From contig CALQSB010000014.1 in assembly GCA_943333125.1 (NCBI GenBank), positions 1 through 64,000 of the forward strand: a stretch of 64,000 nucleotides of DNA. Reading direction: 5' to 3'. A model generated the notes under the pieces. It was not told the DNA's origin and searched no databases. It worked only from the letters and a program-made list of their open reading frames with translations. Origin of the DNA: Chitinophaga pinensis. GTDB taxonomy: Bacteria; Bacteroidota; Bacteroidia; Chitinophagales; Chitinophagaceae. Of the stretch, positions 1 to 64,000 are shown piece by piece. A program made the position numbers and the translations under genes. Position 1 is the stretch's first letter, and each line of letters opens with the position of its first letter.

Positions 1-1700
1 TCCTAATGAAGAAGTAGAGGCATTTAAGTTCAATTGTTCCCCTTCACAAATAGGTGCTACAATAGGAACAACCGGAGCCGGCGGTGGATTGGGATCTGAA
101 AGGCTGAAAGGACCAACAGATGAAGAAGGACAATTCGTCAATACCACATATACATTGTTGTATGTTCCAGCTAAAAGTCCTGTGATAGTTACAGTTCCGC
201 TTGCATTCGCTGAGAGATTGACTGTACGCGGTCCGGATGGTCCTGTATAATTGACTGTATAAGAAGTTCCGACAGTAAGACCATTTAAAATAATGATTCC
301 TGTAGGAGTTGCACAATTAGTTGGATCAGTGGAACTGCTTCCTGAAATAACTGGTGTTGGATTCACAACCACAGTGGCATTGCCCGGTAAAGATGGGCAA
401 CTTAAAGCTCCATATGTGGCAGTGGCAATAACTGAATAGTTACCCGACATGTTGGTTGTTGCTGTATTACTAACAACCGGATTCTGTGTAGTGCTTACAA
501 AACTATTGGGACCACCCCAGCTCCACGTCACAGGCATCGTACTTGTTGTGCTGGCTGAAAGCGTTAATGAATTGCCGCTGCAGACCGGTGTATTAGAAGA
601 AGCTGTTGGTGTGGCAGGTGTTTGCTGAACAGTTACGGTTACTGTTGTGGCAGGTGAAGCACATCCACTAAGCGTTGATGTTACACTGTACGTTCCTGAT
701 GAATTTATACTTGCATTGTTTATTGTTGGATTTTGCAATGTGCTGCTGAAACTATTCGGTCCACTCCAGGTATAAGTAGAGCCTGTAGGTGAACCACTTG
801 CCGAAAGGTTGATCGTACCACCGGAACAAATATCATTCACTGGCGACACCACCGGTGATGTAGGCGGATTGGGATCAACGATGTTGAAAGGGCCAACTGT
901 AGCCGATGGACAAATTCCTTGTGTCACATAAACATTGCTGTAAGTACCTGCCGGAAGATTTGTAATTATAATATTTCCACTACCGTTTGCAATTATATTC
1001 AAATTGACGACCGTACTGGAAGGATTTGTATAATGAACTCCGTAGTTTATACCCGAAGTAAGTCCGCTCAATTGTATGGAACCAGTGGATGATGAACAGT
1101 TGGCCGGATTAGTGAAGTTGCTTCCTGTAATGACCGGTGTAGGATTTATAACAACGATTGTATTACTCGGCGATGATGGACAATTCAATGATCCGTATGT
1201 TGCAATAGCAGTAACGGTGTAAGTACCAGCCATGGCGTTTGTTGCTGCATTGCTGACAACAGTATTCTGTGTAGAGGCCAAATAACTGTTGGGCCCACTC
1301 CAGCTCCAGCTCACTGGCATCGTGCTTGTTGTGTTAGCTGAAAGCGTTAGTGAATTGCCAGCGCAAACAGGTGTATTGGAAGAAGCTGTTGGTGTAACAG
1401 GTGTTTGCTGTACAGTTACGGTTACGGTAGTAGATGGTGAAGTACAGCTATTAAGCGTTGCTGTTACACTATATGTACCAGTTGCGTTAATACTTGCATT
1501 ATTTATTGTTGGGTTTTGTAGTGTGCTGTTAAAACCATTAGGACCGCTCCAGGTGTATGTGGATCCTGCGGGCGAGCCACTTGCCGAAAGGTTGATCGTA
1601 CCACCGGAACAAATATTATTTACAGGTGACACCACCGGTGTTGCAGGTGGATTGGGATCAGATAACGAAAAGCTTAATGCATTGGATGCACAGCCATTGT
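1..1700 (-). repeat. Tandem ~780-bp coding repeats inside the surface protein
   Basis: The marker GGATTGGGATC recurs at 86, 866 and 1649 on the plus strand, a spacing of 780 and 783 bp. The flanking sequence repeats as well, for example TTGATCGTACCACCGGAACA near 810 and 1592. Each unit encodes about 260 residues in frame, apparently two or three Ig-like domains. At least two units are visible and the array runs off the left edge. Close similarity between units suggests recent duplication or gene conversion. Confidence 0.85.
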
Positions 1701-4608
1701 ATGTTATGGTTATATTAGAATATGTTCCGGATCTGAGATTACTGATGATATAGGATGTGACACCTGCACTTGTTGTAAAATTTACAGCTGTTTGTGGGGT
1801 TCCGTTATAAGAATAGTTAAGTGTGTAAGGTGTGCCGGATATTAATCCGTTGATGGTAATGCTTCCGGTACTACTGGCACAGGAAGTAGGATTAGATGAT
1901 GTTCCGGTAATTGTTGGCGCTGTGTTTACCGTTACAACAGAAGTAACAGTTTTGCTGCAACCGGTGGCTGTTATGGTACCCGTTACGAAATAATTTGTAG
2001 TGGTAGTTGCAGTAGATGTAACAGTTGCGCCTGTTGTAGCACTGAGTCCGGTTGAAGGGCTCCACGAATATGTATCTGCACCTGAAGCAGTGAGTGTTGC
2101 CGAATTGCCTGAACAAATATTCGGGCTATTCACTGTAACAGAGGGAATAGGGTTTACGGTGATAGTGAATGAAATTGAGGTACCGGTACAACCATTTAAA
2201 GAAGGACTAACAGTTATGGTTGAGTTAATTGGAGAGCCAGAATTATTTGTAACATTAAATGTAGGAATACTTCCGGTTCCTGATGAAGCTAGGCCTATTG
2301 CAGTATTACTATTCGTCCAGGTGTAAACAGTTGCGCCTTGATTACCTGTAAAGTTAATAACGCCAGAGGATTGACCTGCACATTTTGTGATGCTGGATAC
2401 CGCATTTACGGTTGGTGTGGGATTGATGGTTATGGGTTGTGTGGCGTTTGTGGTGCCGCATGAGTTGGTAACCGATAAGGAAATAGTTGGTGATGCCGCA
2501 GTTCCAAAAGTTACATTGCCCGGATTCTGTAATGTTGAAGTAGCAGGAGTACCTCCGGGAAAAGTCCACGAATAAGTAGTGCTTGCATCAATATAACACG
2601 AGGCGCTTGAGCTTGCATTAATAGACTGATTGACACACAGTGTGGAAGCCAATCCTCCAATGGAAATTACCGGTTTTCCTTTAACCGTTACTGTTTGGGT
2701 AACCACGGTAGTAGAACACGCATTTGCTGGTGAAATTACCTGAAGACCAATAGTATATACCCCCGGACTTATAAACCTAAATTGGGGATTAGTTGAGTTA
2801 GCGTTTGTTCCATTACGAAATAAATAATTAGATGTATCTGGCAAACATCCTGCAGTGGGAACATATGTTACGGTCCAGATGTATTTATTAACTCCGCAAA
2901 GAGGAGAATTTGATAAGTTAGTTGTGTTTACATTTAGTGAGGCACACCCAATGTTATTATTTATTGAGAAGTCGGCAATAGGTGTTGGATTTATACAAAT
3001 GTTATTTGTTGTATCGTCATTACCGCATAAACTGTTTCCACCTCCGTTTAAATTTACATTGTAAATACCAGGAGTATTAAAGTTTATTGCAAGAGGTGAA
3101 GTGCCCGAAGTCCATGGATTAGGATTTGCCGGAAAGCCATTGTCGCTTCCAAGAAGTCCGGATACAATTGTCCAGCCTGTTGCTGGTGAAATATTCCAAA
3201 CAAGTTTTCCGTTTGCACAATCCCCATTATCCAAACCGGCATCAACAATATTTCCTACACTTCCATTACTTGTAAATGTTGCCGTAGAATTCTGACAAAG
3301 AGTATCATTTGAAGAAATTGAAAAATCTGAATTGGGTTTTGTAGAAACATATATTGGAACAATAGAAGCTGTAGATGACTGACATGGATTAGACGCAGTT
3401 ATTGTTACAGAAAAAGAATTTGTATATGTGCCACTTAGATTATTGCAACTGGTAATATTGAAAACATGTGTTATAAATGGCTGAGGAAGTCCTACAGTAG
3501 GATGGGTAAAAACAACTGGAGCGCTGCCGTCATTGAAGACAACGGTATAAATTGTACCTGGAGCATTGTTGCTGTTTCCCGCAGCATTTAAATAACTAAT
3601 GGGAAAGGTCAGAGAATCTCCCGAACAAATACTGGTATTTCCGGGGTTACCCATACCAATAGCAGGGTTTGTACCAACAAAAACATTATAATTAGTAGTG
3701 GTTTTACAAAAACTTGGAGCAGGTCCAGTTACAATAAATTTTAAAACATAAGTACCAATAGAATAAATATGGGGAATGTTTGAAGTAAAGGTAGAGGCAT
3801 TGAAATCCGAACTTCCATCACCCCAAATTATTTGATAATTAGAATTTGTGGTTGTAGTTGATGATGTATTTATAAATGTCAGGGAAGAAGATGTAGAATT
3901 AGAACATACTTTAAAATAAGTCACTCCATTAAAAGTCGATGTTGTTGCATCACTATTTAAAGTAGCACCAGGTTTTTGATAAACAGAAACTGTTTGAGTT
4001 GCCGTTCTAACACAACCAGTAGCTGTTGCTGTTGTAGTTAACGCAACTGTAAAATCTTGCGTTCCCCCACCAGTTGATGTATTGAAGGGGTGGGTTACAT
4101 TGATTCCATTTGCATTATTTGATCCGTCTCCAAAATTCCAGCTGTATGTTTGACCACCTTGAGGAGTAGTAAAAAAATTAATGTTAGTGCCAGAACATAC
4201 TATTGAATTTGGATTTACAGATATAGTAGGCAGAGCAGGCAAAGATGTCGTAATAATTGTTACCAAATTAAGGGTGTCCTGATTATTTCCTGATGTTATA
4301 ACACATGTATACACTCCAGCCGCCGACACAGATAGTGTACTATTAGTTGCTCCACTTATTACTTGAAATACAGTTGCTGTTCTAACCAGCCATTGATATG
4401 TTGTTCCGGAAGATGTATTATTTACTGTTAATATTTGGGAAGATCCGCTGCAAAGTGGAACATTGTTGGCAGGGGTAATATCAGGATTTGATAGAAGAGA
4501 TACTGTTATACTATCCTTGTAAAGAGGGCTGGCATTTGATCCATTTACAATTATTAATAATGCAAATGCACACAAAGTGCACCTAAGTACAGATTTTCTG
4601 AGTTTCAT
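1..4608 (-). CDS. Giant secreted PKD/Ig-like repeat surface protein, C-terminus beyond the left edge
   Basis: The frame is open from an ATG at 4608 to base 1, giving about 1536 residues without a stop; the ORF track omits it because the stop lies outside. It begins with a signal peptide (MKLRKSVLRCTLCAFALLI, cut near NGSNA). Next come an Ig-like segment, PKD-like segments (YSWNFGDG around residue 140) and many Thr/Ser-rich beta domains. The part nearest the left edge is built of about 260-residue tandem units, each with motifs such as ICSGGTINLSASG and DPNPP. Bacteroidota proteins of this type are usually cell-surface adhesins or gliding-associated proteins that end in a type IX sorting or gliding-motility C-terminal domain; that end is not visible here, so the export route is inferred. 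The plus-strand ORFs over it are shadows. Confidence 0.85.
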   Translation of the reverse strand, partial: MKLRKSVLRCTLCAFALLIIVNGSNASPLYKDSITVSLLSNPDITPANNVPLCSGSSQILTVNNTSSGTTYQWLVRTATVFQVISGATNSTLSVSAAGVYTCVITSGNNQDTLNLVTIITTSLPALPTISVNPNSIVCSGTNINFFTTPQGGQTYSWNFGDGSNNANGINVTHPFNTSTGGGTQDFTVALTTTATATGCVRTATQTVSVYQKPGATLNSDATTSTFNGVTYFKVCSNSTSSSLTFINTSSTTTTNSNYQIIWGDGSSDFNASTFTSNIPHIYSIGTYVLKFIVTGPAPSFCKTTTNYNVFVGTNPAIGMGNPGNTSICSGDSLTFPISYLNAAGNSNNAPGTIYTVVFNDGSAPVVFTHPTVGLPQPFITHVFNITSCNNLSGTYTNSFSVTITASNPCQSSTASIVPIYVSTKPNSDFSISSNDTLCQNSTATFTSNGSVGNIVDAGLDNGDCANGKLVWNISPATGWTIVSGLLGSDNGFPANPNPWTSGTSPLAINFNTPGIYNVNLNGGGNSLCGNDDTTNNICINPTPIADFSINNNIGCASLNVNTTNLSNSPLCGVNKYIWTVTYVPTAGCLPDTSNYLFRNGTNANSTNPQFRFISPGVYTIGLQVISPANACSTTVVTQTVTVKGKPVISIGGLASTLCVNQSINASSSASCYIDASTTYSWTFPGGTPATSTLQNPGNVTFGTAASPTISLSVTNSCGTTNATQPITINPTPTVNAVSSITKCAGQSSGVINFTGNQGATVYTWTNSNTAIGLASSGTGSIPTFNVTNNSGSPINSTITVSPSLNGCTGTSISFTITVNPIPSVTVNSPNICSGNSATLTASGADTYSWSPSTGLSATTGATVTSTATTTTNYFVTGTITATGCSKTVTSVVTVNTAPTITGTSSNPTSCASSTGSITINGLISGTPYTLNYSYNGTPQTAVNFTTSAGVTSYIISNLRSGTYSNITITYNGCASNALSFSLSDPNPPATPVVSPVNNICSGGTINLSASGSPAGSTYTWSGPNGFNSTLQNPTINNASINATGTYSVTATLNSCTSPSTTVTVTVQQTPVTPTASSNTPVCAGNSLTLSANTTSTMPVSWSWSGPNSYLASTQNTVVSNAATNAMAGTYTVTAIATYGSLNCPSSPSNTIVVINPTPVITGSNFTNPANCSSSTGSIQLSGLTSGINYGVHYTNPSSTVVNLNIIANGSGNIIITNLPAGTYSNVYVTQGICPSATVGPFNIVDPNPPTSPVVSPVNDICSGGTINLSASGSPTGSTYTWSGPNSFSSTLQNPTINNASINSSGTYSVTSTLSGCASPATTVTVTVQQTPATPTASSNTPVCSGNSLTLSASTTSTMPVTWSWGGPNSFVSTTQNPVVSNTATTNMSGNYSVIATATYGALSCPSLPGNATVVVNPTPVISGSSSTDPTNCATPTGIIILNGLTVGTSYTVNYTGPSGPRTVNLSANASGTVTITGLLAGTYNNVYVVLTNCPSSSVGPFSLSDPNPPPAPVVPIVAPICEGEQLNLNASTSSLG

Positions 4609-4795
4609 AATGAGGTTCTAAGGTTAAAATAGGTCTTCGACGGAGATTGGATTGGAAAAAATCTGAATACCAACTAACAATAACCTTGCCATTAGAGTAG
4701 ACAAAGGCTTTGTTTGTTGGGGTTCAGTGTGTAAACTTAATTATTTTATATTATAATTTATAATAAATTGGCTGGTTTTTTTTAGTTAGGTACAT

Positions 4796-4834
4796 AAAAA
4801 ATCCCGGCTACACCTTTGTAACCGGGATTTTTTT
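4796..4834 (-). terminator. Rho-independent terminator after the metalloprotease gene
   Basis: The stem ATCCCGG (4801-4807) pairs with CCGGGAT (4822-4828), extended by an A-run on the left and a T-run on the right. On the minus strand it lies about 40 bp past the stop of the metalloprotease gene and ends in a U-tract. The A/T flanks would let it work in both directions. Confidence 0.8.
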
Positions 4835-4874
4835 AAAACTTGTCAACTTATTTCAGGACAATTCTATCTTAGAT

Positions 4875-7800
4875 TTATTGCTTCACTATTTTAGTTCTAG
4901 AAACAACTTTACCATCTTTTACTACTTTAATTAAATAAATTCCAGCAGGTAATTTGGCAACATTAAGTTGTGATTTAGCTGAACTTGTACTTTTCGTCAT
5001 TACCTGTACACCGTTAATATCATAAATCTGAATGTCTGAAACACCTTCATTGGTTGTTAAATCAATGTTCAGAATATTCTGTACCGGATTAGGAAATACA
5101 GATAGTTGATTAATAGGATTAACGTCAGGTTTAGTAGCTGTACCTAATGCCACTTTTAACGTGTAACAAGTAGTAGCGCTAAAGCCTGTGCTGTATGGGA
5201 ACACTAATGCATAGTAAATGCCGGCTGCGGCAGTATAACTAATGGTTTCACTGGTGGTTGATGCATTTGCCGAACTGCCTACCTGTGTTCCTGCGCTGTT
5301 AAAGAGTTTTAAATCGAAATCCGCAGGAAGCGTTGTTAATGAAATCGTTATCGTTCCGCCAGTTGTGATAGTAAATTTATAATAATCAGAATCTTTTGCA
5401 ACACTAACTAGTCCTTTAATATCGGTATTAAAAGGAATTACTGCGGCTCCCGATGTTTTATTATTTGTTGTATTATCATAAGCACTGCCTGTGCAAGATG
5501 TTACTGTAGTAGATGTAGCCTGAATGGTGTAACAGGTAGCACTATTTGCTCCACTGTATCCAAAAACTTTAATATAGTAAGTTCCTGCCGCCTGGTTGGT
5601 TATTGAAACCGTTTCTGTTGAAGAAGTAGTGGCTGCTGATCCTACAGAAGTTCCTGCACTGTTATAAATAGTCAAATCATAATCAACTCCCGAAGGACCA
5701 ACAAGATTATAAACAATATTGCTGGTAGCCGTAGTTGTTATTTTAAAATAATCAATATCGATAGTTGTAGTAAGTGCTGCAGAATTGACAACTCCCGAAG
5801 AGATTGCTGCTGCTGTTGCAGTAGTTTCATTAGGCTCAAATGCTGTTCCACAAACCGAAACGGCAATAGTAGTAAACTGAGCAGCACTAAATCCACTCGC
5901 GCCATTAGCTCCGCAATTGGTACTTACTCGATAGTCATATAAAGAAGTTGCAGCTAACCCGCTAATAACAACTGATGTAGTTGTTGATGCAGTGGCCGCG
6001 CTTGTCCATGTTGTTGCTGTACTTAATTTATAATCTACAGAGTAACTAACGGCTCCGGTAACTGCTGTCCAACTAACGGTTGCGCCTGTTGCACTTATTG
6101 CTGATGAAGTTAAACCTGTTGGTGCATTACAAACAAATGGTGCGCTGGTAGTAAACTGAGCTGCAGAAAATCCACTAGCTCCGTTTGTTCCACAATTGGT
6201 ACTTACTCTCCAGTCGTATAATGTACTTGTAGTCAAACCACTTATGGTAAACGATGTTGTTGTTGAAGCTGTTGCAACACTTGTCCATATCGCATCTGTA
6301 CTTAATTTATAATCTACCCCATAGCTAACTGCTCCGGTAACTGCTGTCCAACTAACGGTTGCGCCTGACGACGTAACCGATGAACTCAATCCCGCTGGAG
6401 AAGTACATACAAAAGGAGCTGTTGTTGTAAAGTTTGCTGTTACATAATTTCCGCTGCCTGCAGCACAGGTTGCTCTTACTCTAAAATTATATAATGAACC
6501 CTGAGTCAATCCTGAAAGATTTGCAGTTGTTGCTGTTTGTGCAGTTGCAAAACTTGTCCATGTTGTTGCGCTATTCAATTTATAATCTACCGCATAACTT
6601 AATACATTGGAAACCGCTGACCAGCTTACTGTAGCTACATTATCACCAATAGCAGAAGAAGTTAATCCTAATGGATCACCACAAGCAACCACTCCACTGA
6701 TAGTGAAATTGGTATTGCTAATATCAAAGAAAATGTTTCCAACAGCTTCTACTTTAATTCTTGCTGTTGTAGATGGTGTTGTAGGAATAACCAAAGCTTC
6801 TGTTCCGTCATTTGGTGTACTTGCAGATAATACTGTAGGGAAAGTTAATCCGCCATCCGTACTCAATGAAATTTTTACATTAGCACAACTTACAGGCGTA
6901 GCAGTAGTACTGGCCACGCTCCAAGTAATCGTCTGTGTTGATCCTCCAGCCCAGCTTACTGCTGTATTAGGAACCGAAACAGCAAATGGACCAGATGCAG
7001 AACTAACGGTAACTGTCATATCGGTAAACTGTGTTTGGCCCACTTTAACAGGAGCTGTAGAACTATATGGGCAATTATCCCTTACTGTTAATCTGAATTT
7101 TAATGTTCTCGCCACCGAACTTAGTGCTTCGGTATTTGTAGCGGCATCGCCACCTGTAAGAGGACCAGAAATTAAACTACCTGCAAGTATAGTTGCAAGT
7201 TTTGGAAAATATCTTGTGGGTGATGATGTTGGAGAAAAAGAAACCCAGTTTGGACCCGTTGCTTTAGTAGCGCTTGCTACGCTGCTTGTCGTTGTTTGTG
7301 AGGAAGAAGCATTATCATTTTGCTCCCAGCAATAAGTCAGCGCATCTCCGTTAGCGTCTGTTGCAGCGCCAGTCAATGCAAATGGTGTGCTCTTAGGAAT
7401 GGTATAATTTGAAACGGCTGCAACTACAGGAGTAGCATTGTTCGCTGAAATACTTGTGGTTATTGGACAAGTTTTAGTGCCCAAATTAGTTTGTATTTGA
7501 GCAATGGTTGCTTCATGATAAATACTTATAGAATGATTAGCCACATCCTGACTTGTTATCCCAGCATAACCCATAATCGTAATTCCCGAACCAACTTCAT
7601 CATTAACACCAGAACCCTCATTGCTCATAGAAAAAGTATGATTCCCGCCTAATTGGTGTCCTACTTCATGTACCACATAATCAATATCAAAATTATCTCC
7701 CTGAGGAATACCATCAGCAGGTGAAGTGATTCCACTTCCCTTAGTTCCGCTTGTACAAACACAACCTATACAACCTGCATTACCACCACCACCTGATGAT

Positions 7801-8702
7801 CCAAACATATGTCCAATGTCGTAATTGGCATCTCCTATAACTGAAGTAAGTGTTGATTGTAAAGAAGCGTTCCAACTTGACAAAGTAGTAGAATAAGGAT
7901 CGGTAGAAGTGCTATAATATATAACTGATGTTGTATTAGAAATAAGATTTAAATGCAAAGCGAGGTCTTTCTCATAAACGCCATTACATCTTGTAATCGT
8001 TGCATTAAAAGCAGCTAAAACCAAAGACACCTGAGACGCGCTTGTTGCTCCAAAATAATTAGAATATTCTGCATTACAAGATTGTGCCAAACGCATGGTT
8101 TTTAAATCGCCGCCCGATCTTGCGGTAATACCACTGTTCATCACAACGGTATTAATGCCTTCTGATAAAATTCTGTCTTCTGTAGAGCAAGACCATGACA
8201 ATTGACCTGGATTTCTTTGAGAAACAAACACGGCATAAACAGTATGATCTTGTGAATAAGCCTCAATAAATTCATTAGGTTTATCTGTTCTGAACAACAT
8301 GGTTTGAATACCCTGTGGAGAAATACTCAATTTTAAGGTTGCATATTTATCTGTAAGTCCTTTTCCGGAAAATGCTCTGATTTCGGGAAAACGAGCCTGT
8401 AACGCTGGTTCAAAATTCGAAGCTTCTACCATTTCGAATTCTTCGATCTGACCGTCAACGTTTGGAAGAGAAATTATTGTAGTGTGTCTTGTTGAATTAT
8501 CTACCACCGAGAACAACTCTTGTCTGAGATCGGAAATATTTAAATCATATAATTTAAAAAGTTTTGGAAAGGAAAGTCTGGCTACCGATTTATCTGTTGT
8601 AATTCTTTCGGAACCTTTATGTAATGACCAGTAATTTTTAGGCTGAGCCATCGCTGCATTCAATAAGGTGAATGAAAGCACAATAAGTAGCAATTTTTTC
8701 AT
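4875..8702 (-). CDS. Secreted reprolysin-like zinc metalloprotease with FnIII, pre-peptidase and type IX sorting domains
   Basis: 1275 residues. A signal peptide (MKKLLLIVLSFTLLNAAMA) is followed by a propeptide-like region to about residue 190. The metzincin domain carries the complete zinc site HEVGHQLGGNH (about 345-355) and a Met-turn IMGYAG (about 376-381), typical of reprolysin-type peptidases. Three fibronectin type III repeats follow (about 690-960), then two pre-peptidase C-terminal (PPC-like) domains (about 965-1180). The C-terminus (FPNPVQN through LPAGIYLIKVV to KIVKQ) is a type A type IX secretion sorting domain. Predicted role: extracellular or surface-attached protein degradation. 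It stands alone, with a terminator after it. The two later FnIII copies are very alike, suggesting internal duplication. Confidence 0.92.
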   Translation of the reverse strand: MKKLLLIVLSFTLLNAAMAQPKNYWSLHKGSERITTDKSVARLSFPKLFKLYDLNISDLRQELFSVVDNSTRHTTIISLPNVDGQIEEFEMVEASNFEPALQARFPEIRAFSGKGLTDKYATLKLSISPQGIQTMLFRTDKPNEFIEAYSQDHTVYAVFVSQRNPGQLSWSCSTEDRILSEGINTVVMNSGITARSGGDLKTMRLAQSCNAEYSNYFGATSASQVSLVLAAFNATITRCNGVYEKDLALHLNLISNTTSVIYYSTSTDPYSTTLSSWNASLQSTLTSVIGDANYDIGHMFGSSGGGGNAGCIGCVCTSGTKGSGITSPADGIPQGDNFDIDYVVHEVGHQLGGNHTFSMSNEGSGVNDEVGSGITIMGYAGITSQDVANHSISIYHEATIAQIQTNLGTKTCPITTSISANNATPVVAAVSNYTIPKSTPFALTGAATDANGDALTYCWEQNDNASSSQTTTSSVASATKATGPNWVSFSPTSSPTRYFPKLATILAGSLISGPLTGGDAATNTEALSSVARTLKFRLTVRDNCPYSSTAPVKVGQTQFTDMTVTVSSASGPFAVSVPNTAVSWAGGSTQTITWSVASTTATPVSCANVKISLSTDGGLTFPTVLSASTPNDGTEALVIPTTPSTTARIKVEAVGNIFFDISNTNFTISGVVACGDPLGLTSSAIGDNVATVSWSAVSNVLSYAVDYKLNSATTWTSFATAQTATTANLSGLTQGSLYNFRVRATCAAGSGNYVTANFTTTAPFVCTSPAGLSSSVTSSGATVSWTAVTGAVSYGVDYKLSTDAIWTSVATASTTTSFTISGLTTSTLYDWRVSTNCGTNGASGFSAAQFTTSAPFVCNAPTGLTSSAISATGATVSWTAVTGAVSYSVDYKLSTATTWTSAATASTTTSVVISGLAATSLYDYRVSTNCGANGASGFSAAQFTTIAVSVCGTAFEPNETTATAAAISSGVVNSAALTTTIDIDYFKITTTATSNIVYNLVGPSGVDYDLTIYNSAGTSVGSAATTSSTETVSITNQAAGTYYIKVFGYSGANSATCYTIQATSTTVTSCTGSAYDNTTNNKTSGAAVIPFNTDIKGLVSVAKDSDYYKFTITTGGTITISLTTLPADFDLKLFNSAGTQVGSSANASTTSETISYTAAAGIYYALVFPYSTGFSATTCYTLKVALGTATKPDVNPINQLSVFPNPVQNILNIDLTTNEGVSDIQIYDINGVQVMTKSTSSAKSQLNVAKLPAGIYLIKVVKDGKVVSRTKIVKQ

Positions 8703-8958
8703 AACAGTGTTTTTAATTTATAATAGCTATAAATATACCGATTTATATATGGTATTAATCAGGAAAATTAGGCTAACACGACTCGTTAGTGATTTTTTTA
8801 TTGGGATGGAATTTTTTTAACTTTATTACAAATTATTAATCAATAACTTATAAAAATAAATATCTTTTAAATGCCTTAGCATGTTTATTTTTTATTTATG
8901 ATTTGATATGTGAGTTTAATTATTTGTAAGATTTTTTAAAACAATAAAATCACTTTAT

Positions 8959-9927
8959 TTAAATAGCCCTGAATATCATCAATATATTAATAAAGAAATA
9001 GCTGAGAAATACAAAAACACCAGCAATTTTATCAAATTTGAAATACCTTAATGAGTGTTTCGATTCATATAATTTTAAAGAAATTATTGAACACAAAATA
9101 GATATCAATATATAAACAAAAGTTATGTCGTGGATTTTATCTACAAGGGTAAAAGAAATACTTTCAGGCATATTGGAATCTACTACATATTTATTTCCAA
9201 CTGCAGCAAACAAGGCTCCTATACTCAATCCAAATCTCGGATCAACATGTATAGGCTTTATAAAAAACACCAGAAATGCGACAAGGAAAGCTACATAACA
9301 CCCGGTAAATAATTTAAAAAATAAAGCCAGGCTGTCTCTGGATAAATATAACGTATAGACGACATTTGGATAATGGCTTTCTCCATTGAGAGAAGGGTTT
9401 TCAAAATCCGTTTTATAATGGCTTAATCCTTTGCTAATTTTACTGCTGTCTATTTTCCAGCCTTTGATGTTTATTTGTTTGCCGTATTCAAACACCGGTT
9501 TTAATTCTGTTAGAAAAACTTTTCTGATATCGAGATCTTCTTCCTCTAAAATAATTTCTACTTTTTGCAGATCGAACGGATAGTTTTCCCAGTCCCAATT
9601 TTGATTAATGATTGCTTTGCAATCCTGTGAAGCCCATATTATATCCCCCTTCTTTTCGATTTTCTGATTTGAACATTCAAAATCTTTTGCATTAACTATC
9701 TCAACTGAATTTAACGGATTTAAAGAGTCGTTTTTGTAACTATACCACATCCAAAGATCTGCGCCATAGATAAACGTATTTGAGTTAAATTCAGATAATG
9801 ATTTTAAATAAATGCCCACCTTTACAGTGTCTGCTGGTTTGTTTTTTTGTGCCTTCAGTTGCAACAAAAAGAAAGTAAAAATTATAAACAGACTGGCTGC
9901 TTGAAATACTTTTCTGTTTTTTATCAT
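8959..9927 (-). CDS. Pentameric ligand-gated ion channel-like membrane protein
   Basis: 322 residues. A signal peptide (to about LKAQ, residue 27) precedes an extracellular beta domain with features of Cys-loop-family channels: a tF-ADLWMWYSY strand near the start and NWDWENYPFDLQKVEI, matching the conserved FPFDxQ loop. From about residue 205 there are four hydrophobic segments. The second (RFGLSIGALFAAVGNKYVV) ends in NMPESISF followed by a polar stretch and segment three, like the M2-M3 loop of prokaryotic pentameric channels. Bacterial members lack the disulfide of the Cys loop, as here. The ligand is unknown. No partner gene is adjacent. The fold match is by eye; the channel function is inferred. 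Confidence 0.7.
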   Translation of the reverse strand: MIKNRKVFQAASLFIIFTFFLLQLKAQKNKPADTVKVGIYLKSLSEFNSNTFIYGADLWMWYSYKNDSLNPLNSVEIVNAKDFECSNQKIEKKGDIIWASQDCKAIINQNWDWENYPFDLQKVEIILEEEDLDIRKVFLTELKPVFEYGKQINIKGWKIDSSKISKGLSHYKTDFENPSLNGESHYPNVVYTLYLSRDSLALFFKLFTGCYVAFLVAFLVFFIKPIHVDPRFGLSIGALFAAVGNKYVVDSNMPESISFTLVDKIHDITFVYILISILCSIISLKLYESKHSLRYFKFDKIAGVFVFLSYFFINILMIFRAI

Positions 9928-9997
9928 TTGAATTTTTTTTCAGCCGGTGTTAGTTTATTTTTATATAACATCAAGAAATTGCTTTATTGCTCTTTTT

Positions 9998-10813
9998 TTA
10001 TTTAAATATTTTATTAAGAAACAATTGCATCTCTTTCCAGGAAGCTAGATCTGCTGCTGCGTTATAAGCAATAGGTATATTAAATTTCTTTCCCCACTCA
10101 GTTGCAGCCGGATTGGAAAATGCATGAGTCGCATTGGGATATTGTTTAAAAATATAATCAGCTCCAATATCATCCATCTCTTTTTTAAAAGCTTCTACCT
10201 CTTCTTTTTTTACAAACTTATCTTCTTCGCCATGACAAATAAGAATTTTAGATGTCATTAATTCTTTTTTTGCAGGAACACCTATTAGGCTCCCATGAAA
10301 ACTTACGACACCGGTCAGTGGTTCTCCCATTCGGGCCATATTTAATGCCATCGCTCCACCAAAACAGTAACCAATAGCCGCTATTTGTGTTGTGTCTGCC
10401 TGACTATATGTTTTTACTTTAGTTATTGCGGCATCAAAACGACTCTTCGCCAAATTGCTATTTTGATATAAAGGTGCTGAAAGTGCAGCGGCCTCCTCTA
10501 CACTATTGGCGCTATTCCCATTACCATATAAATCAATAGCCATAGCCAAATACCCTAATTGCGCTATTTGATTTACCCTGTTTTTCATATAATCATTCAA
10601 ACCCCACCACTCATGTATAATTAATACTATAGGTCGTTTTGATGTTATATTTGAATCGTATGCCAACACTCCGGTTAGATTTACTCCATCAGAAACATAA
10701 TTTACTGTTTCGGTTTTTATATTCATTGAAGATTTATTTTGGGAATTACAGGCTGTGATAAACGAAAAAATTGCGGCTATCGGTAATAGTATATTTTTAA
10801 TTTTTAACTCCAT
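9998..10813 (-). CDS. Dienelactone hydrolase family lipoprotein
   Basis: 271 residues, alpha/beta hydrolase of the dienelactone hydrolase type. A lipoprotein signal ends in FITAC, so the enzyme is probably anchored to a membrane on the periplasmic side. Family motifs seen: VLIIHEWWGLNDY, the nucleophile elbow IGYCFGGA with Cys as nucleophile, the acid region HGEEDKFV and the terminal catalytic His in ATHAFSNP. The triad is therefore complete. The family cleaves cyclic lactones and related esters; the substrate cannot be told from sequence. It lies 70 bp upstream (in its own sense) of the channel-like gene, possibly co-transcribed. Confidence 0.88.
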   Translation of the reverse strand: MELKIKNILLPIAAIFSFITACNSQNKSSMNIKTETVNYVSDGVNLTGVLAYDSNITSKRPIVLIIHEWWGLNDYMKNRVNQIAQLGYLAMAIDLYGNGNSANSVEEAAALSAPLYQNSNLAKSRFDAAITKVKTYSQADTTQIAAIGYCFGGAMALNMARMGEPLTGVVSFHGSLIGVPAKKELMTSKILICHGEEDKFVKKEEVEAFKKEMDDIGADYIFKQYPNATHAFSNPAATEWGKKFNIPIAYNAAADLASWKEMQLFLNKIFK

Positions 10814-10907
10814 TTTTAAAAGTATTTTAAATAAATATAGAAAAAATAATTTGTTTCTATTTTACTTTTTATGATTTTCAACTATAGGTTTTAATTAATT
10901 TTAGGTT

Positions 10908-11381
10908 ATGAGTTTAAGCAATTTCGAAAGAATGATTCAATTAGCAGAAGATGTATTTAATGTAAGAACGGATTCGAGTCAGTTAAATGTTGATGAAAAG
11001 GTAATTGATCGGCTGCTTAAAATACATCCCAACACCATGTCTGAAATTGATGATGGCAATGGGCCTGTGATCTGGATATTATTAATTCCTACTACTACAG
11101 AACTAATGAATCAATTTCTTGAAAACACTATTACAGAAAAAAAACTTTATGAATTAACACCCTTAAACAACACATACACATCATTGTATTTGTGTTCGGC
11201 TTTAGTTCTTGAAGAGTTCCGCGGAAAGGGAATGGCAAAAAAACTCACCATTCAGGCCATAGAAAATATAAAAAAAGATCATCCTATAGAATCTTTATTT
11301 GTATGGCCTTTTAGTAAAGAAGGGGAATGGCTTGCAGAAAAAATTTCTGCCATAACTCAATTGCCTTTAAGAAAAAAATAG
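10908..11381 (+). CDS. GNAT-like acetyltransferase, small
   Basis: 157 residues, soluble. The segment ALVLEEFRGKGMAKKL (about residue 100) looks like motif A of GNAT N-acetyltransferases, whose R/Q-x-x-G-x-G/A loop binds the acetyl-CoA pyrophosphate. The first 60 residues match no family I recognise. It is divergent from the dienelactone hydrolase gene and stands alone. Substrate unknown. The GNAT call rests mainly on that one motif and the surrounding strand-helix pattern. Confidence 0.6.
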   Translation: MSLSNFERMIQLAEDVFNVRTDSSQLNVDEKVIDRLLKIHPNTMSEIDDGNGPVIWILLIPTTTELMNQFLENTITEKKLYELTPLNNTYTSLYLCSALVLEEFRGKGMAKKLTIQAIENIKKDHPIESLFVWPFSKEGEWLAEKISAITQLPLRKK

Positions 11382-11490
11382 TTTGGAGTATGCTGTTCTG
11401 ACTTTAAATCATTTAATTACTGTTGTTAATAAATAGTGTTTTGATTTTGGGGTTATTTTATGCAACGGCCTTTTGTTTTTTTTGGTAATT

Positions 11491-11949
11491 TTATTCGGTA
11501 ATTCGCTTTGGAAAAAACGCTCTTATTCCAATTCCATAATAAAACTTCTCGCAATACTGAATCATCGTTAACATTCTTCCATAATAGGCATCTTTTCCAA
11601 ACTCTAATGAAAATATTGGCTGAATTTTATTTATAATTTCTATATTTTTTGTTGGATTTTTATCAAACGAATTAAAATCTTTACTTTTTACTATCGCTAT
11701 TCCTGCAAATGGAGTTATAGAATAATTATCATAGACTTTTTGAGTTATATTTATTTGCCTCCCAAAATTCAATGAAAATATCGATGGCTTAACGTTCGAC
11801 ATAACATTGGTCTTATATTGAAGTCTAACATCAATTTTATTTATCACTACTCCAGAGTTGAAATTTAGTCCTTCGTTCTGAACACCAAATCCAACATAGC
11901 CTTGAGCAACAACATTTAAATTGATTAGTAATAGAATTAGCGTTTTCAT
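11491..11949 (-). CDS. Hypothetical exported protein, probable small beta-barrel
   Basis: 152 residues. The first 15 residues (MKTLILLLINLNVVAQ) form a short signal peptide. The rest alternates polar and hydrophobic residues in strands such as GYVGFGVQNEG and YYGIGIRAFF, as in small outer-membrane barrels. No named family recognised. It sits just downstream of the DUF6600 gene on the same strand (36 bp apart) and may be expressed with it. Confidence 0.6.
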   Translation of the reverse strand: MKTLILLLINLNVVAQGYVGFGVQNEGLNFNSGVVINKIDVRLQYKTNVMSNVKPSIFSLNFGRQINITQKVYDNYSITPFAGIAIVKSKDFNSFDKNPTKNIEIINKIQPIFSLEFGKDAYYGRMLTMIQYCEKFYYGIGIRAFFPKRITE

Positions 11950-11985
11950 TTGTTTGTATTTTTCTTGTTGGGAACATCCATTTTA

Positions 11986-13236
11986 TTAGTTTTTTTTGGG
12001 CTTCTTTCTTATTGGAAATCCCTGAACAGGTCTTTCTGAGATTTGTCTTTCATTTAATGGTTTTTGTTCAGTTACTCTTTGTGGTATTGGTTTTTCCTGG
12101 TGTGGCATTTCTCTTACCGGCTGACGTTCTTCTCTTGCGGGTTGTTGTATAGCGGGTTGCCGATTTTGAGGTTGCTCTTGTTTAGGAATTTCTTTTGTTG
12201 GTTGACGCTCTTCTTTTATATTTTGTTGGGTAGACGGTTTCTGAGGTTGAGCATCCTCTTGTTTGGGTATTTCTCTTATGGGTTGATGATCTATTTTATC
12301 CGGTGGTTGAATTATGTTTTGTTGTTGAGCCGGAATTTTTTTAGCAGGATAAGGCTGAACCATGATTGGTTGTTCTTTTTTAGGAGGCGCTTCTTTCCAA
12401 TTATTAAAAGTTTTGGGGGATGGCTTACTTTCAATGGTTGTAATCTCTTTTACTTCTGGCCTGTAAATAAACAACTCGTTTTTTTTGATGCTTTGACTGG
12501 GTGTATTTAATGATTTTACTTTTACGGCATTCAGCCTTTGTCCTATATAACTTTCTACTTCTCGTTTATCCGGCCCTGCATTAAATTTTGTGTTGTTTCT
12601 TTTGTCTTCATATAAATTTTTAATCACCGTTGATTTGTTTAAATATTTTACATTGCTTTCCGTTTCTGTATAATGATGGTCAATGTCCCGTCTTCTGATA
12701 TCTCGTCTTCTTACAAATCTCCACCTGTTGTGAGGTAAATAATATCCATTGCTATAAGCTAAATCATAGCCTATATCGGGACCTAAAGGTGCCCAGCCAT
12801 AATACCCAGGACATTGTCTCCAGGTAACCCAGGCTCCTGCCCAATGATAACCAGGAACCCATATCCAGCCATAAAATGGATCGTAAAACCACCTGCCATA
12901 ATGAAAAGGTGCCCAACCCCAGGGGTAATATGAATACCAAGTCCACCCAAATTCTGTATATAACCAATAGCCATTTGATCCGTAAGGAAAAAAATCATGA
13001 CCCGCAGATGGAACCCACACATAGCCATATTCTATATTCTCTACCCAGGTTCCGTAAGAACTTAATTCATCATAAAAAATTTGAAAACTTACATTTATCT
13101 GTGAGTATGATTTTTGTGGTGTGATTACCATAAACGAAGAAACGAAAATCAATAAAATTACCGCGGTGATTTTAAACTTTCTTATACTGTGAGGGGTCGA
13201 AAAAAGCCCTAATGAGGCCTGTGTGTTTTTTTTCAA
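11986..13236 (-). CDS. DUF6600 / YXWGXW-repeat envelope protein with Pro/Gln-rich tail
   Basis: 416 residues. After a basic start and one hydrophobic segment ending at about SYSQ (residue 45) comes the aromatic DUF6600-type domain (about 50-150). It is full of short Trp/Tyr/Gly repeats such as YGYVWVP, YYPWGWAPFHYGRW and WVPGYHWAG. The second half is low complexity, with repeats of the form RQPxxEIPKQE, rich in Pro, Gln, Lys and Glu, and probably unstructured. Such proteins are exported, and some sit near FecR/sigma-factor systems, but no sigma gene is adjacent. Function unknown. The plus-strand and minus-strand ORFs over it are shadows caused by skewed codon use. Confidence 0.8.
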   Translation of the reverse strand: MKKNTQASLGLFSTPHSIRKFKITAVILLIFVSSFMVITPQKSYSQINVSFQIFYDELSSYGTWVENIEYGYVWVPSAGHDFFPYGSNGYWLYTEFGWTWYSYYPWGWAPFHYGRWFYDPFYGWIWVPGYHWAGAWVTWRQCPGYYGWAPLGPDIGYDLAYSNGYYLPHNRWRFVRRRDIRRRDIDHHYTETESNVKYLNKSTVIKNLYEDKRNNTKFNAGPDKREVESYIGQRLNAVKVKSLNTPSQSIKKNELFIYRPEVKEITTIESKPSPKTFNNWKEAPPKKEQPIMVQPYPAKKIPAQQQNIIQPPDKIDHQPIREIPKQEDAQPQKPSTQQNIKEERQPTKEIPKQEQPQNRQPAIQQPAREERQPVREMPHQEKPIPQRVTEQKPLNERQISERPVQGFPIRKKPKKN

Positions 13237-13466
13237 TTTGAATTTAATTAAAGTGAAAATGGAATAGCTGAAATTAAAAAGAATTGATGCCGATTTTAAT
13301 GATAATGATTAGTAAAAACGGTGATAGAAGTAGAAGTTGATTTTGAATTACAATTCGTAAATGATTTTTATAACTGCTAATGATTAATAATTATTAGAAA
13401 ACACAAAAGAATTTCAATTTGCATAAGTACATTTACAAATAGTTTTATTTATACCATTCCTGAAAA

Positions 13467-16004
13467 TTGAATTTAATATATACAATACCACATAGAGTAA
13501 TTCGCGGTTTTTTATTTTTGTTTTTATTTTTTCTGCTTTCAAAAGCAGAGGCTCAGGAGTTTTTTACTTATTCCGGAAAAATTAGTGATCCCAATAACGC
13601 CGGTATCCAAAACGTGACCATTCGTTCGGATAATCCTGTGTTTAATTATTTAACCAAAAAAGACGGGACTTTTTCTTTTACAAATGAACAATGGTTTGAT
13701 AGTTTAACTTTTTCCTGTGTTGGCTTTGTATCAGTAAAAATTAAGCTGCAAAAAGACCAGATTGCTGATTTGAAAATACAATTGGATCATAAGTCAGAAA
13801 ACCTGACAGGCGTGGTCGTAGGTGCAAAAGCAAGAATTAATAATTACTTTATCAGGAAAGCGATAGAAAATAAAAATAAAAACAACCCTTCAAGATTTAA
13901 TGCCTATAGTTATCAGCGCTATACTAGAAACGAACTCGACTTTGATAATATAGATTTTAATAAATCAAATGGCAAAGGTTTAAAAAGCCTGATGATTAAA
14001 ACACTTGAAAATATCGACAGTACAACAAAAGACGACAAAGAGCTTCCTGTTTATTTTGCTGAAAATATTGTCAATGTAAAACATTCTGTTTCTCCAAAAG
14101 TTGAAGATGAAATTATTATTGCCAATAAAAATCTTGGATTAAAAACAGATGAGCTTTTAAAAAACTTACAGAAATTTTATGTTCATTTCAATATTTACGA
14201 AGACTGGATTTCTGTTTTTGACCAAACCTTTGTAAGCCCATTAAACAATAATGGACTCAATTATTACAAATATCTTGTTGGTGATACCCTTACAGAAAAA
14301 GGCGACACTATTGTACAGGTTATTTTTATTCCGCTAAGGAATTTCGAAAAGGGTTTTAACGGAAATTTATGGATAAATACCAAAAATTTTGCCGTGGTTA
14401 ATGTTAATATGAAACTCAGTAAAACAGCTAATCTGGATTTTGTAAGCGATATAAATTATAATGAAGAATATAAATTTGTTTACGATTCCGCAAAAGATGA
14501 TCTGGTTTACATGCCTTATAAATATTCTTCGGAAATAAGATTTGAAAGTGGTCTTGCATTGCTGGGTATTCCCTCTTCATCAAAGAAAAAAAAGGTCAGT
14601 TTTGTTATTAAAAACACTACTGTAACCAATAAAATTGATTTAAATACAGTAATAGTAAAAAGAACAAACAAAGAAAAAAAGACAGAAGAAAATCTGGTAA
14701 ACATTAATAGTTCTGATACTTACTGGCAAGAATATCGTCCGGATTCATTGTCAAATCAGGAGAAAAATATTTACACAATGATTGACTCCCTAAAGGGAAA
14801 ACAAAAATTCAATACTCACATTAAAATGATCTCTCTGATCGGAAGTGGATACTGGGATATTAAAAACAAAATCAGATTAGGCCCTTCTTCTTCTATTGTC
14901 AGTAGCAACCGAATTGAAGGCTATCGATTCAGAAGCGGATTTTGGACTATGCCCGGCATCAGCAAAAATATAAATCTCAATGCATATTTGGCTTATGGTA
15001 CAAGAGATCAAAGAATTAAAGGTAAAATTGGAATCAAATATATCTGGAATCAAACACGATGGACAAAAACAGAATTAAATTATAGCTCTGATTATGATTT
15101 GTTAAATGGAAATGCTGATGAGCTGGATAATGATAATATCATCAGTGGTTTTTTTCAAAAAAATACACCTTATACAAAACTGTTTATTAAAAATGCAGAG
15201 CTAAAACATGAACAGTTTTTAAATTCCAACTGGAGCCTTAACGCCTCTTTAAACTATAAAGAAATAACGCCTTCTTTCGATTTTAAATACCGGCCTTTAA
15301 ATTCAAATGAAAATTATTATGACAGCGTTTATGTAAAGACGTTGCCGTTAACAGAAGTAAATATTGGTCTCAGATATGCTCACCATGAAACTACGCTGGT
15401 TTTTAATTATGATAATTTAAAATTAATTACTTACTCCCCTATTCTTTCAGCAAATTATACTCATGGTTTTAAATTGGGCAGAAATATGTTTAATTACGAT
15501 AAAATAAATTTAAGCATTCAGCAATGGCTTAGACTGCCTCCAAAATTTTTGTTATACTATAAAATAGAAGGCGGTAGTGTTTTAGGAACCCTTCCATATC
15601 TATTACTAAACATCCCTAACGGAAACCAATACTATATTTCCAGTAAATATGTTTTCAATACAATGAATCCTTATGAATTTGTTTCTGATAAATATTTAAG
15701 CCTGCAAACTAGATTACATTTAGGTGGAGCTCTTTTTGATAAAATTCCCTTTCTACAAAAGCTGGGTTGGAGAGAAAGGTTTTCCTTTAATGCGTATTGG
15801 GGAAATATGAAAAAACAAAATCTGGATTATAATAAATTATATAACTTCAATATAGCCAATGGGGTTCCTTTTATGGAAGCCAGTGCTGGTGTCGAAAATA
15901 TTTTTCATATTCTAAGCGTAGAGTATTTCAAAAGATTAAGTTATCTGGGAAGTCCATCTATTACAAAAGGCGGATTGTTTTTTGGAGTCAATATTGTTTT
16001 TTAA
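13467..16004 (+). CDS. DUF5686 family outer-membrane protein with carboxypeptidase-like N-domain
   Basis: 845 residues. A signal peptide (FLFLFLFFLLSKAEAQ) is followed by a carboxypeptidase-regulatory-like beta-sandwich (about 30-115: YSGKISDPNN, GTFSFT, CVGFVSVKI). A long DUF5686-type region follows, ending in beta-barrel strands with a final aromatic, GVNIVF. This architecture is common in Bacteroidota and resembles TonB-dependent receptors without the plug; the transported substrate is unknown. The start is a TTG at 13467: no ATG or GTG lies between it and the signal peptide. It is divergent from the DUF6600 gene, with a 230-bp shared upstream region. Confidence 0.82.
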   Translation: MNLIYTIPHRVIRGFLFLFLFFLLSKAEAQEFFTYSGKISDPNNAGIQNVTIRSDNPVFNYLTKKDGTFSFTNEQWFDSLTFSCVGFVSVKIKLQKDQIADLKIQLDHKSENLTGVVVGAKARINNYFIRKAIENKNKNNPSRFNAYSYQRYTRNELDFDNIDFNKSNGKGLKSLMIKTLENIDSTTKDDKELPVYFAENIVNVKHSVSPKVEDEIIIANKNLGLKTDELLKNLQKFYVHFNIYEDWISVFDQTFVSPLNNNGLNYYKYLVGDTLTEKGDTIVQVIFIPLRNFEKGFNGNLWINTKNFAVVNVNMKLSKTANLDFVSDINYNEEYKFVYDSAKDDLVYMPYKYSSEIRFESGLALLGIPSSSKKKKVSFVIKNTTVTNKIDLNTVIVKRTNKEKKTEENLVNINSSDTYWQEYRPDSLSNQEKNIYTMIDSLKGKQKFNTHIKMISLIGSGYWDIKNKIRLGPSSSIVSSNRIEGYRFRSGFWTMPGISKNINLNAYLAYGTRDQRIKGKIGIKYIWNQTRWTKTELNYSSDYDLLNGNADELDNDNIISGFFQKNTPYTKLFIKNAELKHEQFLNSNWSLNASLNYKEITPSFDFKYRPLNSNENYYDSVYVKTLPLTEVNIGLRYAHHETTLVFNYDNLKLITYSPILSANYTHGFKLGRNMFNYDKINLSIQQWLRLPPKFLLYYKIEGGSVLGTLPYLLLNIPNGNQYYISSKYVFNTMNPYEFVSDKYLSLQTRLHLGGALFDKIPFLQKLGWRERFSFNAYWGNMKKQNLDYNKLYNFNIANGVPFMEASAGVENIFHILSVEYFKRLSYLGSPSITKGGLFFGVNIVF

Positions 16005-16054
16005 TCTGTGCTAATCGAAAAATATTTACCCCTTTAAATTACAATAGGATTGTT

Positions 16055-16429
16055 TTATAAAAAAAGTCCAAAAATAAATACGCACATCATTCCAATTAAA
16101 ATTATTAAAAAAAACATACAGCCACTGCTTGTTCTGTTATAAACCCTGTTATACAATGCTTTCTTTGGATTAGTAATCCATCCCATTCCTCTGGGTGCTT
16201 TAAATCCCATATTCTGACGAACATACCTTTTAAGAGAGGTTCTTGCGGCTATTCTTTTATTAAGATTGGGAATACGAAAACCAAATTTCATCTGTGTCTG
16301 TTTTAGATTGTTTGAATTTACTTCTTTTTGAGTACGCTGGCTTATAAAAAACATTTTGAGATTAATGCGCTTGTATTGTAATCTCTTTAAATAGCGAAAT
16401 TCAATTAGCCCGCCTAAGTAATAATACAT
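16055..16429 (-). CDS. Hypothetical small basic protein with C-terminal membrane helix
   Basis: 124 residues as listed, but the first 46 look like weak leader sequence. An ATG at 16291 would give a compact 78-residue protein starting MKFGFRIPNLNKR. The core is very basic (AARTSLKRYVRQ, NPKKALYNRVYNRTS) and ends in one hydrophobic helix (FFLIILIGMMCVFIFGLFL), so it is probably a tail-anchored membrane protein. No family recognised with confidence. It is convergent with the DUF5686 gene. Confidence 0.5.
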   Translation of the reverse strand: MYYYLGGLIEFRYLKRLQYKRINLKMFFISQRTQKEVNSNNLKQTQMKFGFRIPNLNKRIAARTSLKRYVRQNMGFKAPRGMGWITNPKKALYNRVYNRTSSGCMFFLIILIGMMCVFIFGLFL

Positions 16430-16520
16430 AATTGAGAAGAATAATGTTAAATAAATTCTTTTTAAGGATTTGTTATTTCTATCTATGTATCACAATCCTT
16501 AACCCTAAAAAAATCAGAAT

Positions 16521-17684
16521 TTGGTATTTGATCCAAATCATATCGAAAAGCATACCCTGCGAAAAAACTCATACAATATGAGATGGGCAGAAGTTGAAGA
16601 GGGCGTTATTCCTCTTACTGCGGCAGATTTAGATATCCCTTGTTCGCCGCTGATATCTAAAGCCATACAGGAGTTTGCCGCTAATAATTGCTTCAATTAT
16701 GGGCCATCAGAAGGTATGCCGATGCTTAAAGAAGCTTATGCCAATTATTTTATCAGAAAAAGAAATCTAACCCTTTCTCCTAATAATATTTTACCTGTTG
16801 ACAGTGCCGCGTTTGGAATCTATCTCATTTGTAAATCTATTTTAGAAACAGATGATGAAGCTATCATTTTTGATCCGGTAGATTTTTTATTTCGTTATTC
16901 TGTGGAGTCTGTTGGCGCCAAAGCGGTGTCTTTTTCTATTCCCCCGGGAACTACTGTTGTAGATTTTTCAAAAATTGAAAATTTAATCACTAGTAAAACG
17001 AAACTCATTTGTTTGTGTAATCCTTTAAATCCAACCGGAAAGGTTTTTACAAAAGGTGAACTTTATAAACTGGCAACAATAGCAGAGAAATACAACCTGA
17101 TTATATTATCGGATGAGATCTGGAGCGATATTGTTTATTCTCCTAATGAATTCACGAGTATTGCTTCTTTGCATGAAGATATTAGCAATCTAACGGTTAC
17201 AGTTACCGGACTTAGTAAGTCATATGGATTAGCTGGCTTGCGTATCGGAGCCATCATGACATCCAATGACCAGCTTTTTAAACTGATAAAAAAGAATTCA
17301 CTTCATCATACAACTATTCATGGAACTAATATTCTTTCTCAGGTGGCCGCTACCACGGCGCTTAATGAATGTGATGAATGGCTTGATAATTTTGTTGACC
17401 ATCTTTATCGCATGAGAAATATATGTGTTGATGCTATTAATAATCTTGATGGATTTTTGTGTATTCCACCCGAAGGCTGTTACGTGGCATTTGCTGATAT
17501 CAGAAATACAGGAATGAGCAGTAAAGAAATGCATCGGTTTTTATTGGAAGAAGCAAAAGTTGCTGTGGTGCCAGGTTTAAAAGAGTGGTTTGGACCTGGT
17601 GCAGAAGGCTATATACGATTTAGTTTTGCAACTTCTGAACAGATTTTACAAGAAGCTTTTTACCGTATTCGTTACTCAATATAA
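16521..17684 (+). CDS. PLP-dependent aminotransferase / cystathionine beta-lyase (MalY/PatB-like)
   Basis: 387 residues, fold-type I PLP enzyme. Seen: the N-terminal VIPLTAADLDIP motif, the Asn of NPLNPTGKVF, the Asp/Tyr region ILSDEIWSDIVY, the Schiff-base Lys in GLSKSYGLAGLRIG and the C-terminal Arg in GYIRFSFA. The combination is closest to the MalY/PatB branch, which cleaves C-S bonds of cystathionine-like substrates, although simple transamination cannot be excluded. A TTG at 16521 is chosen as start because the residues before the first ATG (Met20) belong to the conserved N-terminus. The next gene begins 5 bp after its stop, so the two are an operon. Confidence 0.85.
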   Translation: MVFDPNHIEKHTLRKNSYNMRWAEVEEGVIPLTAADLDIPCSPLISKAIQEFAANNCFNYGPSEGMPMLKEAYANYFIRKRNLTLSPNNILPVDSAAFGIYLICKSILETDDEAIIFDPVDFLFRYSVESVGAKAVSFSIPPGTTVVDFSKIENLITSKTKLICLCNPLNPTGKVFTKGELYKLATIAEKYNLIILSDEIWSDIVYSPNEFTSIASLHEDISNLTVTVTGLSKSYGLAGLRIGAIMTSNDQLFKLIKKNSLHHTTIHGTNILSQVAATTALNECDEWLDNFVDHLYRMRNICVDAINNLDGFLCIPPEGCYVAFADIRNTGMSSKEMHRFLLEEAKVAVVPGLKEWFGPGAEGYIRFSFATSEQILQEAFYRIRYSI

Positions 17685-17689
17685 CCCTT

Positions 17690-19636
17690 ATGAAAATCGT
17701 AATTATTGGTGGTGGTGTGGCCGGAATGGCATTCAGCATCATGATGCAAAAAAAAGGACACGATGTGGTCGTCAACGAAAAGGGCGGCAGTATTCCATTA
17801 GGTGGAAACGCATTCATGATGCACGAAGAAGGTATGTCTGTTCTTGCCGAAATTCTGGGAAACGAATCTCTTATTCCAGGGAATCTTATTGATACGTTTA
17901 TTTTAAAAAGACCAGATGACAGTGAATCTATGCATACCAAAATGGAAGCCTGGCAATGTATTAAAAGAATGGATCTTATTAACGCTTTGCTTTCTGTTAT
18001 TGATAAAAAAACCATTAGATACAATAGAAACTTTTCTCATTTTATTTACGACAGAGGAAAAGCAATCGCTGCGGTTTTTGAAAATGGAGAAGTTGAAATA
18101 GGCGATATTTTTATTGGCGCCGACGGTTGTAATTCACAGGTGCGACAATTACTTTTTGGAGAAACAAATTTTACTAAAGTAGACGTTCGGGAAATACTTG
18201 GTGTGGTGAAAAATCCGGAACTGGCTAAAAAACTCAATGGCGTATTTACAAAATATCAACATCCGGAAAAAGGAATTTCTTTCGGGTGTATCCCTTTTTC
18301 AGAAAATGAAGTCATCTGGTTTAATCAATTTGATGTTTCATTGACACCAAAACCATTAATAACAAAAAAAGATTTTCAACAGTTTACAAAAGAAATATTA
18401 AAAGATTTCCCCGCTTTTGTTCATACCATTCTGGATGAAACAGATTTTTCTCACTCTTATTTATGGAATACCAAAGATTTTGATGCACTTACAACCTTTC
18501 ACTCAGAAAATATAGTGTTGATTGGCGATGCTGCACATATTTCTCTTCCCTTTACAAGCGCAGGAACAACCAACGCGCTTTTTGATGCCAAACAACTGGC
18601 TTTTGAAATGGAAGAAAATCTTGACTTAAACAAAGTATTTATTTCATTTTATAATGCCAGAATAGAATCTATTAAAGATCATATCGACCTGGGAAGAAAA
18701 CTAAAGACGTCTTTTTTGTATCCTATGATGAATGCAAAAAATGACATAGAAATTCCACTGATTAAAACTGCTGTTAAAATCACACCAGAAAAAATCACAG
18801 ATAACAAACTGGAAATCTTATATTTTACAGACCCTATTTGTTCTACCTGCTGGACCATTCAACCTCAATTAAGAAGACTGAAGCATAATTATACGGATAG
18901 CCTTAAAATAAAATATGTGATGGGCGGGCTATTGCCTTCATGGGAAAAATTTGACAGAGGCGGTATTCAAAAACCATCGGATGTGGTAGGACACTGGAAT
19001 GATGTTTCGATGGAATCAGGAATGCCCATAGACTCAAGTGTATGGTTAAACGAACCCCTGGAATCATCCTATCCATCGTCAATTGCTTTTAAGGCTGCGC
19101 AAATGCAAAATACCGATCGGGCTATTATTTTTCTGCGAAGAATGAACGAGCTTGTTTTCATGGAAAGTAAAAATATCAGCAATGTTGAGGTTATTAAAAA
19201 AGCTGCTTTAGAAACAGGATTAAATGTTCCAAAATTATTAAATGATATTAAAAATAATGCAGCTCGTCTTTTTTATGAAGATCTTGAGTATTCTAAAAAA
19301 TTAGGAATAGATACTTTACCGACATTTCTATTTAAAGTAAATGGTATTGATACTCAGTTTTTATATGGCGCTCAAACTTACCATACTTTTGAAGAAACTA
19401 TTTTAAAACATGCGCCTCATTTACCGAAAAGTCCACCATTGGCAACGCCCATGGATGTTTTTATTGGATACCCGTCTATAACAAAACATGAGTTTAAATA
19501 TCTTACAGATTCTAATGACAAGATTGCAGACAAACTTCTTGATGACTTGTTGAGATTTGGAATGATAAAAAAACAAAACACTCCCGCAGGTTCTATCTTT
19601 TTGTCAAACACAAAAAATAGAGCCTTTTTGGCTTGA
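17690..19636 (+). CDS. FAD-dependent monooxygenase fused to a DsbA/FrnE-like thioredoxin-fold domain
   Basis: 648 residues. Residues 1 to about 365 form a flavoprotein hydroxylase of the PheA/TfdB/UbiH type: dinucleotide-binding IIGGGVAGMAFS at the start, a GADGCNSQVR motif near 150 and the FAD-ribityl motif LIGDAAHISLPF near 280. From about 375 a DsbA-like domain follows, with a CSTC redox motif at 384-387 (FTDPICSTCW), a helical insert and a cis-Pro region DTLPTFLF. The last 80 residues form a small separate tail. The single frame is continuous, so the fusion is real. It follows the PLP lyase by 5 bp, suggesting a joint sulfur- or amine-linked oxidation whose substrate is unknown. Confidence 0.82.
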   Translation: MKIVIIGGGVAGMAFSIMMQKKGHDVVVNEKGGSIPLGGNAFMMHEEGMSVLAEILGNESLIPGNLIDTFILKRPDDSESMHTKMEAWQCIKRMDLINALLSVIDKKTIRYNRNFSHFIYDRGKAIAAVFENGEVEIGDIFIGADGCNSQVRQLLFGETNFTKVDVREILGVVKNPELAKKLNGVFTKYQHPEKGISFGCIPFSENEVIWFNQFDVSLTPKPLITKKDFQQFTKEILKDFPAFVHTILDETDFSHSYLWNTKDFDALTTFHSENIVLIGDAAHISLPFTSAGTTNALFDAKQLAFEMEENLDLNKVFISFYNARIESIKDHIDLGRKLKTSFLYPMMNAKNDIEIPLIKTAVKITPEKITDNKLEILYFTDPICSTCWTIQPQLRRLKHNYTDSLKIKYVMGGLLPSWEKFDRGGIQKPSDVVGHWNDVSMESGMPIDSSVWLNEPLESSYPSSIAFKAAQMQNTDRAIIFLRRMNELVFMESKNISNVEVIKKAALETGLNVPKLLNDIKNNAARLFYEDLEYSKKLGIDTLPTFLFKVNGIDTQFLYGAQTYHTFEETILKHAPHLPKSPPLATPMDVFIGYPSITKHEFKYLTDSNDKIADKLLDDLLRFGMIKKQNTPAGSIFLSNTKNRAFLA

Positions 19637-19689
19637 TAAAGCCTTTCTCGTAACGTTGTTAAAACAGCCTCATTTCCTTTCTACAATAA

Positions 19690-20031
19690 TCAAGGCCTGC
19701 CATAATTGAAAATCCATTTTTCGTAAATTTCTTTTTCTTTTTCAATTAACTTTTTGTTACGCTCTTCTTTAACAAAAATATCTTCCTTTATTATCACCGC
19801 TTTTTCTTTGTCTGCTAAAGGCAATGAATTTAGATGCTCTTTTTCGAGCAATAGAAACTGATATTCTGCAGGATATTTATGTGTCAGAATTTTAAATAAT
19901 TGTTCACTCATAATTCCCAGTCGGTCTTTATTCATCAGTCTTCTGATTTTATTAAACTCCTCTTTATATCCTGCGGGATAACTTTTGGTATTATTAATAA
20001 CGTAAGCCTGTTGTGAATGGTACTGTATCAT
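19690..20031 (-). CDS. Hypothetical protein, Lys/Glu-rich helical
   Basis: 113 residues, no signal peptide and no family I recognise. The C-terminal half is charged and helical (LEKEHLNSLPLADKEKAVIIKEDIFV, then RNKKLIEKEKEIYEKW), possibly coiled coil. It is divergent from the concanavalin-like gene at 20151. The perfect inverted repeat lies between them, so both may share one operator. Confidence 0.5.
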   Translation of the reverse strand: MIQYHSQQAYVINNTKSYPAGYKEEFNKIRRLMNKDRLGIMSEQLFKILTHKYPAEYQFLLLEKEHLNSLPLADKEKAVIIKEDIFVKEERNKKLIEKEKEIYEKWIFNYGRP

Positions 20032-20068
20032 GATTTTTTTATTTACCGTACAAAAATATTATGCCACC

Positions 20069-20119
20069 CCTCATTCTATTTGAGGACGTATATTTTTTTA
20101 CTCCTCAAATAGAATGAGG
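20069..20119. promoter_or_regulatory. Perfect 18-bp inverted repeat of palindromic arms, candidate operator pair
   Basis: CCTCATTCTATTTGAGGA (20069-20086) is repeated exactly in reverse complement at 20102-20119, 15 bp apart. Each arm is itself a dyad, CCTCA-N7-TGAGG, so this may be two operator copies rather than a simple terminator. It sits between two divergent genes. The right arm lies just upstream of CATCTTTG (20130-20137), a near match to the TAnnTTTG -7 element, and overlaps the expected -33 position. That placement fits repression. As RNA it would also make a strong 18-bp hairpin. Confidence 0.65.
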
Positions 20120-20150
20120 ACCAATTAATCATCTTTGAAAAAAGTACTTT

Positions 20151-20801
20151 ATGCATATTATGACTCAATTATACAGGATAAATAATTTTTATCCTGTATT
20201 AAAAGAGAATTTTACCAGTAACAAAAGAAGGTGGGAAATTACTGACGCCGATACAGAAAACACTTATATAAATGAAGGGCATTACTTTATGCAAAACAAA
20301 TCAATTGAAAATTGGAAATATTATAAAATCAAAACACTGCTTAAATCAAAAGATAATTTTGTTATAGACACCACTATAGAGCTAATCGATTATGACGTAC
20401 CCGGGCATTTTGGACTAGTGTGGGGATTTAACAAAGATGTTAATCTGCTAAATAAGTTTACTATTTCTGTTGACGCCGAAAGATCACTGATGATGTTCTT
20501 TGATAAAAATTATAGAACTATTTATTCTCGTTATCAATGCAAGAAATTACCAAAAATAAACATAAAGAAACCTATTCGTTTTTCTATTATAAAACTTGGT
20601 GTGTCTTATTATTTTTTGGTAAATAATACTATCATCAGTATTATTCACGAATCACAATTTATTCACGACGGTCCTTACCTGGGATATTATATTGAACCCG
20701 GATTAAAAATAAAAAGTAAATACCTGACTGTTAAAAGAATTAGTGCCATGGAAATGGATGTTGTTTCAGGATTAAATATGTTGCTGGATAAAATGTTTTG
20801 A
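20151..20801 (+). CDS. Hypothetical protein, concanavalin/LamG-like fold
   Basis: 216 residues, no signal peptide. The strand pattern resembles a DUF1080/LamG-type jelly roll: an N-terminal WEITDADTENTYINEG strand pair, GHFGLVWGFNK near residue 85 and SYYFLVNNTIIS near 160. The family assignment is by pattern only. The start at 20151 could instead be the ATG at 20160 in the same frame. The gene follows the inverted-repeat operator and is convergent with the WYL regulator, which is the best regulator candidate in the neighbourhood. Confidence 0.6.
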   Translation: MHIMTQLYRINNFYPVLKENFTSNKRRWEITDADTENTYINEGHYFMQNKSIENWKYYKIKTLLKSKDNFVIDTTIELIDYDVPGHFGLVWGFNKDVNLLNKFTISVDAERSLMMFFDKNYRTIYSRYQCKKLPKINIKKPIRFSIIKLGVSYYFLVNNTIISIIHESQFIHDGPYLGYYIEPGLKIKSKYLTVKRISAMEMDVVSGLNMLLDKMF

Positions 20802-20805
20802 TGAT

Positions 20806-20829
20806 AAAAAGCTGATGTCTGAGCTTTTT
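20806..20829. terminator. Short bidirectional hairpin between convergent genes
   Basis: AAAAAGCT (20806-20813) pairs with AGCTTTTT (20822-20829). It lies just past the stop of the concanavalin-like gene and the T-run follows on either strand. The GC core is small, so it is a weak terminator at best. Confidence 0.4.
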
Positions 20830-20940
20830 GCAATATTGCAACATTACGTGTACCGGATCCGAACAGACAACTATTTAAACTACTCTTTATTCACCTCTAC
20901 TTAACTTTTATTTCCTGTATTTAATACGCTCAAAGAATAT

Positions 20941-21948
20941 TTATTTGTATTGTTTTAATGCATCCCCGAGCATTAATATAATGGTCTTTTTTAAAGATAA
21001 TGGTTGAATGACCTTACAATAAGATGACATTGAAATAATTCTGTTACAAAACTCATGATTGATATAAACCGAAAGTTCAATTTGAATACACTCTTTGGTT
21101 ATTTTGATTATTTTTTGAGAGGCGTGTATAGGTTCAAGCTGAACGAGTTTATGATAAGGATCCTTTATTGATAAAATAATTTTTGAAGGCGTTCCTTCGT
21201 TTTTCATTATTCCTACAGAGTGCTTTAGAAACAAATCTGAATTAAAATCCGATCTGAATTTTTGTCTTTCTTGTACAACTGCAACGTGTATAATTCTGTC
21301 AAGCGCAAAGGTTAAATAATCGTTCCTTTCTTCAACCCACACTATTACATACCAGCGATTGCGATTTTCTTTTAATAAATAAGGAACAACATCATAATTC
21401 TTGATTTCGTTTTTATAAATATTTTCGTATCGAATATTTAATAGCCATCTTGATTGAACCGCTTTAAATATTTGTCCCAACCATTCATAACCGGTAGTTG
21501 CATTACTTGTGTCAAATTGAATGTAATTTTGAAGAGCTTCATCCTCCACATCAAGCTGTAATCTGAACCTGGCATCAATTTTTTCTATCGCCTGTTTAAA
21601 GTCTTTAAAAATCGGCACATCAGAATACTGATATAAAAGCTTGGCTGCATATCTTAGCGACTCCCATTCCTCATCCTCAAGTTTAAGATCTGATATACTG
21701 AAATTAGGGTCTCCGTAAGCGTAACCTTTTCGTTCTTTACTATAGATGATATGCGCATCAAAACCATGAGGTCGGCCGCGTTTCATTGCGCTAATATCTT
21801 TCTCTATAGTAGATTGAGATATTTCCTTTTCAAGCTTTTCGCTGCATATACGAGCAAGGTTTTCTAATGAAGGAAATGGTTTTTGTTTATTCGTTAAGCA
21901 GGCATCAATAATTCGGTATCTAATAGCAGCAGACTTTGTAAGGGGCAT
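20941..21948 (-). CDS. WYL-domain transcriptional regulator (YafY-like)
   Basis: 335 residues. The N-terminus has a winged-helix-like DNA-binding region (SLENLARICSEKLEKEISQSTIEKDISAM, about 27-55). A linker and a WYL-type sensor domain follow (about 150-235), with RWLLNIRYEN, NRWYVIVWVEERND and a conserved LDRI. WYL domains bind nucleic-acid or nucleotide ligands and often control defence or stress genes. The typical WYL tripeptide is altered to WYV here. It is convergent with the 20151 gene. A lone TTTGAGG half-site at 21958-21964, upstream of its own start, resembles the operator arms described at 20069. Confidence 0.85.
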   Translation of the reverse strand: MPLTKSAAIRYRIIDACLTNKQKPFPSLENLARICSEKLEKEISQSTIEKDISAMKRGRPHGFDAHIIYSKERKGYAYGDPNFSISDLKLEDEEWESLRYAAKLLYQYSDVPIFKDFKQAIEKIDARFRLQLDVEDEALQNYIQFDTSNATTGYEWLGQIFKAVQSRWLLNIRYENIYKNEIKNYDVVPYLLKENRNRWYVIVWVEERNDYLTFALDRIIHVAVVQERQKFRSDFNSDLFLKHSVGIMKNEGTPSKIILSIKDPYHKLVQLEPIHASQKIIKITKECIQIELSVYINHEFCNRIISMSSYCKVIQPLSLKKTIILMLGDALKQYK

Positions 21949-22095
21949 GATAATTAGTTTGAGGGAAATTTAATTACGAATTTAAAGGAAATAACCTGCT
22001 TATATAAATAATGTTAAACTAAATCTATCGGGTATTTCTAGAGCCACTTATTTTATTAAGGTTTTATTTGGTGACAACGAAACCAATACGCTTTC

Positions 22096-22278
22096 TTTAA
22101 CCCGGATTTTGCAGTTGGAATCGTGATGAAAGGAAAAAAGGCAATAAAGACGGGTGTTTGAGCCGATATTTTGGACGAAAGCATAATGAATTATGTAGAG
22201 ATCAAAATATCAAGCAAACGCTAGTCTTTGCAGCATTTTTTTCTTGTAATAGATTTCAACTGCAAAATCTGGGTTAAA
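22096..22278. mobile_element. 183-bp fold-back element with 27-bp terminal inverted repeats (MITE-like)
   Basis: The left end TTTAACCCGGATTTTGCAGT (22096 on) matches the reverse complement of the right end, ending at 22278, at 25 of 27 positions. Inside, AAAGACGGGTGTTTGAGCCG (22146 on) pairs with a second inverted segment at 22203-22229, so nearly the whole element folds on itself. It contains no ORF. Nested inverted arms without a gene fit a non-autonomous transposable element; a structured RNA is the alternative. No clear target duplication is visible. It fills most of the 337-bp gap between the WYL gene and the ATE-like gene. Confidence 0.65.
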
Positions 22279-22285
22279 TTACAAT

Positions 22286-22963
22286 TTAAAGCTGCTGTTG
22301 ATTGATAAACTGATAGTATAAAATCCAGCTGGGTTCTTTTGGCAAAAAAACTTCAGTGGCCTTTTTGTCGATAAATAATTTGTAATCGAACTTTTTATAT
22401 TCAGGAGAAAAGTATCCGGGATAATACCATTGAATTTTATTTCCTAAACAATAATGATATTTTACAATCATTAAATATTTTCCAAGTCCATATTTTTTGT
22501 ACTCTGGGTGATAAATATTTTTTATTCCGGCAATAGCATTTTTTCCCTTGTCAAATATTCCTGCTCCAATCAATTTTTTATTTTCTCTCATTTCAATGAG
22601 GTACGTATCGTAAACATCTCTTCTGATATCTTCAAGCATTGTTTTTAAACTGCTGCTTGTTAAAAAGTCTATGCTGTCAAAATAATCATTATGAAGCTCT
22701 TCCAATTCTGCTGTAAGTTTGAATGGAATTATTTTTAAATCAAAGCCTCTGTTATTTTTAATTAATTCTTTAGTCGAACGACTCTCTGTTATTTTATTTA
22801 CATCATACCTTAACCAAAAAACTTCGTAGTTTTTATCATTTTCAGAAAAAGAATTTATTGTAAATATTTTATTACCATATCGGTACCAACCAGATTGCAA
22901 ATAACTATCCAAAAGCTCGCCTTTAATTGTTGGAAGCTGGTGAAAAACAAATTGATCATCCAT
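22286..22963 (-). CDS. Arginyl/leucyl-tRNA-protein transferase-like protein (ATE/Bpt C-terminal fold)
   Basis: 225 residues with the overall pattern of arginyl-tRNA-protein transferases: LLDSYLQSGWYRYGNKIF near the N-terminus, FWLRYDVNKI, HNDYFDS, then KKLIGAGIFDKG, a YHPEYKKYGLGKYL helix and IQWYYPGYF before the end. Family enzymes transfer an amino acid from aminoacyl-tRNA to protein N-termini for degradation. The Cys motif at the N-terminus of canonical enzymes is missing (WYRYG in its place), as in divergent Bacteroidota members. Plain GNAT activity is an alternative. The fold-back element abuts its 3' end. Confidence 0.65.
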   Translation of the reverse strand: MDDQFVFHQLPTIKGELLDSYLQSGWYRYGNKIFTINSFSENDKNYEVFWLRYDVNKITESRSTKELIKNNRGFDLKIIPFKLTAELEELHNDYFDSIDFLTSSSLKTMLEDIRRDVYDTYLIEMRENKKLIGAGIFDKGKNAIAGIKNIYHPEYKKYGLGKYLMIVKYHYCLGNKIQWYYPGYFSPEYKKFDYKLFIDKKATEVFLPKEPSWILYYQFINQQQL

Positions 22964-23134
22964 ATTCAGATAAAAATTAGTTACCAGAGGTTTTAATAAG
23001 CCAGTGCTTCTTTGCTAAAATAATCAACTAATTTATATTATCTTTCTTTTTATTGTTTGATTTGAATTGCGTGATAATTAAAAAATATACGTGCAGTTTA
23101 TTTAGTCTTTTGAGTATCTCTTATCTTTTTATCG

Positions 23135-23368
23135 ATGAGGAAATTTATTTTACTTTTTACTATTCTTTGGTTGGGATGTAATGATAATTCTAATCAAAGA
23201 AGGCCAGCTGCTCGTGCTGTGTATATTCGACCCTCTATTAATAAATATGGTGTATTTAAAAAAGGGCACCTCAGAATGCCCATATCTGTAAAAGCCAATG
23301 CTGTTCAAAGTCGTAACAAAAGCAGGTATTATTATCATTCGCGGGGCAAATACAAAAAGAAAAAATAA
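23135..23368 (+). CDS. Small basic lipoprotein, hypothetical
   Basis: 77 residues. MRKFILLFTILWLGC is a lipoprotein signal with the lipidated Cys at residue 15. The mature part is basic and ends in a Lys run (RGKYKKKK). No family recognised. The only minus-strand ORF here is a shadow. A 400-bp stretch with decayed repeats separates it from the next good terminator. Confidence 0.5.
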   Translation: MRKFILLFTILWLGCNDNSNQRRPAARAVYIRPSINKYGVFKKGHLRMPISVKANAVQSRNKSRYYYHSRGKYKKKK

Positions 23369-23498
23369 AACATTACCTCCTTTTAAGTAGCTATACGTAT
23401 TAATGTAGCGTGTAAAGACCGAATTTTAAAACTCTATAAGCATATTAGTTGACCACGGTCATTCTTTAGTATACTTTTATATCAGATAAGCGCTAATA

Positions 23499-23624
23499 AC
23501 AAATCCAATATCAAAAAACCAAAAAAAATCCGAAACCTAAGAAAAACAAACTAAGAAATCCGAAACCTAAGAAAAACAAATCAAGAATCCAAAACCTAAG
23601 AAAAACAAACCAAGTCCTGACTAA
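23499..23624 (+). pseudogene. Frameshifted remnant of a Lys/Pro-repeat protein tail
   Basis: One plus-strand frame reads NPKPKKNK twice; a third copy is in another frame because one A is missing between units two and three. After this shift the third unit runs NPKPKKNKPSPD to a TAA at 23622-23624. Restoring the base would join all three units and the stop into one open tail. The upstream part has no ATG and meets a TGA about 35 codons earlier. This looks like the decayed end of a low-complexity gene. Sequencing error in an A-rich tract is the alternative. Confidence 0.45.
23527..23615 (+). repeat. Three 29-30-bp tandem repeats
   Basis: The unit AATCCGAAACCTAAGAAAAA begins at 23527, 23557 and 23586, giving periods of 30 and 29 bp. 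The third copy has lost one base and has a G-to-A change. There is no unique spacer between copies, so this is not a CRISPR array. The rest of the gap 23369-23849 shows no gene. Confidence 0.8.
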
Positions 23625-23772
23625 CCGAAAAAAACCTTTATCCAGTTCTATTGAAAACCAAATTAACCATCCATCCCTACTGAAAAAAACCAAAACGCAC
23701 CTGCAAAGGGGCATAGCTTCCAAATCCTATTTAAAATCTGAAAAGATTAAACCAACCGAAGCTAAGATATTT

Positions 23773-23800
23773 AACCCCGATTTTTTCGGGGTTTTTTCTT
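23773..23800 (+). terminator. Strong rho-independent terminator
   Basis: AACCCCGA pairs with TCGGGGTT across a TTTT loop and is followed by a T-rich tract. It lies more than 400 bp after the small lipoprotein gene and just before the 23850 gene. It therefore ends a plus-strand transcript covering the repeat remnant, or a short RNA of its own. Confidence 0.8.
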
Positions 23801-23849
23801 TTTTATGAATTGGAAAAATGTGGTTAAATTGTAGTCCCAAAATCACATT

Positions 23850-24116
23850 ATGAATTACTTCAAAACAGAAATTCCTGCTCCTACAGTAAAAGATTTTTTA
23901 AAAACACTTAAGGCTTATGATTATGAATTCTGCATTGTAGCGCTAAAAAACAATAGCACTCTTGTAATTTCAAACAGTCAAAACCTTACCGATCAGTTGC
24001 TTTTGCAACAAACTGATTTTTCTGAGATAACGGTTCCAAAAGTTGATATTAAAAGAATTCAGGAAGAAAAACAATACAAAACAACCCAGGGAAACCATGG
24101 GTTGCTAATTGATTAA
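23850..24116 (+). CDS. Hypothetical small protein
   Basis: 88 residues, soluble, no recognised family. It begins MNYFKTEIPAPTVKDFLK and contains a beta-like CIVALKNNSTLVISNS segment. It starts 50 bp after a strong terminator, so it should have its own promoter, but no clear TAnnTTTG element is seen. It is convergent with the 24149 gene (32 bp between stops). Confidence 0.5.
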   Translation: MNYFKTEIPAPTVKDFLKTLKAYDYEFCIVALKNNSTLVISNSQNLTDQLLLQQTDFSEITVPKVDIKRIQEEKQYKTTQGNHGLLID

Positions 24117-24148
24117 ACTATTTTTTTGGGTATTTTTTATCGTTCTTA

Positions 24149-24478
24149 TTAATTATACTCTTGTATTTCCATAAAACAATAAGGATCTATCGAAGCATAA
24201 TAATCTAGCTCTGTTGGCTCTTCCGACATTTCTAACGTCAGTAATTTTTCACATTCTCTCATCTGCCATAAATATAGTTTTACATCTGGCGTAAACATGA
24301 AAAAAAGCTCTGGCATCATGTCTTTCAACATTCCATTCCAGCAAGCTTGTTTCAGCTTTTCATTTTGAGATAAATAGTTATTATTATTAGGTGGCGGGGT
24401 TTTTTCACAATACTGTCGGCTTGTGAAACCCGTTCCCTGAACGAGGATTACTTCTTGTTGTGTAGTTAGTTTTGCCAT
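24149..24478 (-). CDS. Hypothetical small protein
   Basis: 109 residues, no signal peptide, no recognised family. The N-terminus (MAKLTTQQEVILVQGTG) is followed by a Pro/Asn-rich linker (EKTPPPNNNNY) and an acidic helical C-terminal half with several Cys and Met residues. Coding character is moderate; the region on the opposite strand has no better ORF. Confidence 0.5.
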   Translation of the reverse strand: MAKLTTQQEVILVQGTGFTSRQYCEKTPPPNNNNYLSQNEKLKQACWNGMLKDMMPELFFMFTPDVKLYLWQMRECEKLLTLEMSEEPTELDYYASIDPYCFMEIQEYN

Positions 24479-24598
24479 AAGGTGGATTTTGTATAGCTAT
24501 AACGCACAATCATTTCATTTTATTATGTTGTTGTCATAATAATTATTAAACCCAGATTAAAATACAAATGCTTGAAAATCAATTACACAGAAGAAAAA

Positions 24599-25807
24599 CT
24601 ATCTGCTTCTTTTAAAAATAATAGCAGCGTTTTTGTTTAAATCACCCGAAAACCTGATTTCATACCTGTCTTTTCCGTCCAGAACAATCAACAGGCCCGT
24701 ATTAGGCGCTATGGCCCCAAGGTTTTCGGCATACATGATCATTTGAAGCGAGTCTCCCATTTCTGGAGTTATATAGAGTGTTTCTGTAATTGCTTTAGTA
24801 CTTAGTCCTTTTTTGCCCATTATTACCTTTCCATTTACTACTACGCTTACCGTGTCTCCATCCACTTCACCATTGTCATATAAAATAAGATTGAGGCTGT
24901 CGTTTTTAAAATAAACCGTCTGGATGGTTTCTATGCTTCTTTTATTTAAGTCTGATGCAGATCCCGCCGCAATAACCGTTTCTGGCCTTGGAGTTCTTAC
25001 AACTTTGGGAGCAGGAACAACAGTTGCGGGAGTTGGTGTTGTTGGTTTTTGAACAATGGCAACCGATGTTTTAGAGGTCGCTGCCGGTGGTTTATTTGCT
25101 GTTGCTCTTACAATTGGGGGTGGTACAGGTTTTGGTATTGGGGATTTTGCTGGTGGCGGAGTATTAATAACCACAGCGGTTTGAATAGGCGCTTTAGTTG
25201 CAATTACAACCGTGTCTTTGGGTTTTTGAGGCGCGGCTGCTGCAATTGCCGCCTGTTCTTTTGCTTCCTTCACAAAAGATAATTTTTCTGTCAACCCCAT
25301 TTTATTCAGCTCGCTGAAAAGCAATGAAGTATCAGGAACTATTGCTTTTTGTAAAAAAACCTCTCCAGTTGCGCTCTTTAAACCCATCGTTGCCTTGGTT
25401 TTAAATTCTCCGGAAAATTGCATTTTTTTAGTGCCTATAACCAAGTCAAGAGTATTAATCTGTTTTATTTTTCTAGGCGCATCATTTTCAAAATTATCCG
25501 AAAGCAGCTGCTCTTCCTCCAATATGTATTTTTCTTCTTCTATTCTGATCGATAATGATTTAATAGCCGAATATTCTTTTCCTTTATTATTAAAAATAAT
25601 TTTCGAATAACCAACATAGGTTCCCGAACTATCGCTAATGACTACCTCATAAGTTATTTTTTTATCTGACGTCTTTACATATCCCGACCAGGCGCCGGTT
25701 ATATCATATTTTGGTTTAGGCTGTGAAAAGATTAGTTTGGGAATAAATAAAAAACACAGCACAATAATCACATTAATGCCATTCTGTATTTTATTATTTA
25801 TATGCAT
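24599..25807 (-). CDS. Hypothetical exported protein with Pro/Thr-rich linker
   Basis: 402 residues. A signal peptide (VIIVLCFLFIPKLIFSQ) precedes an N-terminal beta domain (ITGAWSGYVKTSDKKITYEVV, about 35-165). A low-complexity Pro/Ala/Thr linker follows (about 195-280; AAAAPQKPKD, PPPAKSPIPKPVPPP). The C-terminal beta domain (about 295-402) has YFKNDSLNLILYDNGEVDGDTV and ends with DRYEIRFSGDL. The layout suggests two periplasmic or surface domains on a flexible arm. The function is unknown. It lies 25 bp after metF on the same strand and may be read through from it. Nearby opposite-strand ORFs are shadows of the linker. Confidence 0.65.
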   Translation of the reverse strand: MHINNKIQNGINVIIVLCFLFIPKLIFSQPKPKYDITGAWSGYVKTSDKKITYEVVISDSSGTYVGYSKIIFNNKGKEYSAIKSLSIRIEEEKYILEEEQLLSDNFENDAPRKIKQINTLDLVIGTKKMQFSGEFKTKATMGLKSATGEVFLQKAIVPDTSLLFSELNKMGLTEKLSFVKEAKEQAAIAAAAPQKPKDTVVIATKAPIQTAVVINTPPPAKSPIPKPVPPPIVRATANKPPAATSKTSVAIVQKPTTPTPATVVPAPKVVRTPRPETVIAAGSASDLNKRSIETIQTVYFKNDSLNLILYDNGEVDGDTVSVVVNGKVIMGKKGLSTKAITETLYITPEMGDSLQMIMYAENLGAIAPNTGLLIVLDGKDRYEIRFSGDLNKNAAIIFKRSR

Positions 25808-25832
25808 GATAAGAGTTAGTAAAAGAATATTT

Positions 25833-26786
25833 TTACAGTAATTTTTTTACCACATTGGCCACCAGAAAAGGTCTGCCAAGTGTATAATAGTGCAATATCG
25901 GAACTCCGGCTTTCTTTAATTCTATGGATTGATTTAATAACCACTCCTCCCCTATTTTTTCAACCTCTTCGTCATTCTTGCAACTGTTCACAGCTTCGGT
26001 TAATGGTGTAGGTAAGTCTATGTTAAACGTCTTAGGTAAAATAGTAAGTTGTTTTTTTGTATAGATTGGTTTTAATCCCGGAATAATAGGAACCGTAATA
26101 CCAATCTCTCTGCAGGCATTAACAAAAGAAAAATATTTTGCATTATCAAAAAACATTTGTGTTACAATATAATCAGCACCTGCATCTATCTTTGCTTTAA
26201 GGTATTTTAAATCGCTTTCCATATTTGGTGCCTCAAAATGTTTTTCAGGGTAACCGGCAACACCAATGCAGAATTTAGTTTTAGAGGTGTTTTTCAAATC
26301 TTCTTCGAGATATATTCCTTCGTTTAAATTAGTAACCTGCTTTAAAAGATCAATAGCGAATTTATGTCCTCCTGGTTCGGGCTCGAAACTGGTTTCATTT
26401 TTTGCGGCATCTCCCCTCAATACCAAAACATTATCTATTCCAAGATAATTTAGATTGATTAAAGCATCTTCAGTTTCACCGATTCCAAAACCACCACATA
26501 TTAAATGCGGAACAGTATCAACATTATACTTATTCATAATTGCAGCACAGATAGATTCTGTTCCCGGACGTTTTCTGATTACCACCTTTTCAAAGCTTCC
26601 ATCTGCTCGCTTTTTAAAATTATGTTCACTTCTGTGATAAGTTACATTAATAAAAGAGGGGTTAAATTCCATCAATGGGTCAAGGTGGCCATATAGAGAT
26701 TGTATTCCTTTTCCTTTTAATGGCGGTAAAATCTCAAAAGAAATTAGTGTTTTGTCCGAATGATTGATGTGATCTGTAACTTTCAT
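25833..26786 (-). CDS. metF: 5,10-methylenetetrahydrofolate reductase
   Basis: 317 residues, normal for bacterial MetF. It reduces methylene-THF to methyl-THF with an FAD cofactor, supplying methyl groups for methionine synthesis in the cytosol. Recognised features: ISFEILPPLKGKG at the N-terminus, FINVTYHR, PHLICGGFGIGETEDAL, NVLVLRGDA, CIGVAGYPEKHFEAPN with the FAD-site region, and ADYIVTQMFFDNAKYF. All core motifs are intact. Other methionine-cycle genes are not in the window. It is divergent from lptB with a 207-bp intergenic region. Confidence 0.93.
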   Translation of the reverse strand: MKVTDHINHSDKTLISFEILPPLKGKGIQSLYGHLDPLMEFNPSFINVTYHRSEHNFKKRADGSFEKVVIRKRPGTESICAAIMNKYNVDTVPHLICGGFGIGETEDALINLNYLGIDNVLVLRGDAAKNETSFEPEPGGHKFAIDLLKQVTNLNEGIYLEEDLKNTSKTKFCIGVAGYPEKHFEAPNMESDLKYLKAKIDAGADYIVTQMFFDNAKYFSFVNACREIGITVPIIPGLKPIYTKKQLTILPKTFNIDLPTPLTEAVNSCKNDEEVEKIGEEWLLNQSIELKKAGVPILHYYTLGRPFLVANVVKKLL

Positions 26787-26972
26787 TATTCTTTTTTTGT
26801 CTTTTCGCTTATCTTAATTGTATTTAAGAATAGCAATTAATTTCGTAATATAATTTATAAAGAGCAGTAAAGATAATCCCAAATAAAAAAAGTATCAAAG
26901 ATTGTTCGTTGCAATCCGTCTTTTTTATTGCTGTTTTATTAAATAAATAGAAATTGAGTACCTAACAAGAGT

Positions 26973-26980
26973 TATTTTTG
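26973..26980 (+). promoter_or_regulatory. Candidate -7 promoter element upstream of lptB
   Basis: TATTTTTG matches the Bacteroidota TAnnTTTG -7 consensus. Only a partial -33 element (TTG at 26954-26956) is seen, with short spacing. The implied transcription start is only a few bases before the TTG start codon. Confidence 0.4.
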
Positions 26981-26993
26981 TAAAAAATATAAA

Positions 26994-27764
26994 TTGGCCT
27001 TAACGATACATTCTAAAAATTTGGTGAAAACTTACGGTAGCAGAACCGTGGTTAACGATGTGTCGTTTGATGTAAGTCAGGGAGAAATTGTTGGACTGCT
27101 AGGTCCTAATGGTGCCGGAAAAACAACTTCTTTTTATCAGGTAGTTGGATTGGTAAAATCAGATAAAGGTGAGGTTTTCTTAAATGATATCAACATTACC
27201 AAGCTTCCAATGTATAAAAGAGCAAAATTAGGAATTGGATATTTGCCTCAGGAAGCCAGTGTTTTCAGAAAACTAAGTGTAGAAGATAATATTATGGCGG
27301 TTTTAGAAATGACCAGACTTTCTAAAAAAGAACAAAAAGAAAAGCTTGAATCACTTCTGAATGAATTTAGATTGGGCCATGTTCGTAAAAACAATGGCGA
27401 CACCCTAAGTGGGGGCGAAAGGAGAAGGACCGAAATTGCCCGGGCCCTGGCCGTTGATCCAAAATTTATTTTATTAGATGAACCTTTTGCGGGAGTTGAT
27501 CCTATTGCTGTTGAAGATATTCAGGAGATTATAGCCCGCTTAAAATATAAAAACATTGGTATTCTTATTACCGATCACAATGTAAATGAAACATTATCCA
27601 TCTGTGATCGGGCATATTTATTAATAGACGGGAAAATATTCAAACATGGCACAGCAGAAGAACTGGCAAGCGATGAGCAGGTAAGAGGACTTTATCTCGG
27701 TCGTAATTTTGAACTTAAACGCAAAGATTATCTTCACGAACAGGCTTCCAAAGAAAATTACTAA
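26994..27764 (+). CDS. lptB: Lipopolysaccharide export ABC transporter ATPase LptB
   Basis: 256 residues. It is the cytosolic ATPase that powers LPS extraction by LptFG. Walker A GPNGAGKT (37-44), the LptB-typical TSFYQVVGL right after it, signature [15 protein letters not shown] (about 138), Walker [13 protein letters not shown] and the switch His in [10 protein letters not shown] are all present. The start is a TTG at 26994; no ATG fits the conserved N-terminus. The permease genes are not adjacent, as is common in this phylum. The GH3-like gene follows 76 bp downstream. Confidence 0.93.
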
Positions 27765-27840
27765 AAACAATTTTTTATTTTACAATTTAGTAATAAAACA
27801 CATTAGTTTTTATACAGATAAAATTCTTTATCTTAGGTCA

Positions 27841-29346
27841 ATGAAGTTGCTTTCCCCCGCAATATCTAAATTAGCAAGGATGCGCCTTTGGCGTATAAAG
27901 AACTGGACGAATCATCCTGTTGTTTCACAAAGAGAAGTATTACAAGATTTGGTTACTTCGGCACAGTATACTGTTTTTGGAAAGCAACACTCTTTTTCAA
28001 AATTATTTTCAGTAAAGGAATTTAAGCTTCATGTTCCCATCAGTGAATATGAAGACCTGCAACCTTATATACAAAGAATGCTCGATGGAGAAGAAAATGT
28101 ATTGTGGAACGCGCCGGTGAAATGGTTTGCCAAAAGCAGCGGAACTACAGGAAATAAAAGCAAGTTTATTCCGGTAAGTGATGAGAGCTTGAATGAAAAT
28201 CATTTTAAAGCAAGCAAAGATGTACTTACCAACTATTATAATAATTTTCCTTCGAGTGATTTATTAACCGGTAAAGGTCTTGTTGTTGGAGGCTCTCATC
28301 AAATCAGTACTTTTAATGGCGAAATACAATATGGCGACCTAAGCGCTGTGCTTATGCAAAACACTCCATTCTGGGGCCAGTGGCTTCGCACTCCCGAATT
28401 GAGCGTTGCGCTTATGGATGATTGGGGCGAAAAGATTGAAAAGCTAGCCCAGTCTACAGCCAATGAAAACGTTACCTCTCTTGCAGGTGTTCCAACCTGG
28501 ACATTATTATTGTTAAAACGAATTCTTGAAATAAAAGGAAAACAAACAATTAGCGAAATTTGGCCTAATTTAGAATTATATATTAATGGCGGCGTTTCGT
28601 TTATTCCTTATCGTGATCAATTTGAAAAAATCATTGGAAAGCCTATTAACTACCTCGAAATTTACAATGCCAGTGAAGGTTTTTTTGCCGGACAGGATGG
28701 TCCCGAGAACGACGGAATGACCTTGTTTACAGAACATGGAATTTTCTACGAGTTTATGCCTGTTGAAGAATATGGAAAAAAATTACCGAAGACATTCGGT
28801 TTGGATAAAGTAGAAATAAATAAAAACTATGCATTAATTATTAGCACTACCGGTGGTTTGTGGAGATATCTTGTTGGAGACACCATAAAATTCACTTCCT
28901 TAAACCCTTATCGAATAAAAGTAACCGGAAGATTAAAACACTATATGAATGCTTTTGGTGAAGAAGTAATCGTGGATAATTCAGACAAGGCTATTGCTGT
29001 AGCTGCTCAAAAAACCGGATCTGTAGTTATGGATTATACAGCAGCTCCTGTATATTTTTCTGATAAAAATAATGGGGCACATGAATGGTTGATTGAATTT
29101 GACAAAGAGCCTTTAGATATTAATCAGTTTACATTTGAACTTGATCTTGCATTAAAAAATGTAAACAGCGATTACGAGGCAAAAAGATATAAAGACATCG
29201 CTTTGCGTTTGCCTTATGTTCACCAATTACCCAAAGGAACATTTACGAAATGGCTTCAAAATAATAATCGGGTGGGCGGTCAGCATAAAGTACCAAGACT
29301 AAACAATGAAAGAAAAATAATTGAAGAAATACTGTCTTTAATATAA
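27841..29346 (+). CDS. GH3 auxin-responsive promoter family adenylating enzyme
   Basis: 501 residues from the ATG at 27841. The track start at 27709 overlaps lptB by 56 bp and adds no conserved residues, so I reject it. GH3 features are clear: WFAKSSGTTGNKSKFIPVSDE (P-loop-like motif, about 95-115), the middle LEIYNASEGFFAGQD motif and GLWRYLVGDTIKFTSLNPYRIKVTGR near the hinge. Plant GH3 enzymes join hormone acids to amino acids through an adenylate. Bacteroidota commonly carry a homologue whose substrate is unknown. It lies beside lptB and a FabG-type reductase, hinting at lipid or acyl metabolism. Confidence 0.88.
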   Translation: MKLLSPAISKLARMRLWRIKNWTNHPVVSQREVLQDLVTSAQYTVFGKQHSFSKLFSVKEFKLHVPISEYEDLQPYIQRMLDGEENVLWNAPVKWFAKSSGTTGNKSKFIPVSDESLNENHFKASKDVLTNYYNNFPSSDLLTGKGLVVGGSHQISTFNGEIQYGDLSAVLMQNTPFWGQWLRTPELSVALMDDWGEKIEKLAQSTANENVTSLAGVPTWTLLLLKRILEIKGKQTISEIWPNLELYINGGVSFIPYRDQFEKIIGKPINYLEIYNASEGFFAGQDGPENDGMTLFTEHGIFYEFMPVEEYGKKLPKTFGLDKVEINKNYALIISTTGGLWRYLVGDTIKFTSLNPYRIKVTGRLKHYMNAFGEEVIVDNSDKAIAVAAQKTGSVVMDYTAAPVYFSDKNNGAHEWLIEFDKEPLDINQFTFELDLALKNVNSDYEAKRYKDIALRLPYVHQLPKGTFTKWLQNNNRVGGQHKVPRLNNERKIIEEILSLI

Positions 29347-29391
29347 TTTTTCACTTTTCTTTTATTACTTTTTTTATATCCCCTTCAATCT

Positions 29392-29399
29392 TACTTTTG
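29392..29399 (+). promoter_or_regulatory. Candidate -7 promoter element for the FabG-type gene
   Basis: TACTTTTG matches TAnnTTTG. It lies 23 bp before the ATG of the reductase, a sensible leader length. No good -33 TTTG is seen at the expected distance. Confidence 0.45.
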
Positions 29400-29421
29400 C
29401 ATATATTAATAAAACAATAAA

Positions 29422-30177
29422 ATGAAATTATTAGAAGGAAAAGTTGCCATTATCACAGGTGCTGCCAGAGGAATTGGTGAAGCTGTAGCTTTAAAGTTTG
29501 CAGAAAATGGTGCTCATGTTGTGTTTACTTATGTAAGTGATGGAAGTAAAGAGAAAGCAGATATCCTTGTTGAAAAACTTGTTGCTTTTGGCGTAAAAGC
29601 AAAGGCTTATCAAAGCAATGCTGCTGATTATGCCTCTTGCGAAACCCTGGTAGCCGATGTATTGGCTGAGTTTAATCAGATTGATATTTGTGTAAACAAT
29701 GCCGGCATTTCAAAGGATAATCTTTTGCTTCGTATGACTTATGAACAATGGAACGAAGTAATGCAGGTAAATCTTAATAGTGTTTTCAATATGACGAAAC
29801 AAATTATTAAGCCCATGATGAAGGCCAGATCTGGCAGTATAATAAATATGAGCAGTGTTATTGGAGAAATGGGAAATGCTGGACAAGCCAGTTATGCTGC
29901 AAGTAAAGCGGGTGTTATTGGTTTCACTAAAAGCGTTGCTAAAGAACTCGGTAGCAGAAATATTAGATGTAATTCAATTGCTCCTGGTTTTGTGGAAACC
30001 GATATGACAAATTACCTAAAAGAAGGTACTAATGCCGATAAATATAAATCAATGATTGCTTTAGGAAGATTTGCAACTGCAGAAGACATTGCTAATGTTT
30101 GTTTATTTCTGGCAAGCGACATGGGAAACTACATTACAGGACAAACAATCAGCGCCTGTGGAGGAATGAATATTTAA
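29422..30177 (+). CDS. fabG: Short-chain dehydrogenase, 3-oxoacyl-ACP reductase type
   Basis: 251 residues, a classical SDR of FabG size. NADP-binding TGAARGIGEAVA near the N-terminus, NNAG at about 92, catalytic Ser in NMSSVIGEMGN and the YAASKAG Tyr/Lys pair are all present, with GFVETDM and the C-terminal TGQTISACGGMNI typical of FabG. It reduces beta-ketoacyl-ACP in fatty-acid elongation. The gene stands apart from other fab genes, so a related SDR role is possible. Confidence 0.88.
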   Translation: MKLLEGKVAIITGAARGIGEAVALKFAENGAHVVFTYVSDGSKEKADILVEKLVAFGVKAKAYQSNAADYASCETLVADVLAEFNQIDICVNNAGISKDNLLLRMTYEQWNEVMQVNLNSVFNMTKQIIKPMMKARSGSIINMSSVIGEMGNAGQASYAASKAGVIGFTKSVAKELGSRNIRCNSIAPGFVETDMTNYLKEGTNADKYKSMIALGRFATAEDIANVCLFLASDMGNYITGQTISACGGMNI

Positions 30178-30256
30178 TTTAAACTGCCTTGTTTAATTTT
30201 ATTACACAAAACATTAGATTCGGATTAACGTAGGCTTTTTCTTTTTATAATATTCC

Positions 30257-30285
30257 TTTGTAATTAATTTTCCTGTTTATCTTTG
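30257..30285 (+). promoter_or_regulatory. Candidate promoter, TTTG-N17-TATCTTTG
   Basis: TTTG (30257-30260) and TATCTTTG (30278-30285) match the Bacteroidota -33 and -7 elements with 17 bp between. The start codon of the next ORF (30294) is only 8 bp further, so the transcript would be almost leaderless, or translation starts later. Confidence 0.5.
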
Positions 30286-30293
30286 CAACGACT

Positions 30294-30647
30294 ATGAAAA
30301 GAATGGTTTATTTTTTTGACAATCCGCTTTGCATTCGAGCATTGTTAATTTCTTTTTTGCTTTGTATTTGCACGCTGTATTTTTTAGGTGGCGATTTTTA
30401 TTATGTCTTATCGGATACCTCTTTCAATAATGAAAAGAAATATCAGGACGAGGAAAAATCAGAGCAATCAGAAAAAACGGAAAAAGATCAAGATAATTTT
30501 TATTCAATCACAAAAGAATCAAACGTGACTGCCAATGTATTAATCATTGGTTGCTCAAATTCATATTTTACCATTTCAGAGAAAAAGAGTTTAAAAGGTT
30601 TCTCTGATATCCTTTCGCCGCCTCCCGATAGTTTTATTTTCATTTAA
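30294..30647 (+). CDS. Hypothetical membrane-anchored small protein
   Basis: 117 residues. One hydrophobic segment (ALLISFLLCICTLYFLGGDFYYVL, about 18-41) is followed by a charged Glu/Lys/Ser stretch (NEKKYQDEEKSEQSEKTEKDQD) and a short C-terminal region. No family recognised. It lies between the FabG-type gene and the SulP gene on the same strand, preceded by its own promoter-like element. Expression as a protein is plausible but not certain. Confidence 0.45.
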   Translation: MKRMVYFFDNPLCIRALLISFLLCICTLYFLGGDFYYVLSDTSFNNEKKYQDEEKSEQSEKTEKDQDNFYSITKESNVTANVLIIGCSNSYFTISEKKSLKGFSDILSPPPDSFIFI

Positions 30648-30773
30648 GTGTATTAACTGGGTTATTTTCAAATTCAGTTATCTGTTTTTAATTCATTGCG
30701 AAATGTTTTATTGTTTTTGATTTTAAACGAATCGAAAACAAAGACACGTTTCTTATCATTATTAAATTTTATT

Positions 30774-32330
30774 ATGAAAAAGTATTTTACAAGTTTGGGT
30801 GCTGATTTTTCTGCAGCAATTGTTGTTTTTTTGGTGGCTATTCCATTGTGTTTGGGAATTGCAGTTGCGAGCGGCCTGGGTGAATTTTCGGGTATCATTG
30901 CAGGTGTTGTTGGCGGCGTTGTTGTTGGATTAATAAGTGGGAGTCATTTAAGTGTAAGTGGTCCTGCAGCAGGATTAACCGCTATTGTTGCTGCAACCGT
31001 TTTAAAGCTACCCGCAATTGAAGCGTTTTTTTTAGCTGTTGTTATTGCCGGTTTACTGCAAATAATTATGGGCTTTTTGAAGTTGGGTATAATCGGTGAT
31101 TATGTACCCAATAGCGTTATTAAAGGCATGTTGGCTGCAATTGGAATTATTCTGATTTTAAAACAACTGCCTCATCTTGTTGGCTACGACAAAGACTATG
31201 AGGGTGACGAAACTTTTTTACAAATTTCAGGAGAAAACACTTTTTCTGCTGTATTTAATGCCGTGAATTTTATTACCCCTATTTCGATTATTATAGGATT
31301 GGTGGGTATTTTTATTCTAATTATTTATGAATCAAAAAAAATAAAAGAAAAAAGATTGTTTCAAATTTTAAGCGGTCCGCTGCTTGTGGTAATCGCCGGT
31401 ATTTTAATTAATAAATTTTTAGGTGGCATCGATTCTGTTCTTACAAACAGAGAAGCTCATCTAGTAAAAATTCCTGTCGCTTCATCTTCTGCCGAATTTT
31501 TCTCTTTCTTTAATTTCCCAAACTGGAGTTATATTTCCAACGCAGATGTATGGGTTAGTGGATTTACAATAGCAATTGTGGCCTCGCTTGAAACCTTATT
31601 AAGTATTGAGGCTGTTGATAAATTAGACCCTGTTAAAAGGGTTACTCCCCCAAACAGAGAGCTGGTGGCTCAGGGATTTGGCAATATGGCAAGCGGGCTT
31701 ATTGGTGGGCTTCCTCTTACAAGCGTTATCGTTAGAAGCAGCGCCAATGTGAATGCTGGGGCCAAAACAAAAAGCAGTGCCATCATACATGGATTGTTGA
31801 TTTTAATTTGTGTTTGTTTTGCTCCCGTGGTTTTAAATATGATTCCAAAGGCGGCATTGGCGGCGATCCTTGTTTTCACCGGATATAAACTTACTCGTGT
31901 TTCTCTTTTTAAAGAGTATTACAAAAAAGGATGGGAACAATTCATGCCTTTTGTTGTTACAATTTTGGCTATCGTTCTAACAGATCTTCTTAAGGGTGTT
32001 GTTATTGGTATCTCTCTAGGGCTTTTTTATACCATCAGAAGCAACTTCAGAACAGCGGTTTTTGTGATTCATGAAAAAAATAATTATTTGATTCGTCTTA
32101 GAAAAGATGTTTCTTTTTTTATTAAACCCATACTAAAAGAAAAGCTTGAATTGATTCCAGAAAATACCAATCTCATTATTGATCTGGTACATGCTGAACA
32201 TATCGACAGAGATGTAATTGATACTATTAATGAATTTTTAAGTCACGCTCATTTGAAAAATATCATTTGTACTATCAATAAGAATGATTTTAATGAACTT
32301 CATAAATTAGTAAATGATCCTTCTTTTTAA
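30774..32330 (+). CDS. SulP family inorganic anion (probably bicarbonate) transporter
   Basis: 518 residues from the ATG at 30774. The track start at 30696 adds 26 unlike residues, so I prefer the later one. SulP features: FSAAIVVFLVAIPLCLGIAVASG at the N-terminus, the SGPAAGLTAIVAA motif, ten or more hydrophobic spans and the conserved GGLPLTSVIVRSSANVNAGAKT. A short C-terminal STAS-like domain (NLIIDLVHAEHIDRDVIDTI) remains. The carbonic anhydrase gene follows 53 bp downstream, a linkage that points to bicarbonate uptake rather than sulfate. Located in the inner membrane. Confidence 0.9.
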   Translation: MKKYFTSLGADFSAAIVVFLVAIPLCLGIAVASGLGEFSGIIAGVVGGVVVGLISGSHLSVSGPAAGLTAIVAATVLKLPAIEAFFLAVVIAGLLQIIMGFLKLGIIGDYVPNSVIKGMLAAIGIILILKQLPHLVGYDKDYEGDETFLQISGENTFSAVFNAVNFITPISIIIGLVGIFILIIYESKKIKEKRLFQILSGPLLVVIAGILINKFLGGIDSVLTNREAHLVKIPVASSSAEFFSFFNFPNWSYISNADVWVSGFTIAIVASLETLLSIEAVDKLDPVKRVTPPNRELVAQGFGNMASGLIGGLPLTSVIVRSSANVNAGAKTKSSAIIHGLLILICVCFAPVVLNMIPKAALAAILVFTGYKLTRVSLFKEYYKKGWEQFMPFVVTILAIVLTDLLKGVVIGISLGLFYTIRSNFRTAVFVIHEKNNYLIRLRKDVSFFIKPILKEKLELIPENTNLIIDLVHAEHIDRDVIDTINEFLSHAHLKNIICTINKNDFNELHKLVNDPSF

Positions 32331-32383
32331 ATATAAATTCATTTCAAATTGCTTTATTTCTTTACCTTCAAAAAAAATAAAAA

Positions 32384-33019
32384 ATGATAAACTCTTACGA
32401 TAAACTTTTACTCGAAAATAAAGCCTGGGCGACAGAGCAGGTTCAATTAGACACAGACTTTTTTAAGCGATTATCTCACATTCAAACTCCAGAATTTTTA
32501 TGGATTGGATGTAGTGATAGTAGGGTACCTGCAGATAAAATAACCGGAACCCAGCCCGGTGAAATTTTTGTACATAGGAATATTGCCAATATGGTTGTTC
32601 ATACAGACTTAAACCTGTTAAGCGTTTTAGAATATGCTGTTCAGGTGCTTAAGGTAAAGCATATTATTGTTTGTGGTCACTATGGTTGTGGCGGGGTTAG
32701 AGCAGCAATGGGAAACCACTCTCTTGGTATCATAAATAAATGGCTCAGAAACATTAAAGATGTTTATAGAATTCACCAATCGAATTTGGAAAAAGAGACC
32801 AATGAAGACAAAAGAGCAGACATGCTGGTTGAATTGAATGTTAAAGAACAAATTATGAATCTAGCAAAAACTTCAATCATTCAAAAAGCCTGGAAGTATG
32901 AACAACGCCCTCATTTACATGGATGGGTATATGGATTAAACGATGGTATTATTAAACCCGTTTGTGAAATGGAACCAGGAACACACATCGACCCTATTTA
33001 CGAATATGATAATTTATAA
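32384..33019 (+). CDS. can: Beta-class carbonic anhydrase
   Basis: 211 residues, full length for a beta-type enzyme converting CO2 and bicarbonate in the cytosol. Zinc ligands and catalytic pair are present: CSDSR (Cys43, Asp45, Arg47) and the HYGCGGVRAA motif near residue 100. HRNIANMV and LLSVLEYAVQVLKVKHIIVCGH match the family closely. It forms a likely operon with the SulP transporter before it and the cupin gene 3 bp after it. Confidence 0.93.
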   Translation: MINSYDKLLLENKAWATEQVQLDTDFFKRLSHIQTPEFLWIGCSDSRVPADKITGTQPGEIFVHRNIANMVVHTDLNLLSVLEYAVQVLKVKHIIVCGHYGCGGVRAAMGNHSLGIINKWLRNIKDVYRIHQSNLEKETNEDKRADMLVELNVKEQIMNLAKTSIIQKAWKYEQRPHLHGWVYGLNDGIIKPVCEMEPGTHIDPIYEYDNL

Positions 33020-33022
33020 AAA

Positions 33023-33523
33023 ATGACCGCTAAAGATCTAATTGACCAGTTTCAAATGCTGCCTCATCCCGAAGGTGGCTGGTATAAAGAAAACTATAGA
33101 AGCGCTGAACAAATTTCTGCAAATGATTTACCTGAAAGGTTTTCCGAAAGCCGCCCTATTTCAACAGCTATATACTTCTTAATGGAACAAGGTAATTTTT
33201 CTGCTTTTCATAAAATAAAAAGCGACGAGTGCTGGCATTTTTATGCCGGACAAACACTGTTGATTTATATTATAGACAATAATGGTACACTTGAAATTGT
33301 AAAACTTGGAAACAATATAGATAATGAAGCGTGTTTTCAGTTTGTTGTTCCCGCCAATTGCTGGTTTGCAAGCAGGCCCGCCAACGAAAGCCTGTTTTCA
33401 TTCGTTGGTTGCACCGTTGCTCCGGGCTTTGATTTTAATGATTTTAAATTAGCAAAAGCTACCGAACTAATAGAATTATATCCAAATCATACTGATATTA
33501 TTAAATCATTGTGTCGTCAATAA
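33023..33523 (+). CDS. Cupin family protein, DUF985 type
   Basis: 166 residues. It matches the Cupin_5/DUF985 pattern: LIDQFQMLPHPEGGWYKENYRS at the start, FLMEQGNFSAFHKIKSDECWHFYAGQ in the barrel and the late segment VPANCWFASRPAN, CTVAPGFDFNDFKL. The family is a single small beta-barrel, probably metal- or sugar-binding, with no agreed reaction. It begins 3 bp after the carbonic anhydrase stop and is almost certainly cotranscribed. Confidence 0.85.
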   Translation: MTAKDLIDQFQMLPHPEGGWYKENYRSAEQISANDLPERFSESRPISTAIYFLMEQGNFSAFHKIKSDECWHFYAGQTLLIYIIDNNGTLEIVKLGNNIDNEACFQFVVPANCWFASRPANESLFSFVGCTVAPGFDFNDFKLAKATELIELYPNHTDIIKSLCRQ

Positions 33524-33747
33524 CAATTTTGATATTATTGAGCTGATCATTCTTCTTTGATTTTACATCAGCAATTTATTTCTCTTTTTCTTGTTTCTTC
33601 TTTTTTTAAAAACAGATTATATAAACCTGTTTTTGATTGATTGATAATTGTTGAAAAAATCGGTATAATTTTTTTTATTACTAATATTATACTTTATATC
33701 TTTCCGTTGATTACTACCAATCTATTAAATTCTAAATAAATAACTTT

Positions 33748-34242
33748 ATGCAAGACGGTACTGTTGATAAGGAGGCTGTCATTCTTATTAGCAAAAACTC
33801 TTTCTCGGAAATTTGTATAAAGCCAGAATCCGGAATGCGTTTTCTTCGTTCATTGTGCACAATAAAAAAAGACGCCATAATCACTGCTTTTAAAGAAAAT
33901 GGATATTTTTATGAGCCGAGTTGCTTTACCATTCAAACCGAAATAAATAAACATATTTCTTTGTTTCCTTTTTTACTTAAATACACTAATCATAGTTGTG
34001 ATCCTAATGTTTTTTTTGATACCACCTCGATGCTTTTGATTGCAATAAAAGACATTGCGGCAGGAGATGAGCTTTGTTCTTTTTATCCTTCTACGGAAAA
34101 AAATATGGCTCAGTCTTTTTTTTGTAACTGCGGAAGTAAGAATTGTCTTGGAGAAATTACGGGCGCTTCTACAATTCCAAAAGACATTTTAAAAAAATAC
34201 AGACTAACCGATTTTATACGTTCTCAAATTTTTGATATCTAA
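33748..34242 (+). CDS. SET-domain protein with post-SET cysteines
   Basis: 164 residues. The C-terminal half is a recognisable SET methyltransferase core: YTNHSCDPNVFFD (the NHS/pseudoknot motif), AIKDIAAGDELCSFYPS and a post-SET zinc motif CNCGSKNCLG. The N-terminal SET strands are degenerate; the usual GxG of the cofactor site is not obvious. It opens a run of four co-directional genes (gap 11 bp to the next). It probably methylates an amine on the product or on a carrier made by the ATP-grasp enzymes. It could also be a substrate-binding or inactive partner of the fused SET domain. Confidence 0.78.
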   Translation: MQDGTVDKEAVILISKNSFSEICIKPESGMRFLRSLCTIKKDAIITAFKENGYFYEPSCFTIQTEINKHISLFPFLLKYTNHSCDPNVFFDTTSMLLIAIKDIAAGDELCSFYPSTEKNMAQSFFCNCGSKNCLGEITGASTIPKDILKKYRLTDFIRSQIFDI

Positions 34243-34253
34243 TTTTTAAATTA

Positions 34254-35423
34254 ATGACAAGAGCCGTTGCTTCTTTATTTAAATTTTCTTTACCGAAAAA
34301 TCTAAAAATAAAAGTTTGGGTACTGGCACCTGCAATAGAATCAAAGGATGAGCATATAGATTATTATTACGATTTTACACAAAGCATTGCCGAGTATACT
34401 GCTGTTTTTAAAACTTTGAATATTTTGTGGGAATGGAAAGAAATAAATATGAATAATTTTAAAGCGGTTATTAATGAGATTGAGTCAGACCGCGATACTT
34501 TCTTTCCTGTTGCACTCAATCTTTGTGATGGCGATGAAATAAATGGCGCTCCCGGGCTTTCTGTAATTAAATATCTAGAAGAAAAAGAGATTATTTATAC
34601 AGGTTCGGATGAGTTCTTTTATAATATTACCACGTCAAAAATTCCTATGAAAAAAGCTTTCGACATGGCGGGTGTAGCTAATGCGGAGTGGACTTTTTTT
34701 AGAAGTAAGGGAGATTTTAATGCAGAAGATATTTTAAATAAAACAGGAACTCCTGTTATCATTAAGCCTGCTGTATCCGGTGGAAGTATGGGGGTGGGAA
34801 TTAAAAACGTTGTAGATAATAAAGAAGAGCTAACGATATTGGTTGATAGTTTGTTGGACGGTTATAGAGGCTGGAATTTGAATGCAGATGGAATTATTGC
34901 AGAACGATTTATTGCCGGCCCGGAATTTACAGTATTTATCAGCGGCTCTTATGACCGACCAAATGATGCAGTTATTTATACGCCAGTCGAACGCGTTTTT
35001 CATCAATCTCTTCCTGACAAAGAAAAGTTTTTATCTTTTGACCGTCTTTGGGAAATTTATGAAACAGAATCTCCAATGCCCGAAGATGAGAATTTTTATG
35101 AGTATCAGTTACCGGATCCATCTTTGATTGATTCTATAAAACAATTAAGCTGGGAAGCTTATGTTGCAACTAAAGGTATGGGCTACACGAGGGTTGATAT
35201 CAGAATGGATTTAGTAACTAATAAATTGTATGTATTGGAAGTAAATGCACAATGCGGAATTAGCGAGGATGAAAATTTTACTTCTATTGGAGCAATATTA
35301 AAATTTTCAGGAAGAACTTTTTCACAACTTATTGAAGAAATTCTAAATGATGCCATTAAAAGGGGTTACTCAAAAATTATTTCTCATGTCAATAATAATA
35401 AAAAGAAGGCTATAAGATCTTAA
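34254..35423 (+). CDS. ATP-grasp ligase, D-Ala-D-Ala ligase-like
   Basis: 389 residues. The N-terminal domain (VWVLAPAIESKDEHIDYYYD, NLCDGDEINGAPGLSVIKYLEEKEI, YTGS) resembles Ddl enzymes. The ATP-grasp core follows: TPVIIKPAVSGGSMGVGIKN (glycine loop), IIAERFIAGPEFTVFISG and the metal-binding RVDIRMDLVTNKLYVLEVNAQCG. Such enzymes form amide bonds through an acyl phosphate. The 389-residue length and lack of other cell-wall genes argue against housekeeping ddl. It sits between the SET gene and the ATP-grasp-SET fusion, with gaps of 11 and 17 bp. Confidence 0.85.
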   Translation: MTRAVASLFKFSLPKNLKIKVWVLAPAIESKDEHIDYYYDFTQSIAEYTAVFKTLNILWEWKEINMNNFKAVINEIESDRDTFFPVALNLCDGDEINGAPGLSVIKYLEEKEIIYTGSDEFFYNITTSKIPMKKAFDMAGVANAEWTFFRSKGDFNAEDILNKTGTPVIIKPAVSGGSMGVGIKNVVDNKEELTILVDSLLDGYRGWNLNADGIIAERFIAGPEFTVFISGSYDRPNDAVIYTPVERVFHQSLPDKEKFLSFDRLWEIYETESPMPEDENFYEYQLPDPSLIDSIKQLSWEAYVATKGMGYTRVDIRMDLVTNKLYVLEVNAQCGISEDENFTSIGAILKFSGRTFSQLIEEILNDAIKRGYSKIISHVNNNKKKAIRS

Positions 35424-35440
35424 TTTATAGCAGGAATCAG

Positions 35441-36910
35441 ATGTCAAATGAATTGAAAAATAAAAACCAATTTGCAGTAAAAAAAGTTTGTGTTTTACTG
35501 CCCGATTATTCTACCTCCGATGTAGATTATCAACATTATGATCCTCCAAGAGACCTTTCTCTGCTCCTTCCAGAATGTGAGATCGAGCATGTATTGTTAA
35601 ATAAACTTACCACCTATAAACAGCTTAAAGAGCTCAGTAAGAAAAATTTTGACGTTTTTGTAAACCTATGCGAAGGTTATCTGGAGTGGGCCGTTCCTTC
35701 AATTGATGTTATTTATTTTCTTGAATTACTAAATCTTCCTTTTACAGGACCAAGTTCCCTTTTGTATGATCCTACAAAAGAGTTAATGAAATATGTTGCT
35801 TACACACAAGGCGTAAAAACGCCAAATTATGCTTTGATTGAAGAATTGTCTGATATCGAAACACAATGCAAGCATCTCTCCTATCCTTTGTTTGTTAAGC
35901 CATCAAAAGCTGGAGACAGTTTAGGTATTGACGAAAAATCGCTGGTATATAATTATGGCGAGCTGTTTAAAAAAATCAGTTCAATCATTGATGAATACGG
36001 GCCTTTGCTGGTGGAAGAATATATTGATGGAAGAGAATTTACTGTTATGCTGGTAAGAAATCCAGAAAGCCTTTTATCCACCAAGGTGTTCGCCCCCGTT
36101 GAGTATGTTTTTCCGGAAGGTAAAAAGTTTAAAACCTATGCTTTAAAAACATCCGAACTTCATACCGAAGCCAACAGAGCTGTCAAAGATTTTGAGCTGT
36201 CTGATAAATTAAAAACATCTGCTGAAGATATTTTTAATGGTTTTGGTGGTGTTGGATATGCAAGACTGGATTTCAGAATGAACGAACATGGTGATTTGTT
36301 TTTTCTGGAAATCAATTTTACGTGCTCCGTTTTTTACAGTGGTGGGTATGAGGGTTCTGCAGATTATATTTTAAAAATGGACGGCTGCAGTCCTGATACT
36401 TTTTTACGAATGATTATTGAAGAAGGCAGGGCAAGATATCTTCGAAACCAGAAAAAATATAAAATGAGGGGCAACTCCATCTCTGGATACGGAATCTATG
36501 CCACCAAAGATATTGAAGCCAATGAGTTGATTTTCAAGGGAGAAGAAAGATCACAACGCATTGTATCTCAATCATATGTGAATAACAACTGGACTGTTAA
36601 AGAATTAGAAAACTTTAAAAAATACGCATATCCTCTCAGTAATGAAGTATTTTTGCTCTGGGATGAAAATCCGGCGGGTTGGGCTCCTCAAAATCATAGT
36701 TGCGAGGCCAACACGGTTTATAAAGGACTTAATGTTGTTGCATTACATCCAATAAAAAAAGGCGAAGAACTAACCCTCAATTACGCTGATTTTTTAAATG
36801 ATAAAATGGAGCCCTTTAATTGTACATGTGGAAGCTTGAAATGCCAGGGTTATATTAGTGGCGTTCCTTTAAATTCTGTCAGCACAAGAGAAGAACATAT
36901 CAAGATCTAA
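35441..36910 (+). CDS. ATP-grasp ligase fused to a C-terminal SET domain
   Basis: 489 residues, one open frame. Residues about 10-345 form a Ddl-like ATP-grasp enzyme: VCVLLPDYSTSD, NLCEGYLEWAVPSIDVI, PLFVKPSKAGDSLGID, LLVEEYIDGREFTVMLV and YARLDFRMNEHGDLFFLEIN. From about 348 a SET domain follows, with its GYGIYATKDIEANELIF start, the NHSCEANT motif, GEELTLNYADF and post-SET CTCGSLKCQG. All SET landmarks look intact, unlike in the stand-alone SET gene upstream. Ligation and methylation are thus linked in one polypeptide. A likely task is joining amino acids and methylating the product; the substrate is unknown. Confidence 0.85.
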   Translation: MSNELKNKNQFAVKKVCVLLPDYSTSDVDYQHYDPPRDLSLLLPECEIEHVLLNKLTTYKQLKELSKKNFDVFVNLCEGYLEWAVPSIDVIYFLELLNLPFTGPSSLLYDPTKELMKYVAYTQGVKTPNYALIEELSDIETQCKHLSYPLFVKPSKAGDSLGIDEKSLVYNYGELFKKISSIIDEYGPLLVEEYIDGREFTVMLVRNPESLLSTKVFAPVEYVFPEGKKFKTYALKTSELHTEANRAVKDFELSDKLKTSAEDIFNGFGGVGYARLDFRMNEHGDLFFLEINFTCSVFYSGGYEGSADYILKMDGCSPDTFLRMIIEEGRARYLRNQKKYKMRGNSISGYGIYATKDIEANELIFKGEERSQRIVSQSYVNNNWTVKELENFKKYAYPLSNEVFLLWDENPAGWAPQNHSCEANTVYKGLNVVALHPIKKGEELTLNYADFLNDKMEPFNCTCGSLKCQGYISGVPLNSVSTREEHIKI

Positions 36911-37009
36911 CCCGCTGATTTCCTGTTACTACCTATTTTATTTTTTTCTTTTTGTTAAGTCAAATCCATTGGGTATTGACTATTGTTTCTGTTTTTAAAA
37001 ATAAAATTT

Positions 37010-37942
37010 ATGTATAAGCTCGATTTAATTGGAAAACTAATTAAGAGATATAGGGCAAAACTTGCTATAACATATTCTCTTTTTTGTTTGGAAATGTTGG
37101 GTACCCTTTTAAGGCCCTTTATGTTGGGTGTTGCTGTAAACGATCTGATAAAAGGAAAATATCAGGGATTAATTATTCTTTCTGTTGTTCATTTGTGTTG
37201 GTTGGTTATTAGTACGATAAGGCACATGTATGATACCAGAACTTTTTCTGCGATTTATACTTCATTGGTAACAAGATTTCTGAATCGCAGATACGGGAAA
37301 TCTGATATCTCTAAACTAAGTGCACATTCCACCCTTTCCAGAGAATTGGTGGATTTTTTAGAATCTGACCTTCCGTATATAATAGAGGCTTTTTATAATA
37401 TTGTAGGGTCTTTGATTCTCCTTTATTTTTATGAAAGCAGCGTGGTATTAATTTGTTATGCAATTCTTTTTCCGGTGATTATCATCAGCTATTTCTATGG
37501 TAAAAAAATGAGAAAATTAAGTCAGTTGAAAAACGACGAATTGGAAAACCAGGTTAGTATAATTGCAATTGGGAATAACGAATCAATACTCAGGCATTAT
37601 AACAAGCTACGTAACCTTCAGATTAAAATATCAGATAAAGAGGCTTGGAATTTTGGAATAATAGAAATGCTGGTATTAATTGTAATAGGCGGTTCTTTGA
37701 TTATTTCTTCAAACATGTTTGGCACTACAATTCTGGCTGGAAATTTAATTGGTATTTATAATTACATTTTAAAATTTGTATCTGGCCTTGATACTATTCC
37801 CTATACCGTTCAGCGATTTTCATTACTTAAGGATATAATAAAAAGAATTGAACTTCAGTCTGACGATATTTCTGAGTCCTATGATTATTCAGATGACACA
37901 AAAGAAAAATATCGTCAAGGCGTTTTAAAACTCAGGGCATAG
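37010..37942 (+). CDS. ABC-transporter-type six-helix membrane domain without ATPase
   Basis: 310 residues from the ATG at 37010; the track start at 36983 is a TTG that adds nine residues. The protein resembles the transmembrane domain of type I ABC exporters: an amphipathic lead (LIGKLIKRYRAKLAITYSLFCLEML), several long hydrophobic helices and the coupling-helix pattern YGKKMRKLSQLKNDELENQVS. It ends with KYRQGVLKLRA; no Walker A, signature or Walker B follows. No ATPase gene is next to it. It lies 99 bp after the ATP-grasp-SET gene and may export the product, using an ATPase encoded elsewhere, or act as a scaffold. Confidence 0.7.
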   Translation: MYKLDLIGKLIKRYRAKLAITYSLFCLEMLGTLLRPFMLGVAVNDLIKGKYQGLIILSVVHLCWLVISTIRHMYDTRTFSAIYTSLVTRFLNRRYGKSDISKLSAHSTLSRELVDFLESDLPYIIEAFYNIVGSLILLYFYESSVVLICYAILFPVIIISYFYGKKMRKLSQLKNDELENQVSIIAIGNNESILRHYNKLRNLQIKISDKEAWNFGIIEMLVLIVIGGSLIISSNMFGTTILAGNLIGIYNYILKFVSGLDTIPYTVQRFSLLKDIIKRIELQSDDISESYDYSDDTKEKYRQGVLKLRA

Positions 37943-37944
37943 TT

Positions 37945-38316
37945 TCACATGTATTCGTTTTTTATAATCACACACCATTCGTTGTCCAGGGGCATGTATC
38001 CGTATTCGTAACAATAGAAGTAATGGGCGCCTAATTTATTTTTATGTATTTGGGTGGTAAGATTAAAAGAAAATCCAAGCTGCATCATATATTCTTTTTT
38101 CAATTTTATCATTGAATCTTTTTCTCCTAAAATATTTTCAAGAATTCTTCTGTTTTTCGAAAGTCTGTTATTGATATTTCTAACATAATTATTAGCCGCG
38201 GATTTAAGTTGATTATTATATCCGTTTCTGCAATAATCATTACAGAACTTTTTATCTATTCTTCCTTTAATAACTTTACTACAGGCGATACAATTTTTTA
38301 ATGGGGTGTGTTGCAT
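37945..38316 (-). CDS. Small zinc-finger-like protein, hypothetical
   Basis: 123 residues. The N-terminus has a four-Cys zinc-ribbon pattern, CIACSKVIKGRIDKKFCNDYC, followed by a basic helix (RNINNRLSKNRRILENIL) and a C-terminal beta-like region with LGAHYFYCYEYGYMPLDNEWCVI. No named family recognised; proteins of this form are common in Bacteroidota. It is convergent with the ABC-type gene, with only 2 bp between the stops. Confidence 0.65.
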   Translation of the reverse strand: MQHTPLKNCIACSKVIKGRIDKKFCNDYCRNGYNNQLKSAANNYVRNINNRLSKNRRILENILGEKDSMIKLKKEYMMQLGFSFNLTTQIHKNKLGAHYFYCYEYGYMPLDNEWCVIIKNEYM

Positions 38317-38513
38317 GTTGTTTTTTTAATTTCAAAAATACAATTAGAATCATCAGACTTATCCGTTTTTACACGCTTTCAAATATGTATTTTCAACAAC
38401 AAACGAATAAATACCGAATATTAAAATAAAGCAGGTGCACCTTTGCATTGTTATTATTGAGGCGCCCATAATAACTGAGATATAATTTTATAAACAATTA
38501 AAAAAACACAATT

Positions 38514-38858
38514 ATGTATTCTTTAAGAAACAAAGTTCAACTAATCGGAAATCTTGGGAAATCACCAGACATTAAAAAAACAGAGTCTGGTAAAAAACTC
38601 GTGAAGTTTTCTGTTGCAACCAATGAAATATTCACAAACCTAAAAGGCGAGAAAGTTAAGGAAACACAATGGCACAATCTTGTTGCTTGGGGAAAACTTG
38701 CAGACGTTGCAGAAAAATATCTGAATAAAGGTAGCGAGGTGGCTGTAGAAGGGAAACTCGTCTCCCGCGATTATACAGATAAAGAAGGCAATAAAAAATA
38801 CGTAACAGAGGTTCACGTTAATGAGCTGTTATTACTGGGTGGAAAAGCAAGTGCCTAA
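38514..38858 (+). CDS. ssb: Single-stranded DNA-binding protein
   Basis: 114 residues. The OB fold is complete: NKVQLIGNLGKSPDIKKTESGKKLVKFSVATNE, then ETQWHNLVAWGKLADVAEKYLNKGSEVAVEGKL and the TEVHVNELLLLG strand. It coats single-stranded DNA during replication and repair. It is shorter than the usual Ssb because the long disordered tail and the acidic C-terminal tip are missing (it ends in GGKASA), as in accessory or small Bacteroidota Ssb copies. It may therefore not be the main one. A weak promoter-like CACCTTTG lies about 70 bp upstream. Confidence 0.88.
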   Translation: MYSLRNKVQLIGNLGKSPDIKKTESGKKLVKFSVATNEIFTNLKGEKVKETQWHNLVAWGKLADVAEKYLNKGSEVAVEGKLVSRDYTDKEGNKKYVTEVHVNELLLLGGKASA

Positions 38859-38963
38859 AATAGATCATTATGTGTTGAAAGTAAATTTACTTTTATTTCT
38901 TTTAGATCTTTTATAAATTTTAAAGATTTTTGTAGGGTCGATAATTTTTAACTGTTCTTCTCT

Positions 38964-38998
38964 AAAAAATGCGCGATTGGTTATAAGGCCAATCGCGC
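38964..38998 (-). terminator. Rho-independent terminator after the cupin gene
   Basis: GCGCGATTGG (38971-38980) pairs perfectly with CCAATCGCGC (38989-38998) over an 8-nt loop. Read on the minus strand, the hairpin is followed by a T-run (38964-38970 on the plus strand is A-rich). It ends the ybeY-mnmG-cupin transcript. Confidence 0.82.
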
Positions 38999-39045
38999 CA
39001 CATAATGAAATTCTTATTGGAATAAAAAATGATTTATTTAAACTA

Positions 39046-39540
39046 TCATGCCCTTCCGAATTCATCATTTATTCTAATGATATCATCTTCATCACTTGGA
39101 TTTTCGGGATCCGTATGCATCCAAATTTCAGCAACTATCCCCCACTCTGATAATCCAACAAGTCGGTGTCTTTCTCCTTGTTTAAGAGTAATAATATCAT
39201 CAATAATTAATAGCTCCAAATTATTTTCAACATCGGTTTCGCTCCGAATAATTGCCGCTTCGCCTTTTATTAATTTCCATATTTCTGCTCTGCGATGATG
39301 ATACTGCCAGCTTAATTTTTTATTAGGAGCAACCAATAATATCTTAGGACTTAATTTTCCTTTTTGTATTTCCTCTTTGTTTACTGTAGGAAAAAAATAA
39401 TCAATAAATTGGGCGGTGTTTGATTCTTCAATAACAAAAAAACCACCCCAGGGTCTATTATTATCAATGGTTTTTATTTTAATTGCCAATGAGTTTAAAA
39501 AACCGTTCACCTCTGAAAAAATATTTTCTTTTGTTTTCAT
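39046..39540 (-). CDS. Cupin, phosphomannose isomerase type II-like
   Basis: 164 residues. The single cupin resembles the C-terminal domain of mannose-6-phosphate isomerase/GDP-mannose pyrophosphorylase: NRPWGGFFVIEES, PKILLVAPNKKLSWQYHHRRAEIW (metal-binding His pair), KLIKGEAAI and LKQGERHRLVGLSEWGIVAEIWMHTDPENPSDEDDIIR. It probably isomerises or binds a sugar phosphate in the cytosol. It begins 12 bp after mnmG and is followed by a terminator, so it is the last gene of that operon. Confidence 0.8.
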   Translation of the reverse strand: MKTKENIFSEVNGFLNSLAIKIKTIDNNRPWGGFFVIEESNTAQFIDYFFPTVNKEEIQKGKLSPKILLVAPNKKLSWQYHHRRAEIWKLIKGEAAIIRSETDVENNLELLIIDDIITLKQGERHRLVGLSEWGIVAEIWMHTDPENPSDEDDIIRINDEFGRA

Positions 39541-39551
39541 TTTTATAGTTT

Positions 39552-41420
39552 TTATCTACCCATAAAAAGCATTAATATTTGAACATCGCTTGGATTTACA
39601 CCTGAAATTCTTGACGCCTGACCAAGTGTCTTGGGTTGTATTTTTGTGAACTTTTGTCTTGCCTCATTGCTTAAAGAAACTAATTTGTTGTAATTAAAAT
39701 TATCTGGAATATTTAGATTTTCCAACTGACTCATTTTAACGACCAGTTCTTTTTCTTTTTCTATGTATGTATCATACTTAATTTGAATTTCAGCCTGTTC
39801 TATAATATCTGAATCAAAATTACACAGCAGTTCATTTAATTTAGGCAATGCCAACATCATTGCTTTTAGCCCAACTCCTGGCCTTAATAATATTTGTGCT
39901 GTTTTTTGTTTTATTAATAACGGAGATGAGTATACGCTAATTAAAAATTCGTTTACCTCTTCTGTTTCAAAGCTTGTATTAAACAGGATTTCTTTAACTT
40001 CTTCTACTCCCTTTCTTTTTACTAATAACTTATCCATCCTATCCTGCCCAGCCAGGCCCAATTTGTAGCTTATTTCTGTGAGCCTGATATCTGCATTGTC
40101 TTGTCTTAAAAGGGTTCTAAATTCTGCCCTACTGGTAAACATCCGGTAAGGCTCATCGGTACCTTTATTAATTAGGTCATCTATTAGCACTCCAATATAA
40201 GCTTCGCTTCTTTTTAATACCAGAGGTTCTAAATTATTTACATTTTGATGTGCGTTAATCCCTGCCATTAAACCTTGGCATGCCGCCTCTTCGTAACCAG
40301 TTGTACCATTTATTTGCCCTGCAAAAAATAAATTTTTAATTAGTTTTGTTTCCAGGCTGAATTTAAGTTGTGTAGGTGGAAAATAATCATATTCAATCGC
40401 ATAACCGGGTCTGAACATTTTACAGTTCTCAAAACCAGGAACCTTTCTAAGTGCTTGAATCTGAATATCTTCTGATAAAGAGGTTGAAAATCCATTAACG
40501 TATATCTCCACCGTATTCCATCCTTCCGGTTCAACAAACAACTGGTGCCTGTCTCTTTCTGCAAAACGATTTATTTTATCTTCAATACTTGGGCAATACC
40601 TTGGTCCCGTTCCTTGAATTCTTCCCTGATACATTGGACTGGAATCAAACCCTTCTTTTAGAATATCATGAACCTCCTGACTTGTATAGGTAATCCAGCA
40701 ACTTCTTTGATTTTCCGGCTTAAGTGTTGGTTTTTCTAAATAACTAAAGCCAACAATCTCATCATCACCTTTTTGTTCTTCCATTTTAGAATAATCCAAG
40801 CTTCTTCCATCAATTCTTGGAGGGGTTCCGGTTTTTAATCTGTCACTTTCAAAGCCAAGAGCTACTAATTGTTCTGTTATGCCTGTTGCCGCTTTCTCTG
40901 CAACCCTTCCACCGCCGAAATTTTTCTCTCCTATGTGAATTACCCCATTTAAGAAAGTACCATTGGTTAAAACAACAGATTTTGATTTTATTTCGTGACC
41001 CAAACCTGTAATTACTCCTTCTACTTTGTTATTATTAACGATCAGACCCTTAACCGTATCCTGATAAAAATCCAGATTAGGTGTTTGCTCCAGCATTTCC
41101 CTCCATGTTTGAGCAAATAACATCCTGTCACTTTGGGCTCTTGGGCTCCACATTGCTGGGCCCTTAGATCTATTAAGCATTCTAAATTGAATCATGCTTT
41201 TATCGGTAACAATTCCGCTGTATCCGCCCAAAGCGTCTATTTCTTTTACAATCTGTCCTTTTGCGATTCCTCCCATAGCAGGATTACAACTCATTTGGGC
41301 AATGGTTTGCATGTTCATTGTAATAAGCAAAACCTTGCTACCCATATTAGCGGCCGAAGCAGCGGCCTCGCAGCCGGCGTGCCCGGCACCCACTACTATA
41401 ATATCGTATTTCTGAAACAT
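39552..41420 (-). CDS. mnmG: tRNA uridine-5-carboxymethylaminomethyl modification enzyme MnmG (GidA)
   Basis: 622 residues from the ATG at 41420. The track start at 41456 would reach into the parS spacer and adds 12 residues before the conserved MFQKYDIIVVGAGHAGCEAA. MnmG uses FAD and folate, with MnmE, to modify wobble uridine in tRNA. FAD-binding VVGAGHAGCEAA, GTFLNGVIHIGEKNFGGGR, GQINGTTGYEEAACQGLMAG and the C-terminal RISGVNPSDVQILM are all intact. It is often near the chromosome origin, and parS sites lie directly upstream here. It lies downstream of ybeY in an operon. Confidence 0.96.
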   Translation of the reverse strand: MFQKYDIIVVGAGHAGCEAAASAANMGSKVLLITMNMQTIAQMSCNPAMGGIAKGQIVKEIDALGGYSGIVTDKSMIQFRMLNRSKGPAMWSPRAQSDRMLFAQTWREMLEQTPNLDFYQDTVKGLIVNNNKVEGVITGLGHEIKSKSVVLTNGTFLNGVIHIGEKNFGGGRVAEKAATGITEQLVALGFESDRLKTGTPPRIDGRSLDYSKMEEQKGDDEIVGFSYLEKPTLKPENQRSCWITYTSQEVHDILKEGFDSSPMYQGRIQGTGPRYCPSIEDKINRFAERDRHQLFVEPEGWNTVEIYVNGFSTSLSEDIQIQALRKVPGFENCKMFRPGYAIEYDYFPPTQLKFSLETKLIKNLFFAGQINGTTGYEEAACQGLMAGINAHQNVNNLEPLVLKRSEAYIGVLIDDLINKGTDEPYRMFTSRAEFRTLLRQDNADIRLTEISYKLGLAGQDRMDKLLVKRKGVEEVKEILFNTSFETEEVNEFLISVYSSPLLIKQKTAQILLRPGVGLKAMMLALPKLNELLCNFDSDIIEQAEIQIKYDTYIEKEKELVVKMSQLENLNIPDNFNYNKLVSLSNEARQKFTKIQPKTLGQASRISGVNPSDVQILMLFMGR

Positions 41421-41448
41421 TTTTAAAAGTATTAAGAGATTGGTTTCT

Positions 41449-41464
41449 TGTTCCACGTGGAACT
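41449..41464. other. parS: parS centromere site 1
   Basis: TGTTCCACGTGGAACT contains the perfect palindrome GTTCCACGTGGAAC, matching the ParB-binding consensus (TGTTNCACGTGNAACA) in 15 of 16 positions. It lies in the 60-bp gap between ybeY and mnmG. ParB loads here to form the partition complex that segregates newly replicated origins. Confidence 0.85.
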
Positions 41465-41480
41465 TTTTGATGAAAAAATA

Positions 41481-41927
41481 TTACGTTCCACGTGGAACAT
41501 TTTGATATTTAAAAAACTTTGCTAAATAAAAATCTTCTTTTGCTCTAATTTTTGTTTGTTGAGATTTTGTTTTGTCTTTGTAACCACAAAGATGTAAAAC
41601 CCCATGAAATATAACACGGTGTAACTCACTCTTTATACTAGATTGATAATCAATACTATTCTGCCTAATTCGTTCTAAACTAATATAAATTTCAGCAGGT
41701 TTAACCGTGCTTTTATTGTTGGATAAATCAAAAGTAATTACATCGGTTAAATAATTATGATTTAAATAGGTTTTATTAATTTCCAATAAATAAAGATCAG
41801 AACAAAATATGATATTTAAATCGTTTATGTGCCCTTTTTCTGTCTTTATGATATTACCAATGAACAACTTAAGTTGTTTTCTGTTTTTTAAATGAGTTGG
41901 TAATAAATAAAAAAAATGTGTAGTCAT
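41481..41927 (-). CDS. ybeY: Endoribonuclease YbeY (rRNA maturation)
   Basis: 148 residues. The metal site HGVLHLCGYKD matches the HGxLHLxGYxH signature, with the third His replaced (KDK), as I recall from other Bacteroidota members. YLTDVITFDLS and PAEIYISLERI are conserved. YbeY processes 16S rRNA 3' ends and takes part in ribosome quality control. Its C-terminus NVPRGT is encoded by a parS site. It is first in an apparent ybeY-mnmG-cupin operon and divergent from the FeoA-like gene. Confidence 0.9.
   Translation of the reverse strand: MTTHFFYLLPTHLKNRKQLKLFIGNIIKTEKGHINDLNIIFCSDLYLLEINKTYLNHNYLTDVITFDLSNNKSTVKPAEIYISLERIRQNSIDYQSSIKSELHRVIFHGVLHLCGYKDKTKSQQTKIRAKEDFYLAKFFKYQNVPRGT
41484..41499. 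other. parS: parS centromere site 2, inside the end of ybeY
   Basis: CGTTCCACGTGGAACA is the same palindrome, 35 bp from site 1. It falls on the last codons of ybeY, so the protein ends NVPRGT before its stop. Overlap with a coding end means the site is kept for binding and the protein tail tolerates it. Confidence 0.85.
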
Positions 41928-41992
41928 TATTATTTCGTTACTCGAAAATAAGACGAATTTCTATTATCTAAATTTATAGTTAATTTTATTAA

Positions 41993-42223
41993 ATGTTTAA
42001 GAGGTTATCTGAATTAAATTCTGGCAAAAAAGCAACGATTAGATCGTTTGAAAATGAAGAATTGTTTATTAAATTAATGGAGATGGGTTGTGTACCAGGA
42101 GAGATTATTACTATAGAAAAATCTTCTGCAACCAGAGATCCAATCACAATAAATATATCCGGTTACAGACTAAGTTTAAGACTTGACGAAGCCCATACAA
42201 TTATAGTAGAGGAATTTATATAA
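41993..42223 (+). CDS. FeoA family protein
   Basis: 76 residues, a single FeoA-like SH3 domain: KRLSELNSGKKATIRSF, LMEMGCVPGEIITIEK and GYRLSLRLDEAHTIIVE. FeoA supports the ferrous iron permease FeoB, but no feoB is in this window, so it may be an orphan with another role. The nadD gene follows 15 bp downstream, so they are probably cotranscribed. It is divergent from ybeY. Confidence 0.85.
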   Translation: MFKRLSELNSGKKATIRSFENEELFIKLMEMGCVPGEIITIEKSSATRDPITINISGYRLSLRLDEAHTIIVEEFI

Positions 42224-42238
42224 TCTTATTGTTTTAAT

Positions 42239-42829
42239 ATGAAAATAGCTTTATATTTTGGTTCTTTTAATCCGATTCATAACGGTCATTTAATAATAGC
42301 AAATCATATCGTTCAGACTGAAAATATTAAAGAGCTATGGTTTGTGGTAACTCCACAAAATCCCTTTAAAATTGAAAAAAAACTTCTAAATGCAAACCAT
42401 CGGTACCAATTGATTAAATTTGCTATTGATGGAGAAAATAAATTAAGAGCCAGTAATATTGAATTTAATTTACCAAAACCTTCTTACACAGTTAACACGT
42501 TAGTTTATTTAAAGGAAAAATTCCCTAATGATGAATTTGTTATAGTAATGGGAAGTGATGGATTTAAAAATATTTCTAAATGGAAAAATGCAAACTATAT
42601 TTTGGAAAATTATAGTTTTTTTATTTATAAAAGACCAGGGTTTGAAATAGAAAATACAGTAGGGGCTAGTATTAAAATTATTGATGGTCCACAATTATAT
42701 ATAACGTCAACTTATATTCGCGAATTAATTAAAAATAAAAAATCTATACGATTTCTTGTACCCGATACCGTAAAAGATGAAATAGAAATAAATAATTATT
42801 ACAATAACAGTTTAGAAAAAGAAACCTAA
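42239..42829 (+). CDS. nadD: Nicotinate-nucleotide adenylyltransferase
   Basis: 196 residues. It adenylates nicotinate mononucleotide in NAD synthesis. The N-terminal nucleotidyltransferase motif [18 protein letters not shown] has the HxGH element, and [12 protein letters not shown] and the late ISTxxIR-type motif ([22 protein letters not shown]) are conserved. The 3' end overlaps that of the convergent chrA by 18 bp. The NAD gene nadA lies 4 kb away, so two NAD enzymes cluster near the putative origin. Confidence 0.93.
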
Positions 42830-44062
42830 AAGCAAGCAGAATAATGCAATGAAAGGGGCGGGGATTCTGGTATAATTTAGGGTAAAAAAAGTACCTAGAA
42901 TAATTAATACAAATAATACTGAATCAATATTAAAATTATTAATAGCTAAAGATTTTAGAAGATAAAGCGTTGCCGCCCAGATGACCCCAACAACAACTGC
43001 ATTTATTCCTTCGAGCGCTCGGTATACAATAACATATTTCTTTAAATTTTGCCAAACGGGAAAAAAGAAAAACAATAAAAGAATACTAGGTAAGAATAAT
43101 GCAATAGTTCCAATTATACAACCCAGTAATTGAGAGGAATTACCTTCTTTTTGTAAAGCCATTCCTCCGACGAAAGAACCCACAGAGAAAACTGGACCGG
43201 GTATAGCTCTTACCAAACCATAACCAGTAAGTAGGTCTGATTTATTAATTTTTATAACATTAGGATTATTTTTTTGAATTTTTGAATCTGTTGGACGCGC
43301 AACGTATTGATCTAACATCATAGGTAACAAAACATCTCCGCCGCCAAAAACAAAACTACCAAAGCGATAAAAATTTTCAAATAAATTGAAAGCTTTTCTA
43401 TGTTGCCATTCCTGTTTTCTTGCAGTTTCACTAAGAAATCCCGCAATTAAAAATAAGAAAAGGAATAATAAAATATTGGTCCATTTTATTTGTCTTGGTT
43501 TGATATTCTCTTTTTTCGGAATTCTTTTATTGCTAAAATTAGTTGCGATACCGCCGAGTAATATTATTAAGGGGAAGATCCAAGGTGTTTTGAAATATAA
43601 ATAACTAAAAATAAAACTGATGAGCATTATAATCTGTGTGATTGGATTTTTTATTGAAATATTAAATGTTTTGATAGCAGAAAAAGCAAGAAACCCAATC
43701 GCCATTGGTTGTATAAATTTAAAAAGAGTAGTAGTTAAATCTTCGTGATGAAAATTAGTAAGTAAGAAGGAGAGCGCTCCCATTATGAAACAGGCGGGCA
43801 GTATCCAAATTAAAAGTGTTATTATAGAAAGAAATAAACCACCTCTTTTATAACCAATTAATCCTATTAATTGTGTGCTTGATGCTCCTGGTAGTAATTG
43901 ACAGAAAGAAAAATAATCCACTAGTTCTTCTTCTGTTAAATATCTATTTTTTAAGACAAATGTTTTGTGAATCATTCCAAGGTGACCCTGAGGTCCTCCA
44001 AATGCAGTTAAAGAATAGATAAAAACATCTTTTAGAAATCTTATGTGTCTGAATAATGGCAA
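42812..44062 (-). CDS. chrA: Chromate transporter, long-chain ChrA type
   Basis: 416 residues, two homologous halves as in long ChrA proteins. The N-half has [18 protein letters not shown] and [16 protein letters not shown]; the C-half repeats the theme as [19 protein letters not shown] and [15 protein letters not shown]. About ten hydrophobic spans place it in the inner membrane, where it exports chromate by proton antiport. The start is a TTG at 44062, because the conserved N-terminus begins within eight residues. It is convergent with nadD. Confidence 0.9.
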
Positions 44063-44112
44063 TAAATTTTTAAATTATTTATGATTACAGTTAAAGATAA
44101 AAAGAACAAATG

Positions 44113-44120
44113 TAGATTTG
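44113..44120 (+). promoter_or_regulatory. Candidate -7 element for the DUF3089 gene
   Basis: TAGATTTG fits TAnnTTTG exactly, but no clear TTTG lies at the -33 distance. If real, transcription would start near 44127, which favours the ATG at 44166 as translation start over 44118 or 44124. Confidence 0.4.
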
Positions 44121-44165
44121 AATATGAAAAATTACAAAATTAAAGTTTTTATTAAAAGTTCGATT

Positions 44166-45197
44166 ATGTTCAGGTTGTTTTTTGTATTCCTTTTTTTATT
44201 AACCAATATTTTTGCTTGTATTGCACAGCCATTAAAAAGTGAATTAATTAAAAGTAATTCAAATGTTCCTGATTACAATAATTTATACTATTGGGCTGCT
44301 CATCCTTGGAAATACGATAAATCAGACAATACTCCGAAGGAAATAAAAAATGTTATAAAAAATGATTCATTAGCAGATGTTTTTTTTATACATCCTACTA
44401 CGTACTACGATAAAAATTTTGTTAGTTGGAATGCGTTAATTAATAATCAGGAATTAAATGATAAAACAGATAATTCTACAATATTGTATCAGGCCAGTGT
44501 ATTTAATGAATCGAGCAGAGTTTTTGCTCCAAGATACAGACAAGCACATATAAAATCGTTTTATATAGAAAGTTCAATTGCTCAGCCATATTTCGATACT
44601 GCGTATGAAGATATCAAAAATGCTTTTATGTTTTATATGGAACACTATAACAAGGATCGGCCAATAATTATAGCTTCTCATAGTCAGGGGACAAAACACG
44701 CGGGTAGATTACTTAAAGAATTTTTTGATGGAAAACCATTAATGGAGAAACTTATTTGCGCTTACATTATTGGAATGCCAATACCTGTAAATTATTTCAA
44801 TACAATTCCACCATGTAGTAATGAGAATCAAACTGGTTGTTTTGTTGGATGGCGAACATTTAAAAAAGGATATACACCTGAATTTGTGATAAAAGAGAAT
44901 TTTATTAGTGTTGTTGTGAACCCACTTACCTGGAATTTGAATGATACAATGGCACCTGCAAACTTGAATAAGGGTGGTGTTCTAAAAAACTTTAATGATA
45001 TTGTTCCTGGGGTTGTGGATGCTCAAATACATCATAATATATTATGGAGCTGCAAACCAAATGTTTTTGGGAAGATATTTTTTCACAAGAAGAATTTTCA
45101 TATTGCTGATATAAATCTATTTTACATGAACATTAGAGAAAATGTAAATAATAGAATACAGAATTATTTAGAATTGCAGAATAGTATTATCAATTAA
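44166..45197 (+). CDS. DUF3089 family alpha/beta hydrolase, exported
   Basis: 343 residues from the ATG at 44166. The track start (44118, a TTG) or the ATG at 44124 would add up to 16 residues before a standard signal peptide (MFRLFFVFLFLLTNIFACIAQ), whose Cys could be lipidated. DUF3089 features: ADVFFIHPTTYYDKNFVSWNA, RVFAPRYRQAHIKSFY and the nucleophile elbow IIASHSQGTKHAGRLL. The C-terminal HHNILWSC may hold the catalytic His. Likely an envelope esterase or lipase of unknown substrate. Its 3' end overlaps the convergent patatin gene by 8 bp; both act on lipid-type esters. Confidence 0.82.
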   Translation: MFRLFFVFLFLLTNIFACIAQPLKSELIKSNSNVPDYNNLYYWAAHPWKYDKSDNTPKEIKNVIKNDSLADVFFIHPTTYYDKNFVSWNALINNQELNDKTDNSTILYQASVFNESSRVFAPRYRQAHIKSFYIESSIAQPYFDTAYEDIKNAFMFYMEHYNKDRPIIIASHSQGTKHAGRLLKEFFDGKPLMEKLICAYIIGMPIPVNYFNTIPPCSNENQTGCFVGWRTFKKGYTPEFVIKENFISVVVNPLTWNLNDTMAPANLNKGGVLKNFNDIVPGVVDAQIHHNILWSCKPNVFGKIFFHKKNFHIADINLFYMNIRENVNNRIQNYLELQNSIIN

Positions 45198-46707
45198 GCA
45201 ATCCTATTATTTCATTTTGCATTAAATAAACAACGTATCTACCAGCTATAATAAGAGCCTCTTTCTCCCAAGGTGTTATTTTTAATTTTGTTTCTACTTG
45301 TGAGGACAATTCAAATAATTGGAAAATAGTTTTGATAGTAAAAAGAGAAAATCTATCTGTAGGGATTTCAGAAAGGTTATCTTTTGTATAACCATTAAAG
45401 GCTGAATTAGTCACGAATTCCTTATAAAGAGTATTCCATTTTAAATGGCCTGTATTTATTCTTTTAGTTAAATTTTTAACCTGCTCCAAAGAGACACTGT
45501 CTTGATTTTTTTCTAGTTCAATAAATTTTTCTTTTATAGAAGAGAAACCAATTCTTATAATATTATTTTCATTAAGATCGTAAAATTTTGTAAGATATTT
45601 TATATTATCGTCAGAGTTAAATAGGTTTATTTCAACTGCAAAAAGCAAAGACTTTTTTAATAGTTTTAATATTTTTACTTTATCATTATCCTGAAGTTGT
45701 AATTCTTTTCCTAATCCTGAACAATCTACAATTAATAATTTTTTATTTTTATTTTCTAATTTATCACAATGCAATAATTCAAACAGAGTAGTATAACCCA
45801 AATTATCTACAGGAGCGCCATCAATTACTCTAATTACAGAATCAGCATTGTCTTTGATATTAAATTTTAACATTGGTAAAACACCAGGAAAAGCAGCGCT
45901 ACCGGTTATTGCGTAAGATAACGGTAAGCCATAACCTTTATTAATATTAAATTTTTCAACAGGTAACAAAGATCCTTCAATTTTTAAGTCGTCTATGATA
46001 TGTGGCATAAATGGAAGCCGTTCTCCGTTATTATAAATAGTACCATTTGTTACAAACATCGGCATAGTAACTTGTACATCTGATTTAGCCGGAATAAAGA
46101 AATCGCTTAAATAAAGTCTTTCTATTTTTTTTCCATTATATATTTTACCATATTGAAGTAATTCTGTTTCAATCATAGTAGGGTAGGGCTTCCTGATTCT
46201 GTTTTTTTCATAACGGGAAAGTTTAAATACAGAAGTAACACTTACATCACGAGAAAGAAATTCCTGTAAAACTATTTTCCTGTCATCAGAATGCCAAAAA
46301 TCTAAAAAAGATCTATTGAGTAGTACATTATTTTTCATAAGAGATAAATAATAACCTACAGCAAAACCACCACCAGAAACTGTTGAAAAATAATCTAATT
46401 GATCTAAAAAAGAAATACTGTCTTTTTTAATTTCATCTAAACCAATTAATATACCTAATCCAAAATATTGAGCTCTGGATCCACCACCAGAAATTGATAT
46501 ACCGATAGCACGGGTACTATCTTGTCCAAACCTTGTCTCTGGAGATTTATAAAAATCTGTTTCAACTTTTGAAATAGGTGTAAATCTGTTATCGGAGTAA
46601 ACTGAAATTTTATTACTAGCACAAGAAGAAATAAAAATTAGTATATAAAATAAAATAGAATATAGATAGAATCTAAAATAGTTTAAGTGTTTTAAATAAG
46701 TAATCAT
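45190..46707 (-). CDS. Patatin-like phospholipase, lipoprotein
   Basis: 505 residues. A lipoprotein signal ends at Cys29 (FISSC), so the enzyme is membrane-anchored. Patatin motifs: the oxyanion loop ISGGGSRAQYFGLG (about 72-85), the nucleophile Ser111 in STVSGGGFAVG (variant of GxSxG with Thr for the first Gly) and the Asp in VIDGAPVDN (about 280). Patatins cleave acyl chains from phospholipids. The C-terminal 200 residues are not recognised. It is convergent with the DUF3089 hydrolase and follows nadA on the same strand, 63 bp apart. Confidence 0.85.
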   Translation of the reverse strand: MITYLKHLNYFRFYLYSILFYILIFISSCASNKISVYSDNRFTPISKVETDFYKSPETRFGQDSTRAIGISISGGGSRAQYFGLGILIGLDEIKKDSISFLDQLDYFSTVSGGGFAVGYYLSLMKNNVLLNRSFLDFWHSDDRKIVLQEFLSRDVSVTSVFKLSRYEKNRIRKPYPTMIETELLQYGKIYNGKKIERLYLSDFFIPAKSDVQVTMPMFVTNGTIYNNGERLPFMPHIIDDLKIEGSLLPVEKFNINKGYGLPLSYAITGSAAFPGVLPMLKFNIKDNADSVIRVIDGAPVDNLGYTTLFELLHCDKLENKNKKLLIVDCSGLGKELQLQDNDKVKILKLLKKSLLFAVEINLFNSDDNIKYLTKFYDLNENNIIRIGFSSIKEKFIELEKNQDSVSLEQVKNLTKRINTGHLKWNTLYKEFVTNSAFNGYTKDNLSEIPTDRFSLFTIKTIFQLFELSSQVETKLKITPWEKEALIIAGRYVVYLMQNEIIGLLN

Positions 46708-46770
46708 TGAATAAAATTAATTATAAAATGTTTTCAGAAATAGATTTTTTAAAAAAATTTAATTAAAAAT

Positions 46771-47784
46771 TTACAAACCGTATTGAGCACTTATTTCTAA
46801 CATTATTTCAATTGGTTTTCTAGCTGCATTTAAAAGTTCAGGAGACATTAATATTTCCGGAGTTTCATAATTTAAACAAATAAATAATTTTTCAAGTGTG
46901 TTTAACTTCATATATGGACAATTATTACAGGCGCAGGAATTATTGGGTGGCGCAGGGATAAAAGTTTTGTGTGGATTTAATTTTTGCATTTGATGCAGAA
47001 TCCCGGTCTCTGTAGCCACAATAAATATTTTTGAGGGATTATGTTGGGTAAACTTTAAAAGAGCCGTAGTGCTGCCTATATAGTCTGCCAGAGCTAATAC
47101 ATTCTCTTCGCATTCGGGATGTGCAATAAATTTAGCATCTGGATGTCTTATTTTTAATTTGGTGATTTTCTCTAAACTAAAAATTTCATGAACCATACAT
47201 GAGCCATTCCATAACAACATATTTCTTCCGGTTATTTTGTTGATATAAGCTCCAAGGTTCTTATCAGGTGCAAAAATTATAGGTTGACTTATAGGTAGAC
47301 TATCAACGATTATTTTTGCATTTGATGAAGTGCAAATTATATCACTAAGAGCTTTTATTTCTGAACTGCAGTTGATATAAGTAATTATTTTATGATCAGG
47401 ATGTTTCTCTTTGAATATTTTAAATAAGGGAGTTGGAGCTGAATCACTTAAAGAACAACCCGCTTTTAAATCTGGTAATAAAACTTTTTTTTGAGGATTT
47501 AAAATTTTAGCAGTTTCTGCCATAAAATGAACACCAGCAAAAACTATTATATCTGCCGTTGTCTTTGCTGCATATTGGGCTAATCCTAAACTGTCGCCTA
47601 TAAAGTCAGCTATATCCTGTATATCTGATTCCTGATAATAGTGGGCCAGAATTATTGCGTTCTTTTCTTTTTTTAATTTATTTATTTCTTCAAATAAATC
47701 AAGATTAGGATTTAAATCGACATCATAAAAACCATTATTCTTTATTGAATTAATTTTTAAAATTTCATTGTTAATATCTACCAT
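46771..47784 (-). CDS. nadA: Quinolinate synthase
   Basis: 337 residues. NadA condenses iminoaspartate with dihydroxyacetone phosphate using a 4Fe-4S cluster, the second step of de novo NAD synthesis. Seen: [22 protein letters not shown] near the N-terminus, the cluster Cys candidates in [18 protein letters not shown] and the terminal CACNNCPYM, and [16 protein letters not shown]. It borders the putative origin region (552 bp before the divergent PpiD-like gene). nadB and nadC are not in the window. Confidence 0.94.
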
Positions 47785-47844
47785 AATATGTATTAATACT
47801 ATTTATTTATATAATCACCTATTACTACTATGTCTGTTAATAAG

Positions 47845-47885
47845 TGGAAAATTTAATTTTTTAGCAGTTGGAAAATTTAATTTTT
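47845..47885. repeat. 17-nt direct repeat in the candidate origin
   Basis: TGGAAAATTTAATTTTT occurs at 47845-47861 and again at 47869-47885, 24 bp apart. It sits in the most AT-rich part of the gap and could act as an unwinding or iteron-like element. Confidence 0.65.
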
Positions 47886-48277
47886 GAACTTATTAACTTT
47901 AATAAACACGAAATTAACATTATTGTTATTTTTTATTTACCTGATTTACGCTATTCATTAGGGTTATATAAATTATTTATAAACAAACGTTGATAAATTA
48001 ACACGTGAATAATTTTTTTTGTATAAAAATAAAAATCAGTGTTAATGAGAGTAGGATAACTTGTCACTAAAATCTATAAATAAGCCCAATGACTATTATG
48101 GGTCTTATTATTTCACATTTTATCCTAATTATTCTTTTAAAAAATGCCAGATATCCACAAAAATTTGAAATATTCACATTGATGCTGTGGAAACTAAAAA
48201 AAAGGAAAAAAAAGCACCTCAAAAAAAAGTTTTTTGGAAAATGACTAATAATTAATCATTTATGAGGTTATCCACAG

Positions 48278-48308
48278 TTTGTTAATACCCTTTTTTATAC
48301 TATTTTTG
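48278..48308 (+). promoter_or_regulatory. Consensus Bacteroidota promoter for the PpiD-like gene
   Basis: TTTG (48278-48281), exactly 19 bp, then TATTTTTG (48301-48308) match TTTG-N19-TAnnTTTG. The ATG follows 28 bp later. The perfect DnaA box ends one base before the -33 element, so DnaA binding might affect this promoter. Confidence 0.7.
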
Positions 48309-48336
48309 CTTTCCCTTAAACTTAATATAAAGTTAT

Positions 48337-50469
48337 ATGCAAATTATTCAAAGTATTCGTGAAAAAGGAGCCGCAATTGTAATTGTTGTAATTGCGCTAA
48401 GCTTGATTGGTTTTATTTTAATGGATGCCAAGCAAGGCGGAGGCAGTCTTTTTGGTTCTTTATCAAATAATGTAGGAAAAGTAAATGGAGAAACCATTGA
48501 TCTGATTGACTTTAATAAAAAAGTTAAAGAAGCAGAAGATATGCAGGCACAACGTTCCGGACAACGTCCAACGGGAACACAAACCTATCAAAGCAGAGAC
48601 CAGGTATGGAATCAACTAGTTGCAGAAAAAGTATTTTTCAATGAAGCAAAAAAATTAGGAGTTGAATTTACTGCAAAAGAGCTTTCCTATATATTATTAA
48701 GCAATGATGCTTCAAACCCATTTTTACAAGAGCAATCACTTAAAGATTCAATTACCGGAAAACTTGATGTTAAAAAAGCACAAACAGCTTTAAACAACAT
48801 AAAGAAATTTAAAGGAGAGCAAAAGGATCAAGTAAATTCACAAATTGTTGATCCTTTAAAATTAAATAATACGGTTGCAAAATATTCTGCATTATTAAAT
48901 GCAAGCGCATATTATCCAAGCTGGATGGAGAAAAAAGAAACTGCAGAAAATTCTGCCTTTTCTTCAATATCATTTGTAACGGTTCCTTTTTCTGAAATTT
49001 CGGACAGCACGGTAAAGGTTACAGACGAAGAAATTAATAGTTATACAAGCAAACATAAAGAACAATTTAAGCAAGAGGAAGGAAGAAATATATCTTATGT
49101 TTCATTTAGTCAATTGCCTTCTAAAGAAGACAGCGCAACCGTTTACAATGGCTTACAGGAATTAAAAAATTCATTTCAGGCAGACACCAACACAATAGCA
49201 TTTGTTGCCAGAAATACATCAACAATTGATTTTAATGATGACTATACAGTAAAATCAAAACTTAACCAGGCTAATACAGATACCCTATCTAAGTTGGCTA
49301 TAGGAAATGTATTTGGGCCTTATGTAGATAAAACAAATTTTGTGTTGGCAAAAATGATTGCAACAAAACAATTACCCGATAGTGTAAACGCCAGACATAT
49401 ATTAATCGGAACAAACGAACCAAGTACCGGTAATCCTACTATGCCAGATTCAACAGCTAAAAAACTTGCTGATAGTGTTTATAATGCAATACTTGCTGGT
49501 GCAGATTTTACCCTTATGGCATTGAAATATTCAACGGATCAAGGTAGTAAAATTAAGGGTGGTGATTTAGGAACTTTTGCATACGGAACAATGGTTCCTG
49601 AATTTAATGAATTTTGTTTTACAAAATCTTCGGGTTCAAAGGGTGTGGTTAAAACTCAGTTTGGATATCATATAATAGATTTGATTAGTCAGAAAGATTT
49701 TAAAACGGCTTATAAAATTGCTTATGTAGGTAAAGAAATATCTGCAAGTGATGTTACCGTAAATAAATCAAGTTTGGAAGCCACAAAAGCATCTGCAGAA
49801 AAAAACAAAGAAGGACTTGAGAAGTTTATTGCAAAAAACGGACTTAGTCTGACCTCTGTTCCTAATTTAATCAAAGAGAATGATTATCAGATTGGAGCGC
49901 TGCAAGATGCAAGAGGTTTGGTAAGATGGGCATTTGAGGCAAAAAAAGGGAATATTAGCGAGCCCTTCAGTATTGGTGATCAGTTCATTGTTGCTGTTTT
50001 AGATAAAATAAATGATAAAGGCGTTCAGGATGCAACAGCTGCAAGACCAGGATGTGAAGCCATTATTAGAAATAACAAAAAGGCTGAATTAATTAAGAAA
50101 AAAATTGGCAGCAATCCAACATTAGAATCTACTGCATCTGCATATGGTAAAACGGTACAATCTGCAGGAGCGGATTCAACAATTACCTTTAATTCACAGA
50201 TAATTAATGGTGTTGGAATGGAATCTAAATTAATTGGCGCATCATTTAATAAAGAATATCAAACTAAAGCCTCTCCATTAATTGATGGAACAACGGGGGT
50301 TTTTATTGTAAAAGTTAATTACATCCAGAACAAAACAGCAGAGACTTCAGAAGCAATAGCTCAGCGAGTAACTTCAAAAATAAGCAGCATAAGAAGCCAA
50401 ACCAATGGCTGGTATGAGGGTTTAAGAAAACAAGCTGATATAGTAGACGAAAGAAGTAAACATTTCTAA
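48337..50469 (+). CDS. PpiD/SurA-like peptidylprolyl isomerase, membrane-anchored foldase
   Basis: 710 residues. An N-terminal membrane anchor (GAAIVIVVIALSLIGFILMDA) leads into a SurA-N-like chaperone domain (about 40-240). Then comes at least one parvulin rotamase domain (about 345-455) with NARHILIGTNEP, ADFTLMALKYSTDQGSKIKGGDLGTF, GTMVPEFNEFCF and TQFGYHIIDL. The layout matches the PpiD-type foldase of Bacteroidota, which helps outer-membrane protein folding in the periplasm. It has a consensus promoter in the candidate origin region and the DUF2480 gene follows past a terminator. Confidence 0.88.
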   Translation: MQIIQSIREKGAAIVIVVIALSLIGFILMDAKQGGGSLFGSLSNNVGKVNGETIDLIDFNKKVKEAEDMQAQRSGQRPTGTQTYQSRDQVWNQLVAEKVFFNEAKKLGVEFTAKELSYILLSNDASNPFLQEQSLKDSITGKLDVKKAQTALNNIKKFKGEQKDQVNSQIVDPLKLNNTVAKYSALLNASAYYPSWMEKKETAENSAFSSISFVTVPFSEISDSTVKVTDEEINSYTSKHKEQFKQEEGRNISYVSFSQLPSKEDSATVYNGLQELKNSFQADTNTIAFVARNTSTIDFNDDYTVKSKLNQANTDTLSKLAIGNVFGPYVDKTNFVLAKMIATKQLPDSVNARHILIGTNEPSTGNPTMPDSTAKKLADSVYNAILAGADFTLMALKYSTDQGSKIKGGDLGTFAYGTMVPEFNEFCFTKSSGSKGVVKTQFGYHIIDLISQKDFKTAYKIAYVGKEISASDVTVNKSSLEATKASAEKNKEGLEKFIAKNGLSLTSVPNLIKENDYQIGALQDARGLVRWAFEAKKGNISEPFSIGDQFIVAVLDKINDKGVQDATAARPGCEAIIRNNKKAELIKKKIGSNPTLESTASAYGKTVQSAGADSTITFNSQIINGVGMESKLIGASFNKEYQTKASPLIDGTTGVFIVKVNYIQNKTAETSEAIAQRVTSKISSIRSQTNGWYEGLRKQADIVDERSKHF

Positions 50470-50499
50470 GCATTTCGTTAATCGTAAATATTTTTAATC

Positions 50500-50526
50500 A
50501 GTCGGTCCTACGAGGCCGACTTTTTA
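50500..50526 (+). terminator. Rho-independent terminator after the PpiD-like gene
   Basis: AGTCGG pairs with CCGACT around a 10-nt loop and runs into TTTT. It lies 30 bp past the PpiD-like stop and before the DUF2480 start. Confidence 0.75.
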
Positions 50527-50541
50527 ATTTAAATTTGAATT

Positions 50542-51051
50542 ATGTCTGAATCAATTATTAATAAAGTAACAGAAAGCGGAATCATTACCCTGAATCTCGA
50601 AACTTATTTACCGGTTGAAACAATTACGGTATTTGACATCAAGGATTATTTGTTTATGGGATTGATACTAAAAGAAAAAGATTTCCGACAATCATTAAAA
50701 GAACTTGACACGAATCAATATCAAAATAAAATTGTTGCCGTGACTTGCAGCGCAGACGCAATAATTCCATTATGGGCCTACATGCTTATTAGCAGTATTT
50801 TACAACCTGTAGCAAATTCAATAATATATGGAAACGAAGAAGAAGCCCAAAAAAAAACATTGATAAAAAATATACAGAAAATAAACCCATCAGAATTTAC
50901 AGATAAAAGAGTAGTTGTAAAAGGTTGCGGAGAGATTTCTATCCCTGAAGAAGCATACTTTGAAATTACAAATATTCTGAGGCCGGTTGCAAAAAGTATT
51001 ATGTTTGGAGAGCCCTGCAGCACAGTGCCGATATATAAAAAAATCAACTAA
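50542..51051 (+). CDS. DUF2480 family protein
   Basis: 169 residues, cytosolic, matching the DUF2480 family found in Bacteroidota: NLETYLPVETITVFDIKDYLFMGLILKEKDFRQ, VAVTCSADAIIPLWAYMLIS, a KRVVVKGCGEISIPEEAYFEIT segment and a conserved end PVAKSIMFGEPCSTVPIYKK. The two KSI/NSI(I/M)(Y/F)G segments suggest an internal duplication. Function unknown. Its stop overlaps that of the convergent corA by 4 bp. Confidence 0.85.
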   Translation: MSESIINKVTESGIITLNLETYLPVETITVFDIKDYLFMGLILKEKDFRQSLKELDTNQYQNKIVAVTCSADAIIPLWAYMLISSILQPVANSIIYGNEEEAQKKTLIKNIQKINPSEFTDKRVVVKGCGEISIPEEAYFEITNILRPVAKSIMFGEPCSTVPIYKKIN

Positions 51052-52184
51052 AACCATTTCTTCTTTTTAAAATAAAGCATCATCCAGGCGGGAATAAGAA
51101 TCATCAATCCAACCGAAACAAAGAACCCCCATTTATTATGAAGCAGGGGAAGTCTTTCAAAATTCATTCCGAATATACCGCCAATAACGGTAGCGGGAGC
51201 CAGCATACAAGTTACGATGGCCATAACTTTCATAGCCTCATTTAATTTAAGATTCATATTGCTCATATACAGGTCGTGAATATTTATCATTATATCACGA
51301 TAGTTTTCTGCCAGATCGTTTGCCTGAACTATATGATCATAAACGTCTTTAAAATATTTTTCAGTTTTTTCTTCGATAATTTCATTTTCACTTCTTAAAA
51401 TTCCATGAATTAATTCTCTAACCGGACCTATACTTCTTTTTAATAAGATCATTTCTTTTCGAAGATTATTAATATTTACCAGTGTTCTATTACTTGAATT
51501 TCTGATGATATCTTCTTCCAGCTGTTCAATTTTATCACCTAGTTTTTCCATCACCAGATAATAGTGATCAACTATAGAATCAATTAAGGAATAATAAAGA
51601 AAATCGGCACCGCTTTGTCTTATTTTACTACCATTTATTTTCATTTTTTCTCTCAACAAATTAAATACATCTCTTTTTTCATCTTCCTGAAAACTAATTA
51701 CAAAATTTCTACCTAAAACAATACTTATTTGTTCAGCCTCAACAGCAGATTCTTTTTCATTAAAATAAAGCATATCCAGCACGCAAAAAAGAAGCCCATT
51801 TATCTGATCCATTTTCGGGCGTTGACTGACGCTTAAAATATCTTCAATAATTAAAGGGTGCACACCAAAATGAAAACAAATTTTTTCGACATCATCTTTT
51901 TTTATACCATCGATATTTATCCAGGTAGTTTCTGTCGTTTCAAGGTGCTTATAACAATCTTCTATATTTTTAATAATGCTTGAAGTAATCGATTCGTTAT
52001 TGTATTCAAATAAATAAATCTTTGATTCAGTAATTTCTTTTCGTTCAGGAATAATTGTTGGATTAACTTTTAAAACCTCTTTAGTTCTTAAGAGTTCAAG
52101 GGGATTAATGATATAATCAAGATATTTTTTACTGTTCATTTTTTTTAAATTAGGAATAGTAAAATTAGGTTTTGTATCACACAA
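51048..52184 (-). CDS. corA: Magnesium/cobalt transporter CorA
   Basis: 378 residues. Two C-terminal membrane helices carry the GMN selectivity motif (GGIFGMNFERLP) and the WGFFVSVGLMILIPAWMML segment, then a Lys-rich end. The long N-terminal cytosolic domain has WINIDGI, LIIEDILSVSQRPKMDQ and coiled-coil-like helices before the membrane. It forms a pentameric Mg channel. A start at the ATG at 52139 (MNSKKYLDY) is also possible. It follows the asnS terminator. Confidence 0.92.
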   Translation of the reverse strand: MCDTKPNFTIPNLKKMNSKKYLDYIINPLELLRTKEVLKVNPTIIPERKEITESKIYLFEYNNESITSSIIKNIEDCYKHLETTETTWINIDGIKKDDVEKICFHFGVHPLIIEDILSVSQRPKMDQINGLLFCVLDMLYFNEKESAVEAEQISIVLGRNFVISFQEDEKRDVFNLLREKMKINGSKIRQSGADFLYYSLIDSIVDHYYLVMEKLGDKIEQLEEDIIRNSSNRTLVNINNLRKEMILLKRSIGPVRELIHGILRSENEIIEEKTEKYFKDVYDHIVQANDLAENYRDIMINIHDLYMSNMNLKLNEAMKVMAIVTCMLAPATVIGGIFGMNFERLPLLHNKWGFFVSVGLMILIPAWMMLYFKKKKWF

Positions 52185-52186
52185 AA

Positions 52187-52210
52187 AAACCGCAAATATT
52201 TTTGCGGTTT
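52187..52210 (-). terminator. Rho-independent terminator after asnS
   Basis: AAACCGCAAA (52187-52196) pairs with TTTGCGGTTT (52201-52210) over a 4-nt loop; on the minus strand the stem is followed by a T-run. It lies 8 bp past the asnS stop. Confidence 0.82.
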
Positions 52211-52217
52211 AAAATTT

Positions 52218-53660
52218 TTAAAATGAAGCACTCTTCGGATATCTTGGAAATGGAATTACATCTCTGATATTTCCCATTCCGGTTACAAATTGTACAATTC
52301 TTTCGAAGCCCAATCCAAAACCCGCATGAGGACAGGCGCCGAATCTTCTGGTATCTAAATACCAATCAAGCTCTTCGGTTGGTATATGCATTTCTTTCAT
52401 TCTTTCGGTAAGTTTATCAAAACGCTCTTCTCTCTGAGAACCACCTACAATTTCTCCAATCCCAGGAGCCAGGATGTCCATAGCTGCTACCGTTTTACCA
52501 TCATCATTCTGGCGCATGTAGAAAGCCTTTATTTCTTTAGGGTAATTGGTTAGGATAACGGGTTTTTTAAAATGTTTTTCTACCAGATATCTTTCGTGTT
52601 CACTTTGCAAATCAATACCCCATTTGTCTATTAAGTAATTGAACTTCTTTTTTTTATTGTGACTGCATTCTTTTAAAATATCAATTGCTTCTGTGTAAGT
52701 GATTCTTTCGAAATCGTTGTTTACCACAAAATCAAGTTTTTGTATCAAACCCAGTTCGCTTCTTTCGTTCTGTGGTTTTTGTTTTTCTTCCTCCTCAAGT
52801 CTTTGTGATAAAAACTCTAAATCTTCTCGATTGTTTTCCATTGCATATCTGATGATATACTTAATAAACTCTTCTGCCAGATTCATATTGTCTTCCAGAT
52901 CATGAAAAGCCATTTCGGGTTCAATCATCCAGAACTCAGCAAGATGGCGGGTTGTGTTACTATTCTCGGCACGGAATGTAGGACCAAATGTATAAATATC
53001 ACTGAAGGCCATAGCCGCTAATTCTCCTTCAAGCTGACCACTAACCGTTAAGTTTGTATTTCTTCCAAAAAAATCATCTTTGAAATTTATAGAGCCATCT
53101 TCATTTCTTGGCGCCGTTCCATCTAAAGGCAACGTAGTTACTTTAAACATTTCTCCAGCGCCCTCGGCATCGCTAGCTGTAATGATAGGAGTGTGCAGAT
53201 AAACAAATCCCTTTTTATTAAAAAAATCATGGATCGCAAAAGCAAGAGAATGCCTTACTCTGAAAATGGCTCCAAATGTGTTTGTTCTGAAACGCAAATG
53301 AGCAATTTCTCTTAAAAATTCAAGACTATGTTTTTTCGGTTGTAAAGGAAATTTTTCAGCATCACTATCGCCAAGTATTTCAATACTACTTGCATTTAAT
53401 TCTACTTTCTGACCCTTTCCAAGAGAAGCGATTATTTCTCCGGTTGCTTTAATGCAAGCACCCGTTGTTATTCTTTTTAAAGTAATATCATCCAAAGAAC
53501 CCAGGGAAACTACAACCTGAATATTATTATTGGTGCTGCCATCATTAAGGGCAATAAACTGATTGTTTCTAAATGTTCTTACCCAGCCCATAACCGTAGC
53601 CTGGTAGTTTACATTATCTGACAACAACAATTCTTTAATTTTTATACGCTTTCCGAACAT
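52218..53660 (-). CDS. asnS: Asparaginyl-tRNA synthetase
   Basis: 480 residues. The N-terminal OB fold ([20 protein letters not shown]) precedes a class II catalytic domain: motif 2 region [19 protein letters not shown], and motif 3 [29 protein letters not shown] at the C-terminus. The [39 protein letters not shown] block is characteristic. The enzyme charges tRNA-Asn. A candidate promoter TATCTTTG lies at 53685-53678 upstream, and a terminator follows. Confidence 0.95.
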
Positions 53661-53677
53661 GCTATTATATTTTTATG

Positions 53678-53685
53678 CAAAGATA
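53678..53685 (-). promoter_or_regulatory. Candidate -7 element for asnS
   Basis: On the minus strand TATCTTTG matches TAnnTTTG, 17 bp before the asnS ATG. The -33 element would fall near 53705, at the end of the upstream helicase gene, and is not clear. Confidence 0.5.
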
Positions 53686-53704
53686 GAAATCGAATTCCTT
53701 AAAA

Positions 53705-54991
53705 CTATCTGTCTGATTGTTTTCCTCTAAAATTACCACCTCTGGGAGTATTAAATTTTCTTTTATTACCAGAATTCTGAGAAGAACCTCTTTGATTTCC
53801 TTTGAATTGTTGATTTGATGGCTTGCTTTTTTTAGGAGCATTGTAATTTCCATACTCAACATGATACACATGAGTCCTGTCTACCTTAATTTCCCTTCCG
53901 ATTAATTTTTGAATATCTTTTAAGTAAGGCAATTCTTCACCTTCACAAAAAGAAAGCGCGATACCGCTAAGTCCTGCTCTTCCGGTTCTGCCTATACGAT
54001 GAACATAAGTTTCGGGCACATTTGGAAGTTCGTAATTAATAACATGAGTAAGTTCATCCACATCTATTCCTCTGGCGGCAATATCCGTAGCTACAAGAAC
54101 GCGTGTTGTTCTGTCTTTAAAATTCGAAAGGGCTCTTTGTCTGGCATTTTGAGATTTGTTGCCATGTATGGCTTCTGCTTTTACTCCAATTCTTATTAGA
54201 TCCTTAACTACTTTATCAGCACCGTGTTTTGTTCTGGTGAAAACCAATGCGGTTTCTATTGAAGTGTCTTTTAGAATTGTTGAAAGCAGATCTTTTTTAT
54301 TTGCTTTATCTACATAATAAAGCAACTGATTAATAGTATCTGCGGTTGATGATGGCGGCGCTACTTCAACTTTTTCCGGGTTGGTAAGAATTGAATTAGC
54401 CAGCGATTGAATTTCGTTTGGCATTGTAGCCGAAAAGAAAAGTGTTTGACGTTTTTGAGGAAGCTTAGTAATTATTCTTTTTACATCATGAACAAAACCC
54501 ATGTCCAACATACGATCGGCCTCATCCAAAACAAAAATCTCCACATCTTTAAGGCTAATATAACCCTGGCTGATTAAATCGAGTAAACGGCCTGGTGTAG
54601 CCACAAGGATGTCTGTTCCTCTTTCAAGCGCATTGGTTTGGGGTACCTGACTAACGCCTCCAAAAACAACCAGATTTTTTAGTCGGAGTTTTCTACCGTA
54701 GGCGTTAAAGCTTTCCTCAATTTGAATGGCGAGCTCACGCGTTGGAGTCAGAATCAAAGCACGAATGTTTTTTTGTCCTGGCTTTTGTGCATGTGGCTTG
54801 CTTAGCAACTGCAGCATAGGAATAGCGAAGGCGGCAGTCTTTCCTGTTCCTGTTTGAGCGCAACCCAAAAGGTCTCTGCCGGCAAGAATAAAAGGAATGG
54901 CCTTCTCTTGAATTGGTGTGGGTTTTGTGTAACCCTCTTCTTTGAGCGCATTTAAAATAGGCTCAATGATTTGTAAGTCTGTAAATAACAA
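53705..54991 (-). CDS. DEAD-box ATP-dependent RNA helicase, RhlE-like
   Basis: 428 residues. All core motifs are in order: Q motif (YTKPTPIQEKAIP), Walker A AQTGTGKT, PTRELAIQ, TPGRLLDL, DEAD, SATMP, then ALVFTRTKHGADK, ATDIAARGIDV and HRIGRTGRAG. A basic Asn/Gly-rich tail (GNQRGSSQNSGNKRKFNTPRGG) may bind RNA. It unwinds RNA in ribosome assembly or decay. The start is a TTG at 54991, which fits the family N-terminus. It lies directly upstream of asnS. Confidence 0.92.
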   Translation of the reverse strand: MLFTDLQIIEPILNALKEEGYTKPTPIQEKAIPFILAGRDLLGCAQTGTGKTAAFAIPMLQLLSKPHAQKPGQKNIRALILTPTRELAIQIEESFNAYGRKLRLKNLVVFGGVSQVPQTNALERGTDILVATPGRLLDLISQGYISLKDVEIFVLDEADRMLDMGFVHDVKRIITKLPQKRQTLFFSATMPNEIQSLANSILTNPEKVEVAPPSSTADTINQLLYYVDKANKKDLLSTILKDTSIETALVFTRTKHGADKVVKDLIRIGVKAEAIHGNKSQNARQRALSNFKDRTTRVLVATDIAARGIDVDELTHVINYELPNVPETYVHRIGRTGRAGLSGIALSFCEGEELPYLKDIQKLIGREIKVDRTHVYHVEYGNYNAPKKSKPSNQQFKGNQRGSSQNSGNKRKFNTPRGGNFRGKQSDR

Positions 54992-55242
54992 AATAAATAA
55001 ATTAAAAAATGAGTGCGGAAATGAAGCTGGGCCTCATCATCAAAAAGGTTGCTTAGAAAGCGATTATTGGGAAAATAAATTATCAATAAAACCGGCTTTG
55101 AGCCGCGGAATAGCATAAAGATAAACTATTTGATTGATTAAAGCTAGTCTTTGGTTAAAGGGAAGTAGATGTTTTAACCATAAAAGCAAGTTTATAGCTA
55201 TTATAACCGGCAACAATTTTAAATTAAGTCCAACTAAATTTA

Positions 55243-57015
55243 TTAATTATAGATGCCGTTCTTTTCGCTCAGGCTAATATTTAATATTTTGGAAAAGTAT
55301 ACAGCACCTGCATGAGTTAGGTGTGAACAATCCTGGCTAATAAACGTACAATCAGAAGTAAATACGGGCACTCGATTATCTTTATCGATTATTGCCCCAA
55401 TTAAATCTATATATTTTTTACCCCATTGTTTTTTTAAAGTATTATTTCTTTCAAGAAAATACCGAGTCATAAATGTTCTTTGAAAACAATAATCCTCATC
55501 TCTTTTTTTATTATAAAAGATTCCATTATTTGAACCAAAGTTTTTTGTTCCCACATTCCAAACCTTTTCGGAATCAATGTTATATTTTCTTTCTAAATCA
55601 TGAAAACCATCAATACTTAATTCCGAGAAAAAGATAAACCTTGCTTTTTCAAGTCTATCATTAATATCTGCACAGGCATTAATATCATATACATACGATA
55701 TTTCGATTTGATTTCCTGATTGAGATTCTAATAAAATATTTGCAAAGTCACGGGCAAAACTATTTCCAATTACCAAAACTTTTGTTTTTTCATTGGTTGT
55801 AAATTTTTTATCTAAGTCATAAATTTTTGCATTGTATTCAATATGTATATTTCTCTTGCCGCTACCATGATTTAATTTTTTCTCCGATTTATTGATTTCT
55901 AATTCTGGAACATTTCTAACTATGCCTCCTATAGAATACAAATAATATGAAACAATACAGGTAAATAAAAAAACAAAACCAGAAATCTGTAATAAAAATT
56001 TTGTGTTGATTCGATTCTTGTCTCTGAAAGGCTGTTCGATTATAAAATATGAAAATATGGACAGAAGAAAAATAATTACAAAAAAGTAAATCGATTCTAT
56101 AACGCCAGGTTTATCAACAAAACAGTAGCGCATGTAAGCCAAAACAATTTGATGCCACATGTATAGGCTAAAACTGATTTTACCAATTCCAACCATAATT
56201 TTATTTTCTAAAAACAAAGAGCCTATTTTATTTTTATTATCAGAAATCAATAATCCAATCGAAAAAAGCACTACCAAAATAAGTTTAATTTCAGCGATTA
56301 AATGAAAATCAAATAGCAAAATAAATAAAAGAAACAAGGTCATTAAAACTTTGTATCTGGCGTTGATAAGCCGATCCTTACAAATAATATAACCAATACC
56401 GCCAAACGATAATTCAAAAAACCGAAACTGAATGGAATAAAATTTATCTGCAGGATTAGTTGAAAAAACAAACAACAAAAGAGAGATTAATGCCAGTATA
56501 AATAATACAGGTAAAATTAATCGACTTCTTTTCTTATCAAGCAGAATAAACAGCAGGGGGAATATTAAATAAAACTGTTCCTCAATACCAAGGCTCCAGG
56601 TGTGCATTAAAGGCTTATATTCATTAGCGATAGCCCAATAGTTACCAGAAGTAATTAATAAAAGAATGTTGTTTGCAAAAACATTTGTAGCAAATACAGA
56701 TTGACATAAATTTTCAAAGTCATCAGGAAGCATTACAAATAAACCGATAATCAGGGCGGTTAAAGAAGTAAACAGAACCAGCGGAATTATTCTTCTAATT
56801 CTTCTTAAATAAAAACCAAGTATTGAAAATTGATTTCCGAGAACATCATTGTAAGCTATTTTGGTTATCAGGTAGCCGCTTATTGCAAAAAAAACATCAA
56901 CACCAAGATATCCATTTGGAAGAAACCCAAGATGAAAAAGGATTACAGCCATAACCGCAATAGCCCTTAGTCCATCAATGTCTTTTCGATAATCTGTTAT
57001 TTTTATTTTGTTCAT
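55243..57015 (-). CDS. Acyltransferase 3 / SGNH-domain membrane protein (OafA-like)
   Basis: 590 residues. The N-terminal part has the acyltransferase-3 pattern: DYRKDIDGLRAIAVMAVILFHL, GYLGVDVFFAISGYLITK and SLGIEEQFYLIFPLLF, with about ten membrane helices to residue 375. A periplasmic SGNH-like hydrolase domain follows (about 410-580), with KVLVIGNSFARDF and the terminal Asp/His pair in DCSHLTHAG. Proteins of this kind O-acetylate cell-surface glycans such as LPS O-antigen. The gene stands alone. Confidence 0.9.
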   Translation of the reverse strand: MNKIKITDYRKDIDGLRAIAVMAVILFHLGFLPNGYLGVDVFFAISGYLITKIAYNDVLGNQFSILGFYLRRIRRIIPLVLFTSLTALIIGLFVMLPDDFENLCQSVFATNVFANNILLLITSGNYWAIANEYKPLMHTWSLGIEEQFYLIFPLLFILLDKKRSRLILPVLFILALISLLLFVFSTNPADKFYSIQFRFFELSFGGIGYIICKDRLINARYKVLMTLFLLFILLFDFHLIAEIKLILVVLFSIGLLISDNKNKIGSLFLENKIMVGIGKISFSLYMWHQIVLAYMRYCFVDKPGVIESIYFFVIIFLLSIFSYFIIEQPFRDKNRINTKFLLQISGFVFLFTCIVSYYLYSIGGIVRNVPELEINKSEKKLNHGSGKRNIHIEYNAKIYDLDKKFTTNEKTKVLVIGNSFARDFANILLESQSGNQIEISYVYDINACADINDRLEKARFIFFSELSIDGFHDLERKYNIDSEKVWNVGTKNFGSNNGIFYNKKRDEDYCFQRTFMTRYFLERNNTLKKQWGKKYIDLIGAIIDKDNRVPVFTSDCTFISQDCSHLTHAGAVYFSKILNISLSEKNGIYN

Positions 57016-57186
57016 TAGAACTTCTCAAATATCAGTAAATATAAGTCAGAATACCCCAGACTGTTTTAGGGCGTTAATACTTAATTAGAATAATTGTATG
57101 CTTTTAAATTTTGCTTTTCCATAAATAAAACAGGCATTAATTATATCAATCTGTTTTCGGTTGATGACAGATACCGGCTACGTTTT

Positions 57187-57705
57187 TTAAAGATCCATTT
57201 TCATCATGATGTCTGTTTGATTATCATTGCCCAACTTGAAGATATGTTTATCAAACTCAATAAATCCGTTTTTCTTGTAGAAGTTTATTGCCCGCAGATT
57301 TTTCTCCCATACGCCCAGCCATAAATAGCCCGCATTTTTCTGTTTAGCTATGTCAAGAGCCTTTTCATATAAAAGCTGCCCGACTTTCTTTCCGTGAAAT
57401 TCAATCAACACATAAATACGTTCTATTTCAATAGCATTATTTTCTTTAAGTTCTGTTTGTGCCGAACCAAAATTTATTTTCAAATAACCAATTATATTTT
57501 TAGAAATAGTTGCAAAATAAAACGCAGAGTCTGGGTTTGTCAATTCTGCTGTTAATTTATCAATGGTAAATCCTTCTTCTAAATACTTTTGCATATTTTC
57601 TTCGGTGTTGCCATCTGCAAATGTTTCAAAAAAAGTTTGTCTGCCAATAATTTGTAATGCCGTTATTTCTTCAAGACCAATTTTATTAATTACAATTTCA
57701 TCCAT
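57187..57705 (-). CDS. GNAT acetyltransferase, PaiA-like
   Basis: 172 residues. A full GNAT fold: IIGRQTFFETFADGNTEENMQKYL at the start, the acetyl-CoA loop in HGKKVGQLLYEKALDIA and LWLGVWEKNLRAINFYKKNGF near the end. The N-terminal pattern resembles PaiA, which acetylates polyamines in Bacillus. The substrate is inferred only. Not clearly linked to neighbours. Confidence 0.85.
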   Translation of the reverse strand: MDEIVINKIGLEEITALQIIGRQTFFETFADGNTEENMQKYLEEGFTIDKLTAELTNPDSAFYFATISKNIIGYLKINFGSAQTELKENNAIEIERIYVLIEFHGKKVGQLLYEKALDIAKQKNAGYLWLGVWEKNLRAINFYKKNGFIEFDKHIFKLGNDNQTDIMMKMDL

Positions 57706-57812
57706 AAGTATTCTTTTTTTAAAAGATTATCGCAGACAGATTAAAAGCCCATCAAAAATTCAAACCTTATTTTTTTAGGAGATTTTTAATTAATTAAATC
57801 AAAAATTATTTA

Positions 57813-58532
57813 TTACGGTTTAATTAGAGCAACAGCATCAAGAATTCCGTCGTTATAAATATTAAGCACGATGTTTTGTCCTTGTATATAACCATCTCCA
57901 GTGACAAAGAATCCAAGGTGAGTCAGAGGCTGCATCGTAAAGGTTTGCGCCTGACAGTTAAAGTTTAGTACTACAGGAAAGGTGGTCAAATTATTCACAA
58001 CAAGTTGCCCCTGATCATTATAAGCGCAATTAATATTTTTGTTTAATAAAATTCCATTAATCTGATAGGTGATTTCACCATTAAGATAATTGCGATAATT
58101 GTAAGCACAGTTAGGCGCATAAACAAGTTGAATATTTTTAGTCTGAGAGGCATTATTATTTACGTTAAAAACAGCAACCGTTAACTGACATGGATATATA
58201 CCAGGAACGGCATTGTTTTGATAGAAATTAATATTGAAGAAGCGTTCTTGATTAGAAGGAATTACAAGTTGCTGGCTTCCGTCAGAAAATGAGCCGTTTA
58301 AGCCTGTTAAGCTGGCACCAAATTCATAGTTCCCTGAATTTTGAACCGCTACAGCAAGTTGTTTAGAACCAGTATATTCAAACGTAAGTGTGTCTGGGGC
58401 GGTAAATGAAAAAACCACATTTTGCGAATTCTCATTATTATTATTTTTTTTGCAGGACTGAATCCCAATAATAAATCCAATTGCTAATATCCAGCTAAAA
58501 GACCACATTATTTTTTTAATAAACTTTATCAT
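57813..58532 (-). CDS. Hypothetical lipoprotein
   Basis: 239 residues from the ATG at 58532 (MIKFIKKIMWSFSWILAIG); the track start at 58664 adds 44 residues before this signal peptide, so I reject it. The lipobox is IGIQSC. The mature part is beta-rich and Asn-rich, with FSFTAPDTLTFEYTGSKQ (Ig-like) and CAYNYRNYLNGEITYQING. No family recognised beyond a general lipoprotein. Probable surface or periplasmic location. Confidence 0.7.
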   Translation of the reverse strand: MIKFIKKIMWSFSWILAIGFIIGIQSCKKNNNNENSQNVVFSFTAPDTLTFEYTGSKQLAVAVQNSGNYEFGASLTGLNGSFSDGSQQLVIPSNQERFFNINFYQNNAVPGIYPCQLTVAVFNVNNNASQTKNIQLVYAPNCAYNYRNYLNGEITYQINGILLNKNINCAYNDQGQLVVNNLTTFPVVLNFNCQAQTFTMQPLTHLGFFVTGDGYIQGQNIVLNIYNDGILDAVALIKP

Positions 58533-58666
58533 AAAAAATTTTTCACAAAAATAGCGCAATTGTTGGCACGATTGGTTGTTAGATAAGTAATTAGTATACC
58601 CAATAAAAAAAACAATCGGTCTGAAATTAATTACAAACACCAATTTTGATTTACAGCGTATCATTA

Positions 58667-59245
58667 CTATTCACTTAAACCCTTACCACCCATAATTTGG
58701 GGTATACATTTCTCAATTCTTGAGGACCGGGTTTTGGATTGTTTTGGTGCGGTAAAAAAAAGATTGTAGGCTCTTTGTCTCCCGGGGGTTAATGTATCAA
58801 AAGCAATTTTAAGCGAAGGATTTTCTTTTAATTTATTTTCAAATTCTTCAGGAAAGATAAGCCTGGTATTCTTATTAAGGGTTGTTTTTTTTCCCGATCT
58901 TTCCAAATCAATAGCTTCGTTGATATATTTTTTCAGGACGGGTTCCAAATTTTTAATTTCTTCAATGTTAGTAAATCTAATCTGTCGTCCCGCCTGAACA
59001 TTAATGGTTTGTTGGATTAAAATATGATTAGCGTCTTTTAGTAATACGCCTTTCACAAACAAAATCGCACAATAATTTTTAAAGGCATGAATTAAAACAA
59101 TATTGCTATTTTGGGCTGTGTAACAAGGAACACCCCATTTTAATTCTTCGGTTAAATTACAGTCGAGAAGAATCTGTCTCAGCGTCTTTAATTCGTCCTG
59201 CCAGCTTTTTGCTTTATTAAAATAAAAATCAACGTTGGTATTCAT
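58667..59245 (-). CDS. DUF1801 / YdeI-OmdA family protein
   Basis: 192 residues. The N-terminus has the DUF1801 core (WQDELKTLRQILLDCNLTEELKWGVPCYT and IVLIHAFKNYCAILFVKGVLLKD). The end (FDTLTPGRQRAYNLFFTAPKQSKTRSSRIEKCIP) matches the OmdA/YdeI-type C-terminal segment linked to bacteriocin or peptide resistance in some bacteria. Both halves are intact. Cytosolic; role inferred from family. Confidence 0.87.
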   Translation of the reverse strand: MNTNVDFYFNKAKSWQDELKTLRQILLDCNLTEELKWGVPCYTAQNSNIVLIHAFKNYCAILFVKGVLLKDANHILIQQTINVQAGRQIRFTNIEEIKNLEPVLKKYINEAIDLERSGKKTTLNKNTRLIFPEEFENKLKENPSLKIAFDTLTPGRQRAYNLFFTAPKQSKTRSSRIEKCIPQIMGGKGLSE

Positions 59246-59413
59246 TCTGCATTTATCAATTGTTAACTTTCCCTGGTTGGTAAAAGCCTACTCTTCTGGT
59301 TCTTTATGATTTTAAGTAAATATCTTTTGTTGAGTATCAAATATATAAGAATTTATTTTTTATACAAACGCAGTGATGTTTTTTTAAAGCCTATTGTAAT
59401 TAATCACCATTTT

Positions 59414-60202
59414 TTATTCTGTCCAGAAATTTCCAATGGAATATGTTTTTGCCTGACCGCCTATTATAACTCTGTCGCCCTCGTCATTGCAAAAAAGTTT
59501 TCCCGCTCGTTCAGAAATCTGAATGGCAATTAATTCTTTTTTATTAAGTCGTTGCGCCCATAAAGGTATTAAGGAGCAATGAGCCGAACCAGTAACCGAG
59601 TCTTCCAGAATTGAGGCTTGTGGGGTAAAAAATCTTGATACAAAATCACAAGAATCTCCTTTTGCGGTTACGATAACTCCGCCAGGGTCAAGATTTATTT
59701 GATCAAAAATTTGTCGGTTAATTTTTATGTTTTGGATTTCTTCTTCTGTTTCATAAACCAGCACATAATCTCTGGACTTTAAAACTTCTTTTGGCTGAAT
59801 GCTTAAAGCTTTTGAAATAATATCCGGCAAACTGCTTTCTATTGGCATTCTTGAAGGAAAGTTCAGATAATAAAAATCATTTTCTGCCGAAACAATTAAA
59901 TCGCCGCTAAGGGTTTCAAAAATAATTTTATTGTTTTTGTAATTAAGAATGGTCTTTAAGCAATGTGATGTGGCAAGAGTAGCGTGTCCACATAAATCTA
60001 TTTCGATTTCAGGAGAGAACCAGCGTAAATGAATTTTTTCTCCATTATCCACAAAAAAAGCAGTTTCGGCAACAGCGTTTTCTTTTGCAATTTTCAATAA
60101 AAGATCATCAGGCAACCAATGATTCAAAGGCACAACACAAGCCGGATTTCCTCCAAATGTTTTGTCTGTAAAAGCGTCTATTTGAAAAAGGTCTAGTTTC
60201 AA
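59414..60202 (-). CDS. PhzF family isomerase-like protein
   Basis: 262 residues, normal for PhzF. FQIDAFTDKTFGGNPACVVPL at the start, AVAETAFFV with its catalytic Glu and the DLCGHATLATSHCL motif, and SVTGSAHCSLIPLW near the end are conserved. The family isomerises or epimerises small molecules and is named from phenazine biosynthesis, but no other phenazine genes are here. It lies 28 bp after the GH125 gene on the same strand, possibly cotranscribed. Confidence 0.92.
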   Translation of the reverse strand: MKLDLFQIDAFTDKTFGGNPACVVPLNHWLPDDLLLKIAKENAVAETAFFVDNGEKIHLRWFSPEIEIDLCGHATLATSHCLKTILNYKNNKIIFETLSGDLIVSAENDFYYLNFPSRMPIESSLPDIISKALSIQPKEVLKSRDYVLVYETEEEIQNIKINRQIFDQINLDPGGVIVTAKGDSCDFVSRFFTPQASILEDSVTGSAHCSLIPLWAQRLNKKELIAIQISERAGKLFCNDEGDRVIIGGQAKTYSIGNFWTE

Positions 60203-60230
60203 AATTGTTTATTTACTGTAAAAACTAAAT

Positions 60231-61766
60231 CTATACAAGGTTAATTTTTAATAACTCAGGCTTCTCGTTATACAGATGCAAAATCAGTTCACCAAAAATT
60301 GTATTTGCCCAAGCAAACCAGCTTCTGGAAAAATCTTTTGGATTATCTACATTAAATGATTCATGTATAAATCCGGTGTCGGCATGGGTTTTCTTCAGCA
60401 TGGTTAAACATTCAATAATCTCTTTATTATCATTGCTGGTAAGCGCTTGCATTACCAAACCTAAAGGCCATATTTTTTTTTCGCCAACATGTGGCCCGCC
60501 AATTCCCTTAGCAAACTTTCCTACATTAAACCAAGGATTAGATTCACTCAATGAAAACTTTCTGGTGTTTAGGTATAATTCATCATCAGATTTACAGTAA
60601 CCAATATAAGGTATAGAAAGCAGGTTGGGAACATTGGCATCATCCATAAACAGTGCATTTCCAAAACCATCGATTTCAAGCGGGTAGATGTTACCGGCAG
60701 TTTGGTGATGAAGTATTGCATGTTGTTTTATAGCCAGGTCTAATTCAGCAGAAAATTGTTTACATTCATTAGCCGTGTCGGAATCATGTAAAACAGTTTC
60801 AAAAATTGCTGCAAGCTGTTGCAAGGAAACAATGGCAAACATATTTGAAGAAATCAAAAATGGGAAAATGGTGGAATCGTCAGAAGGACGAAACATAGAA
60901 TGAATAAGTCCAATTTTTTTTGTTGGATTACCATATCCACTTCCAAATTGAGTATCGGTAGGACTTGCGGCAGACCGTTGAAAATGATAGGGTCCTTTAT
61001 TGTGGACGCGCTGTTGATCTCTGAAAGTTTTTATGATCAACTTCATAGCATCTTGCCAGCTCTTGTTGAATATGGAGGTGTCACCAGTTTGTTTCCAATA
61101 GCCATGAGCCAAACGAATAACATAACATAGTGAATCAATTTCCCATTTACATTCATGAACACCGGGCTTCATGGTAGTATAATCATCTTTCCATTCGCTA
61201 ATGCGTTTTGGATCGTTGTAAAAAGCGTTGGCGTAAGGTTCGAGCAGCACGAATTCACTTTGTTTGGCTATCACACCTTTTAATAATTTTTTCAATTTCT
61301 CATCATTATTAGCCAGAGAAAGATACGGCCATACTTGGGCGGAAGAATCCCGGAGCCACATGGCATCAATATCTCCTGTGATTACATACGTAAAAGGATC
61401 GCCATTTATTTCTGTGTAGGTTACGGTAGTATCCAGTGTGTTAGGAAAACAATTTTCAAACATCCATGCCAGCTCTTTGTCGGCCATAACCGATTTTATT
61501 TTGACAATAGTTTCTTCGACAGCGTTGCTAGTAAATTTTCTTTTTCCTGGCTCGGGACGCATGGAGATAAAAGAACCATCAGTTAACCGAATTGGTTTAT
61601 CATGTAAAACATTATTTGTTGAATTATTAAGTAAGTCAGCATTTTTTTGTTTGTCTTTTTCTGAAGAAAGTAGCTCCAGTTTTGAATTAGCAAAAGTTGA
61701 AATACCATTTACTAATAAGAAAGAACCGATTCCGGCTTTTTTAATAAAGTCTCTACGATGAGGCAT
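60231..61766 (-). CDS. Glycoside hydrolase family 125 exo-alpha-1,6-mannosidase, exported
   Basis: 511 residues. The start MPHRRDFIKKAGIGSFLL has a twin-arginine-like signal. GH125 features: YVITGDIDAMWLRDSSAQVWPYLSLANND (catalytic Asp region), KPGVHECKWEIDSLCYVIRLAHGYW, FGSGYGNPTKKIGLIHSMFRPSDDSTIFPFLI and IHESFNVDNPKDFSRSWFAWAN. The family removes terminal alpha-1,6-mannose without metal. The likely role is trimming of glycans such as those from yeast or plant material. No other carbohydrate-use genes are adjacent. Confidence 0.92.
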   Translation of the reverse strand: MPHRRDFIKKAGIGSFLLVNGISTFANSKLELLSSEKDKQKNADLLNNSTNNVLHDKPIRLTDGSFISMRPEPGKRKFTSNAVEETIVKIKSVMADKELAWMFENCFPNTLDTTVTYTEINGDPFTYVITGDIDAMWLRDSSAQVWPYLSLANNDEKLKKLLKGVIAKQSEFVLLEPYANAFYNDPKRISEWKDDYTTMKPGVHECKWEIDSLCYVIRLAHGYWKQTGDTSIFNKSWQDAMKLIIKTFRDQQRVHNKGPYHFQRSAASPTDTQFGSGYGNPTKKIGLIHSMFRPSDDSTIFPFLISSNMFAIVSLQQLAAIFETVLHDSDTANECKQFSAELDLAIKQHAILHHQTAGNIYPLEIDGFGNALFMDDANVPNLLSIPYIGYCKSDDELYLNTRKFSLSESNPWFNVGKFAKGIGGPHVGEKKIWPLGLVMQALTSNDNKEIIECLTMLKKTHADTGFIHESFNVDNPKDFSRSWFAWANTIFGELILHLYNEKPELLKINLV

Positions 61767-61894
61767 AATTGAAAATTAAAAAATAATTAAAATATTCGTT
61801 TGATTTTATAAAAAAATACAATTGTTATTGCAGTCAATTAATGGAATATTGATTTGTTCACAAATATTCATTGTATGACCCATTCTGCCGAAAA

Positions 61895-62425
61895 TTAGTT
61901 TTTTAATTCATCTTGTCTTGTAAAATAATAATTTAATCTGTAATCCCAACTTGTTTGATTTCCGTTTGGATAGTAACCACCCAGTGAAATGATCAGGTAT
62001 TTATTATTTTTTGTCATTACCATCGGTCCATTAATGACATTACCGACACTGTCTTTTATAAATCTAGAATCGTCCAGGTAAAACAATTTTTTCAATGATG
62101 ATGTGGTAAAAATGTCATTTCCTTTTCGCAAAACATTTATATGGTTGAAATCAGTTCTGAACATTTTGACGCCTGATGAGGAGCCATTAGAACCAATTAC
62201 CGTTTGCCAGCCCTTTTTGTAAGAGCAGATGTATTTCCATTTAAAATCATTGTTTACAGCATGGGTTATCGAATCTAAATTCGAAACCCTAGAATCAATA
62301 TTTTTTATAGTAAACATATATTGATTGATAGCAAGCGTATTGATTATCAAGCTGTCGTTGTTGTCGAATTGGGAATAACAGTTTTGAAAGGAAAATAAAA
62401 AAACAAACAATAGAATTGTTTTCAT
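61895..62425 (-). CDS. Hypothetical exported protein
   Basis: 176 residues. A signal peptide (MKTILLFVFLFSFQNCYSQ) precedes a short beta-rich protein with SSGVKMFRTDFNHINVLRKG, KNKYLIISLGGYYPNG and SWDYRLNYYF near the end. No family recognised. It stands alone, 129 bp past the GH125 start. Confidence 0.6.
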   Translation of the reverse strand: MKTILLFVFLFSFQNCYSQFDNNDSLIINTLAINQYMFTIKNIDSRVSNLDSITHAVNNDFKWKYICSYKKGWQTVIGSNGSSSGVKMFRTDFNHINVLRKGNDIFTTSSLKKLFYLDDSRFIKDSVGNVINGPMVMTKNNKYLIISLGGYYPNGNQTSWDYRLNYYFTRQDELKN

Positions 62426-62452
62426 GTGTGTATTTTTATTTTACATTATTGC

Positions 62453-62541
62453 CACATGTTATGCCCTTGAATACTCCCCGAAATTTCGGGGCACGCTATC
62501 CTTGGTTGGTAAGAGGTTTTCTCTTATGGGCATTTTATGTG
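62453..62541. other. Three-stem fold-back structure, unknown role
   Basis: CACATGTTATGCCC (62453-62466) pairs, with a 3-base bubble, with GGGCATTTTATGTG (62528-62541). Inside lie a perfect palindrome CCCCGAAATTTCGGGG (62476-62491) and a TAAGAG/CTCTTA hairpin (62510-62526). The whole could form a three-way junction. It sits in the 235-bp gap before the orphan at 61895 and lacks a T-run for termination. Confidence 0.5.
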
Positions 62542-62660
62542 TTAATATTTATTGTTTTTGGTGACACGGTATAGCATTTATTAGTGAAAGATAAGAATTA
62601 TAGGATAGAAAAGTTGGATGGATAATCGGGTTGCGAAAAAACATTAATTAACTCATAATA

Positions 62661-63092
62661 TTAAAAATCCAAACCTGCTTCCAAATCAATTTTTATCATC
62701 TCGTTGTTTCTGAAATTCTGCAAACTACCGACTTCGCTTCCTGAAACTGCTTTTATTTCTGTTCTTTTATTGTTTTTATCAATCACAATAATTCCACTTG
62801 ATAGGGATTCGTCTTCGGCGCTGTAAGACGAATAGATGATATAATGAAAACCGGCGTTATCAAAAAACAAATTATCAATATCAATACCCGCATTTTCTTT
62901 ACCGCCGTCAACCGAAGACCATTTTTGATTTTCTTTTTTGAACAGCACCGTGCTTCCTGTGCCGCAAAGTCCGGGACATAAATTTCTGATCATCATGATG
63001 GCATTCTTTCTGTCTTTTGAAAATAAAGGAACAGAAAAACAAAACGAGATCTTATTGATTAACGTTATTAACCACCCTAATCGGAGTAATCG
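62661..63092 (-). pseudogene. 5'-truncated ORF of unknown exported-family protein
   Basis: The track ORF starts at 62996, but the same frame is open upstream to an in-frame TAG at 63093. The extra segment reads sensibly as LINKISFCFSVPLFSKDRKNAIMMIRN, continuing into LCPGLCGTGSTVLFKKENQKWS. It has no ATG, GTG or TTG before that stop, so the start seems to be lost, perhaps by a deletion that abuts the small isomerase-like gene it overlaps. The pattern of SxPLFS, CGTG and KW resembles a Bacteroidota secreted repeat-less family I cannot name. A short functional gene from 62996 is the alternative. Confidence 0.5.
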
Positions 63093-63324
63093 CTATTTTC
63101 ATAAAAGGATAGTAAGGTAATATAGAAAGCTTTGCATGAACATCATCTTGGTCATTCGCCATCACCACCATGTATATACCCGACATATCGAGCTTTATGA
63201 AATTATCAACAATCGTTCCATCGCTTTCCAATACTTTAACCAACCTCTGTTCTTCGGGAAGTAGTTTCATTCTTGTTTCGGTGTCTAATCCTTCTAAAAG
63301 GATATCAATCATAAATTTTTTCAT
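63052..63324 (-). CDS. Small muconolactone isomerase-like/YciI-like protein
   Basis: 90 residues. The compact pattern, with MKKFMIDILLEGLD, a central GTIVDNFIKLDMSGIYMVVMANDQDDVHAKLSILPYYPFMKI and a short end, fits ferredoxin-like dimeric alpha/beta barrels of the muconolactone isomerase/YciI kind. It is too short and divergent to assign a reaction. The 3' end overlaps the open frame of the truncated ORF. Confidence 0.55.
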   Translation of the reverse strand: MKKFMIDILLEGLDTETRMKLLPEEQRLVKVLESDGTIVDNFIKLDMSGIYMVVMANDQDDVHAKLSILPYYPFMKIAITPIRVVNNVNQ

Positions 63325-63390
63325 CGTATAAATTGAATAAGGTTTAATAAATACATTTTTGTAAAATTAATCATCATTATAACATTTGTT

Positions 63391-63642
63391 TCATTTTCTT
63401 TTTTTAAGAAAAGCAAGATTACTCTTAACTAAAATGATCGTCCAAAAAACCAAAAAGCCAAGCCCCAAAGGAAAGGTAATCAACGCCAACCATGGAACAG
63501 CACCAAAGATACCGTTACCTTCATGAGCCCTGCGTCCGGTTATGATTTCCTGCAGATACATTCCGCCAAATCCCACAATGACGGGAATCATAGCCACAAT
63601 AAGAATAACCACATAAACCACAAGGATTTTTAAAAACCCCAA
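63391..63642 (-). CDS. Hypothetical membrane protein, two helices
   Basis: 83 residues from a TTG at 63642. Two hydrophobic helices (ILVVYVVILIVAMIPVIVGFGGMY and WLALITFPLGLGFLVFWTIILV) flank a short loop with RRAHEGNGIFG. No family recognised. The frame is open for about 20 more codons upstream (SDEQIKNVCRSPLGF) without a good start. A nearby ATG (about 63710) opens another frame with MFELPPTS, so a frameshift or sequencing error near 63690 is possible. Confidence 0.5.
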   Translation of the reverse strand: MGFLKILVVYVVILIVAMIPVIVGFGGMYLQEIITGRRAHEGNGIFGAVPWLALITFPLGLGFLVFWTIILVKSNLAFLKKRK

Positions 63643-63796
63643 AGGGCTTCTGCAAACGTTTTTAATTTGTTCATCCGAATTTGATGAGACGTTGGTGGAA
63701 GCTCAAACATGGTTATTGGTTGAATTGTTAGATTAAAATAAATCAATCAAAAAAAGAAAGGATTCACTTTTATTAGGGATTATTTTCTCCACCGAC

Positions 63797-64000
63797 CTAA
63801 CTCCATTTCCAATTGTCTTCAACATTATAGCTGATTTTTAAAAAGCTGGCAAGGTTTATCAATGTCTCCTTGACTTCATCAACATTACTGATTTTATTTT
63901 TCGGAATGATCAATGATTGACCACTTTTCAATCTGATCAGAAACAAGGAAGGGATTTCTACAATCTCTTCGGTTTCTGTTGCGATTATTTTGCTTTCTAC
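63797..64000 (-). CDS. YcxB-like protein, C-terminal fragment at the right edge
   Basis: The minus-strand frame is open from base 64000 to a TAG at 63797-63799 (67 residues), with the N-terminus beyond the window. It contains LFLIRLKSGQSLIIPKNKI, the terminal strand pattern of YcxB-like domains, and ends NVEDNWKWS. No signal of frameshift. Start and family cannot be confirmed from this piece. Confidence 0.5.
   Translation of the reverse strand, partial: VESKIIATETEEIVEIPSLFLIRLKSGQSLIIPKNKISNVDEVKETLINLASFLKISYNVEDNWKWS

Follow-up and report, generated by a model that had tools for sequence, protein, structure and literature searches.

The window analysed here is a stretch of 64,000 nucleotides of the Chitinophaga pinensis assembly GCA_943333125.1 (contig CALQSB010000014.1, positions 1 to 64,000 of the forward strand). 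Four of its genes follow one another on the same strand: a SET gene, after 11 bases an ATP-grasp ligase gene, after a further 17 bases a gene that encodes both types of domain in one chain (below, the fusion), and after 99 bases the gene of a membrane protein. They are listed below, where Ddl denotes D-Ala-D-Ala ligase and BurB is the SET enzyme of Burkholderia thailandensis that S-methylates free methionine (PMC12542666).

33748..34242, forward strand: stand-alone SET protein, 164 aa, BurB-like, without the GxG motif (Pfam SET, 1.1e-8)
34254..35423, forward strand: second ATP-grasp ligase, 389 aa, of the Ddl-type fold family, not Ddl (Pfam Dala_Dala_lig_C, 1e-16)
35441..36910, forward strand: fusion protein, 489 aa, Ddl-type ATP-grasp at about residues 15-330, SET and post-SET at about residues 336-475
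37010..37942, forward strand: ABC_membrane_3 protein, 310 aa, candidate exporter part (Pfam, 1.2e-44)

The fusion gene is a single open frame of 489 codons starting with ATG, with an ATP-grasp part of the D-Ala-D-Ala-ligase type at the N-terminus and a SET domain followed by post-SET zinc cysteines at the C-terminus. Both domains are recognised by Pfam above the gathering cut-off (Dala_Dala_lig_C, residues 133-292, 3.8e-19; SET, residues 349-448, 5.6e-11, 43.2 bits against a gathering score of 22.4), and the SET landmarks NHSCEANT, GEELTLNYAD and CTCGSLKCQG, described as intact in the preliminary description of this DNA, are all found. In the ligand-free AF2 model (pLDDT 87, pTM 0.81) the N-terminal part resembles D-Ala-D-Ala ligases (Foldseek; DdlB, TM 0.79 by target length). 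Searching the PDB with the fusion profile yielded Ddl for the ligase half (1.6e-22), and BurB (2.1e-13) followed by MLL4 (2.9e-12) for the SET half, this order being reversed when the single fusion sequence was used as the query. By both fold and catalytic residues the ligase half is a member of the ATP-grasp superfamily. The fused SET domain has the sequence features of the SET superfamily, and is predicted to transfer a methyl group from S-adenosylmethionine (SAM). No family combining ATP-grasp and SET was present among the matches listed for Pfam, NCBIfam and PADLOC.

The likeness of the fusion to Ddl comprises the fold and the ATP-grasp catalytic residues. The fusion scores 84.2 bits, whereas the Ddl family cut-off is 245.65 (TIGR01205); its N-terminal substrate region is different, VDYxxYDPxR, with YDPxR in place of the Ddl motif; and it carries a SET domain. 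As a separate true Ddl is encoded elsewhere in the genome, and the fusion falls far short of the Ddl cut-offs, we rejected a housekeeping Ddl role for the fusion. The second ligase is also far under these cut-offs, and its residues K171, E217, R313, D315, E329 and N331 are retained in 99 of 99 sequences.

Of 249 genomes from this order, 31 have full-length homologues of the fusion (55-69% identity). Thus, the fusion is not an assembly join, and the earlier claim that one frame encodes both parts holds. A scan of 84,980 species genomes, with patterns tuned to members of the Chitinophagales type, identified relatives at 360 loci. The best 80 of these 360 were examined, and by title they belong to Chitinophagaceae and other Bacteroidetes (Ferruginibacter, Sediminibacterium, Lacibacter and many metagenome-assembled genomes), the exceptions being one "uncultured bacterium" and one apparently mislabelled record. 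The cultured Chitinophagaceae carrying the fusion include Ferruginibacter paludis and Lacibacter luteus. The record L063, titled as a Streptomyces griseus MAG, has a fusion at 76% identity to that of the window, and probably is a mislabelled bin. The genome searches sample the phylum, and remoter full-length members (37-51% identity) occur elsewhere in it. Two genomes of the family to which most of these remoter members belong encode the Fenna-Matthews-Olson protein, a mark of green sulfur bacteria; for the numbered genomes, taxonomy was inferred by marker gene for this group only.

In the phylogenetic tree of SET domains the fused halves, including those from green sulfur bacteria, form one clade (support 99/99), hence a single ancient fusion event is the simplest history. 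The stand-alone SET proteins cluster more weakly (support 91/90) in this tree, which was constructed without BurB, compared through PDB searches only. We found no relative of the fusion in viral contigs and rejected a phage origin; a plasmid origin was rejected as well, the plasmid matches being distant ATP-grasp proteins with identity below 60%. No SET gene was seen among the listed features of three such plasmid regions, for which the gene tables are incomplete. A ligase lacking a SET domain (L056:9208-10170), 34% identical to the ATP-grasp half of the fusion, is possibly a pre-fusion or SET-less relative.

Residue conservation was assessed in 113 related loci, representing 107 distinct fusion sequences. 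The ATP-grasp residues K153, E192, K231, K236, R275, D277, E290, N292 and S306 are invariant (107/107), and so are W384, W414, P416, N418, H419, C421, T445, Y448, F459, C461, C463 and C468 of the SET half. Thus, the catalytic residues whose loss would have spoken against an enzymatic SET domain (the NHxC and T-x-x-Y motifs and the zinc cysteines) are present without exception. The GxG strand of the fused domain, GYG in the window, is slightly more variable, with G349 in 101 and G351 in 106 of the 107 sequences: it is complete in the Chitinophagales-type members, the first glycine is lost in the green-sulfur members and in one other deep member, and the second glycine in one deep member. Comparison with the closest relative gave dN/dS of about 0.08 for the ligase half and about 0.13 for the SET half; both halves of the fusion are under purifying selection. 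Given these residues, the fused SET domain looks catalytic.

As for the substrate of this domain, the histone-lysine methyltransferases KMT2 (MLL) and ASH1L share with it the SET and post-SET arrangement and have scores near that of BurB. However, in place of the R-F-I-N-H-S-C run, as seen in ASH1L, the fusion has an invariant W-x-P-x-N-H-x-C (W414, P416, N418 and H419 in 107/107), and, unlike these enzymes, it is bacterial and joined to a ligase of the small-molecule type. The altered run is consistent with a substrate other than that of the lysine methyltransferases.

The stand-alone SET protein was earlier thought to have a weak cofactor strand and, for this reason, to be possibly a partner rather than a second enzyme. 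The former observation is correct, as GxG is missing in 25 inspected sequences and the position counts over 83 sequences agree. The conclusion drawn from it is weakened. N81, H82, C84, Y113, E117 and the zinc cysteines are invariant (83/83), which would not be expected of a mere binding partner. The nearest solved relative by profile is BurB (1.2e-21; the runner-up, 7.5e-9), and in the fold search with the AF2 model (pLDDT 94) the top three matches are BurB chains (1.2e-8). Four Chitinophagales genomes lack the stand-alone gene and have the pair of the second ligase and the fusion, which argues against an obligate partner; in three genomes the SET gene is not linked to the fusion, and in one genome (G448) it adjoins the second ligase apart from the fusion. 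Hence the stand-alone protein is more likely to be a second, dispensable enzyme with unusual SAM binding than a dead partner.

In common with BurB (PDB 9l4t/9l4v), the stand-alone protein has the runs HSCxPN and YxSTE, those of the zinc cysteines, and a trailing I-x-GA. In the fusion, for whose profile BurB is the best SET match, YxSTE is missing and the SET domain is attached to a ligase. BurB itself is a free-standing enzyme of a dimethylsulfoniopropionate pathway, with GRG in its SAM-gating loop and the adenine-contacting His138; the cassette SET protein lacks this GxG, and the position of His138 is occupied by Asn in the window. Methionine S-methyltransferase activity of the stand-alone protein is putative; BurB is its closest solved relative, and the GRG and His138 features are absent.

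The usual cassette consists of the SET gene, the second ligase and the fusion, often with the ABC-type membrane protein. Among 113 fusion loci, 85 have the SET gene clustered with the fusion and 61 the membrane gene, and almost every Chitinophagales locus has the second ligase together with the fusion. Green sulfur bacteria have, in this order, the SET gene, the fusion, a full ABC exporter and a small SET gene. The latter encodes 118-120 aa directly after the exporter (L159:5836-6198, L161:11756-12112 and L162:5812-6174), so that the fusion and the exporter lie between two free SET genes, the small one being a third SET gene. In two other deep lineages the fusion occurs without the second ligase, the SET gene or a linked transporter. 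The transport genes linked to the fusion are of two kinds without detectable similarity, ABC_membrane_3 in Chitinophagales and the full exporter in green sulfur bacteria. The ABC_membrane_3 protein of the window cassette comprises the transmembrane region only, with no ATPase gene seen beside it, and a Walker A motif is absent from all 61 cassette genes of this kind.

Several other roles and signals were considered. Among the neighbours of the 113 fusion loci, no conserved cassette neighbour of at least 80 aa fits a precursor gene, and the 25 listed of the 38 NCBIfam matches of the fusion include no RiPP (graspetide) maturase family. Rfam gave no match in the window cassette and only a tRNA in seven related loci, and riboswitch control, for example by SAM, was rejected for want of a supporting match in these regions. 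Promoters and terminators showed no excess over shuffles. Anti-phage defence was rejected too, the only PADLOC match being a marginal one of the membrane protein (0.0072).

We consider it nearly an even chance that the fusion is a biosynthetic enzyme whose two domains serve a small-molecule pathway, and that the product of this pathway, a methylated dipeptide-like compound, is exported. The ATP-grasp half would use ATP to activate a carboxylate and couple it to the amine of an amino acid; D-Ala-D-Ala ligase carries out the same type of reaction on other substrates. The same compound would receive a methyl group from SAM through the SET half, either before it is ligated or afterwards. Where the Chitinophagales cassette is complete, the second ligase and the BurB-like SET enzyme would act in the same pathway; with these two, the product would probably be a dipeptide or tripeptide that is methylated and may contain an S-methylmethionine unit, and the associated ABC-type membrane protein would be its way out of the cell. 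The reaction types of both halves are inferred from fold and residues, while the substrates, the order of steps and export are guesses. In particular, direct handover of a ligated product to the methylating domain, which the preliminary description derived from the fusion, is a guess at one of two orders, and methylation before ligation fits equally well.

That the product is small and exported is suggested by the ligase fold, the methionine-methylating relative and the two kinds of transport genes, and the conserved gene set, the genes of which travel together, favours the proposal, as do the invariant catalytic residues of both domains, the purifying selection on both and the existence of a separate Ddl. 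On the other hand, the ABC_membrane_3 gene is missing at about half of the loci, the single fused SET sequence matches MLL4 above BurB, the fusion stands alone in two deep lineages, and the conserved neighbours of the cassette include no gene dedicated to making a precursor. The proposal is at its weakest on export, where the role of the ABC_membrane_3 protein is doubtful, as this protein has no ATPase domain.

Protein lysines are the target of most SET enzymes, and in comparisons with the fusion the scores of KMT2-type SET domains are close to that of BurB. Hence it could be that the enzyme modifies proteins, the ATP-grasp half attaching an amino acid to a protein in the manner of tubulin tyrosine ligases, and the SET half methylating a lysine of the same or another protein. 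Such a combination has a precedent in eukaryotic TTLL12, where a SET-like and a tubulin-tyrosine-ligase-like domain reside in one polypeptide tied to protein modification (PMC3520985); likewise, the neighbours of one fusion (L158) include a MATCAP-family peptidase and a ligase resembling glutathione synthetase. However, the ligase half is of the Ddl type, a family that joins free amino acids, the run seen in ASH1L is replaced by the invariant W-x-P-x-N-H-x-C, and the companion SET protein is nearest to a methyltransferase of a free amino acid. All in all, we regard protein modification as rather unlikely. Fusion and TTLL12 are alike in having a SET-type and an ATP-grasp-type domain in one chain, but the order in TTLL12 is reverse, with the SET-like domain N-terminal, its ligase is of the TTL rather than the Ddl type, and it is eukaryotic.

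TTLL12 also bears on the question of whether the fused SET domain is an enzyme at all. It is reported to be inactive in vitro as a methyltransferase, with critical residues missing (PMC3520985), and the loss of the first GxG glycine in several deep members of our family could similarly point to a non-catalytic module on the ligase, for binding or dimerisation. This we consider very improbable, since NHxC, Tyr448 and the zinc cysteines are kept in 107/107 sequences at dN/dS of about 0.13 in the SET half; TTLL12, in contrast, is reported to lack an asparagine critical for activity (PMC3520985). The remaining alternative retains both activities in the same pathway and changes their order: the SET enzymes would make methylated amino acids, such as S-methylmethionine, the ligases would build them in, and the fusion would only co-locate two enzymes. 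BurB works on the free amino acid methionine (PMC12542666), and some fusions are found without a second ligase, both in line with methylation coming first; but if the stand-alone SET protein makes the methylated amino acid, the SET domain joined to the ligase would need another target, and we consider this arrangement unlikely.

Returning to the biosynthetic reading, its broadest form is held slightly more tentatively: a bifunctional ATP-grasp/SET enzyme that would ligate amino acids and methylate the same molecule may be central to a so far undescribed family of small peptides across Chitinophagales and green sulfur bacteria. These peptides would be methylated, perhaps as sulfonium compounds, and exported, and the SET domains would act on small molecules instead of proteins. 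In general, SET domains are best known for methylating protein lysines, and BurB is a recently solved exception with a free amino acid as the substrate. If the proposal is true, SET enzymes take a broader part in the biosynthesis of small molecules, common environmental bacteria make a product not known so far, and the fusion is a live counterpart of the inactive TTLL12. Both domains are known as such, while the intact fusion and its cassette appear to be undescribed: no earlier account of a bacterial ATP-grasp/SET cluster was found in the searched literature, where coverage is incomplete and an earlier description is possible, the one reported SET/ATP-grasp protein there being TTLL12 (PMC3520985).

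Several further neighbours may be mentioned. At L158:4041-9792, in a deep member and all on one strand, the fusion is near an N-formylglutamate-amidohydrolase-like protein, the MATCAP-family (DUF1704/QEGLA) peptidase and the glutathione-synthetase-like ATP-grasp ligase. KamA-like radical SAM genes adjoin distant ATP-grasp relatives in two unrelated records (L167:6390-9273, recognised by sequence only, and L143:8830-10966). Upstream in the window, at 27709-29346, there is a gene that by eye has the look of a GH3-type (plant auxin-conjugating) acyl-adenylating enzyme. Downstream, at 37945-41456, lie genes for a DUF2116-like zinc protein, a single-stranded-DNA-binding protein and an MnmG-like protein, the last two named from sequence. 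Many Chitinophagales loci have these downstream genes next to the cassette as well, which suggests that its chromosomal site is stable.

Follow-up and report, generated by a model that had tools for sequence, protein, structure and literature searches.

A probable chromosomal replication origin between nadA and ppiD in a Chitinophagaceae genome

The intergenic region between nadA and ppiD

The window analyzed here is a stretch of 64,000 nucleotides, bases 1-64000 of contig C14 in the draft MAG of a Chitinophagaceae bacterium (2.85 Mb, 85 contigs). The closest named relatives are Chitinophagaceae metagenome bins with protein identity up to 82%, and Ferruginibacter bins are slightly more distant. 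A gap at 47785-48336 separates the divergent genes nadA and ppiD-like (Table 1). In the preliminary description this gap was proposed as the chromosomal replication origin. Its AT-richness is evident (GC content 22% vs 34% for the window), while its description as the only long intergenic gap is overstated, since others exist (e.g., 19637-20150).

The perfect DnaA box, the promoter next to it, and the exact 17-nt direct repeat were all recovered as described. Near matches to the DnaA box are also present, and the reported number of four depends on the cut-off: one site has 1 mismatch (ATATCCACA) and ten have 2. Boxes with ≤1 mismatch number 2 in the gap, vs 0.19 expected from shuffles of the gap (P 0.0135), and the corresponding P for a perfect box is 0.006. 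Taken alone, the gap is only moderately unusual. The 17-nt direct repeat together with its flanks constitutes a 26-nt inverted repeat (85%, 47836-47861/47872-47897) adjoining the module at the nadA end. Upon reading of the gaps of relatives, the direct repeat itself is not conserved there, and the inverted repeat is not obvious.

Table 1. Features of the candidate origin and its surroundings.
Feature	Position	Strand	Basis
Two parS-like palindromes, 41449-41464 and 41484-41499, mnmG/ybeY junction	41449-41499		Motif search; enrichment in relatives
nadA, quinolinate synthase, origin-flanking	46771-47784	-	Pfam PF02445, 1.3e-119
Putative AT-rich duplex unwinding element (DUE), 86% AT, from nadA start to trios	47785-47819		Sequence; columns conserved in alignment of 40 family gaps
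DnaA-trios TAT-TAC-TAC-TAT	47820-47831	+	Pattern unique in genome; trio definition PMC8287927
Spacer GTC, trios to first box; family GGC/GGG	47832-47834	+	Alignment
Tandem weak DnaA boxes TTATTAACA 47835-47843, TTTTCCACT 47843-47851, 2 mismatches each; family consensus TGTGRATATGTGGATAA	47835-47851	-	Box scan, alignment
17-nt direct repeat TGGAAAATTTAATTTTT x2, exact, 47845-47861 and 47869-47885	47845-47885		Repeat search
Decayed second box block, here CTTATTAACTTTAATAAACACGAAATTAACATT; family consensus TTATCCAC..TTATCCACA...AATTAACATT	47889-47925	+	Alignment
Weak boxes TTATCAACG 47988-47996, TTATTCACG 48004-48012; first at conserved GTtgATaA block	47988-48012	-	Box scan, alignment
Third box cluster: ATATCCACA 48151-48159, ATATTCACA 48170-48178, GTTTCCACA 48186-48194 (-)	48151-48194		Box scan, alignment
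Perfect DnaA box TTATCCACA; conserved as TT[AT]TCCACA immediately upstream of ppiD promoter	48268-48276	+	Box scan, alignment
Putative ppiD promoter: TTTG 48278-48281, N19, TATTTTTG 48301-48308; Bacteroidota TTTG/TANNTTTG type	48278-48308	+	Sequence; conserved columns
ppiD-like peptidyl-prolyl isomerase (SurA_N_2 + rotamase), origin-flanking	48337-50469	+	Pfam PF13623, PF13616

Public MAG records bearing ppiD include L038 titled "Streptomyces griseus" (81% identity), L049 titled "Chitinophaga pinensis" (72%), and L078 titled "Phycisphaerales" (35%). The first title is clearly a mislabel, and the other two are doubtful. Elsewhere in the window, 33748-37942 encodes a SET-domain protein, a D-Ala-D-Ala-ligase-like ATP-grasp protein, an ATP-grasp/SET fusion, and an ABC transporter membrane protein. 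SET domains are uncommon among bacteria.

A trio-type module at the nadA end

The end of the gap adjoining nadA reads TAT-TAC-TAC-TAT-GTC-TGTTAATAAGTGGAAAA on the + strand (47820-47851), that is, 5'-trios, a short spacer, and tandem boxes (as TGTGGATAA)-3'. The unwinding module of Bacillus subtilis consists of boxes, a spacer, and trios with 3'-GAT-5' next to the boxes (PMC8287927). The published rule for searching such a module (BUS) is a DnaA box with ≤2 mismatches located ≤16 bp from ≥3 NAN trios (PMC8287927). The module in the window satisfies this rule: the box at 47835-47843 has 2 mismatches and is separated by 3 nt from the four trios at 47820-47831.

The trios of the family consensus are TAT-TAC-TAT-TAG, with a proximal 3'-GAT-5'. 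The window copy does not have this proximal trio, with TAT vs TAG in the consensus; 3'-GAT-5' is the commonest proximal trio but is not obligatory, and hence is non-defining for BUS. The alignment indicated that the window copy is weaker than those of its relatives, with proximal TAT instead of TAG, the spacer GTC instead of GGC, and decayed boxes in the second block. The same TAT-GTC variant was also found from L045.

The part predicted to be functional consists of the trio/box module (47785-47851) plus the box array to about 48200, and not the perfect box at 48268, on which the preliminary description had anchored the origin.

Conservation across the family and order

The trio motif was represented by the pattern TAYTAYTAYTANGNNTGTKNAT, derived from the first relatives read; members of that genus therefore match by construction, while those of other genera do not. 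In the genome of the window the pattern matches once, also when one mismatch is permitted. It was found once each in 27 of the 198 genomes of the order and in 24 of the 35 genomes of the family, vs 0 matches in the 198 genomes for the reversed pattern used as a control. All seven named relatives, including Niastella, Longitalea, and Terrimonas, contain exactly one copy. Seven of the 11 family genomes lacking an exact match show one at 1 mismatch, where the control also matches. Because of these control matches, the 1-mismatch search over the order was not taken as evidence outside the family. One pattern match, in G024 (L100), resembles coding sequence and was taken as chance.

The same gap between nadA and ppiD was recognized across the family, in records of Ferruginibacter, Niastella, Longitalea, Terrimonas, Puia, and Hydrotalea. 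Among 43 nadA/ppiD gaps, 155 boxes with ≤1 mismatch were counted vs 9.1 expected from dinucleotide shuffles, and 24 perfect boxes vs 0.1; as the sequences are related, these numbers represent an enrichment without a formal probability. The counts and the alignment answer positively the question, raised at the outset, of whether the DnaA boxes are conserved in close relatives. Six blocks appear in a fixed order in the alignment of family gaps. The best conserved block is CCTATTACTATTAGGGCTGTGAATATGTGGATAA, and an AT-rich stretch lies between it and nadA. In most family genomes the trio block is positioned just upstream of nadA.

Synteny is broken at six loci. ppiD is absent in the stretches covered of L083, L085, L088, and L096, and is 3-4 kb away in L040 and L072. 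At all six, the trio region stays with nadA, as does the box array in most, and in L040 ppiD retains the promoter-proximal box only. The element is also present beyond the family, with its form preserved: in L098, from a sister family, it lies beside other genes with neither nadA nor ppiD, and in L099, from another family, it lacks nadA and is found close to ybeY and mnmG, two parS-like sites lying 1.3 kb off.

GC skew and parS-like sites

The chromosomes of relatives were sampled in stretches for GC skew. In the complete genome G197 (4.90 Mb), positive skew extends from the motif as far as 0.45 of the circle, and the remainder is negative. At closer range, nine of nine samples are negative on the left of the motif and nine of nine positive on the right, and the cumulative minimum in a contiguous 216 kb lies 8.4 kb from the motif. 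The complete genome G176 (3.72 Mb) has its skew minimum at the motif, and its maximum falls about 0.53 of the way round the circle. In two same-genus contigs (G088:C3 and G017:C11), negative skew gives way to positive close to the motif, while the skew of G164, from a sister family, is too weak to tell. The GC-skew minimum, suggested earlier as a check, thus falls at the orthologous site in both of these complete genomes, with agreement from two same-genus contigs. dnaA is distant from the motif, by 1.94 Mb in G197 and 0.86 Mb in G176, and is on a different contig in the genome of the window.

The raw skew of the window is positive on the left of the gap and negative on the right, opposite to the expectation for an origin. 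It was rejected as a test since it is dominated by gene direction. At third codon positions, the skew is 0.020 on leading vs 0.006 on lagging genes on the left, and 0.000 vs -0.050 on the right; corrected for gene direction in this way, the window skew weakly runs the expected way. The contrast is clear in G197, with about +0.05 to +0.08 for leading vs -0.07 to -0.08 for lagging.

The parS sites claimed about 6 kb away correspond to two parS-like palindromes 6.3 kb from the trio motif. Each is 1 mismatch from the near-palindrome TGTTNCACGTGNAACA, and these two are the only sites with ≤1 mismatch in their own genome; with their position close to the candidate origin, they are designated as putative parS. 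Of 20 motif neighbourhoods, 12 contain such sites at a distance of up to 10 kb, vs 1 of 80 remote stretches (Fisher P 1.4e-9). The sites in the window overlap the end of the ybeY reading frame, and parS-like sites are seen at the same mnmG/ybeY junction in L099.

The perfect box and the ppiD promoter

The perfect box at 48268 looks like part of a promoter unit of ppiD. When synteny breaks, the trios remain beside nadA, and a promoter-proximal box can be retained by ppiD; the perfect box is therefore probably a DnaA site on the ppiD promoter, to which it belongs more than to the origin core.

A cluster of three perfect DnaA boxes was found at 4551-4652 of contig C30 (L031), where it precedes mraZ and the division/cell-wall operon. 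In four complete relatives (L204-L207), mraZ is likewise preceded by 3-5 boxes with ≤1 mismatch within about 330 bp. The conserved box directly adjoins the -33 element of ppiD and can accompany this gene away from the origin, and a box cluster precedes mraZ; it is conceivable, if rather doubtful, that DnaA of Chitinophagaceae also regulates envelope genes; initiation and envelope growth would then share one switch.

Interpretation and alternative explanations

The gap between nadA and ppiD is very probably the chromosomal origin oriC, in support of the original proposal. It contains the sequence elements described above, with a conserved box cluster above chance; the motif is present in one copy per chromosome, the skew switches sign at the orthologous site in relatives, where its cumulative minimum lies, and the parS-like sites are in proximity. 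In the source species, DnaA would bind an array of mostly weak boxes spanning about 400 bp, and a DnaA filament would extend from the tandem boxes at 47835-47851 onto the + strand trios at 47820-47831. The AT-rich 47785-47819 would be opened and the helicase loaded there, leading to the start of bidirectional replication. ParB bound to the parS-like pair at a distance of 6 kb would take care of origin segregation, and through the box at 48268 DnaA probably also acts on the ppiD promoter.

One alternative is that the family origin is located here, but has decayed in the source species and been replaced by another origin. The boxes and the proximal trio, weaker than in relatives, and the uninformative window skew point in this direction, but the trio motif still fits the family pattern in a single copy, the two best parS-like sites of the genome are adjacent, and the variant is shared with L045. 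Such a replacement is very improbable.

Even slighter is the chance that the gap serves in DnaA titration or is regulated by DnaA (datA/DARS-like) and that replication really begins at another place, such as the mraZ box cluster, which contains more perfect boxes than the gap and has counterparts in the four relatives. The distance between mraZ and the motif is 0.39 Mb in G197, 0.82 Mb in G176, and 0.60 Mb in G125, mraZ is away from the skew switch in G197 and G176, and no trio motif is found on C30. The mraZ cluster was rejected as an origin by its distance from the motif and the skew switch in complete relatives. Equally hard to credit is a regulatory leader of nadA (e.g., a riboswitch or 5' UTR element) combined with the ppiD promoter and without a replication role: the gap is indeed a divergent promoter region, and most family genomes have the trios immediately before nadA, but it has no Rfam match, L098 and L099 have the element but not nadA beside it, DnaA boxes are strongly enriched, and the skew minimum, which already contradicts this reading, is found at the element together with parS-like sites.

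With the gap read as oriC, a widespread family gains a sequence-defined origin far from dnaA; little published origin work was found for its phylum. The literature searches gave no paper dealing with this origin, and the origins of relatives may already be included in DoriC as predictions. The family pattern marks the origin in draft genomes, which is of use for growth-rate estimates from metagenomes and for mini-chromosome or DnaA tests, and the origin proper is set apart from the neighbouring ppiD promoter box.

Comparison with known origins

The module resembles the BUS of B. subtilis (PMC6669920, PMC8287927) in its tandem boxes, short spacer, trios with a middle adenine on the strand whose 3' to 5' direction points away from the boxes, and AT-rich DNA, and in the proximal 3'-GAT-5' of most family members. 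It differs in that the candidate origin in the window is not beside dnaA, the first trio is 3'-TAT-5', and the putative module has a spacer that is not GC-rich and two mismatches in each box. The box orientation also agrees with that of the B. subtilis module. The candidate is similar to Escherichia coli oriC in being separated from dnaA and beside housekeeping genes, with mnmG/gidA near each of them (6-8 kb here). In contrast to the DUE/box layout of E. coli, the element in the window is trio-type. With its box cluster, AT-rich intergenic stretch, and, at the orthologous site in relatives, GC-skew minimum, it is also like the origins predicted by DoriC/Ori-Finder (PMC6323995).
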